DNA of 64,000 nucleotides, from positions 1 through 64,000 of the forward strand of contig NZ_RHHB01000001.1 of assembly GCF_003710805.1 (NCBI RefSeq), in the 5' to 3' direction. Within the stretch, counting starts at the first letter, position 1, and every line of letters begins with the position of its first letter. A program made the translations under genes and the position numbers. The stretch is from Agromyces tardus (GTDB taxonomy: Bacteria > Actinomycetota > Actinomycetes > Actinomycetales > Microbacteriaceae). The notes under the pieces are model-generated. The model saw only the letters and a list, made by a program, of their open reading frames with translations, was not told the DNA's origin and searched no databases. Shown here piece by piece: positions 1-64,000 of the stretch.

Positions 1-443
1 TCGCGCCCGCGGCCGTGGCGCTGTGGCTCGGCGGCGCCGCATCCGCCTCATCCGCCCTGCTGCTCTTCACCGTGCTCGCCGTCGGCGTCGCCGCGAACGG
101 CGCCCTCCGCGGCCGCGCGGGCCGCATCGGCGCCGACTGGCTGCTCGCCGCCGCGGCGGCCGGCACGGGGGTCGCCTACGTGCTGGCCACGCACGCGTTC
201 GGCGGCTGGCTCGGCCTCGACGCGACTCCGGGCGCCATGCCCTGGATCGTCGTGGTCGTGCTCGCCGCCGTGCTCGGGGTCCTCGCGATCGTGAGCCGGC
301 GCCGCGGGGGCGTGGCCGACGTCGCCTACGCGTTCGCACTCGGCTGGGCCCGACCACCGCTGCCGCGGCCCATGGTGGCGCGGTCCACCGGGCCGCGCGT
401 CGCCTCCGCTGCCGTCCCCTCCGAGTATGGGAGCCGTCGATGA
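1..443 (+). CDS. dabB: DabB-like proton-conducting membrane subunit (3' end)
   Basis: This is the C-terminal part of a membrane protein whose start lies before the window. Two hydrophobic segments are visible, one around SALLLFTVLAVGVA and one around WIVVVVLAAVLGVLAIV, followed by a polar tail. The fragment alone is not diagnostic. It is called DabB, a NuoL/MrpA-like subunit, because its stop overlaps the start of an unmistakable dabA (ATGA at 440-443). DabB forms the ion-conducting partner of DabA in an energised dissolved-inorganic-carbon pump. The call therefore rests mainly on context. Confidence 0.6.
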   Translation, partial: APAAVALWLGGAASASSALLLFTVLAVGVAANGALRGRAGRIGADWLLAAAAAGTGVAYVLATHAFGGWLGLDATPGAMPWIVVVVLAAVLGVLAIVSRRRGGVADVAYAFALGWARPPLPRPMVARSTGPRVASAAVPSEYGSRR

Positions 444-3196
444 CCGCAACGAACCACCTGAACCTGCCGAACGACACGGTCGCGACCGGCGAGCCCGGCT
501 CGGAGACGCGTCGCGCCGTGATCCGCGGCATGATCGCCGCCGCCGATCGAGTCGTCGCGCCGCACCGGCCGCTCACCGCCTTCGTCGCGCGCAATCCGCT
601 CGCAGGGTACGAGCGGTGGGGCTTCGACGAGGCCGTCGCTCGCGCGGCCGCCGAGCACGGCACGCGCCTCACGCTCGACGAGCCCGCGTTCCGACGCCGG
701 CACCTCGCCGGCATCATCACCGACCACGACCTGCGCGCGGCACTCGACCGGCACGTGACCGAGGCGCGCGACCGCGCCCGGTGGTCTCCCCGGCCCGGAT
801 GGCACAGCCTCTCGGTCGCCGACATCCTCGTCGCCGACCTGTACGCGTCACCCTTGGCTCCCGCACCCGAGCGCACCCTGCTGACCCCCGCCGAGCACCT
901 CGATCCGCGCGTCGCCGCACGGGTCGACGACCTCGTCCTGCGGTGGACCACTGCCCACCTGGGCAGCGCGCACGCGGCGTGGTCGCCGATGCGCGACGAG
1001 GCGTTCTGGCCGGCGTGGCGCCGGCTCGCCGCACGCGACCCCCTGGTGCCCCGGCGCGTCCGCCGCGGCATCCGGGCGCTCGGACCGCACCCGGAGGACG
1101 CCGTCGCCGAGGCGCTGGCGCACTGGCGCCTGCTCGGAGACGACGCCGGCCGCTTCCTGCGCGCGCACCTCGCGGCGCTGCCCGGCCTCGCCGGTCACGT
1201 GGCGAACGCCGCATCCGAGGGTCGCGGCATCGATCTCGTCGACCTCATCGCCGTGCGCGCGACCTACGAACGGCTGCTCCTGCCCGCCGGGCCGGACCAG
1301 CTGCCCGACGGGCCTGCCCCGCTGCCGCGCGCGTCGGTGCGCTCGACAGGCGGGGGCCGTGCCGATCCGCAGCGCATCGACGCCGTCATGGAGCGACTGG
1401 GCCTGGCGGGGGACGACGGCGACGCCCGTGCCGTCGTGGGCCGCGTGCTGTCGCTGGTGCGGCCCGAGGAGCGGATCCTGATCTGGCAGGAGGCGCTGGA
1501 TCACAGCGCCGCGAGGAGGCTCGCGCCGCCGCGCGCGGGCGGAACGGAAGCGCACGCGACGGTCGAGCCGGGGGAGCGTCCCTTCGCCCAGGCGGTCTTC
1601 TGCATCGATCCGCGTTCGGAGGGGCTGCGTCGGGCGGTCGAGCAGGAGGCCGGGCGCCGCGGCCTCGAGGTCGACACCCTCGGCTTCGCGGGGTTCTTCG
1701 CCGTCGCGATGCGCTGGCACGACCTCGACGGCGACCCGCCCGCGGCCGCCTGCCCCGTGCTGCTCGAACCGCGCCGGGACGTCGGCGAGCGGGCGGCGGA
1801 CGCGGTCGGCGCGACCCGGTATCGCGAACGCCTGCGGGCGCGGTCGGCCGCCGCCGCGGTGGTCGCACGTGCCAAGCAGTCCCTCGTGGCCCCGTACGCG
1901 CTGGCCGAGACCGCCGGATGGCCGATGGGCGCGGCCGCCGCGGTGCGCACGGCGCGCCCCCTGGCGTGGGCGCGGTTCGTCGAGGCGTGGCAGGGTGGGG
2001 CTGCCCGACCCGCGACCCGGGCCGACGCCGACGCGGCGTTCGCGCTCGACGAGCGGGTGGCGTACGCCGAGGCGGCGCTGCGGATGATGGGCCTGGTCGG
2101 CGGCTTCGCGCGCCTCGTGCTGCTCGCCGGTCACGGCGCCGACACCGTGAACAACCCGTTCGCGTCCGCGCTGCACTGCGGTGCCTGCGGCGGACTCCGC
2201 GGCGGGCCGAACGCGCGGGCCGCCGCCGCGATGCTCAACGATCCGGGCACCCGCGCCGGACTCGCGGGGCGCGGCATCCGGGTACCGGAGGACACCGTCT
2301 TCGTCGCCGTCGAGCACGACACCGTGACCGACCGCGTCGCGGTGTGCGAGCCGTGGTCCGTGCCCGCCTCGCACCTCGGCGACGTCGCGCAGGCGGAGGC
2401 CGTGCTGCGCGCAGCGCGGCCGGCGGCGGTGCGCGAACGACTCGCGACGCTGCCCGGCGCGCCGGCCGCATCGGCCGCGATCGCCGCGCCGGACGCCGCG
2501 CTCCTCGCCGACGCCGACCGCCGTGCCGCGGACTGGTCGGAGTCGTACCCCGAGTGGGGGCTCGCGGGCAATGCGGCCCTCATCGTCGCGCCCCGCCGCG
2601 CGACCCGCGGGCTCGACCTCGCGCGGCGGACGTTCCTGCACAGCTACGAGGCCGAAGCCGACCTCGACGGCTCCGCGCTCGAGACGATCCTGACGGCACC
2701 GCTGATCGTCGCACAGTGGATCAACGCCCAGTACCTCACCTCGACGGTCGATCCGGATCGGTGGGGAGCCGGACCGAAGCCGCTCGCCAACCTCGTCGGC
2801 GCCTTCGCGGTGCAGACCGGCTACGGCGGCGACCTGCGGACGGGGCTGCCGTGGCAGTCGGTCGGCGTCGGGCGCGACCCCGTGCACGAGCCCGTACGCC
2901 TGCAGGTGTTCGTGCAGGCACCCGTCGCGCGGGTCTGCGCGGTCATCGGCCGCTCGGGACTCGTCCGGGGCCTGCTCGACGGCGGGTGGATCGCCCTCCG
3001 CGTCCGCGAGCAGGAGGCCGACCCGTGGCTCCGCTACGGCGAGTTCGGCTGGACCCGCGAGGGGATCGGCGAGCCCGGGCTCTCGGCAGCGCCGTCCGCA
3101 CCAGCGCCGCGCGCGGACACGGCCCCCGACTCCGCCGCCGAGCGCACCGCCGGCGCCCCGCACCACCGACCCGTCCCCGTGGAGGAACGACCGTGA
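440..3196 (+). CDS. dabA: DabA (DUF2309), inorganic carbon pump subunit
   Basis: A 918-residue protein of the DabA/UPF0753 family. It is thought to act as a vectorial carbonic-anhydrase-like subunit, turning CO2 into bicarbonate using ion flow through DabB. The zinc and catalytic residues known for the family are present: Cys388 and Asp390 in FCIDPRSEG, His565 in AGHG, and Cys580 in HCGACGG. Their spacing matches the published C351/D353/H524/C539 set. The ATG at 440 is chosen because it overlaps the dabB stop by four bases, and an upstream extension in this frame would run through dabB. The last 40 or so residues are low-complexity Ala/Pro. The downstream PII-like gene overlaps its stop codon, so the three genes form one translationally coupled unit. 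Confidence 0.92.
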   Translation: MTATNHLNLPNDTVATGEPGSETRRAVIRGMIAAADRVVAPHRPLTAFVARNPLAGYERWGFDEAVARAAAEHGTRLTLDEPAFRRRHLAGIITDHDLRAALDRHVTEARDRARWSPRPGWHSLSVADILVADLYASPLAPAPERTLLTPAEHLDPRVAARVDDLVLRWTTAHLGSAHAAWSPMRDEAFWPAWRRLAARDPLVPRRVRRGIRALGPHPEDAVAEALAHWRLLGDDAGRFLRAHLAALPGLAGHVANAASEGRGIDLVDLIAVRATYERLLLPAGPDQLPDGPAPLPRASVRSTGGGRADPQRIDAVMERLGLAGDDGDARAVVGRVLSLVRPEERILIWQEALDHSAARRLAPPRAGGTEAHATVEPGERPFAQAVFCIDPRSEGLRRAVEQEAGRRGLEVDTLGFAGFFAVAMRWHDLDGDPPAAACPVLLEPRRDVGERAADAVGATRYRERLRARSAAAAVVARAKQSLVAPYALAETAGWPMGAAAAVRTARPLAWARFVEAWQGGAARPATRADADAAFALDERVAYAEAALRMMGLVGGFARLVLLAGHGADTVNNPFASALHCGACGGLRGGPNARAAAAMLNDPGTRAGLAGRGIRVPEDTVFVAVEHDTVTDRVAVCEPWSVPASHLGDVAQAEAVLRAARPAAVRERLATLPGAPAASAAIAAPDAALLADADRRAADWSESYPEWGLAGNAALIVAPRRATRGLDLARRTFLHSYEAEADLDGSALETILTAPLIVAQWINAQYLTSTVDPDRWGAGPKPLANLVGAFAVQTGYGGDLRTGLPWQSVGVGRDPVHEPVRLQVFVQAPVARVCAVIGRSGLVRGLLDGGWIALRVREQEADPWLRYGEFGWTREGIGEPGLSAAPSAPAPRADTAPDSAAERTAGAPHHRPVPVEERP

Positions 3197-3516
3197 ACAT
3201 CGAAGGCCTCACGTCCATGACCAAGATCGAGCTCGTCATCCCGAGCGCCGAGGTCGATGCCGTCACCGCGCTCATGCGATCGGTCGGCGCGACAGGGTAC
3301 ACGGCGCTCGGTGGCGTCTCCGGGGTCGGGCATCACGGTGCGCACGGCGGTCGCATGCTGTTCAACGACCACGACGCGCTCACCCTGCTCATCACCGTCG
3401 TGCCGTCCGAGCGCGCCGCGGCCCTCGTCGCGGGGCTGCGCCCGGTGCTCGAGGGCGGCTCGGGGGTGATGTTCGTCTCGAGCACCGCCGTGAGCCGGCC
3501 CGAGTACTTCCGCTGA
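3193..3516 (+). CDS. PII-like regulatory protein of the DAB cluster
   Basis: A 107-residue protein with the size and pattern of a PII/GlnB-like ferredoxin-fold subunit: a beta strand (KIELVIPSAEVDAVTALM), a Gly-rich loop (GGVSGVGHHGAHGG), and a C-terminal strand ending FVSSTAVSRPEYFR. Such proteins bind nucleotides as trimers and often control a neighbouring transporter, as SbtB does for SbtA. I infer a similar role here for DabAB. The GTG start at 3193 overlaps the dabA stop (GTGA) and follows GGAGGAAC. An internal ATG at 3217 is the alternative start. No PII uridylylation-type T-loop tyrosine is evident in the Gly/His-rich loop, so signalling is probably by ligand rather than by modification. 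Confidence 0.75.
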   Translation: MNIEGLTSMTKIELVIPSAEVDAVTALMRSVGATGYTALGGVSGVGHHGAHGGRMLFNDHDALTLLITVVPSERAAALVAGLRPVLEGGSGVMFVSSTAVSRPEYFR

Positions 3517-3640
3517 CCTCGCCGACCCCGCGTCGCGGCATCCGCGCCCCCAGTTCAGGGTGCACCCTGTGTACCCGAGGGATCCTCGAACCGTACGATA
3601 TGGCTCATCCGGCCCGGTGCGGTGGCCGGCGGAGGTGCGC

Positions 3641-5797
3641 GTGTCGGAGACGACGTCGGCGAAGCCCGCTGCTGGCGGGCGCATCGCGGCGCGCGTGAAG
3701 AGCCTCAGCATCTTCTCGATCCTGCTCATCGTGCTGCTCGCCTCGACCGTCATCGTGAGCATCGTCGTGGGTCTCATCGGCTACTTCAACGGTGCATCCT
3801 CGCTCACGGCCGCGGCGTCGGCGCGGCTCGTCGAGGTGCGAGACGCACGGGCCGACCGCATCGAGGCGCTCTTCGGCACCGTCGAGGACCAGGTGGCGCT
3901 CGCCGCGGCGAGCGGCGACACGCGGCAGGCGCTGCGCGACTTCACCGCGGCGTACGACGAGCTCGACACCGGCGTCGACCCCTCGACCGACGCCGCCGAG
4001 GCGGTCACGGTCGAGGACTGGTACCACGAGCGGTTCGGGCCCGAACTCGCGGCGGCCATGGGCGACGCCGACGAGATGGACGTGTCGACGTTCCTGCCCA
4101 CGAGCCGCGCCGAACGGTACCTCCGCGCGGCCTACACCGTGCCGTCCGAGTCGTTCGCCGACGCGCTCGCCGTCGACGACGCCGGCGACGGCAGCACCTG
4201 GTCGGCCGTGCACCGCGCGGTGCATCCGTACTTCCGCGCCATGACCGAGCGGATGGCGTACGAGGACGTGCTGCTCATCGACCGCGACGGCCGGGTCGTC
4301 TACACCGCGTACAAGGGCGTCGACCTCGGCACCGACCTCATCGACGGGCCGTACCGCATGAGCGACCTCGCCGACGCGTACCGGCTCGCGATGAACCGCA
4401 ACGTGCCGGGCGACGTGGTGTTCACCGACTTCGCACCGTACGTGCCGTCGCTCGGCGTGCCGGCGGCCTGGGCCGTGTCACCCGTCGTCGACGACGGGCA
4501 GGTGCTCGGCGCGATCGCGGTCGAGATGCCGATCGACGCGATCAACGACGCGATGGCCGTCGACGCGGATTCGACCGGCCTCGGCGACAGCGGCGAGACC
4601 TACCTCGTCGGTCCCGACCGGCTCATGCGGTCGAACGCGCGCCTTCTCGAAGACGATCCGAAGCAGTACGTGCGGCTCGCGGTCGCGGCCGGTGCGCTGC
4701 CCGAGGTCGCGGAGCTCGCCGCGCGCAACGGCGACACGATCATGCTCCAGCCCGTGACGACTCCCGCCGTCGCGGCGGCGCTGCGCGGCGAATCGGGAGT
4801 GGTCACCGCCGAGGGCTACCTCGGGGGCGACCAGCTCACCGCATACGCGCCGCTGCCCGCCGGAGGGCTCGACTGGGTCGTCATCGCGCAGATGGATCGC
4901 GCCGAGGCGCTCGGGCCCGTCGACGACTTCACCCGCGGCCTGTTCCTCTCGACCGCGGCGATCGTGATCATCGTGAGCCTGCTCTCCGTCGTGCTCGCGC
5001 GACTCATCGTGCGGCCCCTCCGGAGCCTCCGCGACGGAGCCCGGGCCATCGCCGAGGGGAACGAGGGCGTGCAGGTGCGCGCGGGCTTCGGCGACGAGCT
5101 CGCCGACGTGGCAGCCGCCTTCAACGACATGAGCCGCAGCCTCGAGGCGAAGTCGGCCGCGATCGCCGAGCACGAACGGGAGACCGAGCGCCTCGTGCTG
5201 TCGTTCATGCCCGCCGAGATGGCCGAGCGGTACCGCAAGGGCGACCGGGCGATCGCCACCGACCACCAGGACGTGACGGTGGTGTTCGTCGACCTCGTCG
5301 GGTTCGAGGGCGCGAGTGCGGGGCTGAGCTCCACGGAAGCGCTCGAGATGCTCAACGACGTCTTCCACGACTTCGACGACGTCGCCGAGCGCGTCGGCGT
5401 CGAGCGCGTGCGCACCACGCGGCAGGGCTACCTCGCGAGCTGCGGGCTCGCCGTGCCCCGCGTCGACCACGCGCGGCGTGCGCTCGAGTTCGCGCTCGCG
5501 CTGCAGGAGGTCGTCGACCGCTGGAACGACCGCAACGGCACCGAGCTGTCGGTACGCGCCGGGCTCGACTCGGGGCGCGCGACGAGCGGCCTCGTCGGCC
5601 AGGCGCGCGTGGTCTACGACCTGTGGGGGGATGCAGTGAACCTCGCGTTCCGCGTCAGCGGCGACCAGGGGGCATCCGGCGTCTTCGCGACGGAGCGCGT
5701 GATCGAGCGGGCGCGGGGTCACCACCGCCTGGAGCCCGCCGGCGAGATCGAGACGAGCTCCGGGGTGCAGCGCGTCTGGCGGGTGGAGCCGCAGTGA
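3641..5797 (+). CDS. Membrane sensor with HAMP and class III cyclase-like domain
   Basis: A 718-residue protein. TM1 lies around residues 20-48 (SIFSILLIVLLAS), followed by a large extracytoplasmic Cache-like sensor region to about 420, TM2 (STAAIVIIVSLLSVVLARL), a HAMP linker (RPLRSLRDGARAIAEG), and a class III nucleotidyl cyclase fold from about 540. Asp551 (VDLVGF) matches metal site A, and Asp660, Asn667 and Arg671 (DLWGDAVNLAFR) match substrate and transition-state residues. The usual second metal Asp is replaced: the IKTIGDxY-type stretch reads VRTTRQGY, with Gln595 in place of Asp and Arg591 in place of the purine-contact Lys. Activity is therefore doubtful. GTG 3641 is preceded by GGAGG at 5-nt spacing. 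A channel gene with a CNB-like domain starts 13 bases downstream. Confidence 0.86.
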   Translation: MSETTSAKPAAGGRIAARVKSLSIFSILLIVLLASTVIVSIVVGLIGYFNGASSLTAAASARLVEVRDARADRIEALFGTVEDQVALAAASGDTRQALRDFTAAYDELDTGVDPSTDAAEAVTVEDWYHERFGPELAAAMGDADEMDVSTFLPTSRAERYLRAAYTVPSESFADALAVDDAGDGSTWSAVHRAVHPYFRAMTERMAYEDVLLIDRDGRVVYTAYKGVDLGTDLIDGPYRMSDLADAYRLAMNRNVPGDVVFTDFAPYVPSLGVPAAWAVSPVVDDGQVLGAIAVEMPIDAINDAMAVDADSTGLGDSGETYLVGPDRLMRSNARLLEDDPKQYVRLAVAAGALPEVAELAARNGDTIMLQPVTTPAVAAALRGESGVVTAEGYLGGDQLTAYAPLPAGGLDWVVIAQMDRAEALGPVDDFTRGLFLSTAAIVIIVSLLSVVLARLIVRPLRSLRDGARAIAEGNEGVQVRAGFGDELADVAAAFNDMSRSLEAKSAAIAEHERETERLVLSFMPAEMAERYRKGDRAIATDHQDVTVVFVDLVGFEGASAGLSSTEALEMLNDVFHDFDDVAERVGVERVRTTRQGYLASCGLAVPRVDHARRALEFALALQEVVDRWNDRNGTELSVRAGLDSGRATSGLVGQARVVYDLWGDAVNLAFRVSGDQGASGVFATERVIERARGHHRLEPAGEIETSSGVQRVWRVEPQ

Positions 5798-5810
5798 ACG
5801 CGGGGACGCC

Positions 5811-7244
5811 GTGAACATCGTCGACCAGCCGTGGTTCTGGCCCACCGTCGCCGTCGTGGTGGGGCTGCCGATCGCGATCGTGGTGCTGTCGGAATGCATC
5901 GTGCTGCTCGACCGCCGCGGCAGCCGCGCGGCGCGCGTGCTCGCCATGGTGCGCGACTGGGTGCTGCCCACCGGCGCGCTGCTCATCCTGCTGGGCCAGG
6001 TCGAGGATCCGCAGCTCGAGCTGAGCTGGGGGCGCATCGTCGCCACGGTGTTCGGCATCGTCGTGATCCTCGTGATCGTGAATGCCATCAACCACCTCAT
6101 GTTCACTCGTGCCGCGAAGGGCACGTGGCGCGAGCGGCTCCCGTCGATCTTCATCGACATCGCGCGCATCGCCGTGGTCGTCGTGGGCGTCGGCCTGCTC
6201 ATGTCGTGGGTGTGGGACGCCGACGTGGGCGGGCTGTTCGCAGCCCTCGGCGTGACCTCGATCATCGTCGGCCTCGCGTTGCAGCACGCCGTGGGCGGGG
6301 TGATCTCGGGCCTCCTGCTGCTCTTCGAGCAGCCGTTCGAGCAGGGCGAGTGGATCGACACCGGTGATGTGCGCGGCCGCGTCGTCGAGGTCAACTGGCG
6401 CTCAGTGCACCTCGCGACGGGCGACGGCATGCGCGTCGTGCCGAACGCCGTGCTCGCCGATGCATCGTTCACCAACCTCTCGCGCACCGCGGGCCCGCAG
6501 TTCGCCGAGGCGACCGTGGAGTTCGACCCGGCCGATCCGCCGAACACGGTGAAGCGCCTGCTCGTGGAGACGGCAGCCGACCTGCCCGACCTGCCCGCCG
6601 ACGCGGTGCCGGAGGCGGCGATGGAGGGCGGCGGCGCCTACACAGTGTCGATCCCGGTGCACTCGCCGGGCGACCGCTCGAGCACGCTCGAGGCGTTCCG
6701 CACCCGGCTCTGGTACTCCGCACGGCGCGCGGGGCTCACGCTCTCGGGGGTGGGTCCGGTCGACGAGAACGCCGCGGCGGAGCTCGCCGCCGCGCTCCGC
6801 TCCGAGGCATCCGTGCTGAACCTCGACGCGTCGAGCGCGGAGGCGCTCGGCGGCAGCGCACGCCTCGAACGCTATGCGGCCGGCGAGACGATCCACGCGC
6901 GCGGGGTCGTGCCCGACGCCCTGCGCATCGTGGTCCAAGGACGGGTGGCCGTGCGCGCCGCGCCCGCAGCCGACACGGGCGAGCTCCTGCTCTTCGAGCT
7001 GGGGCGGCACGACGCGTTCGGGCTCACGGCGATCATGCAGCGCGCGCTCGACGCGAGCGTGGCGGCGGCGACGGATGTCACGGTGCTCGTGCTGCCCGCC
7101 GAGGTCGCCCAGACGCTCGTGCACGACGACCCCGAGCTCGCGCGGGAGTTCGGCGAGGAGCTCGAGCACCGCATGCACCGCGCCCGGGCCGCATTCGCGA
7201 CGGCCGGCTTCGAGCCGCCGGTCGCGCTGCGCGTCACCGGCTGA
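5811..7244 (+). CDS. MscS-type channel with C-terminal cyclic-nucleotide-binding-like domain
   Basis: A 477-residue protein. It has three to four N-terminal transmembrane helices, the MscS pore region (VTSIIVGLALQHAVGGVISG, about residues 148-167), the beta domain and cytosolic cage, then a CNB/Crp-like beta roll from about 345. This is the bCNG architecture, in which cyclic nucleotide rather than tension gates the pore. The phosphate-binding cassette is degenerate: the FGE...RxAxV pattern reads AFGLTAIMQRALDASV, lacking the Glu and the phosphate-contact Arg. It starts at GTG 5811, 13 bases after the cyclase-like gene, so the two are almost certainly co-transcribed and probably work together. 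Whether the ligand is cAMP, something else or nothing cannot be told from the sequence. Confidence 0.87.
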   Translation: MNIVDQPWFWPTVAVVVGLPIAIVVLSECIVLLDRRGSRAARVLAMVRDWVLPTGALLILLGQVEDPQLELSWGRIVATVFGIVVILVIVNAINHLMFTRAAKGTWRERLPSIFIDIARIAVVVVGVGLLMSWVWDADVGGLFAALGVTSIIVGLALQHAVGGVISGLLLLFEQPFEQGEWIDTGDVRGRVVEVNWRSVHLATGDGMRVVPNAVLADASFTNLSRTAGPQFAEATVEFDPADPPNTVKRLLVETAADLPDLPADAVPEAAMEGGGAYTVSIPVHSPGDRSSTLEAFRTRLWYSARRAGLTLSGVGPVDENAAAELAAALRSEASVLNLDASSAEALGGSARLERYAAGETIHARGVVPDALRIVVQGRVAVRAAPAADTGELLLFELGRHDAFGLTAIMQRALDASVAAATDVTVLVLPAEVAQTLVHDDPELAREFGEELEHRMHRARAAFATAGFEPPVALRVTG

Positions 7245-7250
7245 CCGCTC

Positions 7251-7449
7251 GCCGGTCGAGTGGCGCGAAGCGCGCCCCGCCGGTCGAGTAGCGCGAAGCG
7301 CGCCCCGCCGGTCGAGTAGCGCGAAGCGCGCCCCGCCGGTCGAGTAGCGCGAAGCGCGCATCGAGGCCCTTCCCGCCGGTCGAGTAGCGCGAAGCGCGTA
7401 TCGAGGCCCTTCCCTCCGCTCGGTAGCGCGAAGCGCGCATCGAGACCCC
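7251..7449. repeat. Tandem REP-like array (28-bp then 40-bp units)
   Basis: Four units beginning GCCGGTCGAG start at 7251, 7279, 7307 and 7335 (28-bp period). They are followed by two longer units from 7375 and 7415 (40-bp period) that continue into TATCGAGGCCCTTCC or CATCGAGACC. The core GGTCGAGTAGCGCGAAGCGCG can pair with itself. The same family recurs at about 11.8, 32.7 and 53.3 kb. The array sits between two convergent genes, a common place for REP elements. Confidence 0.9.
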
Positions 7450-7463
7450 GAGACCCTCGCCGG

Positions 7464-8216
7464 TCACTCCCGCTCGGCGAGCATCTCCCGCATGATCGCG
7501 ATCTCGGCGGTCTGGCTCTCGACGATCGTCCGCGCGAGCCGCAGCACGACGTCGCTCGACGCGCGTGCGAGCGCGGCATCCGCCATCTCGACGGCGCCCT
7601 CGTGGTGCGCGATCATGAGCTCGAGGAACCGCCGCTCGGCCTCGCCGCCCGTCGCCGCGCGCAGTTCCGCGACCTGCTCCGCCGTCGCGAGCCCGGGCAT
7701 CGGCCCGCCGGGCGCATGCGCGGCCCCGGCAGCGCCGCCGTCGCCGGAATGGCCGTCGTGCCGCGCTCCGCCGCCGCCGTCGACGGCGGGCAGCGACATC
7801 CACGTCATCGACGGCTCGGAGCCCGCCTGCGACAGGCCCCACTCGTTCAGCCAGCCGTACATCTGGCCCGACTGCTGCGCCTGCGTCAGGGCGATGTCGT
7901 AGGCGAGCAGCCGCACGTCGGGGTCCGCGGTCGCGTCGCGCACGATCATGGCGAGCTCGACCCCCTGCTGGTGGTGCACCTGCATGTCGCGGGCGAACCC
8001 GGCGTCGGCGCTCGCGTCGGTGGGCGTCGGGGAGGCGAGCGTCGACAGGCGGCCGATCGAGAATGCGACGACCACGACGGCGACGAGGGCGACGGATGCC
8101 GCCACGATCACCGCGGCGCGCGCGCCGACACTGCGGGGTGCGGATGCCGCGGTGCCGCCGTCGGCGTCGGAGCCGACCCCGGCCTCGGCCGCCGCCGCGT
8201 CGACGCCTCCGGTCAC
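7464..8216 (-). CDS. DUF305 (CopM-like) membrane-anchored protein
   Basis: A 250-residue protein with an Ala-rich cytoplasmic start, one membrane helix (AAVIVAASVALVAVVVVAFSI) and an extracytoplasmic DUF305 domain. The two His-rich motifs of the family are present, MQVHHQQGVELA and MIAHHEGAVEMA. A His/Gly-rich insert (ARHDGHSGDGGAAG) lies between them. DUF305 proteins include the cyanobacterial copper-binding CopM and are often found with metal-handling genes, so metal binding outside the membrane is plausible. The GTG start overlaps the stop of the upstream DUF3105 gene by four bases (GTGA), which makes the pair translationally coupled. Confidence 0.85.
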   Translation of the reverse strand: MTGGVDAAAAEAGVGSDADGGTAASAPRSVGARAAVIVAASVALVAVVVVAFSIGRLSTLASPTPTDASADAGFARDMQVHHQQGVELAMIVRDATADPDVRLLAYDIALTQAQQSGQMYGWLNEWGLSQAGSEPSMTWMSLPAVDGGGGARHDGHSGDGGAAGAAHAPGGPMPGLATAEQVAELRAATGGEAERRFLELMIAHHEGAVEMADAALARASSDVVLRLARTIVESQTAEIAIMREMLAERE

Positions 8217-8896
8217 GACGCCCTGCCGGGCGCGTCCAGTCCGCCCGTGCAGGGCGCGCCGGGTTCGGGGGCGTCCTGGCTGAGCCAGTACTCCTCGAGG
8301 AACTGCGCGATGCGCGGGTCGTCGACGTCGTCGAGCTGCAGCTGCGTGTTCCACGCGCTCAGCACGATCTTCGAGGGCAGCCCGTCGAAGGGCGACAGGA
8401 TCGCGTAGGTCGACGGGAGCTTCGCGCGCAGCGTCGAGAGCTCGGAATCCGAGAGCGACGGGTCGTAGGTGACCCACACGGCGCCGTGCTCCATCGAGTG
8501 CACGGCGTTCTCGTTCGGAACGGGCTCCGTGTACACCCCGCAGTTGAGCCACACCGGGTTGTGCTCGCCGCCGGCGGGCGGCGTCTGCGGGTACTCGACC
8601 GCACCCTCGACGTGGCCGGCGGGGTTCTCGAACGTCTCGACGCCGTCGATCTCGGCGCCCGTGCCGCCCGCCGCATACGTGACGGGCTGCGGGGTGAGCA
8701 CGAAGACGGTCACGAGCAGCCCGACGACGGCCACCGCGCCGACGATCGCCGAGGCGATGCCGATGCGCCGGTTGCGCTTGGCCTTCGCCTCGCGCCTGCG
8801 GAACTCCTCGAGCTTGCGCTCGCGTTCAGCGGCGCGCTGCTGCTTGACGGTGGCCGCCTTCCTGGCGGCCGGGGGAATCGGCGGGGTCGCGCTCAC
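8213..8896 (-). CDS. DUF3105 membrane-anchored protein
   Basis: A 227-residue protein with a basic, coiled-coil-like N-terminus (KQQRAAERERKLEEFRRREAKAKRN), a single membrane helix (IGIASAIVGAVAVVGLLVTVFV) and an external DUF3105 domain. Conserved features include GGEHNPVWLNCGVY, VHSMEHGAVWVTY and a Cys near the C-terminus (APCTGG). No biochemical role is established. It is commonly paired with DUF305 in actinobacteria. I chose GTG 8896 because GAGAGG lies seven bases upstream. An in-frame ATG at 8935 lacks a ribosome-binding site and is the alternative. Confidence 0.82.
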   Translation of the reverse strand: MSATPPIPPAARKAATVKQQRAAERERKLEEFRRREAKAKRNRRIGIASAIVGAVAVVGLLVTVFVLTPQPVTYAAGGTGAEIDGVETFENPAGHVEGAVEYPQTPPAGGEHNPVWLNCGVYTEPVPNENAVHSMEHGAVWVTYDPSLSDSELSTLRAKLPSTYAILSPFDGLPSKIVLSAWNTQLQLDDVDDPRIAQFLEEYWLSQDAPEPGAPCTGGLDAPGRAS

Positions 8897-9063
8897 GCGG
8901 GGGCCTCTCTCGTGCTCGTGGGGCTGCTGGATCATACGTACGCATGCATGACCCAGTCGAGCGCATGAGGCTGGGAGATCGCCCCGTGTGCGGCCCGGTG
9001 CGAAGCCGGATGACGCGCCGGATCCCGGGTGCCCCCGACCGTCGTACCCGCTAGGCTTTCGGC

Positions 9064-9096
9064 GTGAGCTCTTCGCTTCGGTGTTGTCGTCGCTAG
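9064..9096 (+). CDS. Leaderless Cys-Cys leader peptide (cysteine attenuator candidate)
   Basis: A ten-codon frame, MSSSLRCCRR, starts at GTG 9064. It sits seven bases after a TAGGCT -10-like hexamer (9052-9057), which would make the transcript leaderless. Its only notable content is two adjacent Cys codons near the end. It lies 80 bases upstream of cbs. Leaderless poly-cysteine short ORFs upstream of sulfur-metabolism genes are known cysteine-responsive attenuators in mycobacteria. The inference here is that ribosome pausing at the Cys codons changes cbs expression. It is too short for any homology argument. Confidence 0.6.
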   Translation: MSSSLRCCRR

Positions 9097-9176
9097 GCAG
9101 GCGACCCCTTTCCTCGCGTCACGCGCCGATTCCCGGGCGCCTCAGACGCATCCACACAAGGAATGAACACACCGGC

Positions 9177-10550
9177 ATGAAGTACGCAGAATCGATCGTC
9201 GACCTCGTCGGCAACACCCCGCTCGTCAAGCTCCACCGGGTCACCGAGGGCGTGACGGATGCCACGGTGCTCGTGAAGCTCGAGTACCTGAACCCCGGCG
9301 GCTCCTCGAAAGACCGCATCGCCGGCCGCATCATCGACGCGGCCGAGCGCGAGGGCAAGCTCAAGCCCGGCGGCACGATCGTGGAGCCGACCTCGGGCAA
9401 CACCGGCGTGGGGCTCGCGCTCGTCGCGCAGCAGCGCGGCTACCGCTGCATCTTCGTCTGCCCCGACAAGGTGTCGGAGGACAAGCGCAACGTGCTCACG
9501 GCCTACGGAGCCGAGGTCGTCGTGACGCCCACCGCGGTCGCGCCCGACAGCCCCGAGTCGTACTACGGGGTGTCCGATCGGCTCGCCCGCGAGATCCCCG
9601 GTGCGTTCAAGCCCGACCAGTACTCCAACCCCAACGGGCCGCTCTCGCACTACGAGACCACGGGCCCCGAGATCTGGCGCGACACCGACGGGAAGATCAC
9701 GCACTTCGTCGCGGGCGTCGGCACGGGCGGCACCATCACGGGCACGGGCCGCTACCTGCGCGAGGTGTCGGGCGATCGCGTTCGCATCATCGGCGCCGAC
9801 CCCGAGGGATCCGTCTACTCCGGCGGCACCGGCCGCCCCTACTTCGTCGAGGGCGTCGGCGAGGACTTCTGGCCGACCGCCTACGACCCCGCCGTGCCGC
9901 ACGAGATCATCGCGGTGTCCGACGCCGAGTCGTTCGCGATGACGCGGCGCCTCGCGCGCGAGGAGGGCATCCTCGTGGGCGGATCGAGCGGCATGGCCGT
10001 CGTCGCGGCGCTCAAGGCCGCCTCGCGGCCCGAGGTCACCGCCGACGACGTCTTCGTCGTGCTGCTGCCCGACGGCGGCCGCGGCTACCTGGGCAAGATC
10101 TTCAACGACAAGTGGCTGCGCGCGTACGGCTTCGGCAATGCGCCGGCCGGGCACACCGTGGCCGAGTTGCTCTCGGCGAAGGCCGACCGCACCGCGCCGC
10201 TCGTCTACGTGCACCCGAACGACACCGTGCGCGAGGCGATCGACCGGATGACGCTGACCGGCGTCTCCCAGGTGGTCGTGCTGTCGGCCGAACCGCCCGT
10301 GGTGCTCGGCGAGGTGGTCGGCGCGCTGCACGAGGACGAACTGCTCGACAGCGTGTTCTCGGGCCGGGCGAAGCTCACCGACGAGGTCTCGACCGTGGTG
10401 GGCGAGCCGCTGCCGCTCATCGGCGTGAACGAGCCCGTCGCGGCGGCGCGCGCCGCCTTCGGGGAGGCCCCCGCGATGCTCGTCACCGACGGCGGCAAGG
10501 CGCTCGGCGTCATCACGCGCGCCGACCTGCTCACGTACCTCTCCTCCTGA
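9177..10550 (+). CDS. cbs: Cystathionine beta-synthase
   Basis: A 457-residue PLP fold-type II enzyme. It condenses serine with homocysteine to cystathionine, the first step of reverse transsulfuration. The PLP lysine is Lys45 in NPGGSSKDRIA, the substrate loop is EPTSGNTGVGLA and the phosphate-binding loop is GTGGTITGTG. Two CBS domains fill the C-terminal 120 residues (from about APLVYVHPNDTV). These two CBS domains distinguish it from a plain O-acetylserine sulfhydrylase. The start is ATG 9177, with AAGGAA about 12 bases upstream. cystathionine gamma-lyase/synthase follows after 43 bases, as in the mycobacterial cbs-metB arrangement. A Cys-Cys leader ORF upstream suggests cysteine-responsive control. 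Confidence 0.93.
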   Translation: MKYAESIVDLVGNTPLVKLHRVTEGVTDATVLVKLEYLNPGGSSKDRIAGRIIDAAEREGKLKPGGTIVEPTSGNTGVGLALVAQQRGYRCIFVCPDKVSEDKRNVLTAYGAEVVVTPTAVAPDSPESYYGVSDRLAREIPGAFKPDQYSNPNGPLSHYETTGPEIWRDTDGKITHFVAGVGTGGTITGTGRYLREVSGDRVRIIGADPEGSVYSGGTGRPYFVEGVGEDFWPTAYDPAVPHEIIAVSDAESFAMTRRLAREEGILVGGSSGMAVVAALKAASRPEVTADDVFVVLLPDGGRGYLGKIFNDKWLRAYGFGNAPAGHTVAELLSAKADRTAPLVYVHPNDTVREAIDRMTLTGVSQVVVLSAEPPVVLGEVVGALHEDELLDSVFSGRAKLTDEVSTVVGEPLPLIGVNEPVAAARAAFGEAPAMLVTDGGKALGVITRADLLTYLSS

Positions 10551-10593
10551 CGCACCCCGCCGCCCCCGCGGCATCCGCTCGAAAGGCACCGCC

Positions 10594-11754
10594 ATGCACG
10601 ACCACGCACGCTTCGACACCCGCGCGATCCACGCCGGGCAGGAGTTCGACCCGACGACCGGCGCGGTGATCCCGCCCGTCTACCTCACCTCCACCTACGT
10701 GCAGGACGGAATCGGCGGCCTGCGCGGCGGCTACGAGTACTCGCGGGGCGGCAACCCCACCCGCACGGCGCTCGAGACGCAGCTCGCGGCGCTCGAGGGC
10801 GGCATCGTCGGCCTCTCGTTCGCGTCGGGCCTCGCCGCGGAGGACGCGCTGCTGCGCACGATCCTCCTGCCGGGCGACCACGTCGTCATCGGCAACGACG
10901 TGTACGGCGGCACGCACCGCCTCATCCGGCGCATCTTCGGGGCGTGGGGCGTGAAGCACACCACGGTCGACACGAGCGACCTCGACGCGGTGCGCGAGGC
11001 CATCGAGCTCGGCACGACGAAGGTGCTCTGGGTCGAGACGCCGTCGAACCCGCTCATGAAGATCAGCGACATCGCCGCGCTCGCCGAGCTCGGCGACGAG
11101 GCGGGCGTGCTCGTCGTGGTCGACAACACGTTCGCGTCGCCCGCGCTGCAGCAGCCCATCGCCCTCGGCGCGGGCGTCGTGGTGCACTCCACCACGAAGT
11201 ACCTCGGCGGGCACTCCGACGTCGTCGGCGGCGGCCTCGTGTTCGCCTCGGGCCGGCACGAGCTCGCCGAGCAGGTCACGTTCACGCAGTTCGCCGCGGG
11301 CGCGGTGTCGAGCCCGTTCGACGCGTTCCTCACCTCGCGCGGCATCAAGACCCTGGGCGTGCGGATGCAGCGGCACAGCCAGAACGCGCTCGCGATCGCG
11401 CGGCGGCTCGAGGAGCACGCCGGCATCGCGCGCGTCTTCTACCCCGGACTCGAGTCGCACCCCGGGCACGCGCTCGCCGCACGCCAGATGTCGGGCTTCG
11501 GCGGCATGCTCTCGATCGAGCTCGCCGGCGGCGGCGAGGCGGCGCGCCGGTTCGCGGAGTCGACGACGCTCTTCCAGCTCGCCGAGTCGCTCGGCGGCGT
11601 CGAGTCGCTCGTGAACTACCCGTCGGAGATGACCCACGCATCGGTGAAGGGCACCGAGGCGGAGGTGCCCGAGTCGGTCGTGCGCCTCTCGGTCGGCATC
11701 GAGGACGTCGACGACCTGCTCGCCGACATCGACGAGGCGCTCGCGCGGCTGTAG
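10594..11754 (+). CDS. Cystathionine gamma-lyase/gamma-synthase
   Basis: A 386-residue Cys/Met-metabolism PLP enzyme of fold type I. The PLP lysine is Lys202 in HSTTKYLGGHSD. The aromatic-stacking and cofactor motifs EYSRGGNPTR, FASGLAAEDALL and VVDNTFASP are intact, and the length is standard. The family cannot be split reliably into gamma-synthase (metB) and gamma-lyase by eye. With cbs directly upstream, cleavage of cystathionine to cysteine is the likelier main role. The start at ATG 10594 follows CGAAAGGCACCGCC. Confidence 0.92.
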   Translation: MHDHARFDTRAIHAGQEFDPTTGAVIPPVYLTSTYVQDGIGGLRGGYEYSRGGNPTRTALETQLAALEGGIVGLSFASGLAAEDALLRTILLPGDHVVIGNDVYGGTHRLIRRIFGAWGVKHTTVDTSDLDAVREAIELGTTKVLWVETPSNPLMKISDIAALAELGDEAGVLVVVDNTFASPALQQPIALGAGVVVHSTTKYLGGHSDVVGGGLVFASGRHELAEQVTFTQFAAGAVSSPFDAFLTSRGIKTLGVRMQRHSQNALAIARRLEEHAGIARVFYPGLESHPGHALAARQMSGFGGMLSIELAGGGEAARRFAESTTLFQLAESLGGVESLVNYPSEMTHASVKGTEAEVPESVVRLSVGIEDVDDLLADIDEALARL

Positions 11755-11760
11755 CCGTCC

Positions 11761-11837
11761 GCCGGTCGAGGAGCGAAGCGTATCGAGACCTGTCCGGCGG
11801 GTCTCGATACGGCGCTGCGCGCCCACTCGACCGGCGG
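11761..11837. repeat. REP-like palindrome, possible terminator
   Basis: GCCGGTCGAGGAGCGAAGCG...TATCGAGACC is followed after a short loop by GGGTCTCGATACGGCGCTGCGCGCCCACTCGACCGGC. The two halves are inverted copies of the same element, giving a long imperfect hairpin just after the gene at 10594. It belongs to the family seen at 7.3, 32.7 and 53.3 kb. It may end transcription of the sulfur operon. Confidence 0.85.
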
Positions 11838-11910
11838 GGGAGCCCCCGCACGGTGGGACAATAAGAGGAGAGCGCGCGGCACGTCACCGGCGCCCCGGGA
11901 GGTGGTCCCG

Positions 11911-12726
11911 ATGAGCACTGCCCTCATCGTCACCCTGGTCATCGTGGTCGTGATCGCGATCGTGCTGTTCTTCATGTCGGTGAAGATCGTGAAGCAGTAC
12001 GAGCGCGGCGTCGTGCTGCGGTTCGGCCGGCTGCACTCGGTGCGCGAGCCCGGCATCCGGTTCATCATCCCCGTCGTCGACGTCATGACGAAGGTGTCGA
12101 TGCGCATCGTGACGCTGCCGATCCAGTCGCAGGGCATCATCACGAAGGACAACGTGAGCGTGGGCGTCTCGGCGGTCGCGTACTTCCGCGTCGTCGACCC
12201 CGTGAAGTCGGTCATCGCGATCGAGAACGTGCACTCGGCGATCGACCAGATCGCGCAGACCACGCTCCGCAAGGTGGTCGGCCAGCACCACCTCGACGAG
12301 ACCCTCGCCGAGACCGCGACCCTCAACGCGAACATCCGCGAGATCCTCGACGTGACCACCGTGGACTGGGGCGTCGAGGTGACCCTCGTCGAGCTCAAGG
12401 ACATCCTGCTGCCCGACTCCATGAAGCGCGCCATGGCCAAGCAGGCCGAGGCGGAGCGCGAGAAGCGGGCCAAGATCATCGCGGCCGAGGGGGAGGCGCT
12501 CGCCGCGGCCCAGCTCGGCGCCGCGAGCGACACGATGATGGCGCATCCGCTCGCCCTGCAACTGCGTACCCTGCAGACGGTGGTGGAGGTCGGCGTCGAC
12601 AAGAACACCCTCGTGGTGGTGCCTGCGCCCCTCATGAACTCGATCGGCGAGCTCACGAACTTCCTCGATCGGGAAGCCGCGGTCTCCCAAGTGCGCGGCG
12701 GCGGCGAGACACTGGCAGGAACTTGA
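11911..12726 (+). CDS. SPFH/band 7 (slipin-type) membrane protein
   Basis: A 271-residue protein with one N-terminal membrane helix (LIVTLVIVVVIAIVLFFM) followed by a prohibitin-homology domain. Typical slipin features are present: QYERGVVLRFGRL, PGIRFIIPVVDVM, and the helical tail KQAEAEREKRAKIIAAEGE. These proteins form large membrane-attached rings that organise proteases or lipids. There is no NfeD partner next door. The start at ATG 11911 is preceded by GGGAGG at eight bases, and an in-frame GTG at 11902 overlaps that site. Confidence 0.9.
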   Translation: MSTALIVTLVIVVVIAIVLFFMSVKIVKQYERGVVLRFGRLHSVREPGIRFIIPVVDVMTKVSMRIVTLPIQSQGIITKDNVSVGVSAVAYFRVVDPVKSVIAIENVHSAIDQIAQTTLRKVVGQHHLDETLAETATLNANIREILDVTTVDWGVEVTLVELKDILLPDSMKRAMAKQAEAEREKRAKIIAAEGEALAAAQLGAASDTMMAHPLALQLRTLQTVVEVGVDKNTLVVVPAPLMNSIGELTNFLDREAAVSQVRGGGETLAGT

Positions 12727-12748
12727 CGCAAGCTGTCATTCCTGCCAG
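12712..12748 (+). terminator. Ten-base-pair inverted repeat at the 3' end of the SPFH gene
   Basis: CTGGCAGGAA (12712-12721) pairs perfectly with TTCCTGCCAG (12739-12748). The left arm lies inside the last codons of the SPFH gene. There is no T-tract, so it may be a structured 3' end or a protein site rather than a classical terminator. Confidence 0.45.
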
Positions 12749-12783
12749 CGCGCGGTACCGGTGGGATGCGGCAGCATGAACGG

Positions 12784-14160
12784 GTGACTTCGAACACCGC
12801 CGCCACCGCGGCATCCGCCACCGTCGGCGACCCCGGGGTGCGCAGCGGCGCGCTCGGCGGGGGAGTCGCCGAGCCGCACCGCGGCAGCCTCGGCCTGGTG
12901 CAGGGCACCGCGCTGTACATCGCGAGCGTGCTCGGCACGGGCATCCTCGTGCTGCCGGGGCTCGCGGCCGCAGCGGCCGGCCCCGCGTCGATCGTGGCCG
13001 TCGCCGCCGTGCTCGTGCTCTCGATCCCGCTCGCCGGCACGTTCGCGGCGCTCGCCGCGCGCTACCCCGACGCCGGCGGCGTGGCGAGCTACGTGCGACG
13101 TGCCCTCGGCGGCACCGCGGCGCGCATGGCCGGCTACTGGTTCTTCTTCGGCGTGTGCGTGGGCGCGCCGGTCGTCGCGATCCTCGGCGGCGAGTACGTC
13201 GTCGCCGTGCTCGGCGTCGACCGCTCGGCCGTGCCGATCATCGGCTTCGCGGTCTTCCTCCCGCCGTTCGTCGCGAACTGGTTCGGCGTGCGCGTCGCCG
13301 GCTGGGTGCAGTTCGTGCTCACGGGCCTGCTGCTCTCGGTCGTGGTGGGCGTCGTCGCCGCCACCTTCCCGGCGGCCGACACGGCCAACTTCGAGCCCTT
13401 CCTGCCCCACGGCTGGGCGGGCGTCGGCGTCGCGGTGAGCCTGTTCGTGTGGGCGTTCGCGGGCTGGGAGGTCGGCACCCACATCGCCGGCGAGTTCCGC
13501 AACCCGCGCCGCACCATCCCGATCGCCACCGCCATCGCCGTGGTCGTCGTGGGGGCCGGCTACCTCGCGCTGCAGTTCGTCACGGTCGCCGTGCTCGGCG
13601 ACCGTGCGGGCGCGAGCCAGGTGCCGCTGCTCGACCTCGTCGAGACCACCGCGCCCGGTGTCGGGTCGGTGCTCGTCGCGATCGTCGCGGCCATCGTCAC
13701 CGTCGGAGTCGTGAACGCGTACCTGCCCGCGTTCGGCAAGCTCGGCGCCGCGCTCGGCCGCGACGGCGACCTGCCGCGCTTCTTCGCGAAGGGCGCCGCC
13801 GACGGCGACGTGCCTCGCCGAGCGCTCGCCCTCACGGGCGTGCTCATCGTGGTCTACTTCGCGCTCATGCTCTGGAACGACCTCGACCTCACCGGGTTCA
13901 TCCTCATCCACACGAGCAACATGGTGGCGATCTACGCCGCCGGCATGCTCGCCGCCACCTTGCTGCTGCGACGCTGGTCGGTCGGCTGGTGGCTCGCCGT
14001 CGTCGCGACGGTGCTCACCGCGGGCCTGCTCGTGCTCGCGTGGCAGAACCTGATCGTGCCGATCGTGCTGGCCGCGGCATCCGTCGTAGTCACGATCGTG
14101 AAACGCGTCCGCGCGAGAACCACCCCCGCCGCCACCGCAGTCATCGAGGAGCCCAGTTGA
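12784..14160 (+). CDS. APC-family amino acid permease
   Basis: A 458-residue polytopic protein with about 12 hydrophobic segments and the APC signature near TM1 (ASVLGTGILVLPG), TM2 (YPDAGGVASYVRRALG) and TM6 (FVWAFAGWEVGTHIAGEFRNPRRTIP). The YjeH/amino-acid-exporter subgroup is possible, but substrate cannot be assigned. GTG 12784 is preferred as a probable leaderless start, and an ATG at 12766 is in frame. It ends with TTGA, shared with the start of the cyclase-family gene, so the two are coupled. Confidence 0.85.
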   Translation: MTSNTAATAASATVGDPGVRSGALGGGVAEPHRGSLGLVQGTALYIASVLGTGILVLPGLAAAAAGPASIVAVAAVLVLSIPLAGTFAALAARYPDAGGVASYVRRALGGTAARMAGYWFFFGVCVGAPVVAILGGEYVVAVLGVDRSAVPIIGFAVFLPPFVANWFGVRVAGWVQFVLTGLLLSVVVGVVAATFPAADTANFEPFLPHGWAGVGVAVSLFVWAFAGWEVGTHIAGEFRNPRRTIPIATAIAVVVVGAGYLALQFVTVAVLGDRAGASQVPLLDLVETTAPGVGSVLVAIVAAIVTVGVVNAYLPAFGKLGAALGRDGDLPRFFAKGAADGDVPRRALALTGVLIVVYFALMLWNDLDLTGFILIHTSNMVAIYAAGMLAATLLLRRWSVGWWLAVVATVLTAGLLVLAWQNLIVPIVLAAASVVVTIVKRVRARTTPAATAVIEEPS

Positions 14161-15140
14161 CCGAGTACCGCGCCGCCTTCGACGCCGACATCCGCTTCGT
14201 CAACGGGGGGAGCCTGCGGGCCGAGGGGTTCCGCCTCGACCTGCCGTCGGGCGATGTCGGCGAGGCCGAGATCGCCGAACTCCTCGTGCGCCATCTCGGG
14301 CTCGCGCTCGTCGGCAGCGTCGAGCTCGCCAACCTCGAGGTGCGTCCTGAGCCGCATCGAGGGTCGCGCGGCGTCGCCGTGACCGACCTCCCGGCAGGGC
14401 CGGGGGCGGATGCCGCGGCGTCGGCGTCCGCGCGCGTCGCCACGGGTCGCGGCGAGCTCGTCGACCTCAGCCACCCGATCCGGGCGGGGCTCGTGACCTA
14501 TCCCGGCATCCCCGCGCCGACGATCACGCCGCACCTCACCCGCGAGGCGTCGCGCGAGCACTACGCGCCGGGCACCGAGTTCGAGATCGACATCATCACG
14601 ATGGCGGGCAACACGGGCACCTACCTCGACAGCCCGTTCCACCGCTACGAGCAGGGCGGCGACCTCGCGAGCCTCGATCTCGAGACCCTCGTCGGCCTGC
14701 CCGCCGAGGTCTTCCACCTCACGGATGCCGCGGAGCGCGGCATCCCCGCCGAGGTCTTCTTCGACTGCGAGCTCGCCGGCACCGCCGTGCTGCTGCACAC
14801 CGCCTGGAGCCGCCACTTCGGTGCCCCGGCCTACGCGCACGGCTCACCCTTCCTCACCGAGGCGGGCGCGCGGCACCTCGCCGACGCGGGCGTCGCGCTC
14901 GTGGGCATCGACGCGCTCAACATCGACGACACCGAGTCCACCGGCACCCGCCCGGCGCACTCGATCCTGCTCGCGGCCGGCATCCACGTGGTGGAGCACC
15001 TCACGGGTCTCGACCGAGTGCCGGCGCGCGGGGCGCGGTTCACCGCGGTACCGCCCAAGGTCGAGCGGTTCGGCACGTTCCCGGTGCGTGCGTTCGCCGA
15101 GCTGCCCGCAGGCACCGCGGCACAGCCGGGGCTCGGATGA
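14157..15140 (+). CDS. Cyclase-family metal hydrolase with an N-terminal extension
   Basis: A 327-residue protein. Residues 1-75 form a small domain of unknown role (starting TEYRAAFDADIRFVNGGS). From about residue 100 the kynurenine-formamidase-like cyclase fold follows (ELVDLSHPIRAGLVTYPG). The family metal motif HxGTHxDxPxH appears as NTGTYLDSPFH, so two metal-ligand His are Asn and Tyr, a variant also met in the family. ALNIDDTES and the C-terminal FPVRAFAELP are conserved. The TTG start at 14157 follows GAGGAG and overlaps the permease stop, implying a shared substrate pathway. Substrate unknown. Confidence 0.78.
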   Translation: MTEYRAAFDADIRFVNGGSLRAEGFRLDLPSGDVGEAEIAELLVRHLGLALVGSVELANLEVRPEPHRGSRGVAVTDLPAGPGADAAASASARVATGRGELVDLSHPIRAGLVTYPGIPAPTITPHLTREASREHYAPGTEFEIDIITMAGNTGTYLDSPFHRYEQGGDLASLDLETLVGLPAEVFHLTDAAERGIPAEVFFDCELAGTAVLLHTAWSRHFGAPAYAHGSPFLTEAGARHLADAGVALVGIDALNIDDTESTGTRPAHSILLAAGIHVVEHLTGLDRVPARGARFTAVPPKVERFGTFPVRAFAELPAGTAAQPGLG

Positions 15141-15232
15141 TCGCCGTGCGCAGGCCGCAGACGATCGCCGGGCGCAGGCGCGGGACGATCGCCGCGCGCA
15201 CGTCCCGTCCGGTGCCGTGCCAGGTACCTCGG

Positions 15233-15688
15233 TCAGCCCGCCCACACCCGGGCGCCCGTCCCGGTCGCGCCCAGCTCGTCGCCGGGGTTGCGCAGCCGGC
15301 AGGTCTTCAGGCTGAGGCAGCCGCAGCCGATGCAGCCGTCGAGGTCGTCGCGCAGGTGCTCGAGGTCGGCGATGCGCGCGTCGAGGGCGGCACGCCAGTG
15401 CCGCGACAGCCGCGTCCAGTCGGCCTTCGTCGGCGTGCGCCCCGACGGCAGCGACTCGAGCGCCGCGCGGATCTCTGCGAGCGGAATCCCGACGCGCTGG
15501 GCGACGCGGATGAACGTGACCCGGCGCAGCGCGTCACGTCGGTAGCGCCGCTGGTTGCGCGCGTCGCGCTCCGAGGAGAGCAGCGCCTTGCGCTCGTAGA
15601 AGTGCAGCGTCGAGATCGCGACGCCACTGCGGGCGGCGAGTTCGCCCACGCTGAGCGTCGCGTGACCGTCGGGCTCGAGTCGCGGCAT
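15233..15688 (-). CDS. soxR: SoxR, redox-sensing MerR-family activator
   Basis: A 151-residue regulator with an N-terminal MerR winged helix (SVGELAARSGVAISTLHFYERKALL), a dimerisation helix and the SoxR [2Fe-2S] site C119-x2-C122-x-C124-x5-C130 (CIGCGCLSLKTC). The oxidised cluster makes SoxR underwind its target promoter. The gene is divergent from an MFS gene, and a perfect SoxR box lies between them (15714-15731). In actinobacteria SoxR usually answers redox-active metabolites rather than superoxide through SoxS, which fits an exporter target. Confidence 0.95.
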   Translation of the reverse strand: MPRLEPDGHATLSVGELAARSGVAISTLHFYERKALLSSERDARNQRRYRRDALRRVTFIRVAQRVGIPLAEIRAALESLPSGRTPTKADWTRLSRHWRAALDARIADLEHLRDDLDGCIGCGCLSLKTCRLRNPGDELGATGTGARVWAG

Positions 15689-15709
15689 CCGTTCGCTCCC
15701 ATCTCCGAA

Positions 15710-15740
15710 TTGACCTCAACCATAGTTGAGGTCATACGCT
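15710..15740 (+). promoter_or_regulatory. SoxR box within a 19-bp-spacer promoter
   Basis: CCTCAA-N6-TTGAGG (15714-15731) is the classical SoxR box. It sits in a larger dyad with ten-base arms (15711-15720 and 15725-15734). It lies between TTGACC (-35, 15710-15715) and TACGCT (-10, 15735-15740), separated by 19 bp, the over-long spacing typical of MerR-family activated promoters. The -10 ends seven bases before the ATG at 15748, predicting a leaderless mRNA. Confidence 0.9.
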
Positions 15741-15747
15741 CGAACCC

Positions 15748-17166
15748 ATGACTGTCGAGACCCCCGACGAGACCGGCGCGGCGCCCGTGCCCGTCATGCC
15801 CGCCCGCGAGAGCGTGCTGAGCCCCGAGTACCGGTGGATCAGCATCGGCATGTGCGCGCTGATCTTCCTCGCCGCGTTCGAGGCGATGGCGGTCACGGCG
15901 GTCATGCCGGCGGTCGCCGCCGAGCTCGACGGCCGGTCGCTGTACGCCCTCGCCTTCGCGGGGCCGCTCGCCGTGAGCGTCATCGGCATGATCGTCGCCG
16001 GCAACGCCGCCGACCGCGGCGGCCCGCGCCTCGCGCTCTACAGCTCGGTTGCGCTCTTCGTCGCGGGCCTGCTCGTGGCGGGGCTCGCCACCGACATGTG
16101 GCAACTCGTCATCGGGCGCCTCGTGCACGGCATCGGCGGCGGCGGACTCACCGTCGCGCTCTACGTCATCGTGGGCCGGGTGATCCCCCCACGGCTGCAG
16201 CCGGGCATCTTCGCGGGCTTCGCGGCCGCCTGGGTGGTGCCCTCGCTCGTCGGCCCGTTCATCGCCGGAGTGATCGCCGACGGCATCGGCTGGGAATGGG
16301 TGTTCCTGGGCGTCGTCGCGCTCGTCGTGCCCGCGCTCCTGATGGTGGTGCCGAGCCTGCGCGGCCTCGACACCGGCACGATCGCCGACCCTCCGCCGTG
16401 GCGCTGGTCGCGCATCGCGTGGGCGGCCCTCGCCGGCGTCGCCGTGCTCGTGCTCAACCTCTCCACGCAGGCCGGCGGCTGGGCCGGATGGGTGCTGCCG
16501 ATCGCCGCGATCGCGGTCATCGCCGTCGCCGTGCGCCCGATGGTGCCGCGCGGCACGCTGCGCGCGGCGCAGGGCCTGCCCGCCGGTGTGCTCACGCGCG
16601 GCATGCTGGCCGGCTCCTTCTTCGGCACGCAGGTGTACCTGCCGCTCCTGCTCACCGGCGAGCCGTACTCCCTCAGCACCTCGATGGCCGGCCTCGTGCT
16701 CACCGTCGGCGGAGTCTCGTGGGCGATCGCGTCGCAGGTGCAGGGGCGCAACCCGGTGCGACTCAGCCACGAACGGTGCCTGCGCATCGGACTCGCGCTC
16801 CTCGGTGCCGCGATCGGGCTGACCCTCGTGGCGACCGTGCTCACCCTGCCCCCGATCGCGTTCCTGCTCACGTGGGTGCTCGCGGGCGGCGGCATGGGAC
16901 TCATGTACCCGCGCACCACCGTGATCGGCCTGCAGTCGTCGACGGTCGAGAACCAGGGTTTCATCAGCTCGGCGATGGCGGTCGCCGATGCGCTCGGCTC
17001 CGCCGTGGCCATCGCGCTCACGGCCATCGTCTACGCGCTGCTCCTGCCGACGGGTCCGGTCGTCGCGGTCGCGGGCGCGATCTCGGTGGCGCTCGGCGTC
17101 TGGGCGGTCGCGGTGTTCGCGGGGCTGCGCGCGCACGCCGAGGTCCCGGAGGCGGCGGCCGCCTGA
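15748..17166 (+). CDS. MFS efflux transporter, SoxR-controlled
   Basis: A 472-residue MFS protein with 14 predicted hydrophobic segments (DHA2-like). It has the loop 2-3 motif GNAADRGGPRLALYSS and motif-C-like GFAAAWVVPSLVGPFIAGVI. The start at ATG 15748 is seven bases after a -10 box in a SoxR-box promoter, so expression is expected only when SoxR is oxidised. Likely role: export of a redox-active or otherwise toxic small molecule. A close paralogue sits at 18199, with an aldo/keto reductase between them. Confidence 0.88.
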   Translation: MTVETPDETGAAPVPVMPARESVLSPEYRWISIGMCALIFLAAFEAMAVTAVMPAVAAELDGRSLYALAFAGPLAVSVIGMIVAGNAADRGGPRLALYSSVALFVAGLLVAGLATDMWQLVIGRLVHGIGGGGLTVALYVIVGRVIPPRLQPGIFAGFAAAWVVPSLVGPFIAGVIADGIGWEWVFLGVVALVVPALLMVVPSLRGLDTGTIADPPPWRWSRIAWAALAGVAVLVLNLSTQAGGWAGWVLPIAAIAVIAVAVRPMVPRGTLRAAQGLPAGVLTRGMLAGSFFGTQVYLPLLLTGEPYSLSTSMAGLVLTVGGVSWAIASQVQGRNPVRLSHERCLRIGLALLGAAIGLTLVATVLTLPPIAFLLTWVLAGGGMGLMYPRTTVIGLQSSTVENQGFISSAMAVADALGSAVAIALTAIVYALLLPTGPVVAVAGAISVALGVWAVAVFAGLRAHAEVPEAAAA

Positions 17167-17245
17167 GCCCGTGCCGGGCAGGTCGTGCCTCCCTCGGTCG
17201 GCGTTGGGCGTGGCATCCGCCCGTCGTCTGGGTGAGGATGGGGGG

Positions 17246-18076
17246 ATGACCGCACCCGTGTATGCGCTCCGAGACGGCAACTCCATCCCGGCGCTCGGGC
17301 TGGGCACCTACGGGCTCGACGACAAGGCAGGGGTCGCCGCGATCGTGGACGCGATCGACGAGGGCTACCGGCTCATCGACACGGCCTACAACTACGGCAA
17401 CGAAGGGGTCGTCGCCGAGGCGGTGCGTCGGTCGCCCGTGGACCGCAGCGACCTCATGATCACGACCAAGCTCCCGGGGCGCCACCACGGCTTCGACGAG
17501 ACGTTCGCGAGCTTCGAGCAGTCGCGTTCGCGGCTCGACCTCGACTGGGTCGACCTGTACCTCATCCACTGGCCGAACCCGCGCATCGACAAGTACGTCG
17601 ACAGCTGGCGCGCCATGATCAAGCTCCTCGAACGCGGCGTCGTGCGCTCGATCGGGGTCTCGAACTTCACCGAGCCGATGCTCCAGCGGCTCATCGACGA
17701 GACGGGCGTCGTGCCCGTCGTGAACCAGGTCGAACTGCATCCCTACTTCCCGCAGGCGCCGTTGCGCGCGTTCCACGCCGAGCTCGGCATCCGCACCGAG
17801 AGCTGGAGCCCGCTCGCGAAGCGCTCCGAACTGCTCGCCGAGCCGGTCGTCACCGGGCTCGCGGCGGGCCTCGGCGTCACGCCAGCGCAGCTCGTGCTGC
17901 GCTGGCACGTCGAGCTCGGCACCGTGCCGATTCCCAAGTCGGCGGATGCCGCGCGCCGGCGCGAGAACCTCGACGTATTCGGGTTCTCGCTCGCCCCCGA
18001 GCATGTCGAGGCGATCTCGTCGCTCGAGCGCGGACGGCTCTGGGGCGGCGACCCCGACACCCACGAGGAGATGTAG
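17246..18076 (+). CDS. Aldo/keto reductase
   Basis: A 276-residue AKR (AKR5-like, 2,5-diketo-gluconate reductase type). The catalytic tetrad is visible: Asp in RLIDTAYNYGNE, Tyr in AYNYGN, Lys in MITTKLPG, and His in YLIHWP. The NADPH-binding end PIPKSADAARRRENL is intact. It reduces aldehydes or ketones. Start ATG 17246 follows GAGGATGGGGGG. Its place between two MFS genes near soxR suggests a detoxification role, perhaps in the same oxidative or xenobiotic response, but no SoxR box precedes it. Confidence 0.9.
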   Translation: MTAPVYALRDGNSIPALGLGTYGLDDKAGVAAIVDAIDEGYRLIDTAYNYGNEGVVAEAVRRSPVDRSDLMITTKLPGRHHGFDETFASFEQSRSRLDLDWVDLYLIHWPNPRIDKYVDSWRAMIKLLERGVVRSIGVSNFTEPMLQRLIDETGVVPVVNQVELHPYFPQAPLRAFHAELGIRTESWSPLAKRSELLAEPVVTGLAAGLGVTPAQLVLRWHVELGTVPIPKSADAARRRENLDVFGFSLAPEHVEAISSLERGRLWGGDPDTHEEM

Positions 18077-18198
18077 CTGCGGGCCGGGGCCGGGCCGGGG
18101 CGGCGGCATCCGCTCGTCGCCGGCGATGGCAGCCGGCAGCCGGTGCTCGGCAGTCGTGCCCCGGGCGGATGTCGCGGGGCCGTCGTAGGCTCGATCGG

Positions 18199-19650
18199 GT
18201 GATCGATTCCAGCGCCGGATCCGAGCCCGTCGTCGCCGACGGGCGGCGGCGCAGACCACGCGACACCCCGCGTGGCGGGCCGCTCTCGCAGCCCTACCGT
18301 TGGCTGTCGATCGGCATGTTCGCGCTCATCTTCATCGCCGCGTTCGAGGTGATGGCGGTCACCACGATCATGCCGCTCGTCGCCGAGGAGCTCCACGGCG
18401 AGAGCCTGTTCGCGCTGGCGTTCTCGGTGCCGTTCGCCGCGGGCGTCGTCGGCATGGTCGCGTCCGGCAACTGGGCCGACCGTTCCGGTCCGTTGCCGCC
18501 GCTCATCGCCGCGGGCGTGCTCTTCTCGATCGGCCTCGTGATCGCCGGCCTCGCGCCGAACATGGAGGTGCTCGTGCTCGGCCGTCTCGTGCACGGCATC
18601 GGCGGCACGGCGGTGACCGTGCCGCTCTACGTGATCGTGGCGCGCGTCTACCCCGAGCACCTGCGAGCCCGCGTGTTCGCGGGGTTCGCGGCCGCGTGGG
18701 TGATCCCGTCGATCGTGGGGCCCGCGGTCGCGGGCGTCATCGCCGAGCAGGCCAGCTGGAGGTGGGTGTTCCTCGGCGTCATCGTGCTCGTGCTGCCCGC
18801 CGCCGGCATGATGCTCCGGCCGCTGCTGCGGGTTCACGACCTGGTCGCCGGCGACCCGACGGTGCGGTGGAGCCTCTCGCGCCTCGGCTGGTCGGTGCTC
18901 GCGGCGGCGGGCGCGCTCGGCGTGAGCCTCGCGAAGGAGCTCGGGGAGCCCTGGCGCTGGGTGGTCGCGGCGGCGGCCATCGCGGTCGCGGTGGTGGCGG
19001 TGCGTCCGCTGCTGCCGGCCGGCACGCTCCGGGCGGCGCGCGGCATGCCTGCGACGGTGCTCCTGCGCGCCGTGGTCGCGGGCGCCTTCTTCGGGAGCGA
19101 GATCTACCTCCCCTACCTCCTCATCGACCGGTACGAGTTCTCGCCGAGCCTCGCGGGCGTCGTGCTCACCGGCGCGGGCCTCTCGTGGGCCGCGGCCTCG
19201 TGGGTGCAGGGCCGCCTCGGCGAGCGGATGTCGAACACCGATGCCGTGCGCGTCGGCACGGGCGTGCTCGCGGTCGCCCTCGTCGCGGTGCTCGCGGTCT
19301 CTGCCTTCTCGCTCGCCCCCGCGGTGGCGTTCGTCGCGTGGACGGCGGCGGGCGCCGGAATGGGCTTCATGTACCCGCGCTTCTCGGTCGCGGTCCTCGA
19401 ATTGTCGGCGAAGTCGGCGCAGGGCTTCAACAGCGCCGCGCTGAACATCGGCGAGGCGCTCAGCTCCGCCATCGCCCTCGCGATCACCGCCCTCGTCGCG
19501 AGCGTCGCCGGGACGGCGGCGTTCACCGCGGACTTCGTCGTCACCGTGCTGATTGCGCTCGTCGGGGTGGTGCTCGCCCCGCGGATGCGGCCGGCGGGCG
19601 AGGGCGGCGGCCTGCGGTACGGCGTCGCGCCCGCGGCATCCGTCGACTGA
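18199..19650 (+). CDS. MFS efflux transporter, paralogue of the gene at 15748
   Basis: A 483-residue MFS transporter. It shares with the 15748 protein the opening ALIF(L/I)AAFE(A/V)MAVT, the loop GNWADRSGPLPPL and GFAAAWVIPSIVGPAVAGVI, so the two are recent paralogues. An N-terminal basic stretch (DGRRRRPRD) precedes TM1. GTG 18199 is seven bases after TAGGCT (18186-18191), predicting leaderless expression. No SoxR box is present, so control has diverged. Substrate unknown. Confidence 0.87.
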   Translation: MIDSSAGSEPVVADGRRRRPRDTPRGGPLSQPYRWLSIGMFALIFIAAFEVMAVTTIMPLVAEELHGESLFALAFSVPFAAGVVGMVASGNWADRSGPLPPLIAAGVLFSIGLVIAGLAPNMEVLVLGRLVHGIGGTAVTVPLYVIVARVYPEHLRARVFAGFAAAWVIPSIVGPAVAGVIAEQASWRWVFLGVIVLVLPAAGMMLRPLLRVHDLVAGDPTVRWSLSRLGWSVLAAAGALGVSLAKELGEPWRWVVAAAAIAVAVVAVRPLLPAGTLRAARGMPATVLLRAVVAGAFFGSEIYLPYLLIDRYEFSPSLAGVVLTGAGLSWAAASWVQGRLGERMSNTDAVRVGTGVLAVALVAVLAVSAFSLAPAVAFVAWTAAGAGMGFMYPRFSVAVLELSAKSAQGFNSAALNIGEALSSAIALAITALVASVAGTAAFTADFVVTVLIALVGVVLAPRMRPAGEGGGLRYGVAPAASVD

Positions 19651-19680
19651 ATGCGTGCTCGCGGGTGCGCCGAGCCCGCC

Positions 19681-19770
19681 ATGTGCCTGTCACATGGACG
19701 GATCGCGGCATCCGTTCGTCATGTGACCGTCACATCTGTGACAGTCACATCGCCCGGATCTGTGCATAAT
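19681..19770 (+). promoter_or_regulatory. Three LacI-type operators and promoter of the 19824 regulator
   Basis: Three related dyads precede the regulator: ATGTGCCTGTCACAT (19681-19695), ATGTGACCGTCACAT (19721-19735) and CTGTGACAGTCACAT (19736-19750). A -10-like CATAAT lies at 19765-19770. Half-sites TGTGA/TCACA match the operator at 20958-20973 in front of the araD operon, which suggests autoregulation plus operon control by the same protein. Confidence 0.8.
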
Positions 19771-19823
19771 TGGTGTCGCCGGCATGTGTGACCGTGAACA
19801 TGCCGAGATCGAACGAGGTCACC

Positions 19824-20852
19824 GTGTCAGAGGCGCCACTGGAGCCGCAGCGGGGGCGTGCCCCCAGCATCCGCGATGTGGCGCGCCTCGCGGGCGTCTC
19901 GCACCAGACGGTGTCGCGGGTGCTGAACAACCACCCGAGCATCCGTCCCGAGACGAAGCAGCGCGTGCTCGACGTGATGGACGAGCTGCAGTACACGCCC
20001 AACCGCGCGGCGCGGGCGCTCGTCACCAGCCGATCGCGCACGATCGGGATCCTGTCGGCGTCGAGCACGCAGTACGGGCCCGCGTCGAGCATCCAGGCGA
20101 TCGAGGCGGCTGCCCGGGAGTCCGGCTACTGGGTGAGCACGGCGAACATCGCCTCCTCGGACGCCCGGTCGATCGCCGACGGACTCGCCCACCTCGCGGC
20201 GCAGGGCATCGAGGGACTCGTCGTGATCGCCCCGCAGGTGCGCGTGTTCGACACGCTCGCCCAGCTCTCGATCGACGTCCCGTACGTCACGCTGCAGTCG
20301 ACCGGGCGCGACCCCGACCACGGCCTCTCGGTCGACCAGATCGCCGGGGCGAGGCTGGCCACGCGCCACCTCATCGAGCGCGGACACCGCAGCATCTACC
20401 ACCTCGCGGGGCCCCAGGACTGGATCGAGGCCGAGGCGCGCATGCGCGGGTTCCTCGACGAGATGAGTGCGCAGGACGTGCCGACGACCGCCCCGATCCT
20501 CGGCGACTGGACCGCGGACTTCGGCTACTACGCCGGCCGCGAGCTCCTCACGGTGCGCGACTTCACGGCGATCTTCGCGTCGAACGACCAGATGGCGCTC
20601 GGCGTCATGCACGCGGTGCGCGACGCCGGCCTCGACGTGCCGCGCGACGTGTCGATCGTGGGCTTCGACGACATCCCCGAGGCGGCGCACTTCTGGCCGC
20701 CGCTCACGACCGTGCGGCAGGACTTCGCCGAGATCGGCCGACGCTGCGTCGGACTGCTCCTCGGCGACCTCGACGTCGTGGCGTCCGACTGGCGCAGCAC
20801 GATCATGCCCGAGCTCGTCATCCGCGAGAGCGTCGGGCCCCCGTCGTTCTGA
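19824..20852 (+). CDS. LacI-family regulator 1
   Basis: A 342-residue repressor: helix-turn-helix (SIRDVARLAGVSHQTVSRVLNN), a hinge helix (NRAARALVTSRSRTIG), then a periplasmic-binding-protein-like sugar domain with the usual ASNDQMALGVMHA and VGFDDIPEAAHFWPPLTTVRQDF. GTG 19824 has GAGG five bases upstream, and ATG 19800 is an alternative. It stands between its own operators and the divergently unrelated MFS gene, and directly before the araD-chvE-mmsAB operon, whose promoter carries the same operator. The likely effector is an aldopentose such as L-arabinose. Confidence 0.92.
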   Translation: MSEAPLEPQRGRAPSIRDVARLAGVSHQTVSRVLNNHPSIRPETKQRVLDVMDELQYTPNRAARALVTSRSRTIGILSASSTQYGPASSIQAIEAAARESGYWVSTANIASSDARSIADGLAHLAAQGIEGLVVIAPQVRVFDTLAQLSIDVPYVTLQSTGRDPDHGLSVDQIAGARLATRHLIERGHRSIYHLAGPQDWIEAEARMRGFLDEMSAQDVPTTAPILGDWTADFGYYAGRELLTVRDFTAIFASNDQMALGVMHAVRDAGLDVPRDVSIVGFDDIPEAAHFWPPLTTVRQDFAEIGRRCVGLLLGDLDVVASDWRSTIMPELVIRESVGPPSF

Positions 20853-20916
20853 CCCCACTTCGGGTGGGCCGCCCGGCCGGTTACGGGGTCGTTACCGTTC
20901 CGTGACGCACGGCGAG

Positions 20917-20973
20917 TTGACAGCGCCGCATGGGATGTGGCTAAAGTGAGACCCGCCATGTGAACGGTCACAT
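20917..20973 (+). promoter_or_regulatory. Promoter and operator of the araD-chvE-mmsAB operon
   Basis: A consensus -35 TTGACA (20917-20922) and TAAAGT (20942-20947) are 19 bp apart. The operator ATGTGA-ACGG-TCACAT (20958-20973) lies just after the expected start of transcription. A further half-site, CTGTCACAC, follows at about 20977-20985. This geometry fits roadblock repression by regulator 1. Confidence 0.75.
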
Positions 20974-21030
20974 CGACTGTCACACGGCCCGCAGCATCTG
21001 ACGACGCACCTGACGAAGGAGTCCCCCGCC

Positions 21031-21123
21031 GTGACCGTCACCACGACCGACGAGCGAGCAGCCGTTCGCGCTGCGCACCGCGCCGGTTCGTTCGTGGGCG
21101 AGGCAGGGGCGGTTCGGGCGTGA
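21031..21123 (+). CDS. Short ORF coupled to araD copy 1
   Basis: A 30-codon frame (begins MTVTTTDERAAVRAAHRAG) starts at GTG 21031. It has the only good ribosome-binding site here, GAAGGAG nine bases upstream. Its stop overlaps the GTG of araD (GTGA), whose own start has no clear Shine-Dalgarno. It may be a translated leader that couples araD translation, or the stump of a deleted gene, given the deletion scar at the other end of araD. Not recognised as a protein family. Confidence 0.45.
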   Translation: MTVTTTDERAAVRAAHRAGSFVGEAGAVRA

Positions 21124-21839
21124 ACGGGTACGGTCCCGCGATCGAGGTCGCCATCGCACGAGTGCGCGCCGAGGTGGCGAAGCTGCACGGCGAGCTCACC
21201 CGCTACGGATTGGTCGTCTGGACCGGCGGCAACGTGTCGGGTCGCGTGCCCGGCGCCGACCTGTTCGTGATCAAGCCGTCGGGAGTCTCGTACGACGACC
21301 TCGCCCCCGAGAACATGATCCTGTGCGACCTCGACGGCAACGTGATCCCGGGAACGCCCGGTGCCGATCGCAGCCCGTCGAGTGACACGGCGGCGCACGC
21401 CTACGTCTACCGCAACATGCCCGAGGTCGGCGGGGTCGTGCACACGCACTCGACGTATGCGACGGCGTGGGCGGCGCGCGGCGAGGCGATCCCGTGCGTG
21501 ATCACGGCGATGGCCGATGAGTTCGGCGGGCCGATCCCGGTGGGTCCGTTCGCGATCATCGGCGACGACTCGATCGGGCGGGGCATCGTCGAGACGCTCT
21601 CGGGCCATCGCTCCCGTGCGGTGCTGATGCAGAACCACGGGCCGTTCACGATCGGGTCGTCGGCGAAGGACGCCGTGAAGGCGGCCGTGATGGTCGAGGA
21701 CGTCGCCCGCACCGTCCACTTCGCCCGCGAGGCCGGTCCGCTCATCCCGATCCCGCAGGAGTCGATCGACCGCCTCTTCGACCGGTACCAGAACGTGTAC
21801 GGGCAGCCGGCCGACGCCCGGAAGGCGGGCGCACGATGA
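21120..21839 (+). CDS. araD: L-ribulose-5-phosphate 4-epimerase, copy 1
   Basis: A 239-residue class II aldolase/epimerase that converts L-ribulose 5-phosphate to D-xylulose 5-phosphate. Metal His residues are in GVVHTHSTYA, the phosphate and active-site loops are WTGGNVSGR and KPSGVSYDDL, and the C-terminal His region is MQNHGPFTIG. It is nearly identical over most of its length to copy 2 at 26298, with the two diverging at the N-terminus and after about residue 228. The GTG start overlaps the upstream short ORF. No araB or araA follows; instead there is a joined remnant of both. Confidence 0.9.
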   Translation: MNGYGPAIEVAIARVRAEVAKLHGELTRYGLVVWTGGNVSGRVPGADLFVIKPSGVSYDDLAPENMILCDLDGNVIPGTPGADRSPSSDTAAHAYVYRNMPEVGGVVHTHSTYATAWAARGEAIPCVITAMADEFGGPIPVGPFAIIGDDSIGRGIVETLSGHRSRAVLMQNHGPFTIGSSAKDAVKAAVMVEDVARTVHFAREAGPLIPIPQESIDRLFDRYQNVYGQPADARKAGAR

Positions 21840-21940
21840 CCGATTCCACGCGCGGCGCCCTCGGGCCCGACGCCACCACAGACTTCCAGCGCGAGGTGCG
21901 TTGGAACCAGGCCCGCCGGCGATCGGCACCCGGCCTGTAG
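21836..21940 (+). pseudogene. Deletion scar: araB start fused to araA end
   Basis: A 34-codon frame starts at ATG 21836, overlapping the araD stop exactly as araB does in the intact operon (27098). It opens MTDSTRG, resembling the araB start MSDNTNQ, and then passes into [13 protein letters not shown]. This matches the last residues of AraA ([14 protein letters not shown], ending at 30302) in protein and nucleotide sequence. The simplest reading is an ancestral araD-araB-araA operon that lost everything between the first codons of araB and the last codons of araA, in frame. Confidence 0.85.
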
Positions 21941-22079
21941 CTCCACCACAACTCAACACGCTTGCAGCATCCGACGCCTATCGCGGATGCCGCGGGGGAG
22001 CGGACGTACGTGGACGACGCCCGCTCCGACTGTCACCAAGACAACGACGTCCATGAATGACACAGTGAAAGGAAACACC

Positions 22080-23204
22080 GTGAAGAACACGAAGAAGGTG
22101 CTTCTCGCAACGCTCGCAGCGGGCTCCATGCTCGCACTCGCAGCGTGCTCGGGCGGCTCCGGCGGATCGGGCGACGGCGGCGGCGACGGTGGCCTCATCG
22201 GCGTCGCGATGCCCACCAAGAGCTCGGAGCGCTGGATCCAGGACGGCGACGCGGTCAAGTCGCAGCTCGAGGACCAGGGCTTCACCGTCGACCTGCAGTA
22301 CGCGGAGGACGACATCCCCACCCAGGTCTCGCAGATCGAGAACATGATCACCAAGGGCGCAGAGGCCCTGATCATCGCGTCGATCGACGGCACCACGCTC
22401 TCGCAGGTGCTGCAGGACGCCGCTGACGCGGACATCCCCGTCATCGCCTACGACCGCCTCATCCGCGACTCGGAGAACGTCGACTACTACGCGTCGTTCG
22501 ACAACTTCGTCGTCGGCCAGCAGCAGGCCTGGTCGGTGCTCAACGGCCTCGGCCTCACCGAGCTCGACGGCACCCCGATCGACGGCGCGCCCGCCGGTCC
22601 GTTCAACATCGAGCTGTTCGCCGGTTCGCCCGACGACAACAACGCCACGTTCTTCTGGAACGGTGCGATGGACGTGCTCCAGCCCCTGATGGACGACGGC
22701 ACGCTCGTCGTGAAGTCGGGCCAGACCGAGTTCGAGCAGGCGGCGACGCTGCGCTGGGACGGCGAGGTCGCGCAGAGCCGCATGGAGGACATCCTCACGG
22801 CGAACTACTCCGACGGCTCGAAGGTCAACGCGGTGCTCTCGCCGTACGACGGCCTGTCGCGCGGCATCATCTCGGCACTCACCGACGCGGGCTACACGGT
22901 CGGCGCCGAGTGGCCGATCATCTCCGGCCAGGACGCCGAGCTCGACTCGGTCAAGGCCATCAACTCGGGTGAGCAGTACGCCACCATCTTCAAGGACACG
23001 CGCAACCTCGCGAAGGTCGCCGTCGACATGGCGTCCGCGATCCTGAACGGCGAGAAGCCCGAGGTCAACAACACGACCGACTACGACAACGGCGTGAAGG
23101 TCGTGCCGTCGTACCTCCTCGAGTCGCAGATCGTCGTCAAGGACAACATCCAGGAAGTCCTCGTCGACAGCGGTTACTGGACCGACGCAGAGATCAACGG
23201 CTGA
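22080..23204 (+). CDS. chvE: ChvE-type multiple monosaccharide-binding lipoprotein
   Basis: A 374-residue sugar-binding protein with a lipoprotein signal peptide (lipobox LALAACSG) and a Gly/Ser/Asp linker. The type I periplasmic-binding fold follows ([55 protein letters not shown]). The ChvE family binds L-arabinose, galactose, xylose and related sugars. GTG 22080 is preceded by AAAGGA at six bases, and ATG 22053 is upstream in frame. It is first in the chvE-mmsA-mmsB transport set, behind araD copy 1. Confidence 0.9.
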
Positions 23205-23248
23205 TTCGGTTGAGCCGAGTCGTTTGACGGCCCTGCCGCGTGTCGGGG

Positions 23249-23275
23249 CCTGAGCGGGAGTACTCTCGCCTCAGG
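23249..23275 (+). repeat. Intercistronic hairpin between chvE and mmsA
   Basis: CCTGAG...GAGTACTC...CTCAGG forms an imperfect palindrome (23249-23275) in the 129-base gap. Such hairpins after binding-protein genes commonly keep the binding protein more abundant than the membrane parts. Confidence 0.45.
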
Positions 23276-23333
23276 TCCCGGCCCGCGGCATCCGTCACCG
23301 GCCAGGCGCACCGGCAATGGAGCAGGAGCAAGG

Positions 23334-24863
23334 ATGACCACCAACATTCTCGAGATGCGCGGCATCACGAAGACCTTCCCCGGTGTGAAGGCGCTCTCGA
23401 ACGTGACCCTCGAGGTCGCGCGCGGCGAGGTGCACGCCATCTGCGGCGAGAACGGCGCCGGCAAGTCCACCCTCATGAAGGTGCTGTCGGGCGTGTACCC
23501 GCACGGCACCTACGACGGCGACATCGTCTTCGAGAACGAGGTCGTGGAGTTCAAGGACCTCACCGACTCGGAGTCCAAGGGCATCGTGATCATCCACCAG
23601 GAGCTCGCGCTCAGCCCCTACCTCTCGATCGCCGAGAACATCTTCCTGAACAACGAGTTGAAGGGCCGCAACGGCCTCATCGACTGGAACAAGACGAACT
23701 TCGAGGCGTCGAAGCTCCTGGCCCGCGTGGGTCTCAAGGAGAACCCGACGACCAAGATCATGGACATCGGCGTGGGAAAGCAGCAGCTCGTCGAGATCGC
23801 GAAGGCGCTCTCGAAGCAGGTGAAGCTGCTCATCCTCGACGAGCCCACCGCGGCCCTGAACGACGAGGACTCCGACCACCTGCTCGACCTGATCCTGCAC
23901 CTCAAGGGGCAGGGCATCACGTCGATCATCATCAGCCACAAGCTGAACGAGATCAAGAAGGTCTCCGACACCGTCACGGTCATCCGCGACGGCAAGACGA
24001 TCGAGACGATCGCCAAGGCGGATGTCACGGAAGACCGCATCATCAAGGACATGGTCGGCCGCGACCTCGAGCACCGCTACCCCGACCACACCCCGAACAT
24101 CGGCGAGGAGCTGCTGCGCGTCGAGGACTGGACCGCGCACCACCCGCAGGACACCTCCCGCGTCATGGTCGACAAGGTCAACCTCAACGTGCGCGCGGGC
24201 GAGATCGTCGGCATCGCCGGCCTCATGGGCGCCGGCCGCACCGAGTTCGCGATGAGCCTCTTCGGGCAGTCGTATGGGTCGAAGATCACCGGCAAGGTGT
24301 TCCTTCGCGGCAAGGAGATCAAGACGCGCTCGGTCGCCGAGGCGATCGACCACGGCATCGCGTACGCCACCGAGGACCGCAAGACCTACGGCCTCAACCT
24401 CATCGAGGACATCAAGCGCAACATCTCGATGGCGTCGCTCAAGAAGCTCGAGAAGTACGGCCTCGTGCACGACAACGAGGAGTACAAGGTCGCCAACGAG
24501 TTCCGCTCGTCGATGAACATCAAGGCGCCGAGCGTGCTCGTGAAGACGGGCAAGCTCTCGGGCGGCAACCAGCAGAAGGTCGTGCTGTCGAAGTGGATCT
24601 ACGCCGACCCCGACGTGCTCATCCTCGATGAGCCCACCCGCGGCATCGACGTGGGTGCGAAGTACGAGATCTACTCGATCATCAACCGACTGGCAGCAGC
24701 GGGGAAGGGCATCATCGTGATCTCCTCCGAGCTGCCGGAGCTCCTCGGCATCTGCGACCGCGTGTACGCCCTCTCCGAGGGGCGCATCACGGGAGAGCTG
24801 CCCGTCGAGGAGGCCACGCCCGAAGCAATGCTGAAGCTCATGACCATGGAAAAGCCCCGCTAG
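23334..24863 (+). CDS. mmsA: Multiple monosaccharide ABC transporter, ATP-binding protein
   Basis: A 509-residue double ATPase of the GguA/MmsA type. The first half has Walker [10 protein letters not shown], an unusual signature [12 protein letters not shown], and Walker [13 protein letters not shown]. The second half has the degenerate P-loop GLMGAGRTE, signature [14 protein letters not shown] and Walker [13 protein letters not shown]. This asymmetric pairing is normal for sugar ATPases of this class. Start ATG 23334 follows GGAGCAAGG. It powers import together with MmsB and ChvE. Confidence 0.93.
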
Positions 24864-24896
24864 CGCCGGCGCCAGCGGATCACACCAGGAGACATC

Positions 24897-26138
24897 ATGT
24901 CGAATCCGAATCCCCCCGTCACCGAGGAAACCCACGCGGCCGGCGGCAACATCAACCCCGTCGACAACAAGTTCACCGAGCGCCTGAGCCACGTGCTCGC
25001 CGACCTCGGCAAGAACGGCATCTTCATCGCCCTCATCGCGGTCGTGGTGCTGTTCTCGTTCCTCACCAACGGCATCCTGCTGCGCCCCCAGAACATCTCC
25101 AACCTCGTCGTGCAGAACGGGTACATCCTCGTGCTCGCGATCGGCATGGTGATGGTCATCATCGCCGGCCACATCGACCTGTCGGTCGGTTCGGTCGCCG
25201 CGTTCGTGGGTGCGTGCTCCGGCGTGTTCGCCGTGCAGTGGGGACTGCCGTGGTGGCTGTCCGTCATCCTCTCGCTCGTCATCGGCGCACTCGTCGGCGT
25301 GTGGCAGGGCTTCTGGATCGCGTTCGTGGGCATCCCAGCCTTCATCGTGACGTTGGCGGGCATGCTCATCTTCCGCGGCCTCGCGCTCGTGGTGCTGGGC
25401 AACGCGAACATCGGCTCGTTCCCCACCGAGTACCGCGCACTGGGCAACGGCTTCCTCACGAACCTGTTCGGCGAGTTCGAGCTCGACCCGCTCACCCTCG
25501 GCGTCGGCGCCATCGCGATCATCGCGCTCATCGTGCAGCAGGTGCGCACCCGTCGCGGCCGCCAGAAGTACGGCCAGGACGTCGAGCCCATGGCCTGGTT
25601 CATCACCAAGCTCGTGCTCATCTCGGCGGCGATCGGCTTCTTCGCCTACTCGCTCGCGTCGTACAAGGGCATCCCGATCACGCTGATCATCCTCGCGGTG
25701 CTCATCCTCGTGTACGGCATCGTGATGAACCGCACGGTGTTCGGCCGCCACATCTACGCGATCGGCGGCAACCGCCACGCGGCCGAGCTCTCGGGCATCA
25801 AGACGCGTCGCGTCGACTTCTGGCTCTTCGTCAACATGGGCACCCTCGCGGCGCTCGCCGGCCTGATCTTCACCGCGCGACTGAACCTCGCGGGCCCGAA
25901 GGCCGGTGACGGGTTCGAGCTCGAGGCGATCTCGGCGGCGTTCATCGGCGGCGCGGCCGTGCAGGGCGGCGTCGGCACGATCGGCGGCGCCATCATCGGT
26001 GGCCTGATCATCGGCGTGCTGAACAACGGCATGTCGATCATGGGCATCGGCATCGAGTGGCAGCAGGTCGTCAAGGGCATGGTGCTGCTGCTCGCGGTCG
26101 CGTTCGACGTGTACAACCGTCGTCGTTCGGGCAGCTGA
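24897..26138 (+). CDS. mmsB: Multiple monosaccharide ABC transporter permease
   Basis: A 413-residue permease with about ten membrane helices, of the RbsC/GguB family (GMVMVIIAGHIDLSVGSVAAF, GIPAFIVTLAGMLIFRG, AISAAFIGGAAVQGGVGTIGGAIIG). A cytoplasmic basic loop (RTRRGRQKYGQD) in mid-protein is typical of GguB/MmsB and longer than in RbsC. The start at ATG 24897 has CAGGAGAC upstream. It is the last gene of the operon, followed by a clear terminator. Confidence 0.92.
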   Translation: MSNPNPPVTEETHAAGGNINPVDNKFTERLSHVLADLGKNGIFIALIAVVVLFSFLTNGILLRPQNISNLVVQNGYILVLAIGMVMVIIAGHIDLSVGSVAAFVGACSGVFAVQWGLPWWLSVILSLVIGALVGVWQGFWIAFVGIPAFIVTLAGMLIFRGLALVVLGNANIGSFPTEYRALGNGFLTNLFGEFELDPLTLGVGAIAIIALIVQQVRTRRGRQKYGQDVEPMAWFITKLVLISAAIGFFAYSLASYKGIPITLIILAVLILVYGIVMNRTVFGRHIYAIGGNRHAAELSGIKTRRVDFWLFVNMGTLAALAGLIFTARLNLAGPKAGDGFELEAISAAFIGGAAVQGGVGTIGGAIIGGLIIGVLNNGMSIMGIGIEWQQVVKGMVLLLAVAFDVYNRRRSGS

Positions 26139-26170
26139 CCCGCGGCATCCGCAGTTCCGAATCCTGGTCC

Positions 26171-26211
26171 GAAGGGGCCCTCGCCGGTAGGCGGGGGCCC
26201 CTTCGGGGTTT
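26171..26211 (+). terminator. Rho-independent-type terminator after mmsB
   Basis: GAAGGGGCCC (26171-26180) pairs with GGGCCCCTTC (26195-26204), followed by GGGGTTT. It separates the araD-chvE-mmsAB operon from the second ara operon. Confidence 0.85.
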
Positions 26212-26222
26212 CCGGATGCCGC

Positions 26223-26273
26223 TTGCAGCCGAGCTTCGTTAGCGCTAACATCAGGGTGGCCGTTAGCGCTAAC
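26223..26273 (+). promoter_or_regulatory. Promoter with two GTTAGCGCTAAC operators before araDBA
   Basis: TTGCAG (26223-26228) and TAACAT (26246-26251) are 17 bp apart. The perfect palindrome GTTAGCGCTAAC (26238-26249) covers the -10, and a second perfect copy lies at 26262-26273, 24 bp centre to centre. The -10 TAACAT inside GCGCTAACAT recurs before ytfQ and before the GH43 gene. Confidence 0.82.
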
Positions 26274-26297
26274 GAACCTCTCGTCGAAGGAGACTGC

Positions 26298-27101
26298 ATG
26301 GCTGCCCCCGAGTACGCGCCCGAGGTCGAGGCGGCCATCGCACAGGTGCGGCACGACGTCGCGCGGCTGCACGGCGAGCTCACCCGCTACGGATTGGTCG
26401 TATGGACCGGCGGCAACGTGTCGGGTCGCGTGCCCGGTGCCGACCTGTTCGTGATCAAGCCGTCGGGCGTCAGCTACGACGACCTCGCCCCCGAGAACAT
26501 GATCCTCTGCGACCTCGACGGCGACGTGATCCCGGGCACGCCCGGGTCGGAGCGCAGCCCGTCGAGTGACACGGCGGCGCACGCCTACGTCTACCGCAAC
26601 ATGCCCGAGGTCGGCGGGGTCGTGCACACCCACTCGACGTTCGCCGTCGCCTGGGCGGCGCGCGGCGAGGCGATCCCGTGCGTGATCACGGCGATGGCCG
26701 ATGAGTTCGGCGGGCCGATCCCGGTGGGTCCGTTCGCGATCATCGGCGACGACTCGATCGGCCGTGGCATCGTCGAGACCCTCTCGGGCCACCGCTCCCG
26801 CGCGGTGCTCATGCGGAACCACGGGCCGTTCACCATCGGCACCGATGCGAAGGACGCGGTCAAGGCCGCGGTGATGGTCGAGGATGTCGCGCGCACGGTG
26901 CACTTCGCACGCGAGGCGGGGCCGCTGATCCCGATCCCGCAGGAGTCGATCGACCGCCTCTTCGACCGGTACCAGAACGTGTACGGCCAGAGCGGGGACG
27001 CTCGGGTCTCGACGGGCTCGACCGGCACGGAGGGCGGCTCGACCGGCACGGAGGGCGGCTCGACCGGCACGGACGCAGAGAGCGGAGACGCAGGGCGATG
27101 A
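26298..27101 (+). CDS. araD: L-ribulose-5-phosphate 4-epimerase, copy 2
   Basis: A 267-residue epimerase with the same active-site motifs as copy 1 (WTGGNVSGR, KPSGVSYDDL, VHTHSTFAVA, MRNHGPFTIG) and near identity over the core. ATG 26298 follows GAAGGAGACTGC. Unlike copy 1, it ends in a low-complexity tail with GSTGTEG repeated three times, encoded by a 21-bp tandem repeat (27015-27077). This tail contains the REP-family word CTCGACCGGC. It overlaps araB by four bases (ATGA) and is the first gene of the intact araD-araB-araA operon. Confidence 0.92.
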   Translation: MAAPEYAPEVEAAIAQVRHDVARLHGELTRYGLVVWTGGNVSGRVPGADLFVIKPSGVSYDDLAPENMILCDLDGDVIPGTPGSERSPSSDTAAHAYVYRNMPEVGGVVHTHSTFAVAWAARGEAIPCVITAMADEFGGPIPVGPFAIIGDDSIGRGIVETLSGHRSRAVLMRNHGPFTIGTDAKDAVKAAVMVEDVARTVHFAREAGPLIPIPQESIDRLFDRYQNVYGQSGDARVSTGSTGTEGGSTGTEGGSTGTDAESGDAGR

Positions 27102-28720
27102 GCGACAACACGAATCAGCAGGGCGCGGCCGACGGCGGCGCGCGCGCGGCGATCCTCGAGGGGCGCACGTCGCTCGGCATCGAGTTCGGCTCGACCCGCA
27201 TCAAGGCCTGCCTCGTCGGCGCGGATCCGACCGTGGTGCTCGCCGTGGGCAGCCACGAGTGGGAGAACCGGTTCGAGGGCCGCGTCTGGACCTACTCGCT
27301 CGACGACGTCTGGTCGGGACTGCAGGCGGCGTACGCCGACCTCGTCGCCGACCTGCGTCGCCGCTACGACGTCGAGCCGCAGACCTTCGGCGCGATCGGC
27401 GTCTCGGCGATGATGCACGGCTACCTCGCGTTCGACGCGAGCGACGAGCTGCTCGTGCCGTTCCGCACGTGGCGCAACACGTCGACGGGTGCGGCCGCCG
27501 CGGAGCTCAGCGAGCGCTTCGGCCTCAACATCCCGCTGCGCTGGTCGATCGCCCACCTGCACCAGGCGATCCTCGACGAGGAGCCGCACGTTCCGCAGCT
27601 CGACTTCGTGACCACCCTCGCCGGCTACGTGCACTGGCGGCTCACGGGCCGCAAGGTGCTCGGCGTCGGCGATGCCTCGGGGATGTTCCCGATCTCCGCC
27701 GCGACGCACGACTACGACGCGCGACTGCTCGCCGTGTACGACGGGCTCGTCGCCGATCGCGCACCGGGCCTGCGCGTCGCCGAGCTGCTCCCCGAGGTGC
27801 TTCCGGCGGGCCGGCGTGCAGGCGAGCTCACCGCCGAGGGCGCCGCGCTCCTCGACCCGACCGGTGCGCTGCAGCCCGGCATCCCGCTGTGCCCGCCCGA
27901 GGGCGACGCCGGCACGGGCATGGTCGCGACCAACTCGGTCGCCCCGCGCACCGGCAACGTCAGCGCCGGCACGAGCATCTTCGCGATGGTCGTGCTCGAG
28001 CACCCGCTCGCGAGCGCCCACCACGAACTCGACCTGGTCACGACGCCGGCGGGCGATCCGGTGGCCATGGTGCACTGCAACAACGGCGCGAGCGAGCTCG
28101 CCGCGTGGGCGGGCGTGTTCGGGCAGTTCGCCGCGGCATCCGGAGCCCGGCTCGACGGCGACGCCGTGTTCGAGGTGCTCTTCCGGGCGGCCCTCGACGG
28201 CGAGGCGGACGCGGGCGGGCTGCTCGCGTACAACCACCTCGCGGGGGAGCCCATCGCGGGACTCGTCGAGGGGCGGCCGCTCGTCGTGCGCACACCCGAC
28301 AGTCGCCTCACGCTCGCGAACTTCATGCGCGCCCAGCTCTACGGCGTGTTCGGCACCCTCGCCCTCGGCATGCGCGTGCTCGACGGCGAGGGCGTCGAGC
28401 TCGACCGCATGTTCGCGCACGGCGGCATCTTCCGCACCGCGGGCGTCGCGCAGCGGCTGCTGGCCGGCGCGCTCGATGCGCCCGTCGCCGTCGGCGAGAC
28501 GGCGTCGGAAGGCGGGGCCTGGGGCATCGCCGTGCTGGCGTCGTACCTGTCGGAGGCCGCCGAGGTCGACCTCGGCGACTACCTGAACGAGCGCGTGTTC
28601 GCGAACGCCCCGTTCGACGTGGTCGACCCCGTCGCAGCCGACGTGGCCGGGTTCTCCGCGTTCCTCGACCGCTACCGGGCCGGCCTCGCCGCCGAGGCGG
28701 CAGCCGTCGACGCCCTCTGA
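27098..28720 (+). CDS. araB: FGGY-family kinase, probable L-ribulokinase
   Basis: A 540-residue sugar kinase with the actin-like N-terminal nucleotide site ([16 protein letters not shown]), a substrate region ([13 protein letters not shown]) and the C-terminal FGGY-like nucleotide loop ([19 protein letters not shown]). It belongs to a subgroup often annotated only as a carbohydrate kinase or xylulokinase. Its position between araD and araA makes phosphorylation of L-ribulose the likeliest reaction. Its start overlaps the araD stop. The equivalent gene of the first araD operon survives only as a start-codon scar. Confidence 0.88.
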
Positions 28721-28778
28721 CCGAGCGCCCCCCGACTCACCGAACTGCTTCATCGAACATCGCACCAGGGAGACAGAC

Positions 28779-30302
28779 ATGACCCGCACGCCCCTCCAGA
28801 CGAGCCTCGACCAGTACGAGGTCTGGTTCCTCACCGGCAGCCAGCACCTGTACGGCCCCGAGACGCTGAAGCAGGTCGCCGACCAGTCGCGCCAGGTCGC
28901 CGAGACGCTCGACGCGGCATCCGACGTGCCCGTGAAGGTCGTGTGGATGCCGGTGCTCACCGACTCCGACGCGATCAAGCGCGTGGCCCTCGAGGCCAAC
29001 GCCGCCGACAACGTGATCGGCCTCGTCGCGTGGATGCACACCTTCAGCCCCGCGAAGATGTGGATCGCCGGCCTCGACGCGCTGCAGAAGCCGCTCGCCC
29101 ACCTGCACACGCAGGCCAACGTCGAGCTGCCGTGGGGCGAGATCGACTTCGACTTCATGAACCTGAACCAGGCCGCACACGGCGACCGCGAGTTCGGCTA
29201 CATCCAGACGCGCCTCGGCGTTCCGCGCAAGACGATCGTGGGCCACGCGAGCGACCCGCGCGTGCAGCAGGAGCTCGGCACATGGCAGCGCGCCGCGGCC
29301 GGCCTCGCGGCATCCCGCAGCCTGAAGCTCGCCCGCTTCGGCGACAACATGCGCTACGTCGCCGTGACCGAGGGCGACAAGACCGAGGCGGAGCTGCGCT
29401 TCGGCGTGCAGGTCAACACGTGGGGCGTGAACGAGCTCGCCGAGGCGGTGGCCGCGGCATCCGACGCCGAGGTCGACCTGCTCGTCGCCGAGTACGAGGA
29501 CCTCTACGAGGTGGTGCCCGAGCTGCGGAAGGGCGGCGACCGCCACCAGTCGCTGCGCGACGGCGCCGCGATCGAGCTCGGCCTGCGCTCGTTCCTCGAG
29601 GAGGGCGGCTTCGGCGCGTTCACCACCTCGTTCGAGGACCTCGGCGCACTGAAGCAGCTGCCGGGCCTCGCGGTGCAGCGGCTCATGGCCGAGGGCTACG
29701 GCTTCGGCGCCGAGGGCGACTGGAAGACCGCGATCCTCGTACGCGTCGCGAACGTCATGGGCGCGGGCCTGCCCGGCGGCGCGAGCCTCATGGAGGACTA
29801 CACCTACGACCTCACGCCCGGCGACGAGCTCATCCTCGGCGCGCACATGCTCGAGGTGTCGCCGTCGCTCACCACCGCGAAGCCGACGCTCGAGATCCAC
29901 CCGCTCGGCATCGGCGGCAAGGAGGACCCCGTGCGCCTCGTGTTCACGGCCGATCCCGGCCCCGCCGTCGTCGTCGCGATGAGCGACATGCGCGACCGCT
30001 TCCGGCTCACGGCGAACGTCGTCGAGAACGTCGAGCTGCGGCATCCGCTGCCCAAGCTCCCCGTGGGCCGGGCCGTGTGGAAGCCCGCCCCCGACTTCCA
30101 GACGAGCGCCGCCGCGTGGCTCACCGCGGGCGCCGCGCACCACACGGTCATGTCGACCGCCGTGGGCGTCGACGTGTTCCGCGACTTCGCCGACATGGCC
30201 AAGGCCGAGCTCCTCGTCATCGACGAGGACACCACCCTGCCCGGTTTCCAGCGGGAGGTGCGCTGGAACCAGGCGTACTACCGCCTGGCGCAGGGGTTCT
30301 GA
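28779..30302 (+). CDS. araA: L-arabinose isomerase
   Basis: A 507-residue AraA of normal length that converts L-arabinose to L-ribulose. Family landmarks are present: [65 protein letters not shown], and the metal Glu region [12 protein letters not shown] with the second Glu in SLMEDYTYD. The start at ATG 28779 follows GGGAGACAGAC. It is the last catabolic gene of the operon, and a LacI gene follows after 17 bases. Confidence 0.96.
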
Positions 30303-30319
30303 GCGAGCAGCGGGTTCCG

Positions 30320-31474
30320 ATGACCGAGACGGATGCCGCGAGCCGGCGGGGTTCCCCGGCCGGGGCATCCGTCGCGCCGGGGGAGCCGGGGGCATCCCCC
30401 GGCGGCCCGGACGCGTCGGCGGCCCCGAGCGTGCCGGCCGCCGCGACCCCGCCGACCGTCCCGACCCCGCCGACCGGCGTGCCCACGATGTTCGACGTCG
30501 CCGAACGCGCCGGCGTCTCGCACCAGACCGTCTCGCGCGTGCTCAACGGACTCACGGGGGTCGCCGCCGCCACCAAGGAGCGCGTCGAGCAGGCGATCGC
30601 CGAGCTCAACTACACCCCGTCGCCCACGGCCCGCGCCATGGCGAAGCGGCGCAGCGGCTCGATCGGACTCATCCAGGCGGGCCGGCCCGACTACGGGCCG
30701 TCGAACGCCGCGCTCGGGTTCAACGAGGCGGCTCGCGAGGCGGGCTACGTCGTCTCGCAGGTGAGCATGCGCGCGCTCGACGCCGATGCCCTCACCCAGG
30801 CCGTGCACCGACTGGTGCTGCAGCGGGTCGAGGCGATCGTGCTCATCTCGGGCGAGCGCGACGGCGTCGAGGTCATCCGCGGTATCGATGCGGGCGTGCC
30901 GCTCGTCGCGGTCGCCTCCGAGGAGGAGCCCGGCCTGCACCGGGCCGCGATCGACCAGTACGCCGGCGCGCGGCTCGCGACCGAGCACCTCATCGGACTC
31001 GGGCATCGTGAGATCCGCCACATCACGGGGCCGCCGGACTCGATGGATGCCGCGGAGCGGCGCCGCGGCTGGGCCGACGCGCTGCGGGCGCACGGCCTCG
31101 AGGCGCGGCATCCGCTCGTGGGCGACTGGCTCGCGGCATCGGGCGACGCCGCCGGACGGGAGCTGCTGGCCGACCGTGCCGCCACCGCCGTGTTCGTCGG
31201 GAACGACCAGATGGCGCTCGGGCTGCTGCACGCGTGCGCCGAGGCGGGCGTGCGGGTGCCCGAGGAGCTCAGCGTGGTCGGCTTCGACGACATCCCCGAG
31301 GCGGCGTACTTCACCCCGCCGCTCACGACCGTGCGCCAGGATTTCGACGCGCTCGGCCGCGACGTGATGGCGACCGTGCTCGACGTGCTCCGCGACGAGC
31401 GGTCGGCGGTCGACCGCACGTCGCGCGTGCCCGAGCTCGTGGTGCGGGCGAGCGCGGCGCGCCTGCGTGACTGA
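30320..31474 (+). CDS. LacI-family regulator 2
   Basis: A 384-residue repressor carrying an unusual 50-residue Ala/Pro/Gly-rich extension before the helix-turn-helix (TMFDVAERAGVSHQTVSRVLNG). The sugar-binding core has VGNDQMALGLLHA and VGFDDIPEAAYFTPPLTTVRQDF. It follows araA by 17 bases and may be co-transcribed, giving feedback. Its recognition helix is the same as in regulators 1 and 3. Presumed effector: arabinose or a downstream intermediate. The true start could lie later than ATG 30320, since the extension is low-complexity and the ribosome-binding site is weak. Confidence 0.88.
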   Translation: MTETDAASRRGSPAGASVAPGEPGASPGGPDASAAPSVPAAATPPTVPTPPTGVPTMFDVAERAGVSHQTVSRVLNGLTGVAAATKERVEQAIAELNYTPSPTARAMAKRRSGSIGLIQAGRPDYGPSNAALGFNEAAREAGYVVSQVSMRALDADALTQAVHRLVLQRVEAIVLISGERDGVEVIRGIDAGVPLVAVASEEEPGLHRAAIDQYAGARLATEHLIGLGHREIRHITGPPDSMDAAERRRGWADALRAHGLEARHPLVGDWLAASGDAAGRELLADRAATAVFVGNDQMALGLLHACAEAGVRVPEELSVVGFDDIPEAAYFTPPLTTVRQDFDALGRDVMATVLDVLRDERSAVDRTSRVPELVVRASAARLRD

Positions 31475-31511
31475 ACGCGGCACGCCGGCGTGACTGAACG
31501 CCGCACGCCGG
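31466..31511 (+). repeat. 23-bp tandem duplication at the 3' end of regulator 2
   Basis: CGTGACTGAACGC(G/C)GCACGCCGG occurs twice in tandem (31466-31488, 31489-31511) with one mismatch. The first copy contains the gene's stop codon, so the stop is effectively duplicated. Confidence 0.85.
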
Positions 31512-31530
31512 GCGCCGAGACATCCGCTCG

Positions 31531-31911
31531 TCAGGCGGCCGAGTAGTCCGGCAGCTGCTGCAGGGTCCAGCGGTTGCCGTCGGGGTCGCGCAGGGTGATG
31601 AACCGGCCCCACGCCTGCTCGTCGACGCCCTCGGCCTCGACGCCCTTCGCGCGCAGTTCGGCGAGCACGGCGTCGGCGTCGGGGATGACCACCTGGATCA
31701 CGTCGAGGCTGCCGGGTTCGAGCGTGCCGCCGAGGCCCTCGCCGATCGCGATCGAGCACGCCGACCCGGGCGGGGTGAGCTGCACGAACCGCAGCTCGTC
31801 GCTCACGCGCTGGTCGTGGTCGGCGTTGAATCCGAGCTTGTCGACGTAGAACTCCTTCGCGCGGTCGACGTCCGTGACGGGCACGAAGATGAGCTCGATC
31901 TTCCAGTCCAT
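31531..31911 (-). CDS. VOC/glyoxalase-fold protein
   Basis: A 126-residue single VOC domain (IELIFVPVTDVDRAKEFYVDKLGF at the start, FITLRDPDGNRWTLQQLP at the end). The fold supports glyoxalase, dioxygenase or antibiotic-sequestering functions. This type (FVPVTDVDRA) is common and uncharacterised in actinobacteria. It is a single gene convergent with regulator 2, with no operon partner. Confidence 0.85.
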   Translation of the reverse strand: MDWKIELIFVPVTDVDRAKEFYVDKLGFNADHDQRVSDELRFVQLTPPGSACSIAIGEGLGGTLEPGSLDVIQVVIPDADAVLAELRAKGVEAEGVDEQAWGRFITLRDPDGNRWTLQQLPDYSAA

Positions 31912-32095
31912 GATGTTCTCCTCGGTTCGGGGCGAGTCGCGTCATCCGACCGCCATGGGGCCAGTCTCGTCAAGATTGCGGTCAGGTTCCGTCCGCATTC
32001 GAGATCGGATGCCGCGGACTTCGCCGGCTTCGCCAAGCGACCGCCCCGGCCGCCCGCGGGGTGACGCCGCCGCATCCGTTTGCGAGGATGGGCGC

Positions 32096-32671
32096 ATGAC
32101 TTCGCTGCACATCACGGGGGACGCCGCTGCCGACGAACTGCTCTCGAGCGACGCGTTCGCGCTGCTCACGGGCATGCTGCTCGACCAGCAGGTGCCGATG
32201 GAGACCGCGTTCGCGGGGCCGGAGAAGATCCGCGAGCGCGTCGGATCGATCGACCCCGCAACGATCGCCGGCTACGAGCCCGACGCGCTCGTCGAGGTGT
32301 TCAGGCAGACACCCGCGGTGCACCGCTATCCGGGATCGATGGCGGGGCGCGTGCAGGCGCTCGCCGCGGCCGTGCGCGACGACTGGGGCGGCGACGCCGC
32401 CGCGATCTGGACGCAGGGCGACCCCGACGGCGCCGAGGTGCTGAAGCGGCTCAAGGCGCTGCCCGGGTTCGGCGAGCAGAAGGCGAAGATCTTCCTCGCG
32501 CTGCTCGGCAAGCAGTGCGGACTCGAGGCGCCGGGCTGGCGCGCGGCCGCGGGGCACTACGGCGAGGAGGGCTCGCACTACTCCGTCGCCGACATCGTCG
32601 ACCCCGATTCGCTCACGAAGGTGCGCGCGACGAAGCAGGCCGCGAAGGCGGCGGCGAAGGCCGCGAAGTAG
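32096..32671 (+). CDS. HhH-GPD base-excision-repair-like protein
   Basis: A 191-residue protein with the HhH-GPD fold seen in actinobacterial base-excision DNA repair proteins: FALLTGMLLDQQVPMETAF at the N-terminus and a helix-hairpin-helix LKALPGFGEQKAKIFLALLG at about residues 119-138. No iron-sulfur cysteines follow. The C-terminus is Ala/Lys-rich (TKQAAKAAAKAAK), probably a DNA-contact tail. Glycosylase substrate unknown. ATG 32096 is close to GAGGATGGGC. Confidence 0.85.
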   Translation: MTSLHITGDAAADELLSSDAFALLTGMLLDQQVPMETAFAGPEKIRERVGSIDPATIAGYEPDALVEVFRQTPAVHRYPGSMAGRVQALAAAVRDDWGGDAAAIWTQGDPDGAEVLKRLKALPGFGEQKAKIFLALLGKQCGLEAPGWRAAAGHYGEEGSHYSVADIVDPDSLTKVRATKQAAKAAAKAAK

Positions 32672-32682
32672 GAGCGGCCCGC

Positions 32683-32923
32683 CGGTCGAGGAGCGCCGAA
32701 GGCGCCCGCCGGTCGAGTAGCGCCGAAGGCGCGTATCGAGACCTCCCGCCGGTCGAGCAGCGCCGAAGTCGCCCGCCGGTCGAGTAGCGCCGAAGGCGCG
32801 TATCGAGACCTCCCAGCGGGCAGCCGGGTCTCGATACGCCGCTCCGCGGCTACTCGACCAGCGGATGTCGACAGCGGGTCTCGATACGCCGCTCCGCGGC
32901 TACTCGACCAGCGGATGCCGCGC
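32683..32923. repeat. Cluster of REP-like palindromes
   Basis: Four GCCGGTCGAG-type units (from 32683, 32709, 32749 and 32775) run in one direction with AGCGCCGAAGGCGCGTATCGAGACC cores. They are followed by two inverted units GGGTCTCGATACGCCGCTCCGCGGCTACTCGACCAGCGG (about 32826-32864 and 32877-32915). The inverted halves can fold into long hairpins between the convergent genes at 32671 and 32923. Confidence 0.9.
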
Positions 32924-33879
32924 TACTCGCCCGACCGCTGCGCGCGATCGTGCCAGGCGCGCGCGGTCGCATCGAGCAGCGCCGCCCAATCCGTGGGCTC
33001 GATGCCGAACGTCTCGGTCGTCTCGCTCGCGTCGACGACGAACGGCCGCTCGAACTGGTAGACCACACCCGCCACCTCGCGGAGGAGCGGCACGACGGTC
33101 CCGGCTGCCGAGAGCGCCCTGCGCGGCATCCGTCGCAGTCGCGGCTTGCCGGCGTCGACCCGACGGCCCAGCTCGCGGAGCACCTCGCGCACGCTCGCGG
33201 GCGGGTTCGACGGGACGAGCCACGCAGACCCCCACGCGCGCTCGTCGCGGCCGAGTGCGGCGAGCGTCGCCGCGATGTCGTCGACGGCCGTCCATGAGTG
33301 CGGTTGATCGGGGTCGCCGAAGACGAGCGCGGACTTGCCGACGAGCGTTGCGGCCGCGTATCTGGGGAGCAATCCGTTCGACTGCGGCGCCGTCGGACCG
33401 AGGTAGTCGGAGGCGCGCGCCTCCGTCACCCGCACTCGTCCGGCCCGGTGCGCGGCGAGCGCGTCGTGCCACATGCGTGCGCGCAGCGCCCCCTTGTGGT
33501 CCGACGGATGCAGCGGGGTGTCGCGCCGCATGGGCCCGTCGACGGGACCGTAGCCGTAGAGGTTGCCGAGCGTGACGAGCACGGCGCCGGATGCCTCGGC
33601 GGCATGCAGGATCGACGCCGCGAGCGGCGGCCACACGCGTTCCCACTGCGGGTACGCGCCGGGGTTCGCGCAGTTGTACACGACGGCGCTGCCGCGGGCG
33701 GCCTCGGCCAGGCGATCGGGATCGCTCGCGTCGAGCGCGATCCGTTCGATGCGATCATGCTCGGGGCCGCGGCCGGAACGGGTGGCCACGCGCACCGGTT
33801 CGCCGGCCTCTGCGAGTCGCAGAGCGAGTGCAGTCCCCACGGGTCCGGCGCCGATCACGAGGTGGGTCTGCAGAGTCAT
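32923..33879 (-). CDS. NAD(P)-dependent epimerase/dehydratase-like protein
   Basis: A 318-residue Rossmann protein. It has the N-terminal dinucleotide loop GAGPVGTALALRLAEAG, an arginine-rich second strand (VRVATRSGRG), and the mid-protein NLYGYGP with its SDR Tyr and catalytic environment, plus SWTAVDDIAATLAAL. It resembles NmrA/WcaG-type atypical SDRs. Substrate unknown. ATG 33879 is preferred, and ATG 33888 adds three residues. Confidence 0.83.
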   Translation of the reverse strand: MTLQTHLVIGAGPVGTALALRLAEAGEPVRVATRSGRGPEHDRIERIALDASDPDRLAEAARGSAVVYNCANPGAYPQWERVWPPLAASILHAAEASGAVLVTLGNLYGYGPVDGPMRRDTPLHPSDHKGALRARMWHDALAAHRAGRVRVTEARASDYLGPTAPQSNGLLPRYAAATLVGKSALVFGDPDQPHSWTAVDDIAATLAALGRDERAWGSAWLVPSNPPASVREVLRELGRRVDAGKPRLRRMPRRALSAAGTVVPLLREVAGVVYQFERPFVVDASETTETFGIEPTDWAALLDATARAWHDRAQRSGE

Positions 33880-34327
33880 GCTGCGCATTCTGCCGCAGTC
33901 GGCTCGCCACCGCGTGAACCGCGTCGCGGAGCGCGACGTGGCCGCCGCGCTCTGCCGAACAGGCCGCGCCTTGCCGAGCGATGGGGCGCAACTCCGGATC
34001 GGGCGTGGAGCCTCCGCGTGTCGGAGTCTGAGGCGCGGCGAGTCGTCGGCTTTGTCCGGAGTTGCGTGCGGCCAGAGCACGGCGGCAGGGGGCGGCGCGG
34101 GCGTCGGAACCGACGACTGGCGACCGTTCGATGCCAGGCTCCATGCCGCGAGCGTCGCGAGACGGAAGGATGAGCGCTCACATTCGAGGGATGGACGCGA
34201 CCTGTGCAAGGACGGCTTCCGGCCCTGCCGGCGTTCGCTGAGACGGCTCGCCGGGGAAGAATGGCCTGTCAGACACCCAGAACGGTGCGGCGGCGGAGCC
34301 GTGATGCATCCGTTACCGAATTGCCAC
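33880..34327. other. Non-coding stretch upstream of ytfQ
   Basis: About 450 bases with no convincing gene; the frames that stay open lack family resemblance. It contains an 11-base inverted repeat GCAACTCCGGA (33988-33998) / TCCGGAGTTGC (34055-34065) and an isolated operator-like TGAGCGCTCA at 34171-34180, upstream of the main ytfQ operator. Confidence 0.6.
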
Positions 34328-34357
34328 TTGTGAGCGCTCACAAGTGAGCGCTAACAT
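34328..34357 (+). promoter_or_regulatory. ytfQ operon promoter with a symmetric lac-type operator
   Basis: CTTGTGAGCGCTCACAAG (34327-34344) is an 18-bp perfect palindrome. Its core TTGTGAGCGCTCACAA equals the core of the idealised symmetric E. coli lac operator. A second site TGAGCGCTAACA follows at 34345-34356. TTGTGA (34328-34333) and TAACAT (34352-34357) are 18 bp apart and give a promoter fully covered by operator sequence. Confidence 0.82.
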
Positions 34358-34452
34358 CCTGAATGCGGCCAGGATGGACTGGCTGCCCGGCGCACCAGAC
34401 AACGCAGCACCACAGACACCGCCGGCACCACTGAACAAGGAGGTTCACGCTG

Positions 34453-35430
34453 ATGAAGAAGCTCATCGGAATCGCAGCCGCCGGCGCGATGCTCGTCGCG
34501 CTCGCCGGATGCTCGGGCACCAGCGCCGCGAGCGACGGGCCCAAGCCGCTCGACGAACTCGTCGTCGGGTTCGCGCAGGTCGGCGCGGAGTCGGGCTGGC
34601 GCACCGCCAACACGAAGGACATCCAGGCGGCCTTCGAGGACGCGGGCATCGAGCTCAAGTTCTCCGACGCGCAGCAGAAGCAGGAGAACCAGATCAAGGC
34701 GATCCGCTCCTACATCCAGCAGCAGGTCGACGTGATCGCGTTCTCGCCCGTCGTCGAGACCGGCTGGGACGCCGTGCTCAACGAGGCCAAGGCCGCGGGC
34801 ATCCCCGTCGTGCTCACCGACCGCGCCGTCGACTCGGCCGACGACTCGCTCTACGTGAGCTTCCTCGGCTCCGACTTCATCGAGGAGGGCAAGAAGGCCG
34901 GCCAGTGGGTGCTCGACGAGTACGCCGACGCGACCGAGCCCGTCAAGATCATCCAGCTCGAGGGCACGACGGGCGCCGCTCCGGCGATCGACCGGGCCGA
35001 GGGCTTCGCCGACGTGATCTCCGAGAACCCCAACCTCGAGGTCGTCGCGAGCCAGACCGGTGACTTCACCCGCGCCGGCGGCAAGCAGGTCACCGAGGCG
35101 CTGCTGAAGTCGAACCCCGACGTCGACCTCATCTACGCGCACAACGACGACATGGGTCTCGGCGCGATCGAGGCGATCGAGGCGGCCGGCCTGGTTCCGG
35201 GCAAGGACATCAAGATCGTCACGGTCGACGCCGTGCACGACGGCATGCAGGCCCTCGCCGACGGCAAGATCAACTTCATCGTCGAGTGCTCGCCGCTGCT
35301 CGGCAAGCAGCTGATCGATATCGTGAAGCAGATCAACGACGGTGAGACGCCCGAGAAGCGCATCATCACCGACGAGACGACCTTCACGCAGGAGCAGGCG
35401 ATCGAGGCGCTGCCCACTCGCCAGTACTGA
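34453..35430 (+). CDS. ytfQ: YtfQ-type sugar (furanose) binding lipoprotein
   Basis: A 325-residue binding protein with a lipoprotein signal (LVALAGCSG). The mature fold matches YtfQ: VVGFAQVGAESGWRTANT, IAFSPVVETGWDAVL, VVLTDRAVDSADDSLYVSFLGSDF, IYAHNDDMGLGAIEAI. E. coli YtfQ binds galactofuranose, and related actinobacterial systems are used for arabinofuranose-type sugars. AAGGAGG lies nine bases before ATG 34453. It is the first gene of ytfQ-ytfR-ytfT-yjfF, under an operator shared with the GH43 enzyme, so arabinose in furanose form is a likely ligand. Confidence 0.9.
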   Translation: MKKLIGIAAAGAMLVALAGCSGTSAASDGPKPLDELVVGFAQVGAESGWRTANTKDIQAAFEDAGIELKFSDAQQKQENQIKAIRSYIQQQVDVIAFSPVVETGWDAVLNEAKAAGIPVVLTDRAVDSADDSLYVSFLGSDFIEEGKKAGQWVLDEYADATEPVKIIQLEGTTGAAPAIDRAEGFADVISENPNLEVVASQTGDFTRAGGKQVTEALLKSNPDVDLIYAHNDDMGLGAIEAIEAAGLVPGKDIKIVTVDAVHDGMQALADGKINFIVECSPLLGKQLIDIVKQINDGETPEKRIITDETTFTQEQAIEALPTRQY

Positions 35431-35437
35431 CCCCGAC

Positions 35438-35464
35438 GGGCGGGCCGCGTGGAGCGGCCCGCCC
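35438..35464 (+). terminator. Intercistronic hairpin after ytfQ
   Basis: GGGCGGGCCGC (35438-35448) pairs perfectly with GCGGCCCGCCC (35454-35464) around GTGGA. It lacks a T-tract, so it probably acts as a partial terminator or 3' mRNA stabiliser that raises binding protein over the other subunits. Confidence 0.7.
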
Positions 35465-35565
35465 CTCGGCAGCGGGTGCGCGGCAGTCCACGCCGCGCAC
35501 CCGCACTCCCCGCTCCGCCCGGCTCCACCCCGCACCACCCGCCCGACGACTCGATGGAGAGCATC

Positions 35566-37230
35566 GTGACCCACCACACCGACCCGGCCGCCCCGGTCGT
35601 CGAGATGCGCGGCATCTCGATCAGCTTCCCGGGCGTGAAGGCGCTCGACGGCGTCGACTTCCGCATGTTCCCCGGCGAGGTGCACTCGCTCATGGGCGAG
35701 AACGGCGCCGGCAAGTCCACGCTCATCAAGGCGCTCACGGGCGTCTACCTCATCGACTCCGGCACCATCGCGCTCGCCGGCGAGCAGGTCGCGTTCAGCG
35801 GCCCCGCCCAGGCGCAGGCCGCGGGCATCTCGACCGTGTACCAGGAGGTCAACCTCCTGCCCAACCTCTCGGTCGCCGAGAACATCATGCTCGGCCGTGA
35901 ACCCCGCCGCTTCGGCGCGATCGACTGGCGCGCGATGCGGCGCCGCTCCGCCGAGCTGCTCGCGGGCCTCAACCTCGACATCGACCCCGGATCGCTCCTT
36001 GGCGATCACTCGCTCGCCGTGCAGCAGCTCATCGCGATCGCGCGGGCGATCGACGTGCAGGCGAAGGTCCTCATCCTCGACGAGCCCACTTCGAGCCTCG
36101 ACACCGACGAGGTCGCGGAGCTCTTCCGCGTCATCCGCTCGCTCAAGGAGCAGGGCGTCGCGATCCTCTTCGTCTCGCACTTCCTCGACCAGGTGTACGA
36201 GATCTGCGACCGCCTCACGGTGCTTCGCAACGGCAAGCTCGTGGGGGAGTACCTCGTCGAGGAGCTGCTGCGCATCGACCTCGTGCAGAAGATGATCGGC
36301 AAGGAGCTCACCACACTCGACGACCTCGAGCAGCGCGCCCGCTCGGTCGTCGTCGACGAGTCGGATGCCGCGCTCTTCGTCAATGCCGCCAAGCTCGGCC
36401 GTCGCGGGGCGATCCACCCCGCCGACCTGCCGATCGCGGCGGGCGAGGTCGTGGGCCTCGCGGGCCTGCTCGGATCGGGCCGCACCGAGTTCGCCCGCCT
36501 CCTCGGCGGCATCGACCGCGCCGACACCGGCGAGCTCACGGTGCGCGGCAAGGCGATCAAGCTCCGCACGCCCCGCCAGGCCATCTCGCACCGCATCGCG
36601 TTCTCGAGCGAGAACCGACGCGACGAGGGCATCGTCGGCGACCTCACCGTGCGCGACAACATCGTGCTCGCCCTGCAGGCCGATCGCGGCTGGTTCCGCC
36701 CGATCCCCAAGAGGAAACAGGACGAGCTCGCGCAGAGCTACATCCAAGCCCTCAACATCCGGCCCGGCAACCCCGACGCGCTCGTGCGCAACCTGTCGGG
36801 CGGCAACCAGCAGAAGGTGCTGCTCGCCAGATGGCTCGCGATCGCACCCCGGCTGCTCATCCTCGACGAGCCGACGCGCGGCATCGACATCGGCGCGAAG
36901 GCCGAGATCCAGAAGCTCGTCTTCACCCTCGCCGAGAACGGCATGAGCGTGCTGTTCATCTCCGCCGAGCTCGAGGAGGTGCTGCGCCTCAGCCACCGCA
37001 TCGTCGTGCTGCGCGACCGGCACGTCGTGGCCGACCTCGAGAACGACGGCCTCACGGTCGACTCGCTGCTCGCCCTCATCGCCGACGGCTCGGTCTCGGT
37101 CGAAGAGCCGGGCGAGGCGGATGCCGCGGCGCCGGCCGTGACCGCAGGCGCCGCCGTCGCGGCATCCGCCACCGCACCCGCCCCACCCACCGCACCCACC
37201 ACCGACGAAACCGAAGGAGGCCGCCGATGA
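35566..37230 (+). CDS. ytfR: YtfR-type sugar ABC transporter ATP-binding protein
   Basis: A 554-residue double ATPase. Walker [10 protein letters not shown] and Walker [13 protein letters not shown] are in the first half. The second half has GLLGSGRTE in place of a full P-loop, with [14 protein letters not shown] and [12 protein letters not shown]. The C-terminus has a low-complexity Ala/Pro/Thr tail of about 40 residues not needed by the family. GTG 35566 with GGAGA five bases upstream is preferred over ATG 35554. It overlaps ytfT by four bases. Confidence 0.9.
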   Translation: MTHHTDPAAPVVEMRGISISFPGVKALDGVDFRMFPGEVHSLMGENGAGKSTLIKALTGVYLIDSGTIALAGEQVAFSGPAQAQAAGISTVYQEVNLLPNLSVAENIMLGREPRRFGAIDWRAMRRRSAELLAGLNLDIDPGSLLGDHSLAVQQLIAIARAIDVQAKVLILDEPTSSLDTDEVAELFRVIRSLKEQGVAILFVSHFLDQVYEICDRLTVLRNGKLVGEYLVEELLRIDLVQKMIGKELTTLDDLEQRARSVVVDESDAALFVNAAKLGRRGAIHPADLPIAAGEVVGLAGLLGSGRTEFARLLGGIDRADTGELTVRGKAIKLRTPRQAISHRIAFSSENRRDEGIVGDLTVRDNIVLALQADRGWFRPIPKRKQDELAQSYIQALNIRPGNPDALVRNLSGGNQQKVLLARWLAIAPRLLILDEPTRGIDIGAKAEIQKLVFTLAENGMSVLFISAELEEVLRLSHRIVVLRDRHVVADLENDGLTVDSLLALIADGSVSVEEPGEADAAAPAVTAGAAVAASATAPAPPTAPTTDETEGGRR

Positions 37231-38273
37231 GCGCCGTGATCGCCCGGCTCGTCGCGAGCCGACTGTTCTGGCCGGTCGTGATGCTGCTCGCGCTGTTCGC
37301 GATCAACCTGATCGCGTTCCCCGGATTCTTCGCCGTGACCGTGCGCGACGGGCACCTGTTCGGCAGCCTCATCGACATCCTGCGCAACGGTGCGCCGACG
37401 CTCATCATCGCGGTGGGCATGACGCTCGTGATCGCGACGCGTGGCATCGACCTCTCGGTCGGCGCGGTCGCCGCGATCTCGGGGGCGGTCGCGTGCTCGA
37501 TCATCCTCGGCTCGCCCGAGCCGGGCAGCCTCGCGACGGTCGCGGTCGCGGTCACCGTGGCGCTGCTCATCTCGCTCGTGCTCGGCGTGTGGAACGGGTT
37601 CCTCGTGGCGGTGCTCGGCATCCAGCCGATCATCGCGACCCTCATCCTCATGACCGCGGGCCGCGGCGTGGCGATGCTCATCACCGAGGGGCAGATCCTC
37701 ACGGTGAACAGCCCGCCGTTCAAGTTCCTCGGCTCGGGGTTCTGGTTCGGCATCCCGATCGCGGTCATCGTCGCGGCCGTCGTGTTCGGCGCCGCGGCGC
37801 TCATCACCCGGCGCACGGCGCTCGGCATGTTCATCGAGTCGGTCGGCATCAACCCCGAGGCGAGCCGCCAGGCGGGCGTGCGGGCACGCGGGCTGCTCAT
37901 CGCGGTCTACACGTTCTGCGCGTTCTGCGCGGCGATCGCGGGGCTCATCCTCACCGCGAACACGGCGGCCGCCGACGCGAACAACACGGGCCTGTTCATC
38001 GAGCTCGACGCGATCCTCGCGGTCGTCATCGGCGGCACCTCGCTCGCCGGCGGTCGTTACTCGCTCGTCGGCACGCTCGTGGGCGCGCTCGTCATCCAGA
38101 CGCTCGTGACCACGGTGTACACGGTGGGCATCCCGCCGATCGCCACGATGGTGTTCAAGGCCGCGGTCGTGACGATCGTCTGCCTGCTGCAGTCGCCCAC
38201 CACTGCCGAGGCGCTGCGCGACTTCCGTCGACGACTCGGCCTCCGAGCCGGAAAGGGGGTCGTGGCATCATGA
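37227..38273 (+). CDS. ytfT: YtfT-type sugar ABC transporter permease
   Basis: A 348-residue permease of the RbsC family with the conserved GMTLVIATRGIDLSVGAVAA, GIQPIIATLILMTAGRG and AVVIGGTSLAGGRYSLVGT. It starts at ATG 37227 inside the ytfR stop region (ATGA) with GAAGGAGG upstream, and ends overlapping yjfF (ATGA). Together with YjfF it should form a heterodimeric channel. Confidence 0.9.
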   Translation: MSAVIARLVASRLFWPVVMLLALFAINLIAFPGFFAVTVRDGHLFGSLIDILRNGAPTLIIAVGMTLVIATRGIDLSVGAVAAISGAVACSIILGSPEPGSLATVAVAVTVALLISLVLGVWNGFLVAVLGIQPIIATLILMTAGRGVAMLITEGQILTVNSPPFKFLGSGFWFGIPIAVIVAAVVFGAAALITRRTALGMFIESVGINPEASRQAGVRARGLLIAVYTFCAFCAAIAGLILTANTAAADANNTGLFIELDAILAVVIGGTSLAGGRYSLVGTLVGALVIQTLVTTVYTVGIPPIATMVFKAAVVTIVCLLQSPTTAEALRDFRRRLGLRAGKGVVAS

Positions 38274-39364
38274 CGAAGCTCCTCGATGCGCCGGCGTCGC
38301 CCGCACGCCCCTCCCGTCCCGGCCGCGCCGGCCGCGGCGCAAGCGGCGGAGGCCCGACCGGCCCCGGCCGGACGCCGCTCTCCGCACGCGGGATCGCCAC
38401 CGGCATCCGGAACCTGCTCACGAGCCCGAAGTACGGACCGGTGACGGTCACGGCGATCCTGTTCGTCGCGATCTTCATCGTCGGCGGGGTGCGCTACCGC
38501 GGGTTCTTCTCGGGGCAGGTGTTCCTCAACCTGCTCGTCGACAACTCGTACCTCATCGTGCTCGCGGTCGGCATGACGTTCGTGATCCTCACGGGCGGCA
38601 TCGACCTCTCGGTCGGCGCCGTCGTGGCGCTCAGCGGCATGATCGCCGCGAGCCTGCTGCAGACGGGCTGGTCGCCCGGGGTCGTCATCCCGCTCATCCT
38701 CGTGCTCACGAGCGTGCTCGGGCTGCTCGTCGGCCTCATGATCCACGTGTTCAAGGTGCAGCCGTTCATCGCGACGCTCGCGGCGATGTTCCTCGCCCGC
38801 GGCCTCTGCTACGTGATCAGCCAGAACTCGATCTCGATCACGGATGCCACGTTCGTGGAGCTCGCGGTCGCCCGCATCCCGCTCGGCGGCAACCTGTCGA
38901 TCACGCCGAGCGTGGTCATCGCCCTGGTGGTCGTGGCGATCGCCGTGTGGGTGCTGCACGCGACCCGGTTCGGCCGCACGGTGTACGCGATCGGCGGCGG
39001 CGAGCACAGCGGCCTGCTCATGGGCCTGCCGGTGGCGCGCACCAAGGTGCTCGTCTACGTGATCTCGGGCTTCTGCTCGGGCCTGGCCGGGGTGCTCTTC
39101 ACCTTCTACACGCTCTCGGGCTACCCGCTCACGGCGATCGGCACCGAGCTCGACGCGATCGCCGCGGTCGTCATCGGCGGCACCCTGCTCACCGGCGGGT
39201 ACGGCTTCGTGCTGGGTTCGGTGCTCGGCGTGCTCGTGCTCGGCGTGATCCAGACGATCATCACCTTCGAGGGCACGCTCTCGTCGTGGTGGACGAAGAT
39301 CTTCATCGGCGCCCTGCTGCTCGTGTTCATCCTGCAGAAGGTGCTCACCGCCCGGAGGCGCTGA
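38270..39364 (+). CDS. yjfF: YjfF-type sugar ABC transporter permease
   Basis: A 364-residue second permease of the system: GMTFVILTGGIDLSVGAVVALSG, VQPFIATLAAMFLARGLCYV, AVVIGGTLLTGGYGFVLGSV. The first 45 residues are a Pro/Arg/Gly-rich cytoplasmic extension (PARPSRPGRAGRGASGGG) not typical of the E. coli protein. Start ATG 38270 overlaps the ytfT stop. Regulator 3 follows after 138 bases. Confidence 0.9.
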   Translation: MTKLLDAPASPARPSRPGRAGRGASGGGPTGPGRTPLSARGIATGIRNLLTSPKYGPVTVTAILFVAIFIVGGVRYRGFFSGQVFLNLLVDNSYLIVLAVGMTFVILTGGIDLSVGAVVALSGMIAASLLQTGWSPGVVIPLILVLTSVLGLLVGLMIHVFKVQPFIATLAAMFLARGLCYVISQNSISITDATFVELAVARIPLGGNLSITPSVVIALVVVAIAVWVLHATRFGRTVYAIGGGEHSGLLMGLPVARTKVLVYVISGFCSGLAGVLFTFYTLSGYPLTAIGTELDAIAAVVIGGTLLTGGYGFVLGSVLGVLVLGVIQTIITFEGTLSSWWTKIFIGALLLVFILQKVLTARRR

Positions 39365-39502
39365 GCAGGCCCCCGGGGCCCGCGCGTGCGGTGGCGTGGC
39401 GCGGGCACCCGGAGGGCCGAACATCCCGGCCCCACCCGGCGCCGGGCGTGATAATCGAGGGAACGAGCGCGCCGACGGCGCGGGGCAGGAGCCAGGCAGC
39501 GA

Positions 39503-40543
39503 GTGAGCGACCGGGACGACAAGGCACGCGTCGCGACCATCTTCGATGTCGCGCGCCTCGCGGGCGTGTCGCATCAGACCGTCTCGCGGGTGCTCAACGA
39601 CCTGCCGAACGTGCGTCCGGCCACCCGTGCCCGGGTCGAGCAGGCCATCAAGCAGCTGCGCTACGTCCCGTCGCCCGCCGCTCGCGCGCTCGTCACGCGC
39701 CGTACCCGCACCCTGGGACTCATCGTCACGGGCGCGCCCGACTACGGTCCGTCGAGCACGGCGCTGCACTTCAACGAGGCGGCGCGCGACGCCCGCTACT
39801 CGGTCATCACCGCGAGCATGCTCGAGACGGATGCCGCGAGCATGCGCTCCGCCGCCGAGCTCCTCGTGCGCCAGAACGTCGAGGCGATCGTGCTGATCGC
39901 GGCGCAGCGGGCGGCGCTCGACGCGCTCGACGGCGTGGAACTCGGCGTGCCGATCGTGGCCGTGGCATCCGAGGATCGTGGCGGCATGCACCGCGTCTGG
40001 CTCGACCAGTACGCGGGTGCGCGCCTCGCGGTAGAGCACCTCATCGGCCTCGGCCACCGCGAGATCCGGCATGTCGCGGGCCCTACGAACGCGATGGATG
40101 CCGCGGAGCGGGTGCGCGGCTGGTCCGCCTCGCTCGGCGAGCACGGCCTGCCCGCGCGCGAGCCGCTCGTGGGGGACTGGTCGCCCGGCAGCGGCTACGT
40201 GCACGGCCGTGCGCTCGCCCAGGACACCGAGATGACGGCGGTGTTCGTCTCGAACGACCAGATGGCGCTCGGCGTGATGCACGCGCTCGCCGAGGCGGGG
40301 CTCTCGGTGCCGGGCGACGTGAGCATCGTGGGGTTCGACGACATCCCCGAGTCCGCCTACTTCGCGCCCCCGCTCACCACGGTGCGACAGGACTTCGACG
40401 GGCTCGGCCGCGACGCGATGGCGGGCGTGCTCGCCGTGCTGGGCGACGACGACCGCCTCGTGCCGACGCCGCGCGTGCCCGACCTCGTGGTGCGCGTGAG
40501 CACGGCGGCGCCGAGCCGCGACCGCGTCGCCATCTCGTCCTGA
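39503..40543 (+). CDS. LacI-family regulator 3
   Basis: A 346-residue repressor: TIFDVARLAGVSHQTVSRVLND, hinge AARALVTRRTRTLG, and sugar core with VSNDQMALGVMHA and VGFDDIPESAYFAPPLTTVRQDF. It is closely related to regulators 1 and 2 along the whole length. GTG 39503 has GGAG about 12 bases upstream, and a -10-like GATAAT lies at 39450-39455. Its place after yjfF suggests that it controls the ytfQ operon, but recognition-helix identity with the other two means the assignment of operators to regulators is open. Confidence 0.92.
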   Translation: MSDRDDKARVATIFDVARLAGVSHQTVSRVLNDLPNVRPATRARVEQAIKQLRYVPSPAARALVTRRTRTLGLIVTGAPDYGPSSTALHFNEAARDARYSVITASMLETDAASMRSAAELLVRQNVEAIVLIAAQRAALDALDGVELGVPIVAVASEDRGGMHRVWLDQYAGARLAVEHLIGLGHREIRHVAGPTNAMDAAERVRGWSASLGEHGLPAREPLVGDWSPGSGYVHGRALAQDTEMTAVFVSNDQMALGVMHALAEAGLSVPGDVSIVGFDDIPESAYFAPPLTTVRQDFDGLGRDAMAGVLAVLGDDDRLVPTPRVPDLVVRVSTAAPSRDRVAISS

Positions 40544-40565
40544 CGCGCGATCGCGTCGGCCGTCC

Positions 40566-41048
40566 TCAGCTCGCGTCGAGCTCGCGCGACTCGGTGAGCC
40601 GCTGCAGCACCCGGGAGGACGCGCTCGCGATCGCCTGCTTCTCGTCGGGTTCGAGCAGGTCGAGGAAGAGGGCGCGGATCGCGAGCGCGTGATCGCGCAT
40701 CGCGCCGAGGAGCGCCCGGCGGCCGGCGCGGGTGAGCACCACGAGCGAGCCACGCCCATCGGTGTCGCACTCGATGCGCTCGACGAGCCCGCGACTGACC
40801 ATGCGGGTGAGCTGGTGCGAGACCCGGCTCTTCTCCCATCCGATGAGCTCACCGAGCGCGCCCGGGCGCAGCTGCCGCTCGGGCGCCTTGAACAGCGTGA
40901 GCAGCACCGCGTAGTCGGCCTGCGAGATGCCGGCGTCGCGCTGGAGGCGCCGGTCGAGCTCACGCGCGAGCTCGGCGTGCATCGCGACGAACCCGTCGAA
41001 GAGCGCCCATTCGGCCGCGCCGACCTCGGACACCTCGGTCGTGGACAT
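40566..41048 (-). CDS. MarR-family regulator
   Basis: A 160-residue MarR protein with the winged-helix core (ISQADYAVLLTLFKAPERQL, LGELIGWEKSRVSHQLTRMVSRGLV) and a wing with Asp/Arg (CDTDGRGSLVVLT). It is divergent from an FMN-reductase gene, with a 50-bp double dyad in between (41067-41116). The standard reading is a repressor of both genes, relieved by a phenolic or oxidising ligand. Confidence 0.92.
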   Translation of the reverse strand: MSTTEVSEVGAAEWALFDGFVAMHAELARELDRRLQRDAGISQADYAVLLTLFKAPERQLRPGALGELIGWEKSRVSHQLTRMVSRGLVERIECDTDGRGSLVVLTRAGRRALLGAMRDHALAIRALFLDLLEPDEKQAIASASSRVLQRLTESRELDAS

Positions 41049-41066
41049 GCGTCGAGCCTATCCGGA

Positions 41067-41116
41067 ATGTAGTTGACGTGTCATCTGTTCTGATTATGAT
41101 GACGTGTCAACTACAT
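41067..41116. promoter_or_regulatory. MarR operator: 19-base inverted arms
   Basis: ATGTAGTTGACGTGTCATC (41067-41085) and GATGACGTGTCAACTACAT (41098-41116) are inverted copies except for the central GT/AC. Each contains the near-palindrome TTGACGTGTCA. They occupy the divergent promoter between the MarR gene and the FMN-reductase gene, with TTGACG and TATGAT-like elements inside. Confidence 0.85.
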
Positions 41117-41136
41117 CGTTCGAAAGGGGACTCCAC

Positions 41137-41724
41137 ATGTCCGCAGTGAGGATCGGCATCATCATCGGCAGCACGCGGCCCGGCCGCGTCGGCGAGCAGG
41201 TGGCTCGCTGGGTGCTCGAGCAGGCACAGACGCGCACCGACGCCGAGTTCGAGCTCGTCGACCTCGTCGACTTCGCCCTGCCGCACCTCGACGAGGCGAT
41301 CCCGCCCGCGATGGGGCAGTACGCGCAGGCGCACACCAAGGCGTGGGCGGAGAAGGTCGACTCCTTCGACGGCTACATCTTCGTGACGCCCGAGTACAAC
41401 CACTCCACCTCGGGCGCGCTGAAGAACGCGCTCGACTTCGTCTACGCCGAGTGGAACAACAAGGCCGCCGGGCTCGTGAGCTACGGCTCGGCGGGAGGAA
41501 CGCGCGCCGCGGAGCACCTCCGGCTCATCCTCGGGGAGCTGCAGGTCGCCGACGTGCGCCAGCAGGTGTCGTTCTCCCTCATGACCGACTTCGAGGCCTA
41601 CACGAAGTTCACGCCCGCCGGCTACCACGCGGGCATGCTCGCCGCCCAGCTCGACCAGCTCGTGCCGTGGGCGCTCGCGCTCCGCTCGGTGCGCGACTCG
41701 GCCGAGCTCGCCCAGGCGGCATAG
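41137..41724 (+). CDS. NADPH-dependent FMN reductase-like flavoprotein
   Basis: A 195-residue flavodoxin-like protein. It has the FMN phosphate loop GSTRPGRVGEQ, the PEYNHSTSGALKNALDF motif typical of azoreductase/ArsH-like NADPH:FMN reductases, and YGSAGGTRAAEHLR. It probably reduces quinones or other electrophiles. AAAGGGGA precedes ATG 41137. Control by the divergent MarR protein fits a quinone- or phenolic-stress role. Confidence 0.9.
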   Translation: MSAVRIGIIIGSTRPGRVGEQVARWVLEQAQTRTDAEFELVDLVDFALPHLDEAIPPAMGQYAQAHTKAWAEKVDSFDGYIFVTPEYNHSTSGALKNALDFVYAEWNNKAAGLVSYGSAGGTRAAEHLRLILGELQVADVRQQVSFSLMTDFEAYTKFTPAGYHAGMLAAQLDQLVPWALALRSVRDSAELAQAA

Positions 41725-41823
41725 CGCGGGTCATCGCGCAGGAGTGAGGTTTCTGCGCCAGAGTGCCATCGGCAATCGACCTCGGCCGCAGAAACCTCCC
41801 TCCGGCGGGGCATCCGTGCACGA

Positions 41824-41854
41824 AGGGGCGGCACCGGAAACCGGTGCCGCCCCT
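41824..41854. terminator. Bidirectional terminator between FMN reductase and GH43 gene
   Basis: AGGGGCGGCACCGG and CCGGTGCCGCCCCT form a perfect 14-bp stem around AAA (41824-41854). It lies between the ends of two convergent genes. Confidence 0.9.
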
Positions 41855-41871
41855 CGGGTCGCGCGCGAGCG

Positions 41872-44800
41872 CTACTTCGACACGGTCACGGTGAGCGGCT
41901 TGCTCACGGTGGCGCCGGCCGCGTTGCGGAACTCGACCGTGTACTCGTAGGAGCCCTTCGGCTTGCCCGTGACCTTCAGCGCGGCCGACTGGGCGTTCGG
42001 CGTCGCCGCCGCGAGCGCGCCCTGCGCCACGACCACGCCGTTCTCGAAGAACCGGTACGAAGTGGCGTTCGTGCCCCACCACAGGTTCGCCGTCACGGTG
42101 TACTTGCCGTCGCGGTCCTGGTTGTCGTGGCTCAGCACGGGCTTGCCCGGGTTGGCGTCGGTCACCTGCACGGTGAGCGACCCGGTGGGCGTGCTGCCCT
42201 TCGAATTCGTGAGCACGCCCGTGTAGACGTAGGTGCCGTTCGGGCGGCCCGTCAGGGCGATCGACGTCGTCTGCGCGGCGGGCGACGCGCCCGTGAGCCA
42301 CTTCGAGCCCACCTCCACGCCGTTCTCGTAGAGGGTGAACCGGCTGCCGTTCTCGCCCCACCACAGGTTCATGGTGATGCGGTAGTCGCCGTCGAGCAGG
42401 CCCGTGTCCCAGCCGTTGTCGCTCGAGAGCTGCCCGGTGCCGGGTGCCCGCGTCGCGCCGTCGGCGGGCGCGATGTCGACCGTGAACCGGTCGGTCGCGC
42501 TCACGTTGCCCGCGACATCCACCGCCTGCACCTCCACCTCGTGCACGCCCACCTCGTCGAGTTCGAGCGTGTCGCCCGTCGTCTGCCAGGTGCCGCCGTC
42601 GAGGCGGTACTCGAGGCGATCGATGCCGGATGCCGCATCCGCCGCCTCGAGCGTCGCCGTCACGGGGGTGCCGACCCAGCCGTAGCCCGCATCGGGGTCG
42701 AGCGTGTGCCCGATGGTCGGCGCCGTGGCGTCGATGCGCACGTCGACCGCACCGGCGCTCTCCGCGACGGGAGCGCCCGCCACGACCGCGCGGTACTCGA
42801 CGCGGTGCAGCCCGTCATCGGAGAGCGTGATCGGCTCGCCGTACGCCGTCCAGGCGCCGCCGTCGACGCGCGCCTCGATCGTGGCCGCGGGGCCCTCCTC
42901 GAGCGCGAGGCCGATCGTGACCGGGCCGGTGTACCAGCCGTTCGCGCCGCTCGGCGCGGCCGGGTCGACGGTCGCCGTGATCTGCGGCACCGCCACGACG
43001 ATCCGCAGCTGCACCGCTGCCTGCTCGTCGGAGAGCCGCTCCTGCTCGGTCTGGTTGAAGACCGGGGCGCCGTCGACGTCCCAGGCGACGAGCGCGGCAC
43101 GCGTGTGCCGGCGCGGGTCGTAGAGTCCGCCGTCGGCGGCCTCGCCCGTGTTCGACGTGTCGCCGACCGTGCGCGAGTGGTAGACGATCACGGGGTTGCC
43201 GTACTCGTCGATCGTGAACGAGTTGTGTCCGGGGCCGAACTGGCCGGGCACGTCGTCGGTCGTGAGCAGCGGGTAGCCCGACTTCGTCCACGACGCGGGG
43301 TCCATGAGGTTCGCGCCGACGTCGGCGGTGAGCAGGCCGATGCAGTACTTGTCGTCGACCGTACCGGCCGAGAACGCCACGTAGAGCCTGCCGTCGTGCT
43401 CGATCACCGCAGGGCCCTCGTCGATCGAGTCGCCGGCGTTCTTCTCCCAGGCGAACTGGGGCGACGACAGCAGGATCGACTGCGAGGTGAGCTGCGCGGG
43501 GTTCGCCGGGTCGATCTCGGCCATGCGCAGCGTCGAGCCGCCCGAGGGCTTCTCGGCCCAGATCACGTAGTGCTTGCCGCCCGACTCGAAGTGGGTCATG
43601 TCGAGCGAGAAGTTCGTGAACGCGATCGGGTCGCCGGCGGCCGCCTTCACGCTGCCGAGGCTCGTCCAGTTGGCGGGGTCGAGCGCGGCCTCGCCCGAGA
43701 ACGAGTCGCCCGTGAACTTCAGCATCGCCGGGCGGATGTCCCAGACACCGCCGGTGCGGGCGGCGGTGAACAGGATGTACCAGTCGTCGCCGATCTTCGT
43801 GAGCTCCGGCGCCCAGATGTAGCGGTTCAGCGCCGGGTCGCTCGCCTCGTCCCAGATCGTGACCTCGGGTGCGGTCGCGAGGGCGTCGATCGTCTGCGCG
43901 CGGCGCAGGATCACTCGGTCGTAGCCCTCGGGGTCGCTCGCCTTCGTCATCGGGTACGAGGCCGTGAAGTAGTACCAGCCGTCGTCGCCGATCGTGACGT
44001 CGGGGTCGGCTCGGCGCTCGATGAGCGGGTCGGCGAACTCACGACGCTGCACGGTCCCGTCGACGAGGTATTCGCCGGGCTTCGACGTGTCGACGGCGGC
44101 GAGGTCGGCGGCATCCCACTCGACCGGCATGGTCGCGGTGCTGCCGCTCGAGTACTCGACCGTCGCCGTCGCCGGCAACTCGAACGCGGTACCCGCGTCG
44201 AGCGCGAGGTCGTCGAAGGCGCGTACGCCCGTGCTCGCCACGCGTCCGAGCTTGCCCGTGACGCGCTCGTACTCGGCCGCGGTGACGCCGATGCTCGCGG
44301 TGTCGAGCGAGCCCGTCGGGAAGCTGCCCGACTCGGCCGGCGGCATCCCCTCGCCCTCGGTCGCCCGCTGCGGCGGAGTGAACGAGGCGAAGTCGCCGGT
44401 GGTCACCTGGTAGGTCAGGCCGTCGGCCGTGTTGACGTAGGTGAGGCGGTAGGCGCCGATGCCGTTGTCGTAGGCCACGGCGACGCGCGCCGCCGAGTGG
44501 CTCGTCGACGTGAACCGCACGAGCCGCTCGTTCGAGTACGCGACGAGGTCGGCCGAGTCGTACACGTAGATGCGCGAACCGGCTCCGTTCTCGGTCGCGA
44601 CGAGTCCGAACGCGCCGTCGGGGTGGCGGAACAGCACCGGCGCCCCGAACTTGGCCGACCCGAGCGTGGGGTAGAGCACGCCGCGTCCGTTGTTGACGGC
44701 GCTGTAGGCGATGCCCTCCACGGATGCCGCGAGGTGCAGCACGTCGGTGCGCGTCGTGTCGCCCGTCCGGATGTAGCTGCCCACGCGCCCGCGCTCCTCG

Positions 44801-47800
44801 GCCAGCACCGTCACGTCGAACGTGCGCGTCGACGTGAGGCCGTCGCGCGTGAACGCTGCCGTGAGCGTCACGGACGTGGCCGCCGCCTGGCGGTGGATCG
44901 CCCCGTCGCCGTCGAGCACCTCGGGCATCGACGACGACCACGCGATGTCGACGTCGCCCACGCCGCTGCGCAGCACGATCGAGTCGGCCACGTGCGTGAT
45001 GCCGAGCTCGAAGCGCAGCGCCACGAGGTCGAGGTCCTTCTGCGGGGTGTCGGCGAGCACGGTGAACGCGAATGCGCGCGTGGCGGTCTGGCCGCCGAGG
45101 GTGAGCGTGGCGGTGAGGGTGACGGATGCGTCATCCGCCGCCGGTCGCGTCACGGTGCCGTCCTCGGCGATGACCCCCGCGTCGCTCGACGACCACGCGA
45201 TCGCGGAGCCGTGCGCACCGAGCGCCGGCAGGTCGAGGTCGGCGGCGATGACCGACGGGCCGAGGTCGAGCGCCGCGGCATCCGCATCCACCGCGCGCTG
45301 CACCGCAGCCGGGTCGTCGACGCCCGCGAAGTACTCGCCCGCGATCTCGGCGGCGGAGCGCGCCGTCGTGTAGACCTTCACGTCGCGGATTCCGCCCTTG
45401 TAGAAGGCGTCGGGGTACGACGACTTGCCGAGGTAGGCCACGAGGTTCGAGCCGAACTGGCTCACGGTGCGTGTCGTCGCGACGGTGCCGATGAGGTCCC
45501 CGTTGAGGTACGCGGTGATCGAGCCGGGCTGGATCACGGTCGTGTAGAGCCCCCAGTCGCTCGAGGTGAGCGGGCCGGCGATGCCCTGGGCCGAGTTGGT
45601 CGGCGAGATGCCGTACTCGGTACCCCACGGCGCGCTCGCGTTGAGGCCGTTCGTGACGACCGACTTGACCCGGCCCTGGGGGTTTCGGGGGTTCAGGAGC
45701 CAGTACTGCGACGGCGTGCTCTGCGTCGTGCCGAAGAACATCGCCGAGTAGTTGCCCGCGGCGGTGTCGTTCTTGAGCCACGTCGAGATCGTGAGCGTGT
45801 CCTTGCCGTCGAACAGGCCGGTCGGCAGCTGCACGTAGGCCGCGCCGCTCGTCGATCCACCGCCGGGCAGCGTGAGCACGTCACCCGACACCGTCGCGCC
45901 GGTGCCCCGGATGACGCCGTCGTTGCCGTACGGCGACGAGTCGGGCACCCGCGTGCCGTCGACCTGCGAGAAGTCGTAGTGCAGGCGCAGGTCGCCCGTT
46001 GCCGAGAGCACGCGTATGACGGCGGTCGCCTCGAGCCCGAGCCCGGCGACCACGCCGTGCACCTGCACCTCACCGGCCTGGTCGGCGTAGCCGGCGGGCG
46101 GCTCCTCCCACGTGACGGCGATCGAGCGGCTGCTGCCGTCGGCGAACGTCACGCCGACCTTCGAGGGCAGCGTCGCCTCGGTGCCGATGGGGGTGTTCAG
46201 CCGCAGCGTCTCGGTGCCCGTCGCGTCGGGCAGGTAGGCGCCGAGCACGCGGGCGTACTCCTCGGCCGTGACCGGCAGCACGGTGCCGTGGCGCGGTGCC
46301 GGCGAGGGCAGGGTGAAGTTCGCGGGCGCCTGCCACGCGGCATCCGCCCCGAGGCCCTGCGAGTGCAGCGGGATGTACTTGCGGCCGCCGTATTCGTCGA
46401 CGAGCAGGTAGTAGCCCGCGCCGTTCACATCGCCGGGGTTCGCGGCGAACACGGTCGGTCCCTCGACGGCGGCGGTGCCGGCGTCACGGCCGATGCACGT
46501 GTCCTTCAGCGCCCACGTGCCGGTGGGCGAGGTCGTCGTGGTGACGGCGCGCAGGTCGGTCGAGGTCTCCTCGATGATGTCGACGCATCCGGTGGCGTTG
46601 CCCTCGTCCTTCGTGAAGCGGTGGTACGTGTCGCCCACCTTGATCACGGTCGAGTCGATGCGGCTCACGCCGGTGTCCTGCCACACCTTCGGCTCGCTGA
46701 ACGTGCGGAAGTCGCGCGTGGTCGCGTAGAGCATGCGGTTGTAGGTGCTGCCCGTGTGGTTCGGGTCGCTCTCGGCGTAGAGCTTCGAGGCCCAGAACAC
46801 CACGTAGGCGCCGATCGACTCGTCGTAGTACGCCTCGGGCGCCCACGTGTTGCCGGCGGTGTCGGGGGAGACCCTCACGTGCCGCTGGTCCGACCAGTGC
46901 ACGAGGTCGGTGGACTCCCACACCTCGATGTACTTCGAGCCGCTGCGCTGCGAGGCGTCCCAGCTCGTGCCGCCGCCGATCGAGAGGTCGGTGGCGATGA
47001 GGTAGAAGGTGTCGCCCTCGGGCGAGCGGATGACGAACGGATCGCGCAGGCCCGTGGTGCCCTGCGTCGAGGTGAGCACGGGGTTCGAGTCGTTGAGCGT
47101 GATCCAGTCCTGGGCGTTGTCGCCGTTGCTCGCGCCGAAGTAGATCTTCTCGCCCGCGATCGAGTCGCCCGTGAAGTAGGTGAAGAGGTACGCCTCGGGA
47201 TCGACCTGCGCGGGCAGCGCGGGCACCGTCGCCGGGTAGGTCTTCTGGGCGGATGCCGCGCCCTTCGTGAAGGTCGCGGTGAGCTCCACGGATGCCGCGG
47301 CCTCGCCGTGTGCCGGCCGGTGCACGATGCCCGTGCCGTCGATGACGGCCGCGTCGGACGACGCCCAGGCGACGGTGACGCCGCCTGCGCCGGTCGTGGG
47401 GAGCGTGAGGTTGCCGCGCACGTCGTCGAGCCCGTTCACCACGAGCTTCTCGACCGCGGTGTCGACGGCCGCCTGGTCGGGGCTCGCGGCGCCCTTCACG
47501 GTCACGGGGATGACGCGGGTCTGGCTGATGGCGTCGATCGCGACGGTGGCCGTGAGGTTCACGACGGTGTCCTGCGTGGGCCGGGTCACGACGCCCGTGT
47601 CGGCGATGATCGCGGTGTCCGACGAGCTCCACGTGATGCCCGCGCGGGCGGGGCCGCGGGCGGGGAGGCTGAGGTCGGAGGTGACGGCCGACACGTCGCC
47701 GAGCGCGGACTCGACCCACGTGGCATCCGACGCCACCAGTGCCGTGTGCGAGGTGGTCGAGAGCTCGAGCACCTCGGCGGCGGCGAGCGCCCGGTTGTAG

Positions 47801-48495
47801 ATGCGGACGTCGCGTACGACGCCCATGAAGGAGTTGTCGGCCGCGTACGCCGAGCGGCCCAGGTAGTTGCGCGTGGTGACGCCGTTGCCGATCTGCGCCG
47901 GCGTGTAGGCGACGTTGGTCTTCTGCGCGACCTGCACGCCGTTCTCGAAGAGGGTGCCCACGGTGCCGGTCTGCGTGTAGGTGAGGTGCTTCCAGGCGGC
48001 CTTCGCGAGATTCGAGCCCTTGCTCGTGACCTGCTCGTTCGACCACGCCGCGTTGCTGATCGTGGCGCGGTACGGCGTCGTGGTGGTGAAGAGGTAGCCC
48101 GTGCCCGATTGCGGGCTGCCGACCGCGAGGTTGCCGAGGTTGTACACGAAGTGGTTGCCCGTGAGCGCCGGGTCGACCCAGACGTCGAGCGACACCGTGA
48201 TGCTCGCAAGGCCCGCCGTGACGTTGTCGGGGAGCTTGATGGCGTTGCCGCTGCTCGCCGCGCCGCCGCCGAAGCGGAAGCCGTTGCCGTCGAGCCAGGT
48301 GGCCGCGCCCTCGACGGTGCCGTTGCGGCCGTTGCCGCTCGCGTCCTTCGCGACCGTGCCCGTGGTCTCGTCGAGCGGGTACCACGCGACGAGCCCGTCG
48401 GTGGTGGGCGCGGCCTGCGCGCTGCTCGTCACCGCGAGTGGGGCGATGAGGGCCACCAGGGCGATGGTGAGACCGGCGAGTCTGCGGAGAACCAT
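41872..48495 (-). CDS. Secreted multidomain GH43 glycosidase (arabinan/arabinoxylan type)
   Basis: A 2207-residue secreted protein. Approximate domain order: signal peptide (cleavage after SSAQA, about 29); LamG/concanavalin-like 33-248; two atrophied Ig-like repeats (IPVTVKG, YPATVPA) 250-415; GH43-like five-blade domain 435-740 with LRDPFVIRS, RIDSTVIKV and AVEGPTVFA; second LamG 838-1040; two Ig-like repeats 1058-1220; a partial propeller-like region 1243-1380; second GH43 domain 1485-1812 with RRADPDVTIG, RYIWAPELTKI, SLDMTHF and IDEGPAVI; OmpL47-like Ig repeats 1838-2008; two C-terminal NLWWG(E/T)N repeats (ChiA_N-like) to the end. No LPXTG anchor. ATG 48495 has AAGGAG eight bases upstream; GTG 48504 is the alternative. 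Expected activity: exo- or endo-hydrolysis of alpha-L-arabinofuranosyl or xylosyl links. The gene is under the same operators as the uptake genes. Confidence 0.88.
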   Translation of the reverse strand: MVLRRLAGLTIALVALIAPLAVTSSAQAAPTTDGLVAWYPLDETTGTVAKDASGNGRNGTVEGAATWLDGNGFRFGGGAASSGNAIKLPDNVTAGLASITVSLDVWVDPALTGNHFVYNLGNLAVGSPQSGTGYLFTTTTPYRATISNAAWSNEQVTSKGSNLAKAAWKHLTYTQTGTVGTLFENGVQVAQKTNVAYTPAQIGNGVTTRNYLGRSAYAADNSFMGVVRDVRIYNRALAAAEVLELSTTSHTALVASDATWVESALGDVSAVTSDLSLPARGPARAGITWSSSDTAIIADTGVVTRPTQDTVVNLTATVAIDAISQTRVIPVTVKGAASPDQAAVDTAVEKLVVNGLDDVRGNLTLPTTGAGGVTVAWASSDAAVIDGTGIVHRPAHGEAAASVELTATFTKGAASAQKTYPATVPALPAQVDPEAYLFTYFTGDSIAGEKIYFGASNGDNAQDWITLNDSNPVLTSTQGTTGLRDPFVIRSPEGDTFYLIATDLSIGGGTSWDASQRSGSKYIEVWESTDLVHWSDQRHVRVSPDTAGNTWAPEAYYDESIGAYVVFWASKLYAESDPNHTGSTYNRMLYATTRDFRTFSEPKVWQDTGVSRIDSTVIKVGDTYHRFTKDEGNATGCVDIIEETSTDLRAVTTTTSPTGTWALKDTCIGRDAGTAAVEGPTVFAANPGDVNGAGYYLLVDEYGGRKYIPLHSQGLGADAAWQAPANFTLPSPAPRHGTVLPVTAEEYARVLGAYLPDATGTETLRLNTPIGTEATLPSKVGVTFADGSSRSIAVTWEEPPAGYADQAGEVQVHGVVAGLGLEATAVIRVLSATGDLRLHYDFSQVDGTRVPDSSPYGNDGVIRGTGATVSGDVLTLPGGGSTSGAAYVQLPTGLFDGKDTLTISTWLKNDTAAGNYSAMFFGTTQSTPSQYWLLNPRNPQGRVKSVVTNGLNASAPWGTEYGISPTNSAQGIAGPLTSSDWGLYTTVIQPGSITAYLNGDLIGTVATTRTVSQFGSNLVAYLGKSSYPDAFYKGGIRDVKVYTTARSAAEIAGEYFAGVDDPAAVQRAVDADAAALDLGPSVIAADLDLPALGAHGSAIAWSSSDAGVIAEDGTVTRPAADDASVTLTATLTLGGQTATRAFAFTVLADTPQKDLDLVALRFELGITHVADSIVLRSGVGDVDIAWSSSMPEVLDGDGAIHRQAAATSVTLTAAFTRDGLTSTRTFDVTVLAEERGRVGSYIRTGDTTRTDVLHLAASVEGIAYSAVNNGRGVLYPTLGSAKFGAPVLFRHPDGAFGLVATENGAGSRIYVYDSADLVAYSNERLVRFTSTSHSAARVAVAYDNGIGAYRLTYVNTADGLTYQVTTGDFASFTPPQRATEGEGMPPAESGSFPTGSLDTASIGVTAAEYERVTGKLGRVASTGVRAFDDLALDAGTAFELPATATVEYSSGSTATMPVEWDAADLAAVDTSKPGEYLVDGTVQRREFADPLIERRADPDVTIGDDGWYYFTASYPMTKASDPEGYDRVILRRAQTIDALATAPEVTIWDEASDPALNRYIWAPELTKIGDDWYILFTAARTGGVWDIRPAMLKFTGDSFSGEAALDPANWTSLGSVKAAAGDPIAFTNFSLDMTHFESGGKHYVIWAEKPSGGSTLRMAEIDPANPAQLTSQSILLSSPQFAWEKNAGDSIDEGPAVIEHDGRLYVAFSAGTVDDKYCIGLLTADVGANLMDPASWTKSGYPLLTTDDVPGQFGPGHNSFTIDEYGNPVIVYHSRTVGDTSNTGEAADGGLYDPRRHTRAALVAWDVDGAPVFNQTEQERLSDEQAAVQLRIVVAVPQITATVDPAAPSGANGWYTGPVTIGLALEEGPAATIEARVDGGAWTAYGEPITLSDDGLHRVEYRAVVAGAPVAESAGAVDVRIDATAPTIGHTLDPDAGYGWVGTPVTATLEAADAASGIDRLEYRLDGGTWQTTGDTLELDEVGVHEVEVQAVDVAGNVSATDRFTVDIAPADGATRAPGTGQLSSDNGWDTGLLDGDYRITMNLWWGENGSRFTLYENGVEVGSKWLTGASPAAQTTSIALTGRPNGTYVYTGVLTNSKGSTPTGSLTVQVTDANPGKPVLSHDNQDRDGKYTVTANLWWGTNATSYRFFENGVVVAQGALAAATPNAQSAALKVTGKPKGSYEYTVEFRNAAGATVSKPLTVTVSK

Positions 48496-48546
48496 GGGCA
48501 ACACACTCCTTCGTGCGAACGCGACGCCCCGACGGCGACGTTGTGA

Positions 48547-48617
48547 ATGTTAGCGCTCACAGTTCGACGGCGACAAGTGCTGATTTCGGCGGGTGTCGCG
48601 AATGTGATCCCTCACAT
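48547..48617 (-). promoter_or_regulatory. GH43 promoter with two kinds of LacI operator
   Basis: Read on the minus strand, TTGTCG (48576-48571) and TAACAT (48552-48547) are 18 bp apart. The operator TGTGAGCGCTAACA (48561-48548) covers the -10, the same design as before ytfQ and araD copy 2. Farther upstream, ATGTGA-TCCC-TCACAT (48602-48617) matches the operator type of regulator 1. The rest of the 316-base gap up to 48811 shows only a weak GGAAGCGCTCTC half-match at about 48622. Confidence 0.8.
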
Positions 48618-48811
48618 CCATGGAAGCGCTCTCAGGGTTCCCCTGGCCCTGCCGACGGCACGCCGCTCCTGGCGCCGGCCTCGCTGTGCCTCGAGATGAC
48701 GCGAATGGTCGGAATGGACCGCCCATTCCGACAGGTGGCGTCAGCTCGCGCCTGGGCGGGCGGCAGGGAGGGGCGACGCCGGCAGCGGGCGCCCGCCCCG
48801 CGGCATCCGCC

Positions 48812-49633
48812 TCAGATGCCGGCGCGCTCGTGCAGGAAGTCGGCGATCGTCGTCGCCATGATGTGCGGCTCCCACGAGTGGTTCGCCGCCGGGATCGTGC
48901 GGTGCTCGGCGTTCGGCAGCGTCGACTCGATCGACTTCGCGGCCGTGGTCATGAGGTCGAGGGTCTCGTCGCCGGTGAGCACGAGCGTCGGCGCGATGAC
49001 ATGCCCCCAGAGCTCGCGGCGCGGCGCGCTCTGCGACCACGCGAGCGACTCCGCGTCGGGCTCGAGGCTCGGGCCGATGCGCACCATGATCGGCCACGAC
49101 GGGCTCGCCTTCGCACCCGCGAGCCACGCCGGCGGCATGTCCTTCATGTAGTACTCGACGACCGCGTCGGGGTCGTCGCCCGCGATGCGCTCGCGCAGCC
49201 CGGCGACGAACTCCGCGCCGTCGGCGCCCAGCTCGTCGCCGAGCGGCACCTCGAAGAGCACGAGCGCGGTCACGGGCAGTCCGGCGGCCGCGGCCGCGAG
49301 CGCGATCGAGCCGCCCGACGAGTTGCCGAACAGCGCGACCCCGTCGCCGAGCTCGCCCGTGCGCTCCAGCTCGGTGACGATCGCGCGCAGGTCGGCGATC
49401 GAGTCGTCGAGGGTCATCGATGGGGCGTCGTGGCTCTCGCCGCGCCCGCGCCGGTCGTAGTTGATCACGCTGTACCCGCGGTCGGCGAGCACGCTTGCGA
49501 GCTGGCGGGTCACGGGGTCGAACGCCCGGAACTGCATCGCCCCGCCGATGAGCACGACCACCGGCCCCGTGCCCTCGCGGTCGTAGGCGATGCTCGTGCC
49601 GTCGGACGAGATGGCGGTGTGGCTCTGGCTCAT
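48812..49633 (-). CDS. Alpha/beta hydrolase
   Basis: A 273-residue alpha/beta-hydrolase. The oxyanion region is VVVLIGGAMQFRAFD, the nucleophile Ser is in LFGNSSGGSIAL, the acid Asp is probably in VLTGDETLDLM, and the catalytic His is in AANHSWEPH. It resembles small esterases/haloperoxidase-like enzymes found widely in actinobacteria. Substrate unknown. The start at ATG 49633 is chosen by similarity of the N-terminus (SSDGTSIAYDREGTGP). Confidence 0.88.
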   Translation of the reverse strand: MSQSHTAISSDGTSIAYDREGTGPVVVLIGGAMQFRAFDPVTRQLASVLADRGYSVINYDRRGRGESHDAPSMTLDDSIADLRAIVTELERTGELGDGVALFGNSSGGSIALAAAAAGLPVTALVLFEVPLGDELGADGAEFVAGLRERIAGDDPDAVVEYYMKDMPPAWLAGAKASPSWPIMVRIGPSLEPDAESLAWSQSAPRRELWGHVIAPTLVLTGDETLDLMTTAAKSIESTLPNAEHRTIPAANHSWEPHIMATTIADFLHERAGI

Positions 49634-50163
49634 GCGGTGCTCCGTGCGGTTCGGGCGCAGGTGGCGCGGTGCGTGACGGGCGTGCGGATGCCGCGGTGCG
49701 GACGCCGTCAGGCTAGCCCCGCCGAGCGACATCCGGTAGCCCTTGCGGTGCGGCGTGCGGTGGCCCCGAGCCGCGACATCCGGTAGCCCTTGCGGGCGGC
49801 CGCGACGGGCGGATGCCGCGACGAGACGGATGCCGCGGGCATGCGCCCGAGCGGCCCCGGGAAGGGGGGTCGGGGCGGGTGCGGCGACGCGCCGCGGCAT
49901 CCGCCGGAATGTCGGTGGCTGGTGGCACCATGAGACTCACAACACCATATGTAGGGGTCGGCGGGGCCGGTGGTCCCAGATGTCGGTGGGGGAGCGGAGC
50001 GCGACACGCCGCGACACGCCCGGCATCCATGCACAGGTCGAAATCGCCTCACGAGGGCGAGGTGTGGATAACCCGGCTCCGAACCGCGAAAATCCGCAGG
50101 TCACGGGGGTGGCGCCCTGTGAATGAACGGTGGAGAACGCGGTGGAAAACTACACGAATGTAA
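49634..50163. repeat. Non-coding stretch with a 22-bp direct repeat
   Basis: About 530 bases without a recognisable gene. CGACATCCGGTAGCCCTTGCGG occurs at 49727-49748 and 49774-49795 (47-bp period). Several GCGGCATCCG/GGATGCCGC words and one NrdR-box-like sequence, ACACCATATGTAGGGG (49942-49957), are present. The right end leads into the nrd promoter. Confidence 0.6.
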
Positions 50164-50211
50164 CTACTGCATGTTGTGGCTGTTCAGTTCGCCAGACACT
50201 AGATGTAGTAT
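50164..50211 (+). promoter_or_regulatory. Tandem NrdR boxes over the nrdHIEF promoter
   Basis: CTACTGCATGTTGTGG (50164-50179) and ACACTAGATGTAGTAT (50196-50211) resemble the 16-bp NrdR consensus (ACACTATAT-TTGTGT type). They start exactly 32 bp apart, the about-three-turn spacing known for NrdR box pairs. TTCAGT (50183-50188) and TAGTAT (50206-50211), 17 bp apart, give a promoter whose -10 is inside the second box. NrdR should repress when dATP is high. Confidence 0.75.
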
Positions 50212-50235
50212 TGAAGTCCAGCAAGAACACGGGGG

Positions 50236-50254
50236 CGAGCTCCTCCGGAGCTCG
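50236..50254 (+). promoter_or_regulatory. Leader hairpin before nrdH
   Basis: CGAGCTCC and GGAGCTCG form a perfect 8-bp stem around TCC in the 5' untranslated region, 21 bases before the nrdH start. It may stabilise the mRNA. No other role is visible. Confidence 0.5.
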
Positions 50255-50275
50255 GAGAAAACGAGGGGAACCAGA

Positions 50276-50509
50276 ATGACGGTCACGGTCTACACCAAGC
50301 CTTCCTGCGTGCAGTGCACGGCGACCTACCGTGCCCTCGACAGCAAGGGAATCGAGTACGAGGTGCTCGACCTTTCTGCCGATGAGCAGGCACTTGCCGC
50401 GGTGAAGGAGCTCGGGTACCTGCAGGCCCCGGTCGTCATCACCGACGAAGACCACTGGTCGGGCTTCCGGCCCGACAAGATCAACGAGCTCGCCTCACGA
50501 CTCGCCTGA
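50276..50509 (+). CDS. nrdH: NrdH glutaredoxin-like protein
   Basis: A 77-residue thioredoxin-fold protein with the redox motif CVQC at residues 11-14 ([11 protein letters not shown]) and the NrdH signature WSGFRPDKI near the end. It reduces the class Ib ribonucleotide reductase, taking electrons from thioredoxin reductase. ATG 50276 follows GAGGGGAA. It is the first gene of nrdHIEF. Confidence 0.96.
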
Positions 50510-50570
50510 TCCGACGGGCGAAGCCGGCGAGACGGGGGTCTCGGGCGGCATCGCCCCAGGGTCTCGAGAC

Positions 50571-50657
50571 GGCCTCCGGCCTCCTCGACCGGCACAGATC
50601 GGGTGGCCTCCGGCTTCCTCGACCAGCGGGAAGAGAATGCCTCCGGCCTCCTCGACC
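50571..50657. repeat. Second repeat family: GCCTCCGGCCTCCTCGACC, three copies
   Basis: (G)GCCTCCGGC(C/T)TCCTCGACC starts at 50571, 50605 and 50639 (34-bp period), preceded by GGTCTCGAGAC. This is a variant of the GGTCTCG...CTCGACC palindrome family, but built from a different core. It fills most of the 223-base gap between nrdH and nrdI. Confidence 0.85.
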
Positions 50658-50732
50658 CGCACCACGCCTCCACGACCCGCGCAGCGGGCCTCGATCCGCG
50701 AGCAGTACAGGAATTCGAGCAGCAGGCAGATC

Positions 50733-51149
50733 ATGACGAACCTGGTCTATTTCTCGAGCGTGTCGGGCAACACCGAGCGCTTCATCGAGAAGCTCGGCCG
50801 CCCTGCGACCCGCATCCCGCTGCTCGCGAAGGAGCCCGAACTGCACGTCGACGAGCCCTACGTGCTCGTCGTGCCCACCTACGGTGGCGGCGACGGCAAG
50901 GGCGCCGTGCCGAAGCAGGTCATCCGGTTCCTCAACGACCCCCGCAACCGCGCGCTCATCCGCGGCGTCATCGCCGCGGGCAACACCAACTTCGGTTCGG
51001 CATACGGACTCGCCGGCGACATCATCGCCGCCAAGTGCCACGTGCCGCACCTCTACCGCTTCGAAGTATTCGGAACCCCCGACGACGTTCGCGCCGTCAA
51101 CGATGGATTGGACGCATTTTGGCGAACTCAGCAGCAACTGACGGCGTAG
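50733..51149 (+). CDS. nrdI: NrdI flavodoxin-like maturation protein
   Basis: A 138-residue flavodoxin-fold protein with the FMN phosphate loop ([17 protein letters not shown]) and the glycine loop [19 protein letters not shown]. NrdI supplies the oxidant that assembles the manganese tyrosyl-radical cofactor of NrdF. The start ATG 50733 has a weak AGGCAG upstream. The 3' end overlaps a possible longer start of nrdE. Confidence 0.94.
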
Positions 51150-51184
51150 CGCTCATCGACGCACCGCGCGGGAGCACGAGCGGC

Positions 51185-53290
51185 ATGGACTACCACTCGC
51201 TCAACGCGATGCTCAACCTCTACGGTCCGAACGGCGAGATCCAGTTCGACAAGGACCGTGAGGCGGCGCGCGAGTACTTCCTGCAGCACGTCAACCAGAA
51301 CACGGTCTTCTTCCACTCCCTGAAGGAGCGGCTCGACTACCTCGTCGAGAAGGAGTACTACGAGCAGGCCGTGCTCGACCAGTACTCGTTCGAGTTCATC
51401 CAGAAGCTCAACGACCTCGCCTACTCGAAGAAGTTCCGCTTCGAGACGTTCCTCGGCGCGTTCAAGTACTACACGAGCTACACGCTCAAGACCTTCGACG
51501 GAAAGCGGTACCTCGAGCGCTTCGAAGACCGCGTGGTGATGACCGCGCTCGGCCTCGCCCAGGGCGACGAGCAGCTCGCCATCGACCTGGTGGAAGAGAT
51601 CATCGGCGGCCGCTTCCAGCCGGCCACGCCGACGTTCCTCAACACGGGCAAGGCGCAGCGCGGCGAGCTCGTCTCGTGCTTCCTGCTCCGCATCGAAGAC
51701 AACATGGAGTCGATCGCGCGCGGCATCAACTCGGCGCTGCAGCTGTCGAAGCGCGGCGGCGGCGTCGCACTGCTGCTCAGCAACATCCGCGAGTCGGGTG
51801 CGCCCATCAAGCAGATCGAGAACCAGTCGAGCGGCATCATCCCCGTGATGAAGCTCCTCGAGGACTCGTTCTCGTACGCCAACCAGCTCGGCGCGCGCCA
51901 GGGCGCCGGCGCCGTGTACCTGTCGGCGCACCACCCCGACATCATGCGGTTCCTCGACACCAAGCGCGAGAACGCCGACGAGAAGATCCGCATCAAGACG
52001 CTGAGCCTCGGCGTGGTCGTGCCCGACATCACGTTCGAGCTCGCGAAGAACAACGAGGACATGTACCTCTTCTCGCCGTACGACGTCGAGCGCGTCTACG
52101 GCAAGCCGTTCGGCGACGTGCCGCTCACCGAGAACTACCGCGCCATGGTCGACGACCCGCGCATCAAGAAGACGAAGATCAACGCACGCGAGTTCTTCCA
52201 GACCCTCGCCGAGATCCAGTTCGAGAGCGGCTACCCCTACATCGTGTTCGAGGACACGGTGAACAAGGCGAACCCCATCAAGGGCCGCATCAACATGTCG
52301 AACCTGTGCTCCGAGATCCTGCAGGTCAACACGCCCACGACCTACAACGAAGACCTGTCGTACAACCAGATCGGCAAGGACATCAGCTGCAACCTCGGTT
52401 CGCTGAACATCGCCCTCACGATGGACTCGCCCGACTTCGGCAAGACCGTCGAGACCGCCATCCGCGGCCTCACCTCGGTGTCGAACCAGAGCCACATCGC
52501 ATCGGTGCGCTCCATCGAAGACGGCAACGACAAGTCGCACGCCATCGGCCTCGGCCAGATGAACCTGCACGGCTACCTCGCCCGCGAGCGCATCTTCTAC
52601 GGCAGCGACGAGGGCGTCGACTTCACGAACATCTACTTCTACACGGTGCTGTTCCACGCGCTGCGCGCTTCGAACAAGATCGCGATCGAGCGCGGCGAGG
52701 TGTTCGACGGATTCTGGGACTCGAAGTACGCGTCGGGTGAGTTCTTCGACAAGTACACGGATGCCCCGTGGGTGCCCGCGACGCCCAAGGTCGTCGAGCT
52801 CTTCGCAGACGCCGGCGTGCACATCCCCACGCAGCACGACTGGCAGGAGCTGAAGGCCTCCATCCAGGAGCACGGCATCTACAACCAGAACCTGCAGGCG
52901 GTGCCGCCCACCGGCTCGATCTCGTACATCAACAACTCGACGGCGTCGATCCACCCGATCGCGTCGAAGATCGAGATCCGCAAGGAAGGCAAGCTCGGGC
53001 GCGTCTACTACCCGGCGGCGTTCATGACGAACGACAACCTCGAGTACTACCAGGACGCCTACGAGATCGGCTACGAGAAGGTCATCGACACCTACGCTGC
53101 GGCCACGCAGCATGTCGACCAGGGCCTCTCGCTGACGCTCTTCTTCAAGGACACCGCCACGACCCGCGACATCAACAAGGCGCAGATCTACGCGTGGAAG
53201 AAGGGGATCAAGACGATCTACTACATCCGCCTCCGCCAGATGGCCCTCGAGGGCACGGAATTGGATATGTGCGTCTCGTGCACGCTCTAG
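51185..53290 (+). CDS. nrdE: Class Ib ribonucleotide reductase large subunit
   Basis: A 701-residue NrdE that reduces ribonucleoside diphosphates. It shows [12 protein letters not shown] near the start, [21 protein letters not shown] with the first active-site Cys, MSNLCSEIL with the thiyl-radical Cys, and the C-terminal redox pair MCVSCTL. It lacks the N-terminal ATP-cone of class Ia, so overall dATP control is expected to be transcriptional (NrdR). ATG 51185 has GGGAG upstream. A TTG at 51119, overlapping nrdI, would add 22 residues, much like the leader of mycobacterial NrdE, and cannot be excluded. Confidence 0.95.
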
Positions 53291-54418
<1,128 letters not shown>

Positions 54419-54530
54419 CCTGGCGTCGTCGTCAGAGGAAGGGTTCGGAGAGGCTGATAGCCATCTGCTCTTCCGACTTCCATGTGAAGCACGGTCGAGC
54501 CGGCAAGCCCTGAACGGGACGTGAGCACCG

Positions 54531-55826
54531 ATGGCAGTTACGCCTAAGAAGGCCTACGAGGTGTTCGGAGTATCCAGGGACGTACTCCCAGACTCCTATG
54601 TGGACCGTGGAAGCCTGGATGAGCGTCTTGGCAGCCTGCTTCAACGGCAGAATCACATCGCCATTCGTGGTGCATCTAAGAGCGGTAAGTCGTGGTTAAG
54701 GCAGATGGTTGCGCCAGACGCGGTTGTGATCCAATGTCGCCTTGGAAAGACGGTGGAGGATCTCTATCGCGAAGCCTTGGGCATGCTCGGCATCACGTTG
54801 GAGGTGCGGCGTACCGCAGGGGATTCCTTCTCGGGCCATGTGGAATCGTCCGTCGGTTTCGGTCAAGCGTTGATCATGAAGGTCTCCGGCAAGCTCGGGT
54901 TGGGTTACACGCGTCATGCCCAGAGCGAGTCAGTACCGGTTCGTCAAGACGTCTCGGACATCAGCTTCATTGCCGAGCTCCTTGTCGAGAGCGGTCGTCG
55001 GCTCGTAATTGAGGACGTTCATTACCTCTCACATGCGGAGCGTCGCCGGCTTTCTTTCGATCTCAAAGCGCTCTGGGACCTTGGTCTATTCGTAATCATC
55101 ATCGGCGTCTGGAAGGAGCAGTCGCTCATAGATCTCAACCCCGACCTGAGTGGTCGTGTTAAGGAGATGTCCGTTACGTGGTCCGACGAGGATCTCGAGA
55201 AGATCATTGCGAAGGGCACGAAAGCTCTCAACGTCGCCCTTGCTCCGTTAATCATCGATAGCTTGGTCCGCGCGTCTTACGGCAACGCTGGCCTACTCCA
55301 GGCTCTTACGCTTGAACTCCTCGACGAGGCCGGGATTGATGAGCGCCCGGAGCAGACTCGAGACCTTGTCGACCATAGACTGTTCGAGGCCGCAGCAATG
55401 CAGCACGCGGAGAACCTCAACGTCCTTTATCAGAACTTCGCGAAGCGAGTGTCGTCTGGCATTCGACGGCGCAAGAATTCAACAGGAATCTACGCCCACG
55501 CGATGGCCGTGATTCTCGAAGAGTCAGATGAGTCGCTAATGCGGGGCCTCCCGCTGAAGGAGATACACGCGAAGGCGCACGAGCGTGAACCGCGCATCCT
55601 GCTGCCGAACTTGCGAACCGCCCTCAGCAAGATCGAGGCTCTTCAGACTGACGATGAAGGACGGGGACTGGTTCTTTCGTATGACGAGGGACGGGAAGCG
55701 GTCTACGTTGTTGACCTTCAGCTGCTTCTCTACCGACGCTATTCGACAGTCGCATGGCCGTGGGACGACATCGTCGCCGAGACCGAGGGCTCTCAAAGCG
55801 CTTTCGAACTAGACGCAATGGAGTAG
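54531..55826 (+). CDS. P-loop ATPase of an acquired island
   Basis: A 431-residue AAA/STAND-like ATPase. Walker A GASKSGKSWLRQ is near residue 50, Walker B RRLVIEDVHYL about residue 161, and a sensor-1-like strand FVIIIGVWKEQS follows. The C-terminal half is helical with a LLQALTLELLDEAG segment and no recognised effector domain. Codon use is mixed (frequent CTT, GTT, AAT, TCT), unlike the GC-locked genes to the left, which marks transfer. It is convergent with the Rx4H-motif gene (44 bases between stops). A role in phage defence is plausible but unproven, and the family is not recognised. Confidence 0.7.
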   Translation: MAVTPKKAYEVFGVSRDVLPDSYVDRGSLDERLGSLLQRQNHIAIRGASKSGKSWLRQMVAPDAVVIQCRLGKTVEDLYREALGMLGITLEVRRTAGDSFSGHVESSVGFGQALIMKVSGKLGLGYTRHAQSESVPVRQDVSDISFIAELLVESGRRLVIEDVHYLSHAERRRLSFDLKALWDLGLFVIIIGVWKEQSLIDLNPDLSGRVKEMSVTWSDEDLEKIIAKGTKALNVALAPLIIDSLVRASYGNAGLLQALTLELLDEAGIDERPEQTRDLVDHRLFEAAAMQHAENLNVLYQNFAKRVSSGIRRRKNSTGIYAHAMAVILEESDESLMRGLPLKEIHAKAHEREPRILLPNLRTALSKIEALQTDDEGRGLVLSYDEGREAVYVVDLQLLLYRRYSTVAWPWDDIVAETEGSQSAFELDAME

Positions 55827-55869
55827 CGCTCGGCTTCAGTCCGCAACTAGGCGGATCGCACCGCAGTGA

Positions 55870-57786
55870 CTACTTGGGGAGCGGCCAGCCCTCGTTCCTG
55901 ACTCGGTCGCGCCAGTACGTCGCCGCATCCGTCCCGCCCTGTACTGCATTGAACTCATCGGTTCGCTCGGCAAGTGCAGACTGTGGATCGGTGCTGTCGA
56001 CGAATGACTCGAGCGCGACGTAGAGCGCCGTTCGGCTTTGGAACTCGGCGAAGGCGCGGGTCGATTCAACAACTGGGAAGGTCGCTGGGTTTCCGTGAAC
56101 GAGCGCGTTCCGGATGCGTCGACGCCGACCCTCCAGCACCTCACCTTCCGCTGCATATTCAGCGATGAGCGCCCTGTACGTGGCGTGGTCGCTGATGCTT
56201 GCGAACATGCGCTCTATCCAGCCACGCTCGTGCTCGAGTCGGCACAGCGAGATAAAGTCGGCGGCTCGATCTGCCAGCAACAGCAACCACGGCTGCTTCG
56301 GTCGGGTTGAGAGCCACTCGACGGTGAGCTCGTGCTGAAGATCGCGGCGCTCCCCGCCGCCAAGCAGGCACATGCCCGCCGCCCGTTGAAGATCCCCGAG
56401 CCAGCGCGCGTGCGCCCACTTATCGACCAACAGCGGGAAGAGGTCGTTCGGATCCATCGCCGCATGAGCAGCAACGTGCTGCACGATGCGATCCGCGAGC
56501 GGAATGACGCTGCTGATGTCCGCCTCAGAGGGCTTGCGCAGTGCCATGTCGCGGCTGAATGGGTGATCAAGTGTGGTCTGCACCTCGATCGCGGCGGCGA
56601 GAAAGCGCGGCAATTCCTCGCGCGCCAGGGTATCGGCAATTCGTGGACCGTGTTCCGCGATCGCCTCTGAGGTCATACCGGCGCCGTAGGTGTCGTCGGG
56701 AAAGCCCGTCTGGTTCCACACGGCGTTATGACCCGAACCGACAGGCTTGCCAGAGACGACAATGACGTGCTCAGCGAGCTGGGGGCGAATACCGCCTGAC
56801 CGGTGCAGCGCGACGTTGATGATCACGTCGACAATGGCCACGGCTCGTTCAACGGCGCCGGCTGTGGTGGTGTTGCCCAAGTCGACACGGACGAGCGTTT
56901 CGACCTCGCGGAGCTCATCCACCTTCTCCGGCACGCGGAAGTTGAAACCGCCTTTGACGATCGCCCAGAGCTCTTCCTTATGATCGAAGTCCTGTCGACC
57001 GGGCTCGGCGTTCGGCACCGCCCACAGAGGCTCGTAGAAGGATACGCGTCCCGCCGTGAGCTGCACGTGGGCTCGGCCCTTATAGCCGAGCCAGACGGCA
57101 ACGGGCTCGATCGTTGCGGGCGTACCGATGTACACCCGTGCCTGATCGATTCGGTCGGTGACAGGTGTGTCGGCCTCACCCACCGGGATGTCGTCCGGGT
57201 GGCGTCCGAACGCCATGATCGATACGAGACCACGAAAGGCCGAGTCTGCATCGATTCCTCGACGTCGCAACTGCTCCGACAGGAGGTCGGCAATCGGGCC
57301 GTACTGTCGACGATCAAGCGTCCGGTCCTGTGCCGCATCGACCAGATCGTCCCAGCTGGCGCGCACCGCATCGTCTGACTGGAGAGCCGTCAGCATGTCA
57401 CCGGTTGCGGTGAGCAGCGTCTGCCACTCAGGCGCCGTCCGCGTCGTCCCCGGCGGCTGGGAGAGGACAGCATTGCCGCTGCCCGAGAGCGCTTTGAACG
57501 CTGCGCGGAATGCGGCCAGCTCGGAAGCTATCTGGGCAGTGAGGTGCGAGCCGATGCTTGCGAAGGACTGGGCGATGTCTCGCTCGAGTGAATCGCGATT
57601 GGCTCCTTTCTTCCAGGCATCGACGCCGCTCGCCAGCACGATCCATTGCAGAATCTCTTCTCCTACGACCGTGAGTGGGAGCACGGTCGAGAAGCGATGT
57701 CGGCGGTCGAGCGATGACACCAGAGACTTCAACCAGTGGGGGGTGCTTTCCGCCCAGTGGTCGCTGACGTTGTAATCGATCATCAT
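55870..57786 (-). CDS. Large protein with C-terminal HEPN-like Rx4H motif
   Basis: A 638-residue protein that I cannot assign to a named family. Near residue 560 it has RRRRIRNALVHGN, an R-N-x3-H pattern typical of HEPN ribonuclease domains (Apea-like: RNxxxHG), set in a helical C-terminus. The N-terminal 450 residues are mixed alpha/beta with no clear motif (WLGYKGRAHVQLTAGRVSFY, VRVDLGNTTTAGAVERAV). HEPN proteins are common toxin or effector modules in defence systems. Codon use matches the island. MM at 57786/57783 gives two equivalent starts. Confidence 0.6.
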   Translation of the reverse strand: MMIDYNVSDHWAESTPHWLKSLVSSLDRRHRFSTVLPLTVVGEEILQWIVLASGVDAWKKGANRDSLERDIAQSFASIGSHLTAQIASELAAFRAAFKALSGSGNAVLSQPPGTTRTAPEWQTLLTATGDMLTALQSDDAVRASWDDLVDAAQDRTLDRRQYGPIADLLSEQLRRRGIDADSAFRGLVSIMAFGRHPDDIPVGEADTPVTDRIDQARVYIGTPATIEPVAVWLGYKGRAHVQLTAGRVSFYEPLWAVPNAEPGRQDFDHKEELWAIVKGGFNFRVPEKVDELREVETLVRVDLGNTTTAGAVERAVAIVDVIINVALHRSGGIRPQLAEHVIVVSGKPVGSGHNAVWNQTGFPDDTYGAGMTSEAIAEHGPRIADTLAREELPRFLAAAIEVQTTLDHPFSRDMALRKPSEADISSVIPLADRIVQHVAAHAAMDPNDLFPLLVDKWAHARWLGDLQRAAGMCLLGGGERRDLQHELTVEWLSTRPKQPWLLLLADRAADFISLCRLEHERGWIERMFASISDHATYRALIAEYAAEGEVLEGRRRRIRNALVHGNPATFPVVESTRAFAEFQSRTALYVALESFVDSTDPQSALAERTDEFNAVQGGTDAATYWRDRVRNEGWPLPK

Positions 57787-57828
57787 CGGCGGCCTCGCGC
57801 GCAGTTTCGGGTTGAGTGGTTCATCATC

Positions 57829-57978
57829 ATGTCTACCTCGACTATGACGAATCGGGTGCCGGGTGAGAAGCGTAAAGCCGTTGCACCCCTCGCGGCGAAG
57901 GTGACCGGCGCATTGACGTTCTGGCCCGAGCCGTCATACTCAGCAGTCCTCCTCGCCGGGGGCGCGACTTCACTTTGA
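57829..57978 (+). CDS. Small hypothetical ORF
   Basis: A 49-codon frame (MSTSTMTNRVPGEKRKAVAP...) in the space between the Rx4H-motif gene and the RHH remnant. It has no recognised domain. The basic GEKRKAV stretch and short length would fit a truncated DNA-binding or toxin-antitoxin piece. Coding status is uncertain. Confidence 0.25.
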   Translation: MSTSTMTNRVPGEKRKAVAPLAAKVTGALTFWPEPSYSAVLLAGGATSL

Positions 57979-58025
57979 GGAACTCATCCGGGGTTCGTCG
58001 GCCGCATCCGATGAGGAGGCTCGCT

Positions 58026-58200
58026 ATGAGCGAGAACCAACAACCCGGGGCGCTGGCCACGGCTCTCGGTCACATCCGCCCGGTGAGCGTGCGCATCACC
58101 GACGAACTTCGAGCGCAGATCGACATGATCGCGAGCCCCACGACCGAAGCCTGACCGAGGAAATCCGCCTCGCGCTGGAGCCTGGGTCCGGGGGCTCCGG
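58026..58200 (+). pseudogene. Frameshifted ribbon-helix-helix (antitoxin-like) remnant
   Basis: From ATG 58026 the frame reads VSVRITDELRAQIDMIAS, an RHH/CopG-type strand and first helix, and then meets a stop at 58152. In the +1 frame directly following, HDRSLTEEIRLALEPG continues the second RHH helix. Joining the frames with a one-base correction near 58135 restores a typical RHH domain, so the gene is broken by an indel (or a sequence error). GAGGAGG precedes the start. Beyond the helix there is no clear continuation or toxin gene. Confidence 0.65.
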
Positions 58201-58716
58201 TTTGAGCACCGCCAGTGATCTCCCGGACGTGTGGGCGCACTACCCATCTGGCGCCCGCCGTCCACATGCTTCTCGCCTCCTCCTCACTTCTTCAACGACG
58301 CGAGAGCCGATTCCGGCCGGCTCTGGCGTGAGACGCGTGCGCAGTTTGGCGCCGTGTTCGAGAATGCCGTCTGGTGCATGTTGCTGACGCTCTCCGCTCG
58401 CCCAGGCGTGCGGTTTCGAATCCGTCCCCGGATCTCGACTCCAGCTGACAACCGGCGGCCCCCCCCAAGCAACGACAGGCTCGTCGCTCGGGGTCGCCGC
58501 TCTTCCCTTTTCCGGCCCACCGGAGTTGCTCAAGTCACAAGATCTGGCCTATTGCCACGGCGCGTTCGGTGCGTCATAACTAAGCGCACACCGGAGAATG
58601 AGCGAAACACGACTAATGCGCTCGGATTGACCACCCGATGAAGCATCCCAGCTGACCCGCGTTGTGCGCCCATACCGGCGCGCTCTTTCGTTTGCGCATC
58701 GAGACGAGGACGCCTG
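58201..58716. other. Unassigned stretch upstream of gajA
   Basis: About 500 bases with no recognised gene. Short open frames exist in several phases but none has a family match. The sequence is probably remnant material of the island together with the gajA promoter. Confidence 0.5.
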
Positions 58717-60657
58717 ATGAAGATCACCCACCTCCGGGTTTCCGGATTCCAGTCTTTCGGTCCGACGCCGACCACCATCGCACTGAGGGACGTCGCGTAC
58801 GTCCTAGGCCCGAACGGTGCCGGCAAGACGGCAGTACTCGAGGCGCTCTCCCGGCTCTTCAGCCCACTTTCGGCGCAGCGAAAGATCCGGCACACCGACT
58901 TTCACGTTCCAAGCGGGCGAAGCTCTGCGGAGGTTCATGCCGAGGGTCCGGAGTTGTGGATCGAGGTCGACATCGAGGTACCCGAGTCCGGCGAGGAGGG
59001 GGAGCACGCATCTGTCCCGCCGAACTTTGCGCACATGCGTATCGCTACCGAGGATGGCGTCCCGCGCATTCGGGTGCGACTGACGGCTACCATCGCCTCG
59101 GACAATGTGATCGAGGAGAAGCTGCAGTACATCCTCGAGGCGGACGCGGACGGAACACCGCGGCAGCAGGCCGACATGTCGCGGTTCGACCGCGCCAACA
59201 TCGAGGTGCACTACTTGCCAGCGCGCCGGGATCCGGCCGAGCACCTCGCTTACACGACGGCCTCATTGGTCGGGCGGGCTCTGCGCGCCGCCGATTGGAC
59301 GACCGAGCGCAGCACGCTCGCCAGACTCTCCAAAGATCTGACGGAGGCTCTCGCTGATAATGATGCGGTCAAGAGCATTAGCGTGCAGCTCGCGGAAGAG
59401 TGGTCGGGACTTCACTCCGGCGCCTTCTTAGCCGACCCTTCGATCGCGTTCGGGAGTGGCGATCTGGAGAGCGTGCTTCGACAGCTAACGGTGTCTTTCG
59501 CGCCGTCACCATCCGGCACCGCGTTGCCGTTCGACCGGCTCAGTGACGGGCAGAAGTCACTCCTCTACATCTCGCTCGTGCTCGCCTGGCAGTCTCTCGC
59601 ACGCGAGGTCCTGAACGGTTCCGAGACATCGTTCGACCAGCACCGTCTTCGTCCGCCCGTACATACCGTCATCGCACTCGAGGAGCCGGAGAACAGCCTG
59701 GCGCCGCAGTACCTTGGCCGTATCATCCGGCAGCTCCGAAAGGCTGCCGAGCACGGCGATTCTCAGGCGCTGATCGCGACGCATTCCCCTGCACTGCTGC
59801 GCCGCGTCGATCCCGAAGCCATCTGCTTCTTGCGGCTCGACGGTGGCCGCCAATCTCAGGTGCGGCGCATCGTTCTGCCGACAACGAGCGACGAAACCGC
59901 AAAGTACGTTCGCGAAGCCGTCCTGGCATTTCCGGAGCTCTATTTCTCGCGCTTGGTCGTGCTCGGCGAGGGCGACAGCGAGCAGATTGTGCTGCCGCGC
60001 GTCCTCGCCGCGGCCGGCATTGCAGAGGACGATGCATCCGTTTCAGTCGTGCCGCTTGGTGGCCGCCACGTCAATCACTTCTGGCGACTGCTCGATGAAC
60101 TGGGAATCCCGCATGTCACGTTGCTCGACCTGGATTCTGGGCGGCATCAGGGTGGTTGGGGTCGCGTACGCAACGCACTCAAGCAGTTCAACAAACTCAA
60201 CGCGGGTAGCTTCACGGACGCGCAAATTTCCGGTCTCCCGGCTTGGGACGCCGCCGCCGACTTCCCTGTCTACAACGACGTGAACTTCAAGGACGGTCAC
60301 GGCCCGGTCTACGCACTCGAGCAGAAGAGCGTGTACTTCTCGAACCCTGTCGATCTCGACCTCATGATGCTCGAAGCGTTCCCAGACGCATACGGTGTCG
60401 AGGTGGTCGGCACTCCCGAGGAGAAGACCATCGCTGCGGTGCTCGGCAAATCTCACGCGAATGAGGACCACATCCCCGAGGACACCCTCGAGCTGTTCGA
60501 TGACTACCACCGGCTATTCGATCTGAAGAGCAAGCCTGCGTCGCACCTAAAGGCGATGGCGGCCCTCACAGATGCGGAGCTGCTGGCCGAACTTCCCGCC
60601 GTACTGAGCCGACTCGTCGAAGATGTGCGCGCGCGACTGGGAGCGCTGCCCGAGTGA
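58717..60657 (+). CDS. gajA: GajA-like OLD-family ATPase/TOPRIM nuclease
   Basis: A 646-residue OLD-type protein. An ABC/SMC-like ATPase (Walker A LGPNGAGKTA near residue 30, signature-like RLSDGQKSLLYISLVLAW about 269-286, Walker B VIALEEPENSLAPQ, and H in ALIATHSPALL) is followed by a TOPRIM domain. TOPRIM residues are Glu in VVLGEGDSEQIV and the DxD of LLDLDSG. In Gabija, GajA is a DNA nickase held off by nucleotides and released during phage replication. It is a little longer than the founding GajA. Start ATG 58717 follows GAGACGAGGA. It overlaps gajB by four bases (GTGA). Confidence 0.87.
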   Translation: MKITHLRVSGFQSFGPTPTTIALRDVAYVLGPNGAGKTAVLEALSRLFSPLSAQRKIRHTDFHVPSGRSSAEVHAEGPELWIEVDIEVPESGEEGEHASVPPNFAHMRIATEDGVPRIRVRLTATIASDNVIEEKLQYILEADADGTPRQQADMSRFDRANIEVHYLPARRDPAEHLAYTTASLVGRALRAADWTTERSTLARLSKDLTEALADNDAVKSISVQLAEEWSGLHSGAFLADPSIAFGSGDLESVLRQLTVSFAPSPSGTALPFDRLSDGQKSLLYISLVLAWQSLAREVLNGSETSFDQHRLRPPVHTVIALEEPENSLAPQYLGRIIRQLRKAAEHGDSQALIATHSPALLRRVDPEAICFLRLDGGRQSQVRRIVLPTTSDETAKYVREAVLAFPELYFSRLVVLGEGDSEQIVLPRVLAAAGIAEDDASVSVVPLGGRHVNHFWRLLDELGIPHVTLLDLDSGRHQGGWGRVRNALKQFNKLNAGSFTDAQISGLPAWDAAADFPVYNDVNFKDGHGPVYALEQKSVYFSNPVDLDLMMLEAFPDAYGVEVVGTPEEKTIAAVLGKSHANEDHIPEDTLELFDDYHRLFDLKSKPASHLKAMAALTDAELLAELPAVLSRLVEDVRARLGALPE

Positions 60658-62312
60658 TTCGTCCGGAGGATTGGACGCCGGTCGGTGGGCTGCAGCTCGA
60701 GCCGAACGCACTGAAAGCGGTCCGTGAGACCAGCGCGAACGTCGTGGTCACGGCCGGCCCCGGCGCCGGCAAGACCGAGCTTCTCGCTCAGCGGGCAGAC
60801 TTCCTCTTTCGTACCGGAGCGAGTCCTTACCCGAAGCGCATCCTCGCCATCTCCTTCAAGGTAGATGCCGCTCGCAACCTGCAATCGCGGGTTCGCCTCC
60901 GCTCGGGCTCGCAGTACGCCGCCCGATTCGACAGCTTCACGTTTCACGCCTTCGCCAAGCGTCTAATCGACAACTTTCGGCCGGCTCTTACTGGCGTGAA
61001 CGCGCTCGACCCGGACTACCGCCTCGACGAGCGCACGCGAATCCAGAGCGAGCAAATCACCTTCGATGACTTGGTTCCGCTTGCGCTCGAAATCCTGCAG
61101 AAGAACACCTATGCACGGGGCGCGCTGCGCCAGACCTACAGTCACGTCTTCATGGATGAATTCCAAGACGCGACCACTGCGCAGTACGCCTTCTTGAAGG
61201 AGGCCTTCGCTGGCACCGGGGTGCAGCTCATCGGGGTCGGCGACACCAAGCAGCGGATCATGGGGTTCGCCGACGCGCTTCGCGGCGTAATGGCCACCTT
61301 CGCGACCGACTTCAGCGCGTTGGGCCTGAAGCTGTACCAGAACTTCCGATCAAAGCCTCGGCTGCGCCGCATGCAGAACCGCATGATTTTGGAGATGGAT
61401 CCGGCGGCAGCCAGCCCGCCGGCCGACCTCGAAGGTGAGGAAGGCGTCCTGCAGGTGCTTCGCTTCGCTACCGACGAGGACGAAGCAATCGCGGTGACGG
61501 ACCTGGTTTGCGGCTGGCTCGATGCGGGTGTGCCGCCGCGGGAGATCGCCGTGCTCGCTCGGCAGCAGCCGCATCTCATCACAAGCGTCCTTGGCGGACA
61601 CCTCGCAGCGGCTGGTATTCCGTACCGCAACGAGCAGCAGTCGCAAGACATGACCGCCGAGCCAGTGCCGGCACTCATCTTCAACTTCCTACGGGTCGTG
61701 GCGGACAAGGGTCGCCCTGAGGCCTACGCGGAACTGGTGCGCGTGGTAACGCGCGGCGGCATCGAGGAGGCGGACGGGGTTCTGGACAGCAAGCTCCGCG
61801 CAATCCTCCTGAACGCACGGGCTGCCGTGCGAGCGGCTGGGTTCGACGCCACCGACTTCGCGTCGTGGGAACCGCTGATCCAGACCTTCCTGGAGTTCGT
61901 AACGCGACCCGCACTGAGTGCGCTGTCACCCGCCTACCAACAGGGGTCGCGTCTAGACGACATGATCACCAAGGCGCTGGAGTCGTTCGAGCGAGAGCTG
62001 AACGTCGACGGTGATCCGATCGGGGCACTGGACCGACTCTCCGAGGAAGACGCCGTGCGAATCCTCACGGTGCATAAGTGCAAAGGGCTGGAGTTCGAGA
62101 AGGTCATCGTCCTGGGCGTTGAACCGCAGTTCTTCTGGGGCGATGACGATGCCGATGTGAAGGCGGAGTTCTTCGTGGCTATCTCCCGCGCCAAAGACGA
62201 ACTAGTACTGACGACGGCGCAGAGCCGTCTGAAGCCCGCAGGGGCGGGATACCGCTGGAAGGTCGACTCGCCTCCGCACGAAGAGCTACTCGGGTATGCC
62301 GATGGATCCTGA
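60654..62312 (+). CDS. gajB: GajB-like UvrD/PcrA-family helicase
   Basis: A 552-residue superfamily 1 helicase: motif I TAGPGAGKTELLA, motif II FMDEFQDATTAQ, motif III GVGDTKQRIMGF, motif IV QNFRSKPRLRRM, motif V ILTVHKCKGLEFEKVIV, and motif VI FVAISRAKDELVLT. The compact size, without the 1B/2B insertions of UvrD, fits GajB. It should unwind or sense DNA ends and activate GajA. The GTG start overlaps the gajA stop. The C-terminus is intact, and the right-hand border of the island follows within 200 bases. Confidence 0.87.
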   Translation: MIRPEDWTPVGGLQLEPNALKAVRETSANVVVTAGPGAGKTELLAQRADFLFRTGASPYPKRILAISFKVDAARNLQSRVRLRSGSQYAARFDSFTFHAFAKRLIDNFRPALTGVNALDPDYRLDERTRIQSEQITFDDLVPLALEILQKNTYARGALRQTYSHVFMDEFQDATTAQYAFLKEAFAGTGVQLIGVGDTKQRIMGFADALRGVMATFATDFSALGLKLYQNFRSKPRLRRMQNRMILEMDPAAASPPADLEGEEGVLQVLRFATDEDEAIAVTDLVCGWLDAGVPPREIAVLARQQPHLITSVLGGHLAAAGIPYRNEQQSQDMTAEPVPALIFNFLRVVADKGRPEAYAELVRVVTRGGIEEADGVLDSKLRAILLNARAAVRAAGFDATDFASWEPLIQTFLEFVTRPALSALSPAYQQGSRLDDMITKALESFERELNVDGDPIGALDRLSEEDAVRILTVHKCKGLEFEKVIVLGVEPQFFWGDDDADVKAEFFVAISRAKDELVLTTAQSRLKPAGAGYRWKVDSPPHEELLGYADGS

Positions 62313-62490
62313 ATTGCGTCCAGGAGCCAGCCCGTACGATCCGGCGATGCTCCCAGAGCTTTACGTCGTCAACTTCGCCGAGCTTGAGCACACCACGAAA
62401 GAGGATCCCTTCGTGCGTGAAGCCTTCGAGTTGCTGAAGAAAGCGTCGGTGCTATTGATCGCGGTGGCCGGTATTCGTACGGAAGGGCCA
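62296..62490 (+). other. Truncated frame at the island border, fused to the CFA remnant
   Basis: A frame beginning MPMDPELRPGASPYDPAM overlaps the gajB end and runs without a stop into the CFA-synthase remnant. Its first 60 or so residues (LPELYVVNFAELEHTTKEDP) do not look like a CFA synthase and have island-like codon use. They may be the start of a third gene of the Gabija operon, cut at the recombination point near 62490, or non-coding sequence that happens to stay open. Confidence 0.4.
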
Positions 62491-63216
62491 CGGCTCGTCT
62501 TCGAGAAGCTGCGGCTGAGCCCGGGAGACCGGCTGCTCGACGTGGGCTGCGGCTGGGGCGGCAGGGTGCGTCATGCGGCGCGCCGTGGCATCCGGGTCAC
62601 GGGCGTGACGCTGTCGGAGGAGCAGGCGACGTGGGCGCAGCGCGCCACCGCCGACGAGGGCCTGGGCGAGCTCGCCGAGGTGCGTAACGGCGACACCGCG
62701 ACATCCGCGACATCGGGTTCGACGCCACGTCGTCGATCGGGCTGCTCGAGCACATCGGGGTGCGCAACTACGCGAAGTACTTCCGCTTTCCTGCAGTCGC
62801 GGCTGCGCACCGGCGGGCTGCTGCTGAACCACTGCATCACCCGGCCCGACAACACGTCCGAGCCCTCGACGCACGGGTTCATCGACCGCTACGTCTTCCC
62901 CGACGGGGAGCTCACCGGGTCCGGCCGCATCATTAGCGAAGCGCAGGATGCCGGCCTCGAGGTGCTGCGCGAGGAGAACCTGCGCCCGCGCTACGCGATG
63001 ACGCTGCGCGACTGGTGCGCCAACCTCGTCGAGCACTGGGACGAGGCGGTCGACGAGGTCGGCCTTCCGACCGCGAAGGTATGGGGGCTCTACATGGCCG
63101 GCCCGCGGGTCCGGTCCGAGCGCGGCGGCATCCAGCTGCACCAGGTCCTCGCGGTGGAGCCGGACGACCGCGGCGGCGTCGGCGACCTGCCGCTGCGGCC
63201 GTGGTGGACGCCGTAG
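62491..63216 (+). pseudogene. Cyclopropane-fatty-acyl-phospholipid synthase remnant
   Basis: From LRLSPGDRLLDVGCGWGG (SAM-binding motif) the sequence follows a CFA/mycolic-methyltransferase-type synthase to its end (GLYMAGPRVRSERG, IQLHQVLAV). The N-terminal third is missing at the island border. Two compensating indels break the middle: one base is lost near 62695 and one gained near 62790. In the shifted frame the expected RDIRDIGFDATSSIGLLEHI and GVRNYAKYFRF are readable. The open frame thus encodes about 30 wrong residues across the active-site Glu region. GC and codon use are host-like, so this is the old chromosome flank. Confidence 0.82.
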
Positions 63217-63243
63217 CCGGTCGGCCGGGGCCGCGGACGCAGG

Positions 63244-63669
63244 TCAGCTCCCGACGGCCGATTCCGTCGCCGCGGGCTCCCGCGGCGGGTTGAACATGAA
63301 CTCGAGGCGGATGCCGTTGTCGTCCTCGACGAAGGCGGCGTAGTAGCGGTCGTTGAAGCGCGGGAACGGCTTCGGGCCGCTCACCGCCGTCCAGCCGGCA
63401 TCCAGCGCGATTTGGTGCAGGCGGTCGACGTCGGCGCGCGAGTCGACGGGGAAGGCGAGGTGCTGCCATCCGACCTGGCCGTGTCGGTGCGGGCCAGTGC
63501 CGGGCTCGCGGGCGGGGAAGAGGATCAACTCCTCCTCACCGAGGTACCAGGAGACGCCGTTGTCGGCGTCCTGGCGGGTGCAGCCGAGCGCCTGCATCAC
63601 CGGGTCGAACTGGGCGATCGAACGGGGGAGGTCATCGACGGTGATGCCGATGTGGTCGAAGAGAGGCAC
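63244..63669 (-). CDS. VOC-family (glyoxalase-like) protein
   Basis: A 141-residue VOC domain with FDHIGITVDDLPRSIAQFDPVM at the N-terminus and, in the second half, GWQHLAFPVDSRADVDRLH, YYAAFVEDDNGIRLEFMFNP. Metal-ligand candidates are His in DHIGI and HLAF, and Glu in RLEFMF. It is a small-molecule-binding or glyoxalase-like enzyme of unknown substrate, unrelated in detail to the VOC gene at 31531. Confidence 0.87.
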   Translation of the reverse strand: MPLFDHIGITVDDLPRSIAQFDPVMQALGCTRQDADNGVSWYLGEEELILFPAREPGTGPHRHGQVGWQHLAFPVDSRADVDRLHQIALDAGWTAVSGPKPFPRFNDRYYAAFVEDDNGIRLEFMFNPPREPAATESAVGS

Positions 63670-63725
63670 CGAGACATCCTATGGAAGAGGTGCCATCTCC
63701 AAGAGCACGCGCCAAGCTTGAAGGC

Positions 63726-64000
63726 ATGTCGATTTGCGAGACCGACCTCATCCATCTGCGCCGGGCGGTCGAGCTCGCGCGTGAAGCGGTCGCCGCCGGC
63801 GACGGCCCGTTCGGGTCGGTGCTCGTCGACGCGTCGGGCACGGTGCGGTTCGCCGACCGCAATCGGGAGGAGACGATGGGGGGATGCCACGCGGCATCCG
63901 GAGTTCGAGATCGCCCGCTGGGCGGCGACGAACCTGACCGCCGACGAGCGGGCGGCGGCCACGGTGTACACCTCGGGGGAGCACTGCCCGATGTGCTCGG
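63726..64000 (+). CDS. Nucleoside deaminase (partial, frameshifted)
   Basis: The start of a CDA-fold deaminase (LRRAVELAREAVAAGDGPFGSVLVD). At the G-run 63878-63883 the frame breaks. With one extra G it continues as MGGDATRHPEFEIARWAATNLTADER...TSGEHCPMCS, including the HPE catalytic motif and the first zinc Cys pair CPMC. The gene runs off the window. Either a real one-base deletion or a homopolymer sequencing error explains the break. Guanine- or tRNA-adenosine-type deamination is possible. ATG 63726 is the apparent start. Confidence 0.7.
   Translation, partial: MSICETDLIHLRRAVELAREAVAAGDGPFGSVLVDASGTVRFADRNREETMGGCHAASGVRDRPLGGDEPDRRRAGGGHGVHLGGALPDVL

Follow-up and report, generated by a model that had tools for sequence, protein, structure and literature searches.

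How an operon may lose a gene while expression of the genes downstream of it persists is the question raised by a short ORF in the genome of the soil bacterium Agromyces tardus. The ORF (21836-21940, 34 codons) begins with an ATGA overlap on the stop codon of an L-ribulose-5-phosphate 4-epimerase gene, araD1, and carries the C-terminus of an arabinose isomerase, AraA; both properties had been put forward in the original prediction and are confirmed. We analysed it within a window of 64,000 nucleotides (contig NZ_RHHB01000001.1, positions 1 to 64,000) and compared the operon region in relatives, two of which recur below: G036, where lacI-araB-araD-araA-chvE-mmsA-mmsB is present with every gene intact, and G074 (Agromyces ramosus), in which araD1 lies between stubs of araB (VSVTPADEHLSTERGAANEVGERYVIGVDYGTEHDGAEAVTA) and araA that are clearer than those of the window. 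Our preferred reading, to which we give a probability of roughly 0.72 on sequence comparison, is that this is a trimmed arabinose operon, in which an araB stub would have been kept as a translational coupler and an araA stub would be debris, with a start probably derived from araBx, the kinase gene of a second operon in the window.

Two operons and two copies of araD

The features needed for the argument all lie on the forward strand.

20917 and 20942-20947, + strand: putative promoter, TTGACA (20917) and TAAAGT (20942-20947); similar elements seen by eye upstream in relatives
20958-20973, + strand: putative LacI-type operator, palindromic ATGTGAACGGTCACAT; similar elements seen by eye upstream in relatives
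21012-21023, + strand: strong ribosome-binding site GACGAAGGAGTC; the same motif precedes the intact araB of G036 and the stub of G074
21031-21123, + strand: araB stub or leader ORF, 30 codons, VTVTTTDERAAVRAAHRAGSFVGEAGAVRA, ending in the GTGA at which araD1 starts; assigned by likeness to the eye and by phase statistics
21120-21839, + strand: araD1, L-ribulose-5-phosphate 4-epimerase, intact, with GTG start and TGA stop (NCBIfam NF005123, 375.8 bits, cut-off 251; Pfam Aldolase_II)
21836-21940, + strand: araA stub, 34 codons; by alignment, 21836-21850 resembles the start of araBx and 21869-21940 the end of chvE-linked araA
21941-22079, + strand: sequence 5' of chvE, alignable with G036 and G074 and containing the gene's ribosome-binding site and a predicted hairpin (21967-21990)
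22080-23204, + strand: chvE, multiple-monosaccharide substrate-binding protein (NCBIfam NF040907, 535 bits, cut-off 460)
23334-24863, + strand: mmsA/gguA, sugar ABC importer ATPase (NCBIfam NF040905, 867.8 bits, cut-off 810)
24897-26138, + strand: mmsB/gguB, sugar ABC importer permease (NCBIfam NF040906, 559.7 bits, cut-off 450)
26298-27101, + strand: araD2, second L-ribulose-5-phosphate 4-epimerase (NCBIfam NF005123, 374.8 bits, cut-off 251)
27098-28720, + strand: araBx, FGGY-family kinase (best NCBIfam score 88.9 bits, to XylB, cut-off 380.25)
28779-30302, + strand: araA2, intact L-arabinose isomerase (NCBIfam NF002795, 795.1 bits, cut-off 622)

The second operon is intact at 26298-30302 in the order that had been described as araD-araB-araA, but its middle gene is not AraB by NCBIfam. 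The product of araBx scores 22.7 bits on the ribulokinase model (cut-off 428), on which the AraB of G036 reaches 758.1 bits, and it falls below every NCBIfam cut-off. The position of its gene next to araD and araA nevertheless suggests that it may phosphorylate L-ribulose.

Over their core, araD1 and araD2 share 90.1% DNA identity in the window, 95.8% in G023, 97.2% in G030 and 96.1% in G074, and 65-87% in the other 12 of the 16 genomes compared; gene conversion seems to have homogenised the pair in some members of the genus (three of the 16 genomes). A plasmid search returned one match of 78%, in Nonomuraea, spanning most of araD. The tail of araD2 (27015-27073) is a perfect tandem repeat of a 21-base unit, GGCTCGACCGGCACGGAGGGC, present in 2.8 copies, and a similar STG-rich tail is found at the end of araD1 in G015. 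The araD2 of G074 (L051, 14431-15112) is matched in two frames and its frame continues into araBx, a frameshift or a sequencing error.

Two further sets of repeated or related sequence were noted in the window. A 67-base unit occurs twice at 32678-32814 with 97% matches, and the genes at 15748-17166 and 18169-19650 are 52% identical over 408 residues; from our reading, we take these two to be putative MFS transporters flanking a putative aldo/keto reductase.

The RNA ahead of chvE (21941-22080) folds with a z-score of -2.92, one of 200 shuffles being as good. Its GCATCCG...CGGATGC hairpin, also seen by eye in several relatives, is possibly a processing or stability element.

Origin of the 34-codon ORF

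The 3' part of the ORF matches araA ends elsewhere in the genus, with E-values down to 1.6e-9. It contains GACTTCCAGCGCGAG and ends in GGCCTGTAG, both of which also occur in the chvE-linked araA of G036, and its 3' flank can be aligned with G036 and G074 as far as chvE; the araA stub of G074 ends in GGCCTGTAA. The intact araA2 of the window is unlike it, having GGTTTCCAGCGGGAG instead and ending in TTCTGA. Because the end markers and the 3' flank match those of G036 and G074, the scar records the loss of chvE-linked araA. The parent gene's end still lies in its original place, where G036 and 9 of the 20 family loci chosen have an intact araA. On these markers a recent duplication of the second operon was rejected as the source of the scar; the AraA end is of the old chvE-linked type, not that of araA2, 8 kb away. 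That a deletion scar lies at 21120-21940 is supported, the range being right though without the second stub upstream (21031-21123); a clean loss of about 3 kb in one event is not borne out.

Recognisable araA stubs are rare, being found in two of the 37 chvE-bearing genomes, that of the window (G000) and G074, and the two differ at their starts and in the parts that they retain. By DNA search, 34 of the other 35 genomes have no match to an araA stub between araD1 and chvE (among them G035 and G060, whose contigs are cut near the stub; the gap was also read in 24 of the 34), and the remaining genome, G036, has the intact araA. A protein search with the araA stub of G074 gave 10 matches, one of them the stub itself. 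Among these, P0010 (34 residues) joins an araA start to an araA end and P0006 (29 residues) carries the AraA end after a different start; the other seven, possibly fragments or other fusions, were set aside. Such relics are a trap for annotation, the A. ramosus araA stub being labelled L-arabinose isomerase in UniRef.

The start of the ORF appears to have a different affinity from its end. Its first 15 bases are identical at 14 positions to the araBx starts of G009, G027, G064 and G077, while the best match to any araA start is 10/15. Across 7956 open ATG sites in the loci of the genus, six reach 13/15, of which four reach 14/15, and the two distinct sequences among those four are the sequences of the same araBx starts. 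On this 14/15 match the call of a fusion between an araB-like start and an AraA end is probably right, with one correction: the end is AraA and the start resembles that of the second operon's kinase, but this kinase falls short of the NCBIfam ribulokinase cut-off (22.7 bits against 428). The first five codons thus probably derive from araBx, judging from the sequence, and they may have arrived by either of two routes, araBx having formerly stood there or gene conversion from araD2-araBx having carried them in.

The second route amounts to an alternative account of the scar, in which gene conversion between the araD copies overran the araD2 stop and set the opening codons of araBx beside what was left of the old araA. 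The high core identities of G023, G030 and G074, and the intermediate value of the window, fall above those of the other 12 genomes as this account expects, and the 3' half of the scar belongs with chvE-linked araA. However, the limits of a converted tract could not be located in the window; the araD 3' ends are alike in most of the 16 pairs, and an araD-araBx-araA-chvE order, found in three loci of other genera, would do equally well. We consider conversion a serious candidate but somewhat short of an even chance.

Another account would involve araA only, its own start region having been joined to its own end, with the likeness of MTDST to araBx due to chance. The G074 stub and P0010 are stubs of this make-up, and the bases GCACGATGA at the junction are matched where araD meets araA in G036 and G074. 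The match to araA starts, at most 10/15, is nevertheless well below the 14/15 obtained for araBx starts, and the sole open ATG sites among the 7956 to reach that level carry araBx-start sequences; moreover, the first 51 bases of the scar match the G074 stub weakly, 64 of 1000 shuffles being equal. The araBx-start matches in G009, G027, G064 and G077 demoted this account from preferred reading of the scar, and we now think it rather unlikely.

Phase and descent of the leader before araD1

The leader at 21031-21123 stands where G036 has araB. By eye, its start and ribosome-binding site are like those of the G036 araB and of the plain araB stub of G074, and its probable descent from araB is read from about nine residues. 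In a Cryobacterium MAG (L122) araA is still intact and the araB stub contains SVIGIDYG. Descent from araB is plain to the eye in G074 and L122 only; the leaders of the genus have no common amino-acid motif by eye, and that of G082 (A. subbeticus) is not AraB-like by eye and is accompanied by no recognisable araA stub. A protein-database search for the leader had the A. ramosus leader itself as its sole match.

What the leaders do share is their phase. To define them, the first start codon past the ribosome-binding motif was taken as the leader start, with the frame ignored. Among the 37 genomes with chvE, the contigs of G035 and G060 are cut before araD1, G036 is intact, and G076 was excluded, since the match to its araD begins late and lies next to unknown bases. 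The 33 remaining genomes were classed into 27 with a leader ORF and six with the ribosome-binding motif directly before the araD start. The initial motif identified 25 leaders, every one of them in phase, and two more (G005 and G082) came from a motif widened after inspecting them. All 27 leaders are in phase and stop precisely on the NTGA at which araD begins, even though they have 12 distinct lengths of 17-55 codons and, by parsimony, must have changed in length at least 13 times along the tree. The control gap between the araD1 stop and chvE in the same 27 genomes is unphased, with phases of 10:9:8 and 20 distinct lengths. The ORF at 21031-21123 is thus one whose stop overlaps the next start and whose phase is conserved.

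The leaders are also open. Stops occur at 0 of 848 codons in frame and at 21/821 and 3/821 in the other two frames, the low figure of 3/821 reflecting the rarity of stops at about 70% GC. All 27 remained open in one of 2000 shuffles, but many shuffled leaders do stay open (18.6 of 27 on average), which makes openness weaker evidence than phase. In the genomes with a leader, the median ribosome-binding strength is -7.0 kcal/mol for araD1 and -9.1 kcal/mol for the leader; this gap was rejected as proof of coupling, the paired difference not being significant (p = 0.07).

Could the ORF be an old regulatory leader peptide and no relic of araB at all? In-phase leaders do precede araD in other genera too, in 9 of the 27 placements tested outside Agromyces (one leader having 2 codons), the others comprising 11 with none, six with no recognisable motif and one other arrangement. 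A regulatory peptide sits poorly with the absence, by eye, of an amino-acid motif common to the leaders, with the recognisable AraB N-terminal sequence held in the leaders of G074 and L122, and with the presence of araB itself, behind the same ribosome-binding site, in G036. We judge this explanation distinctly unlikely.

Ancestry, mechanism and known systems

The ancestral order can be approached from relatives of several kinds. The genus sample comprised 60 genomes, in which the chvE of this operon was found in 37, including that of the window (search threshold E up to 1e-100), and the operon region was compared in all 36 chvE-bearing relatives. A true AraB relative occurs in 3 of the 60 genus genomes and in 87 of 299 family genomes, and araA is present somewhere in the genome in all 37 chvE-bearing genomes. 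The order araB-araD-araA-chvE-mmsA-mmsB is seen in 9 of 20 family loci chosen by hand from the 87 AraB-bearing genomes. Among loci selected by chvE (57 of 80 laid out), araB comes first in three (L109, L120, L134), and the order araD-araBx-araA-chvE appears in another three, in Leifsonia sp. Leaf264 (L091), a Naasia MAG (L130) and a Microbacterium MAG (L133), so that the two orders are equally frequent. Relatives with araD-'araB'-araA-chvE-mmsA-mmsB, expected from the original prediction, were therefore found, in these same 3 of 57 named loci; this order is not the sole candidate ancestor, given araB-araD-araA-chvE in G036, in 9 of the 20 chosen loci and in 3 of the 57. AraB first is the better supported ancestor for Agromyces on account of G036 and G074, and, with L122 as a third witness, we infer that lacI-araB-araD-araA-chvE-mmsA-mmsB was likely its ancestral order.

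In the tree of chvE-mmsA-mmsB, G074 falls with G082 and the window in one clade (98/98), the backbone being weak. G036 groups elsewhere, with G077, among genomes without araB, and its araB could for that reason have been re-acquired. Taken with the absence from G082 of both an araA stub and an AraB-like leader, this placement suggests several independent trimmings, and the stubs of G074 are apparently of separate origin from those of the window.

We regard it as highly improbable that the 34-codon ORF is a free-standing small gene with a function of its own: it is open and overlaps araD1 as a coupled gene would, but a DNA search of 60 genus genomes does not find it conserved as a separate gene, which would have spoken against a scar, and the stub is recognisable in only G000 and G074 of the 37, differing between them, with an intact araA in G036.

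The trimmed-operon reading proposes the following course. The second operon, araD2-araBx-araA2, or other copies would have left the first operon's araB and araA superfluous, and internal deletions in both would have left in-frame stubs either side of araD1, which was retained together with the importer. Ribosomes would bind at the site inherited from araB, make a short peptide, stop on the araD1 start and restart there by termination-reinitiation; translation of the leader and its coupling to araD1 are predictions from sequence. The araB stub was probably retained because a strong inherited ribosome-binding site and an end on the araD1 start would let ribosomes restart; its phase and openness seem to matter and its amino-acid sequence seems irrelevant. 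The araA stub would be debris that is usually lost, having no coupling job since chvE has its own ribosome-binding site. Coupling would thus account for an araB stub that keeps its frame and an araA stub that can be recognised in no more than 2 of 37 genomes.

A broader reading has, in our estimation, about even odds. On it, bacteria of the family would repeatedly cut a redundant first operon gene to a minigene that preserves frame, has ribosome loading as its sole role, is independent of sequence and is under selection, the end state being the old ribosome-binding site fused to the next gene. Within Agromyces there is a replicated series, from an intact araB of 629 codons through leaders of 55 to 17 codons to no leader, which suggests how an operon may shed a gene while those behind it continue to be expressed, and which points to one possible source of short upstream ORFs in high-GC bacteria. 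Judged by titles and abstract openings, none of the open-licence papers listed deals with Agromyces araB stubs or with relics kept as couplers.

The components of this proposal have counterparts in known systems. Termination-reinitiation coupling at ATGA overlaps is known (Huber et al. 2019, PMC6728339), and there too the upstream ORF stops within the start codon of a following gene on the same strand; the systems described are gene pairs, whereas here the upstream partner is a short relic with a peptide that seems not to be conserved. Short upstream ORFs with no role but ribosome delivery are also known (reviewed in PMC12548453), and the job proposed for them, loading the downstream gene, is the same; the difference is that the origin is traceable here, in at least G074 and L122, to an internal deletion that kept the frame of what had been the leading gene of the operon. 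Finally, the araBDA operons joined to a ChvE-GguAB (MmsAB) importer in Microbacteriaceae have the same enzymes and importer, with a LacI-type regulator upstream, and differ from the present locus in that here the genes are divided between two operons and there are two araD genes, the second operon having a kinase that is not AraB by NCBIfam.
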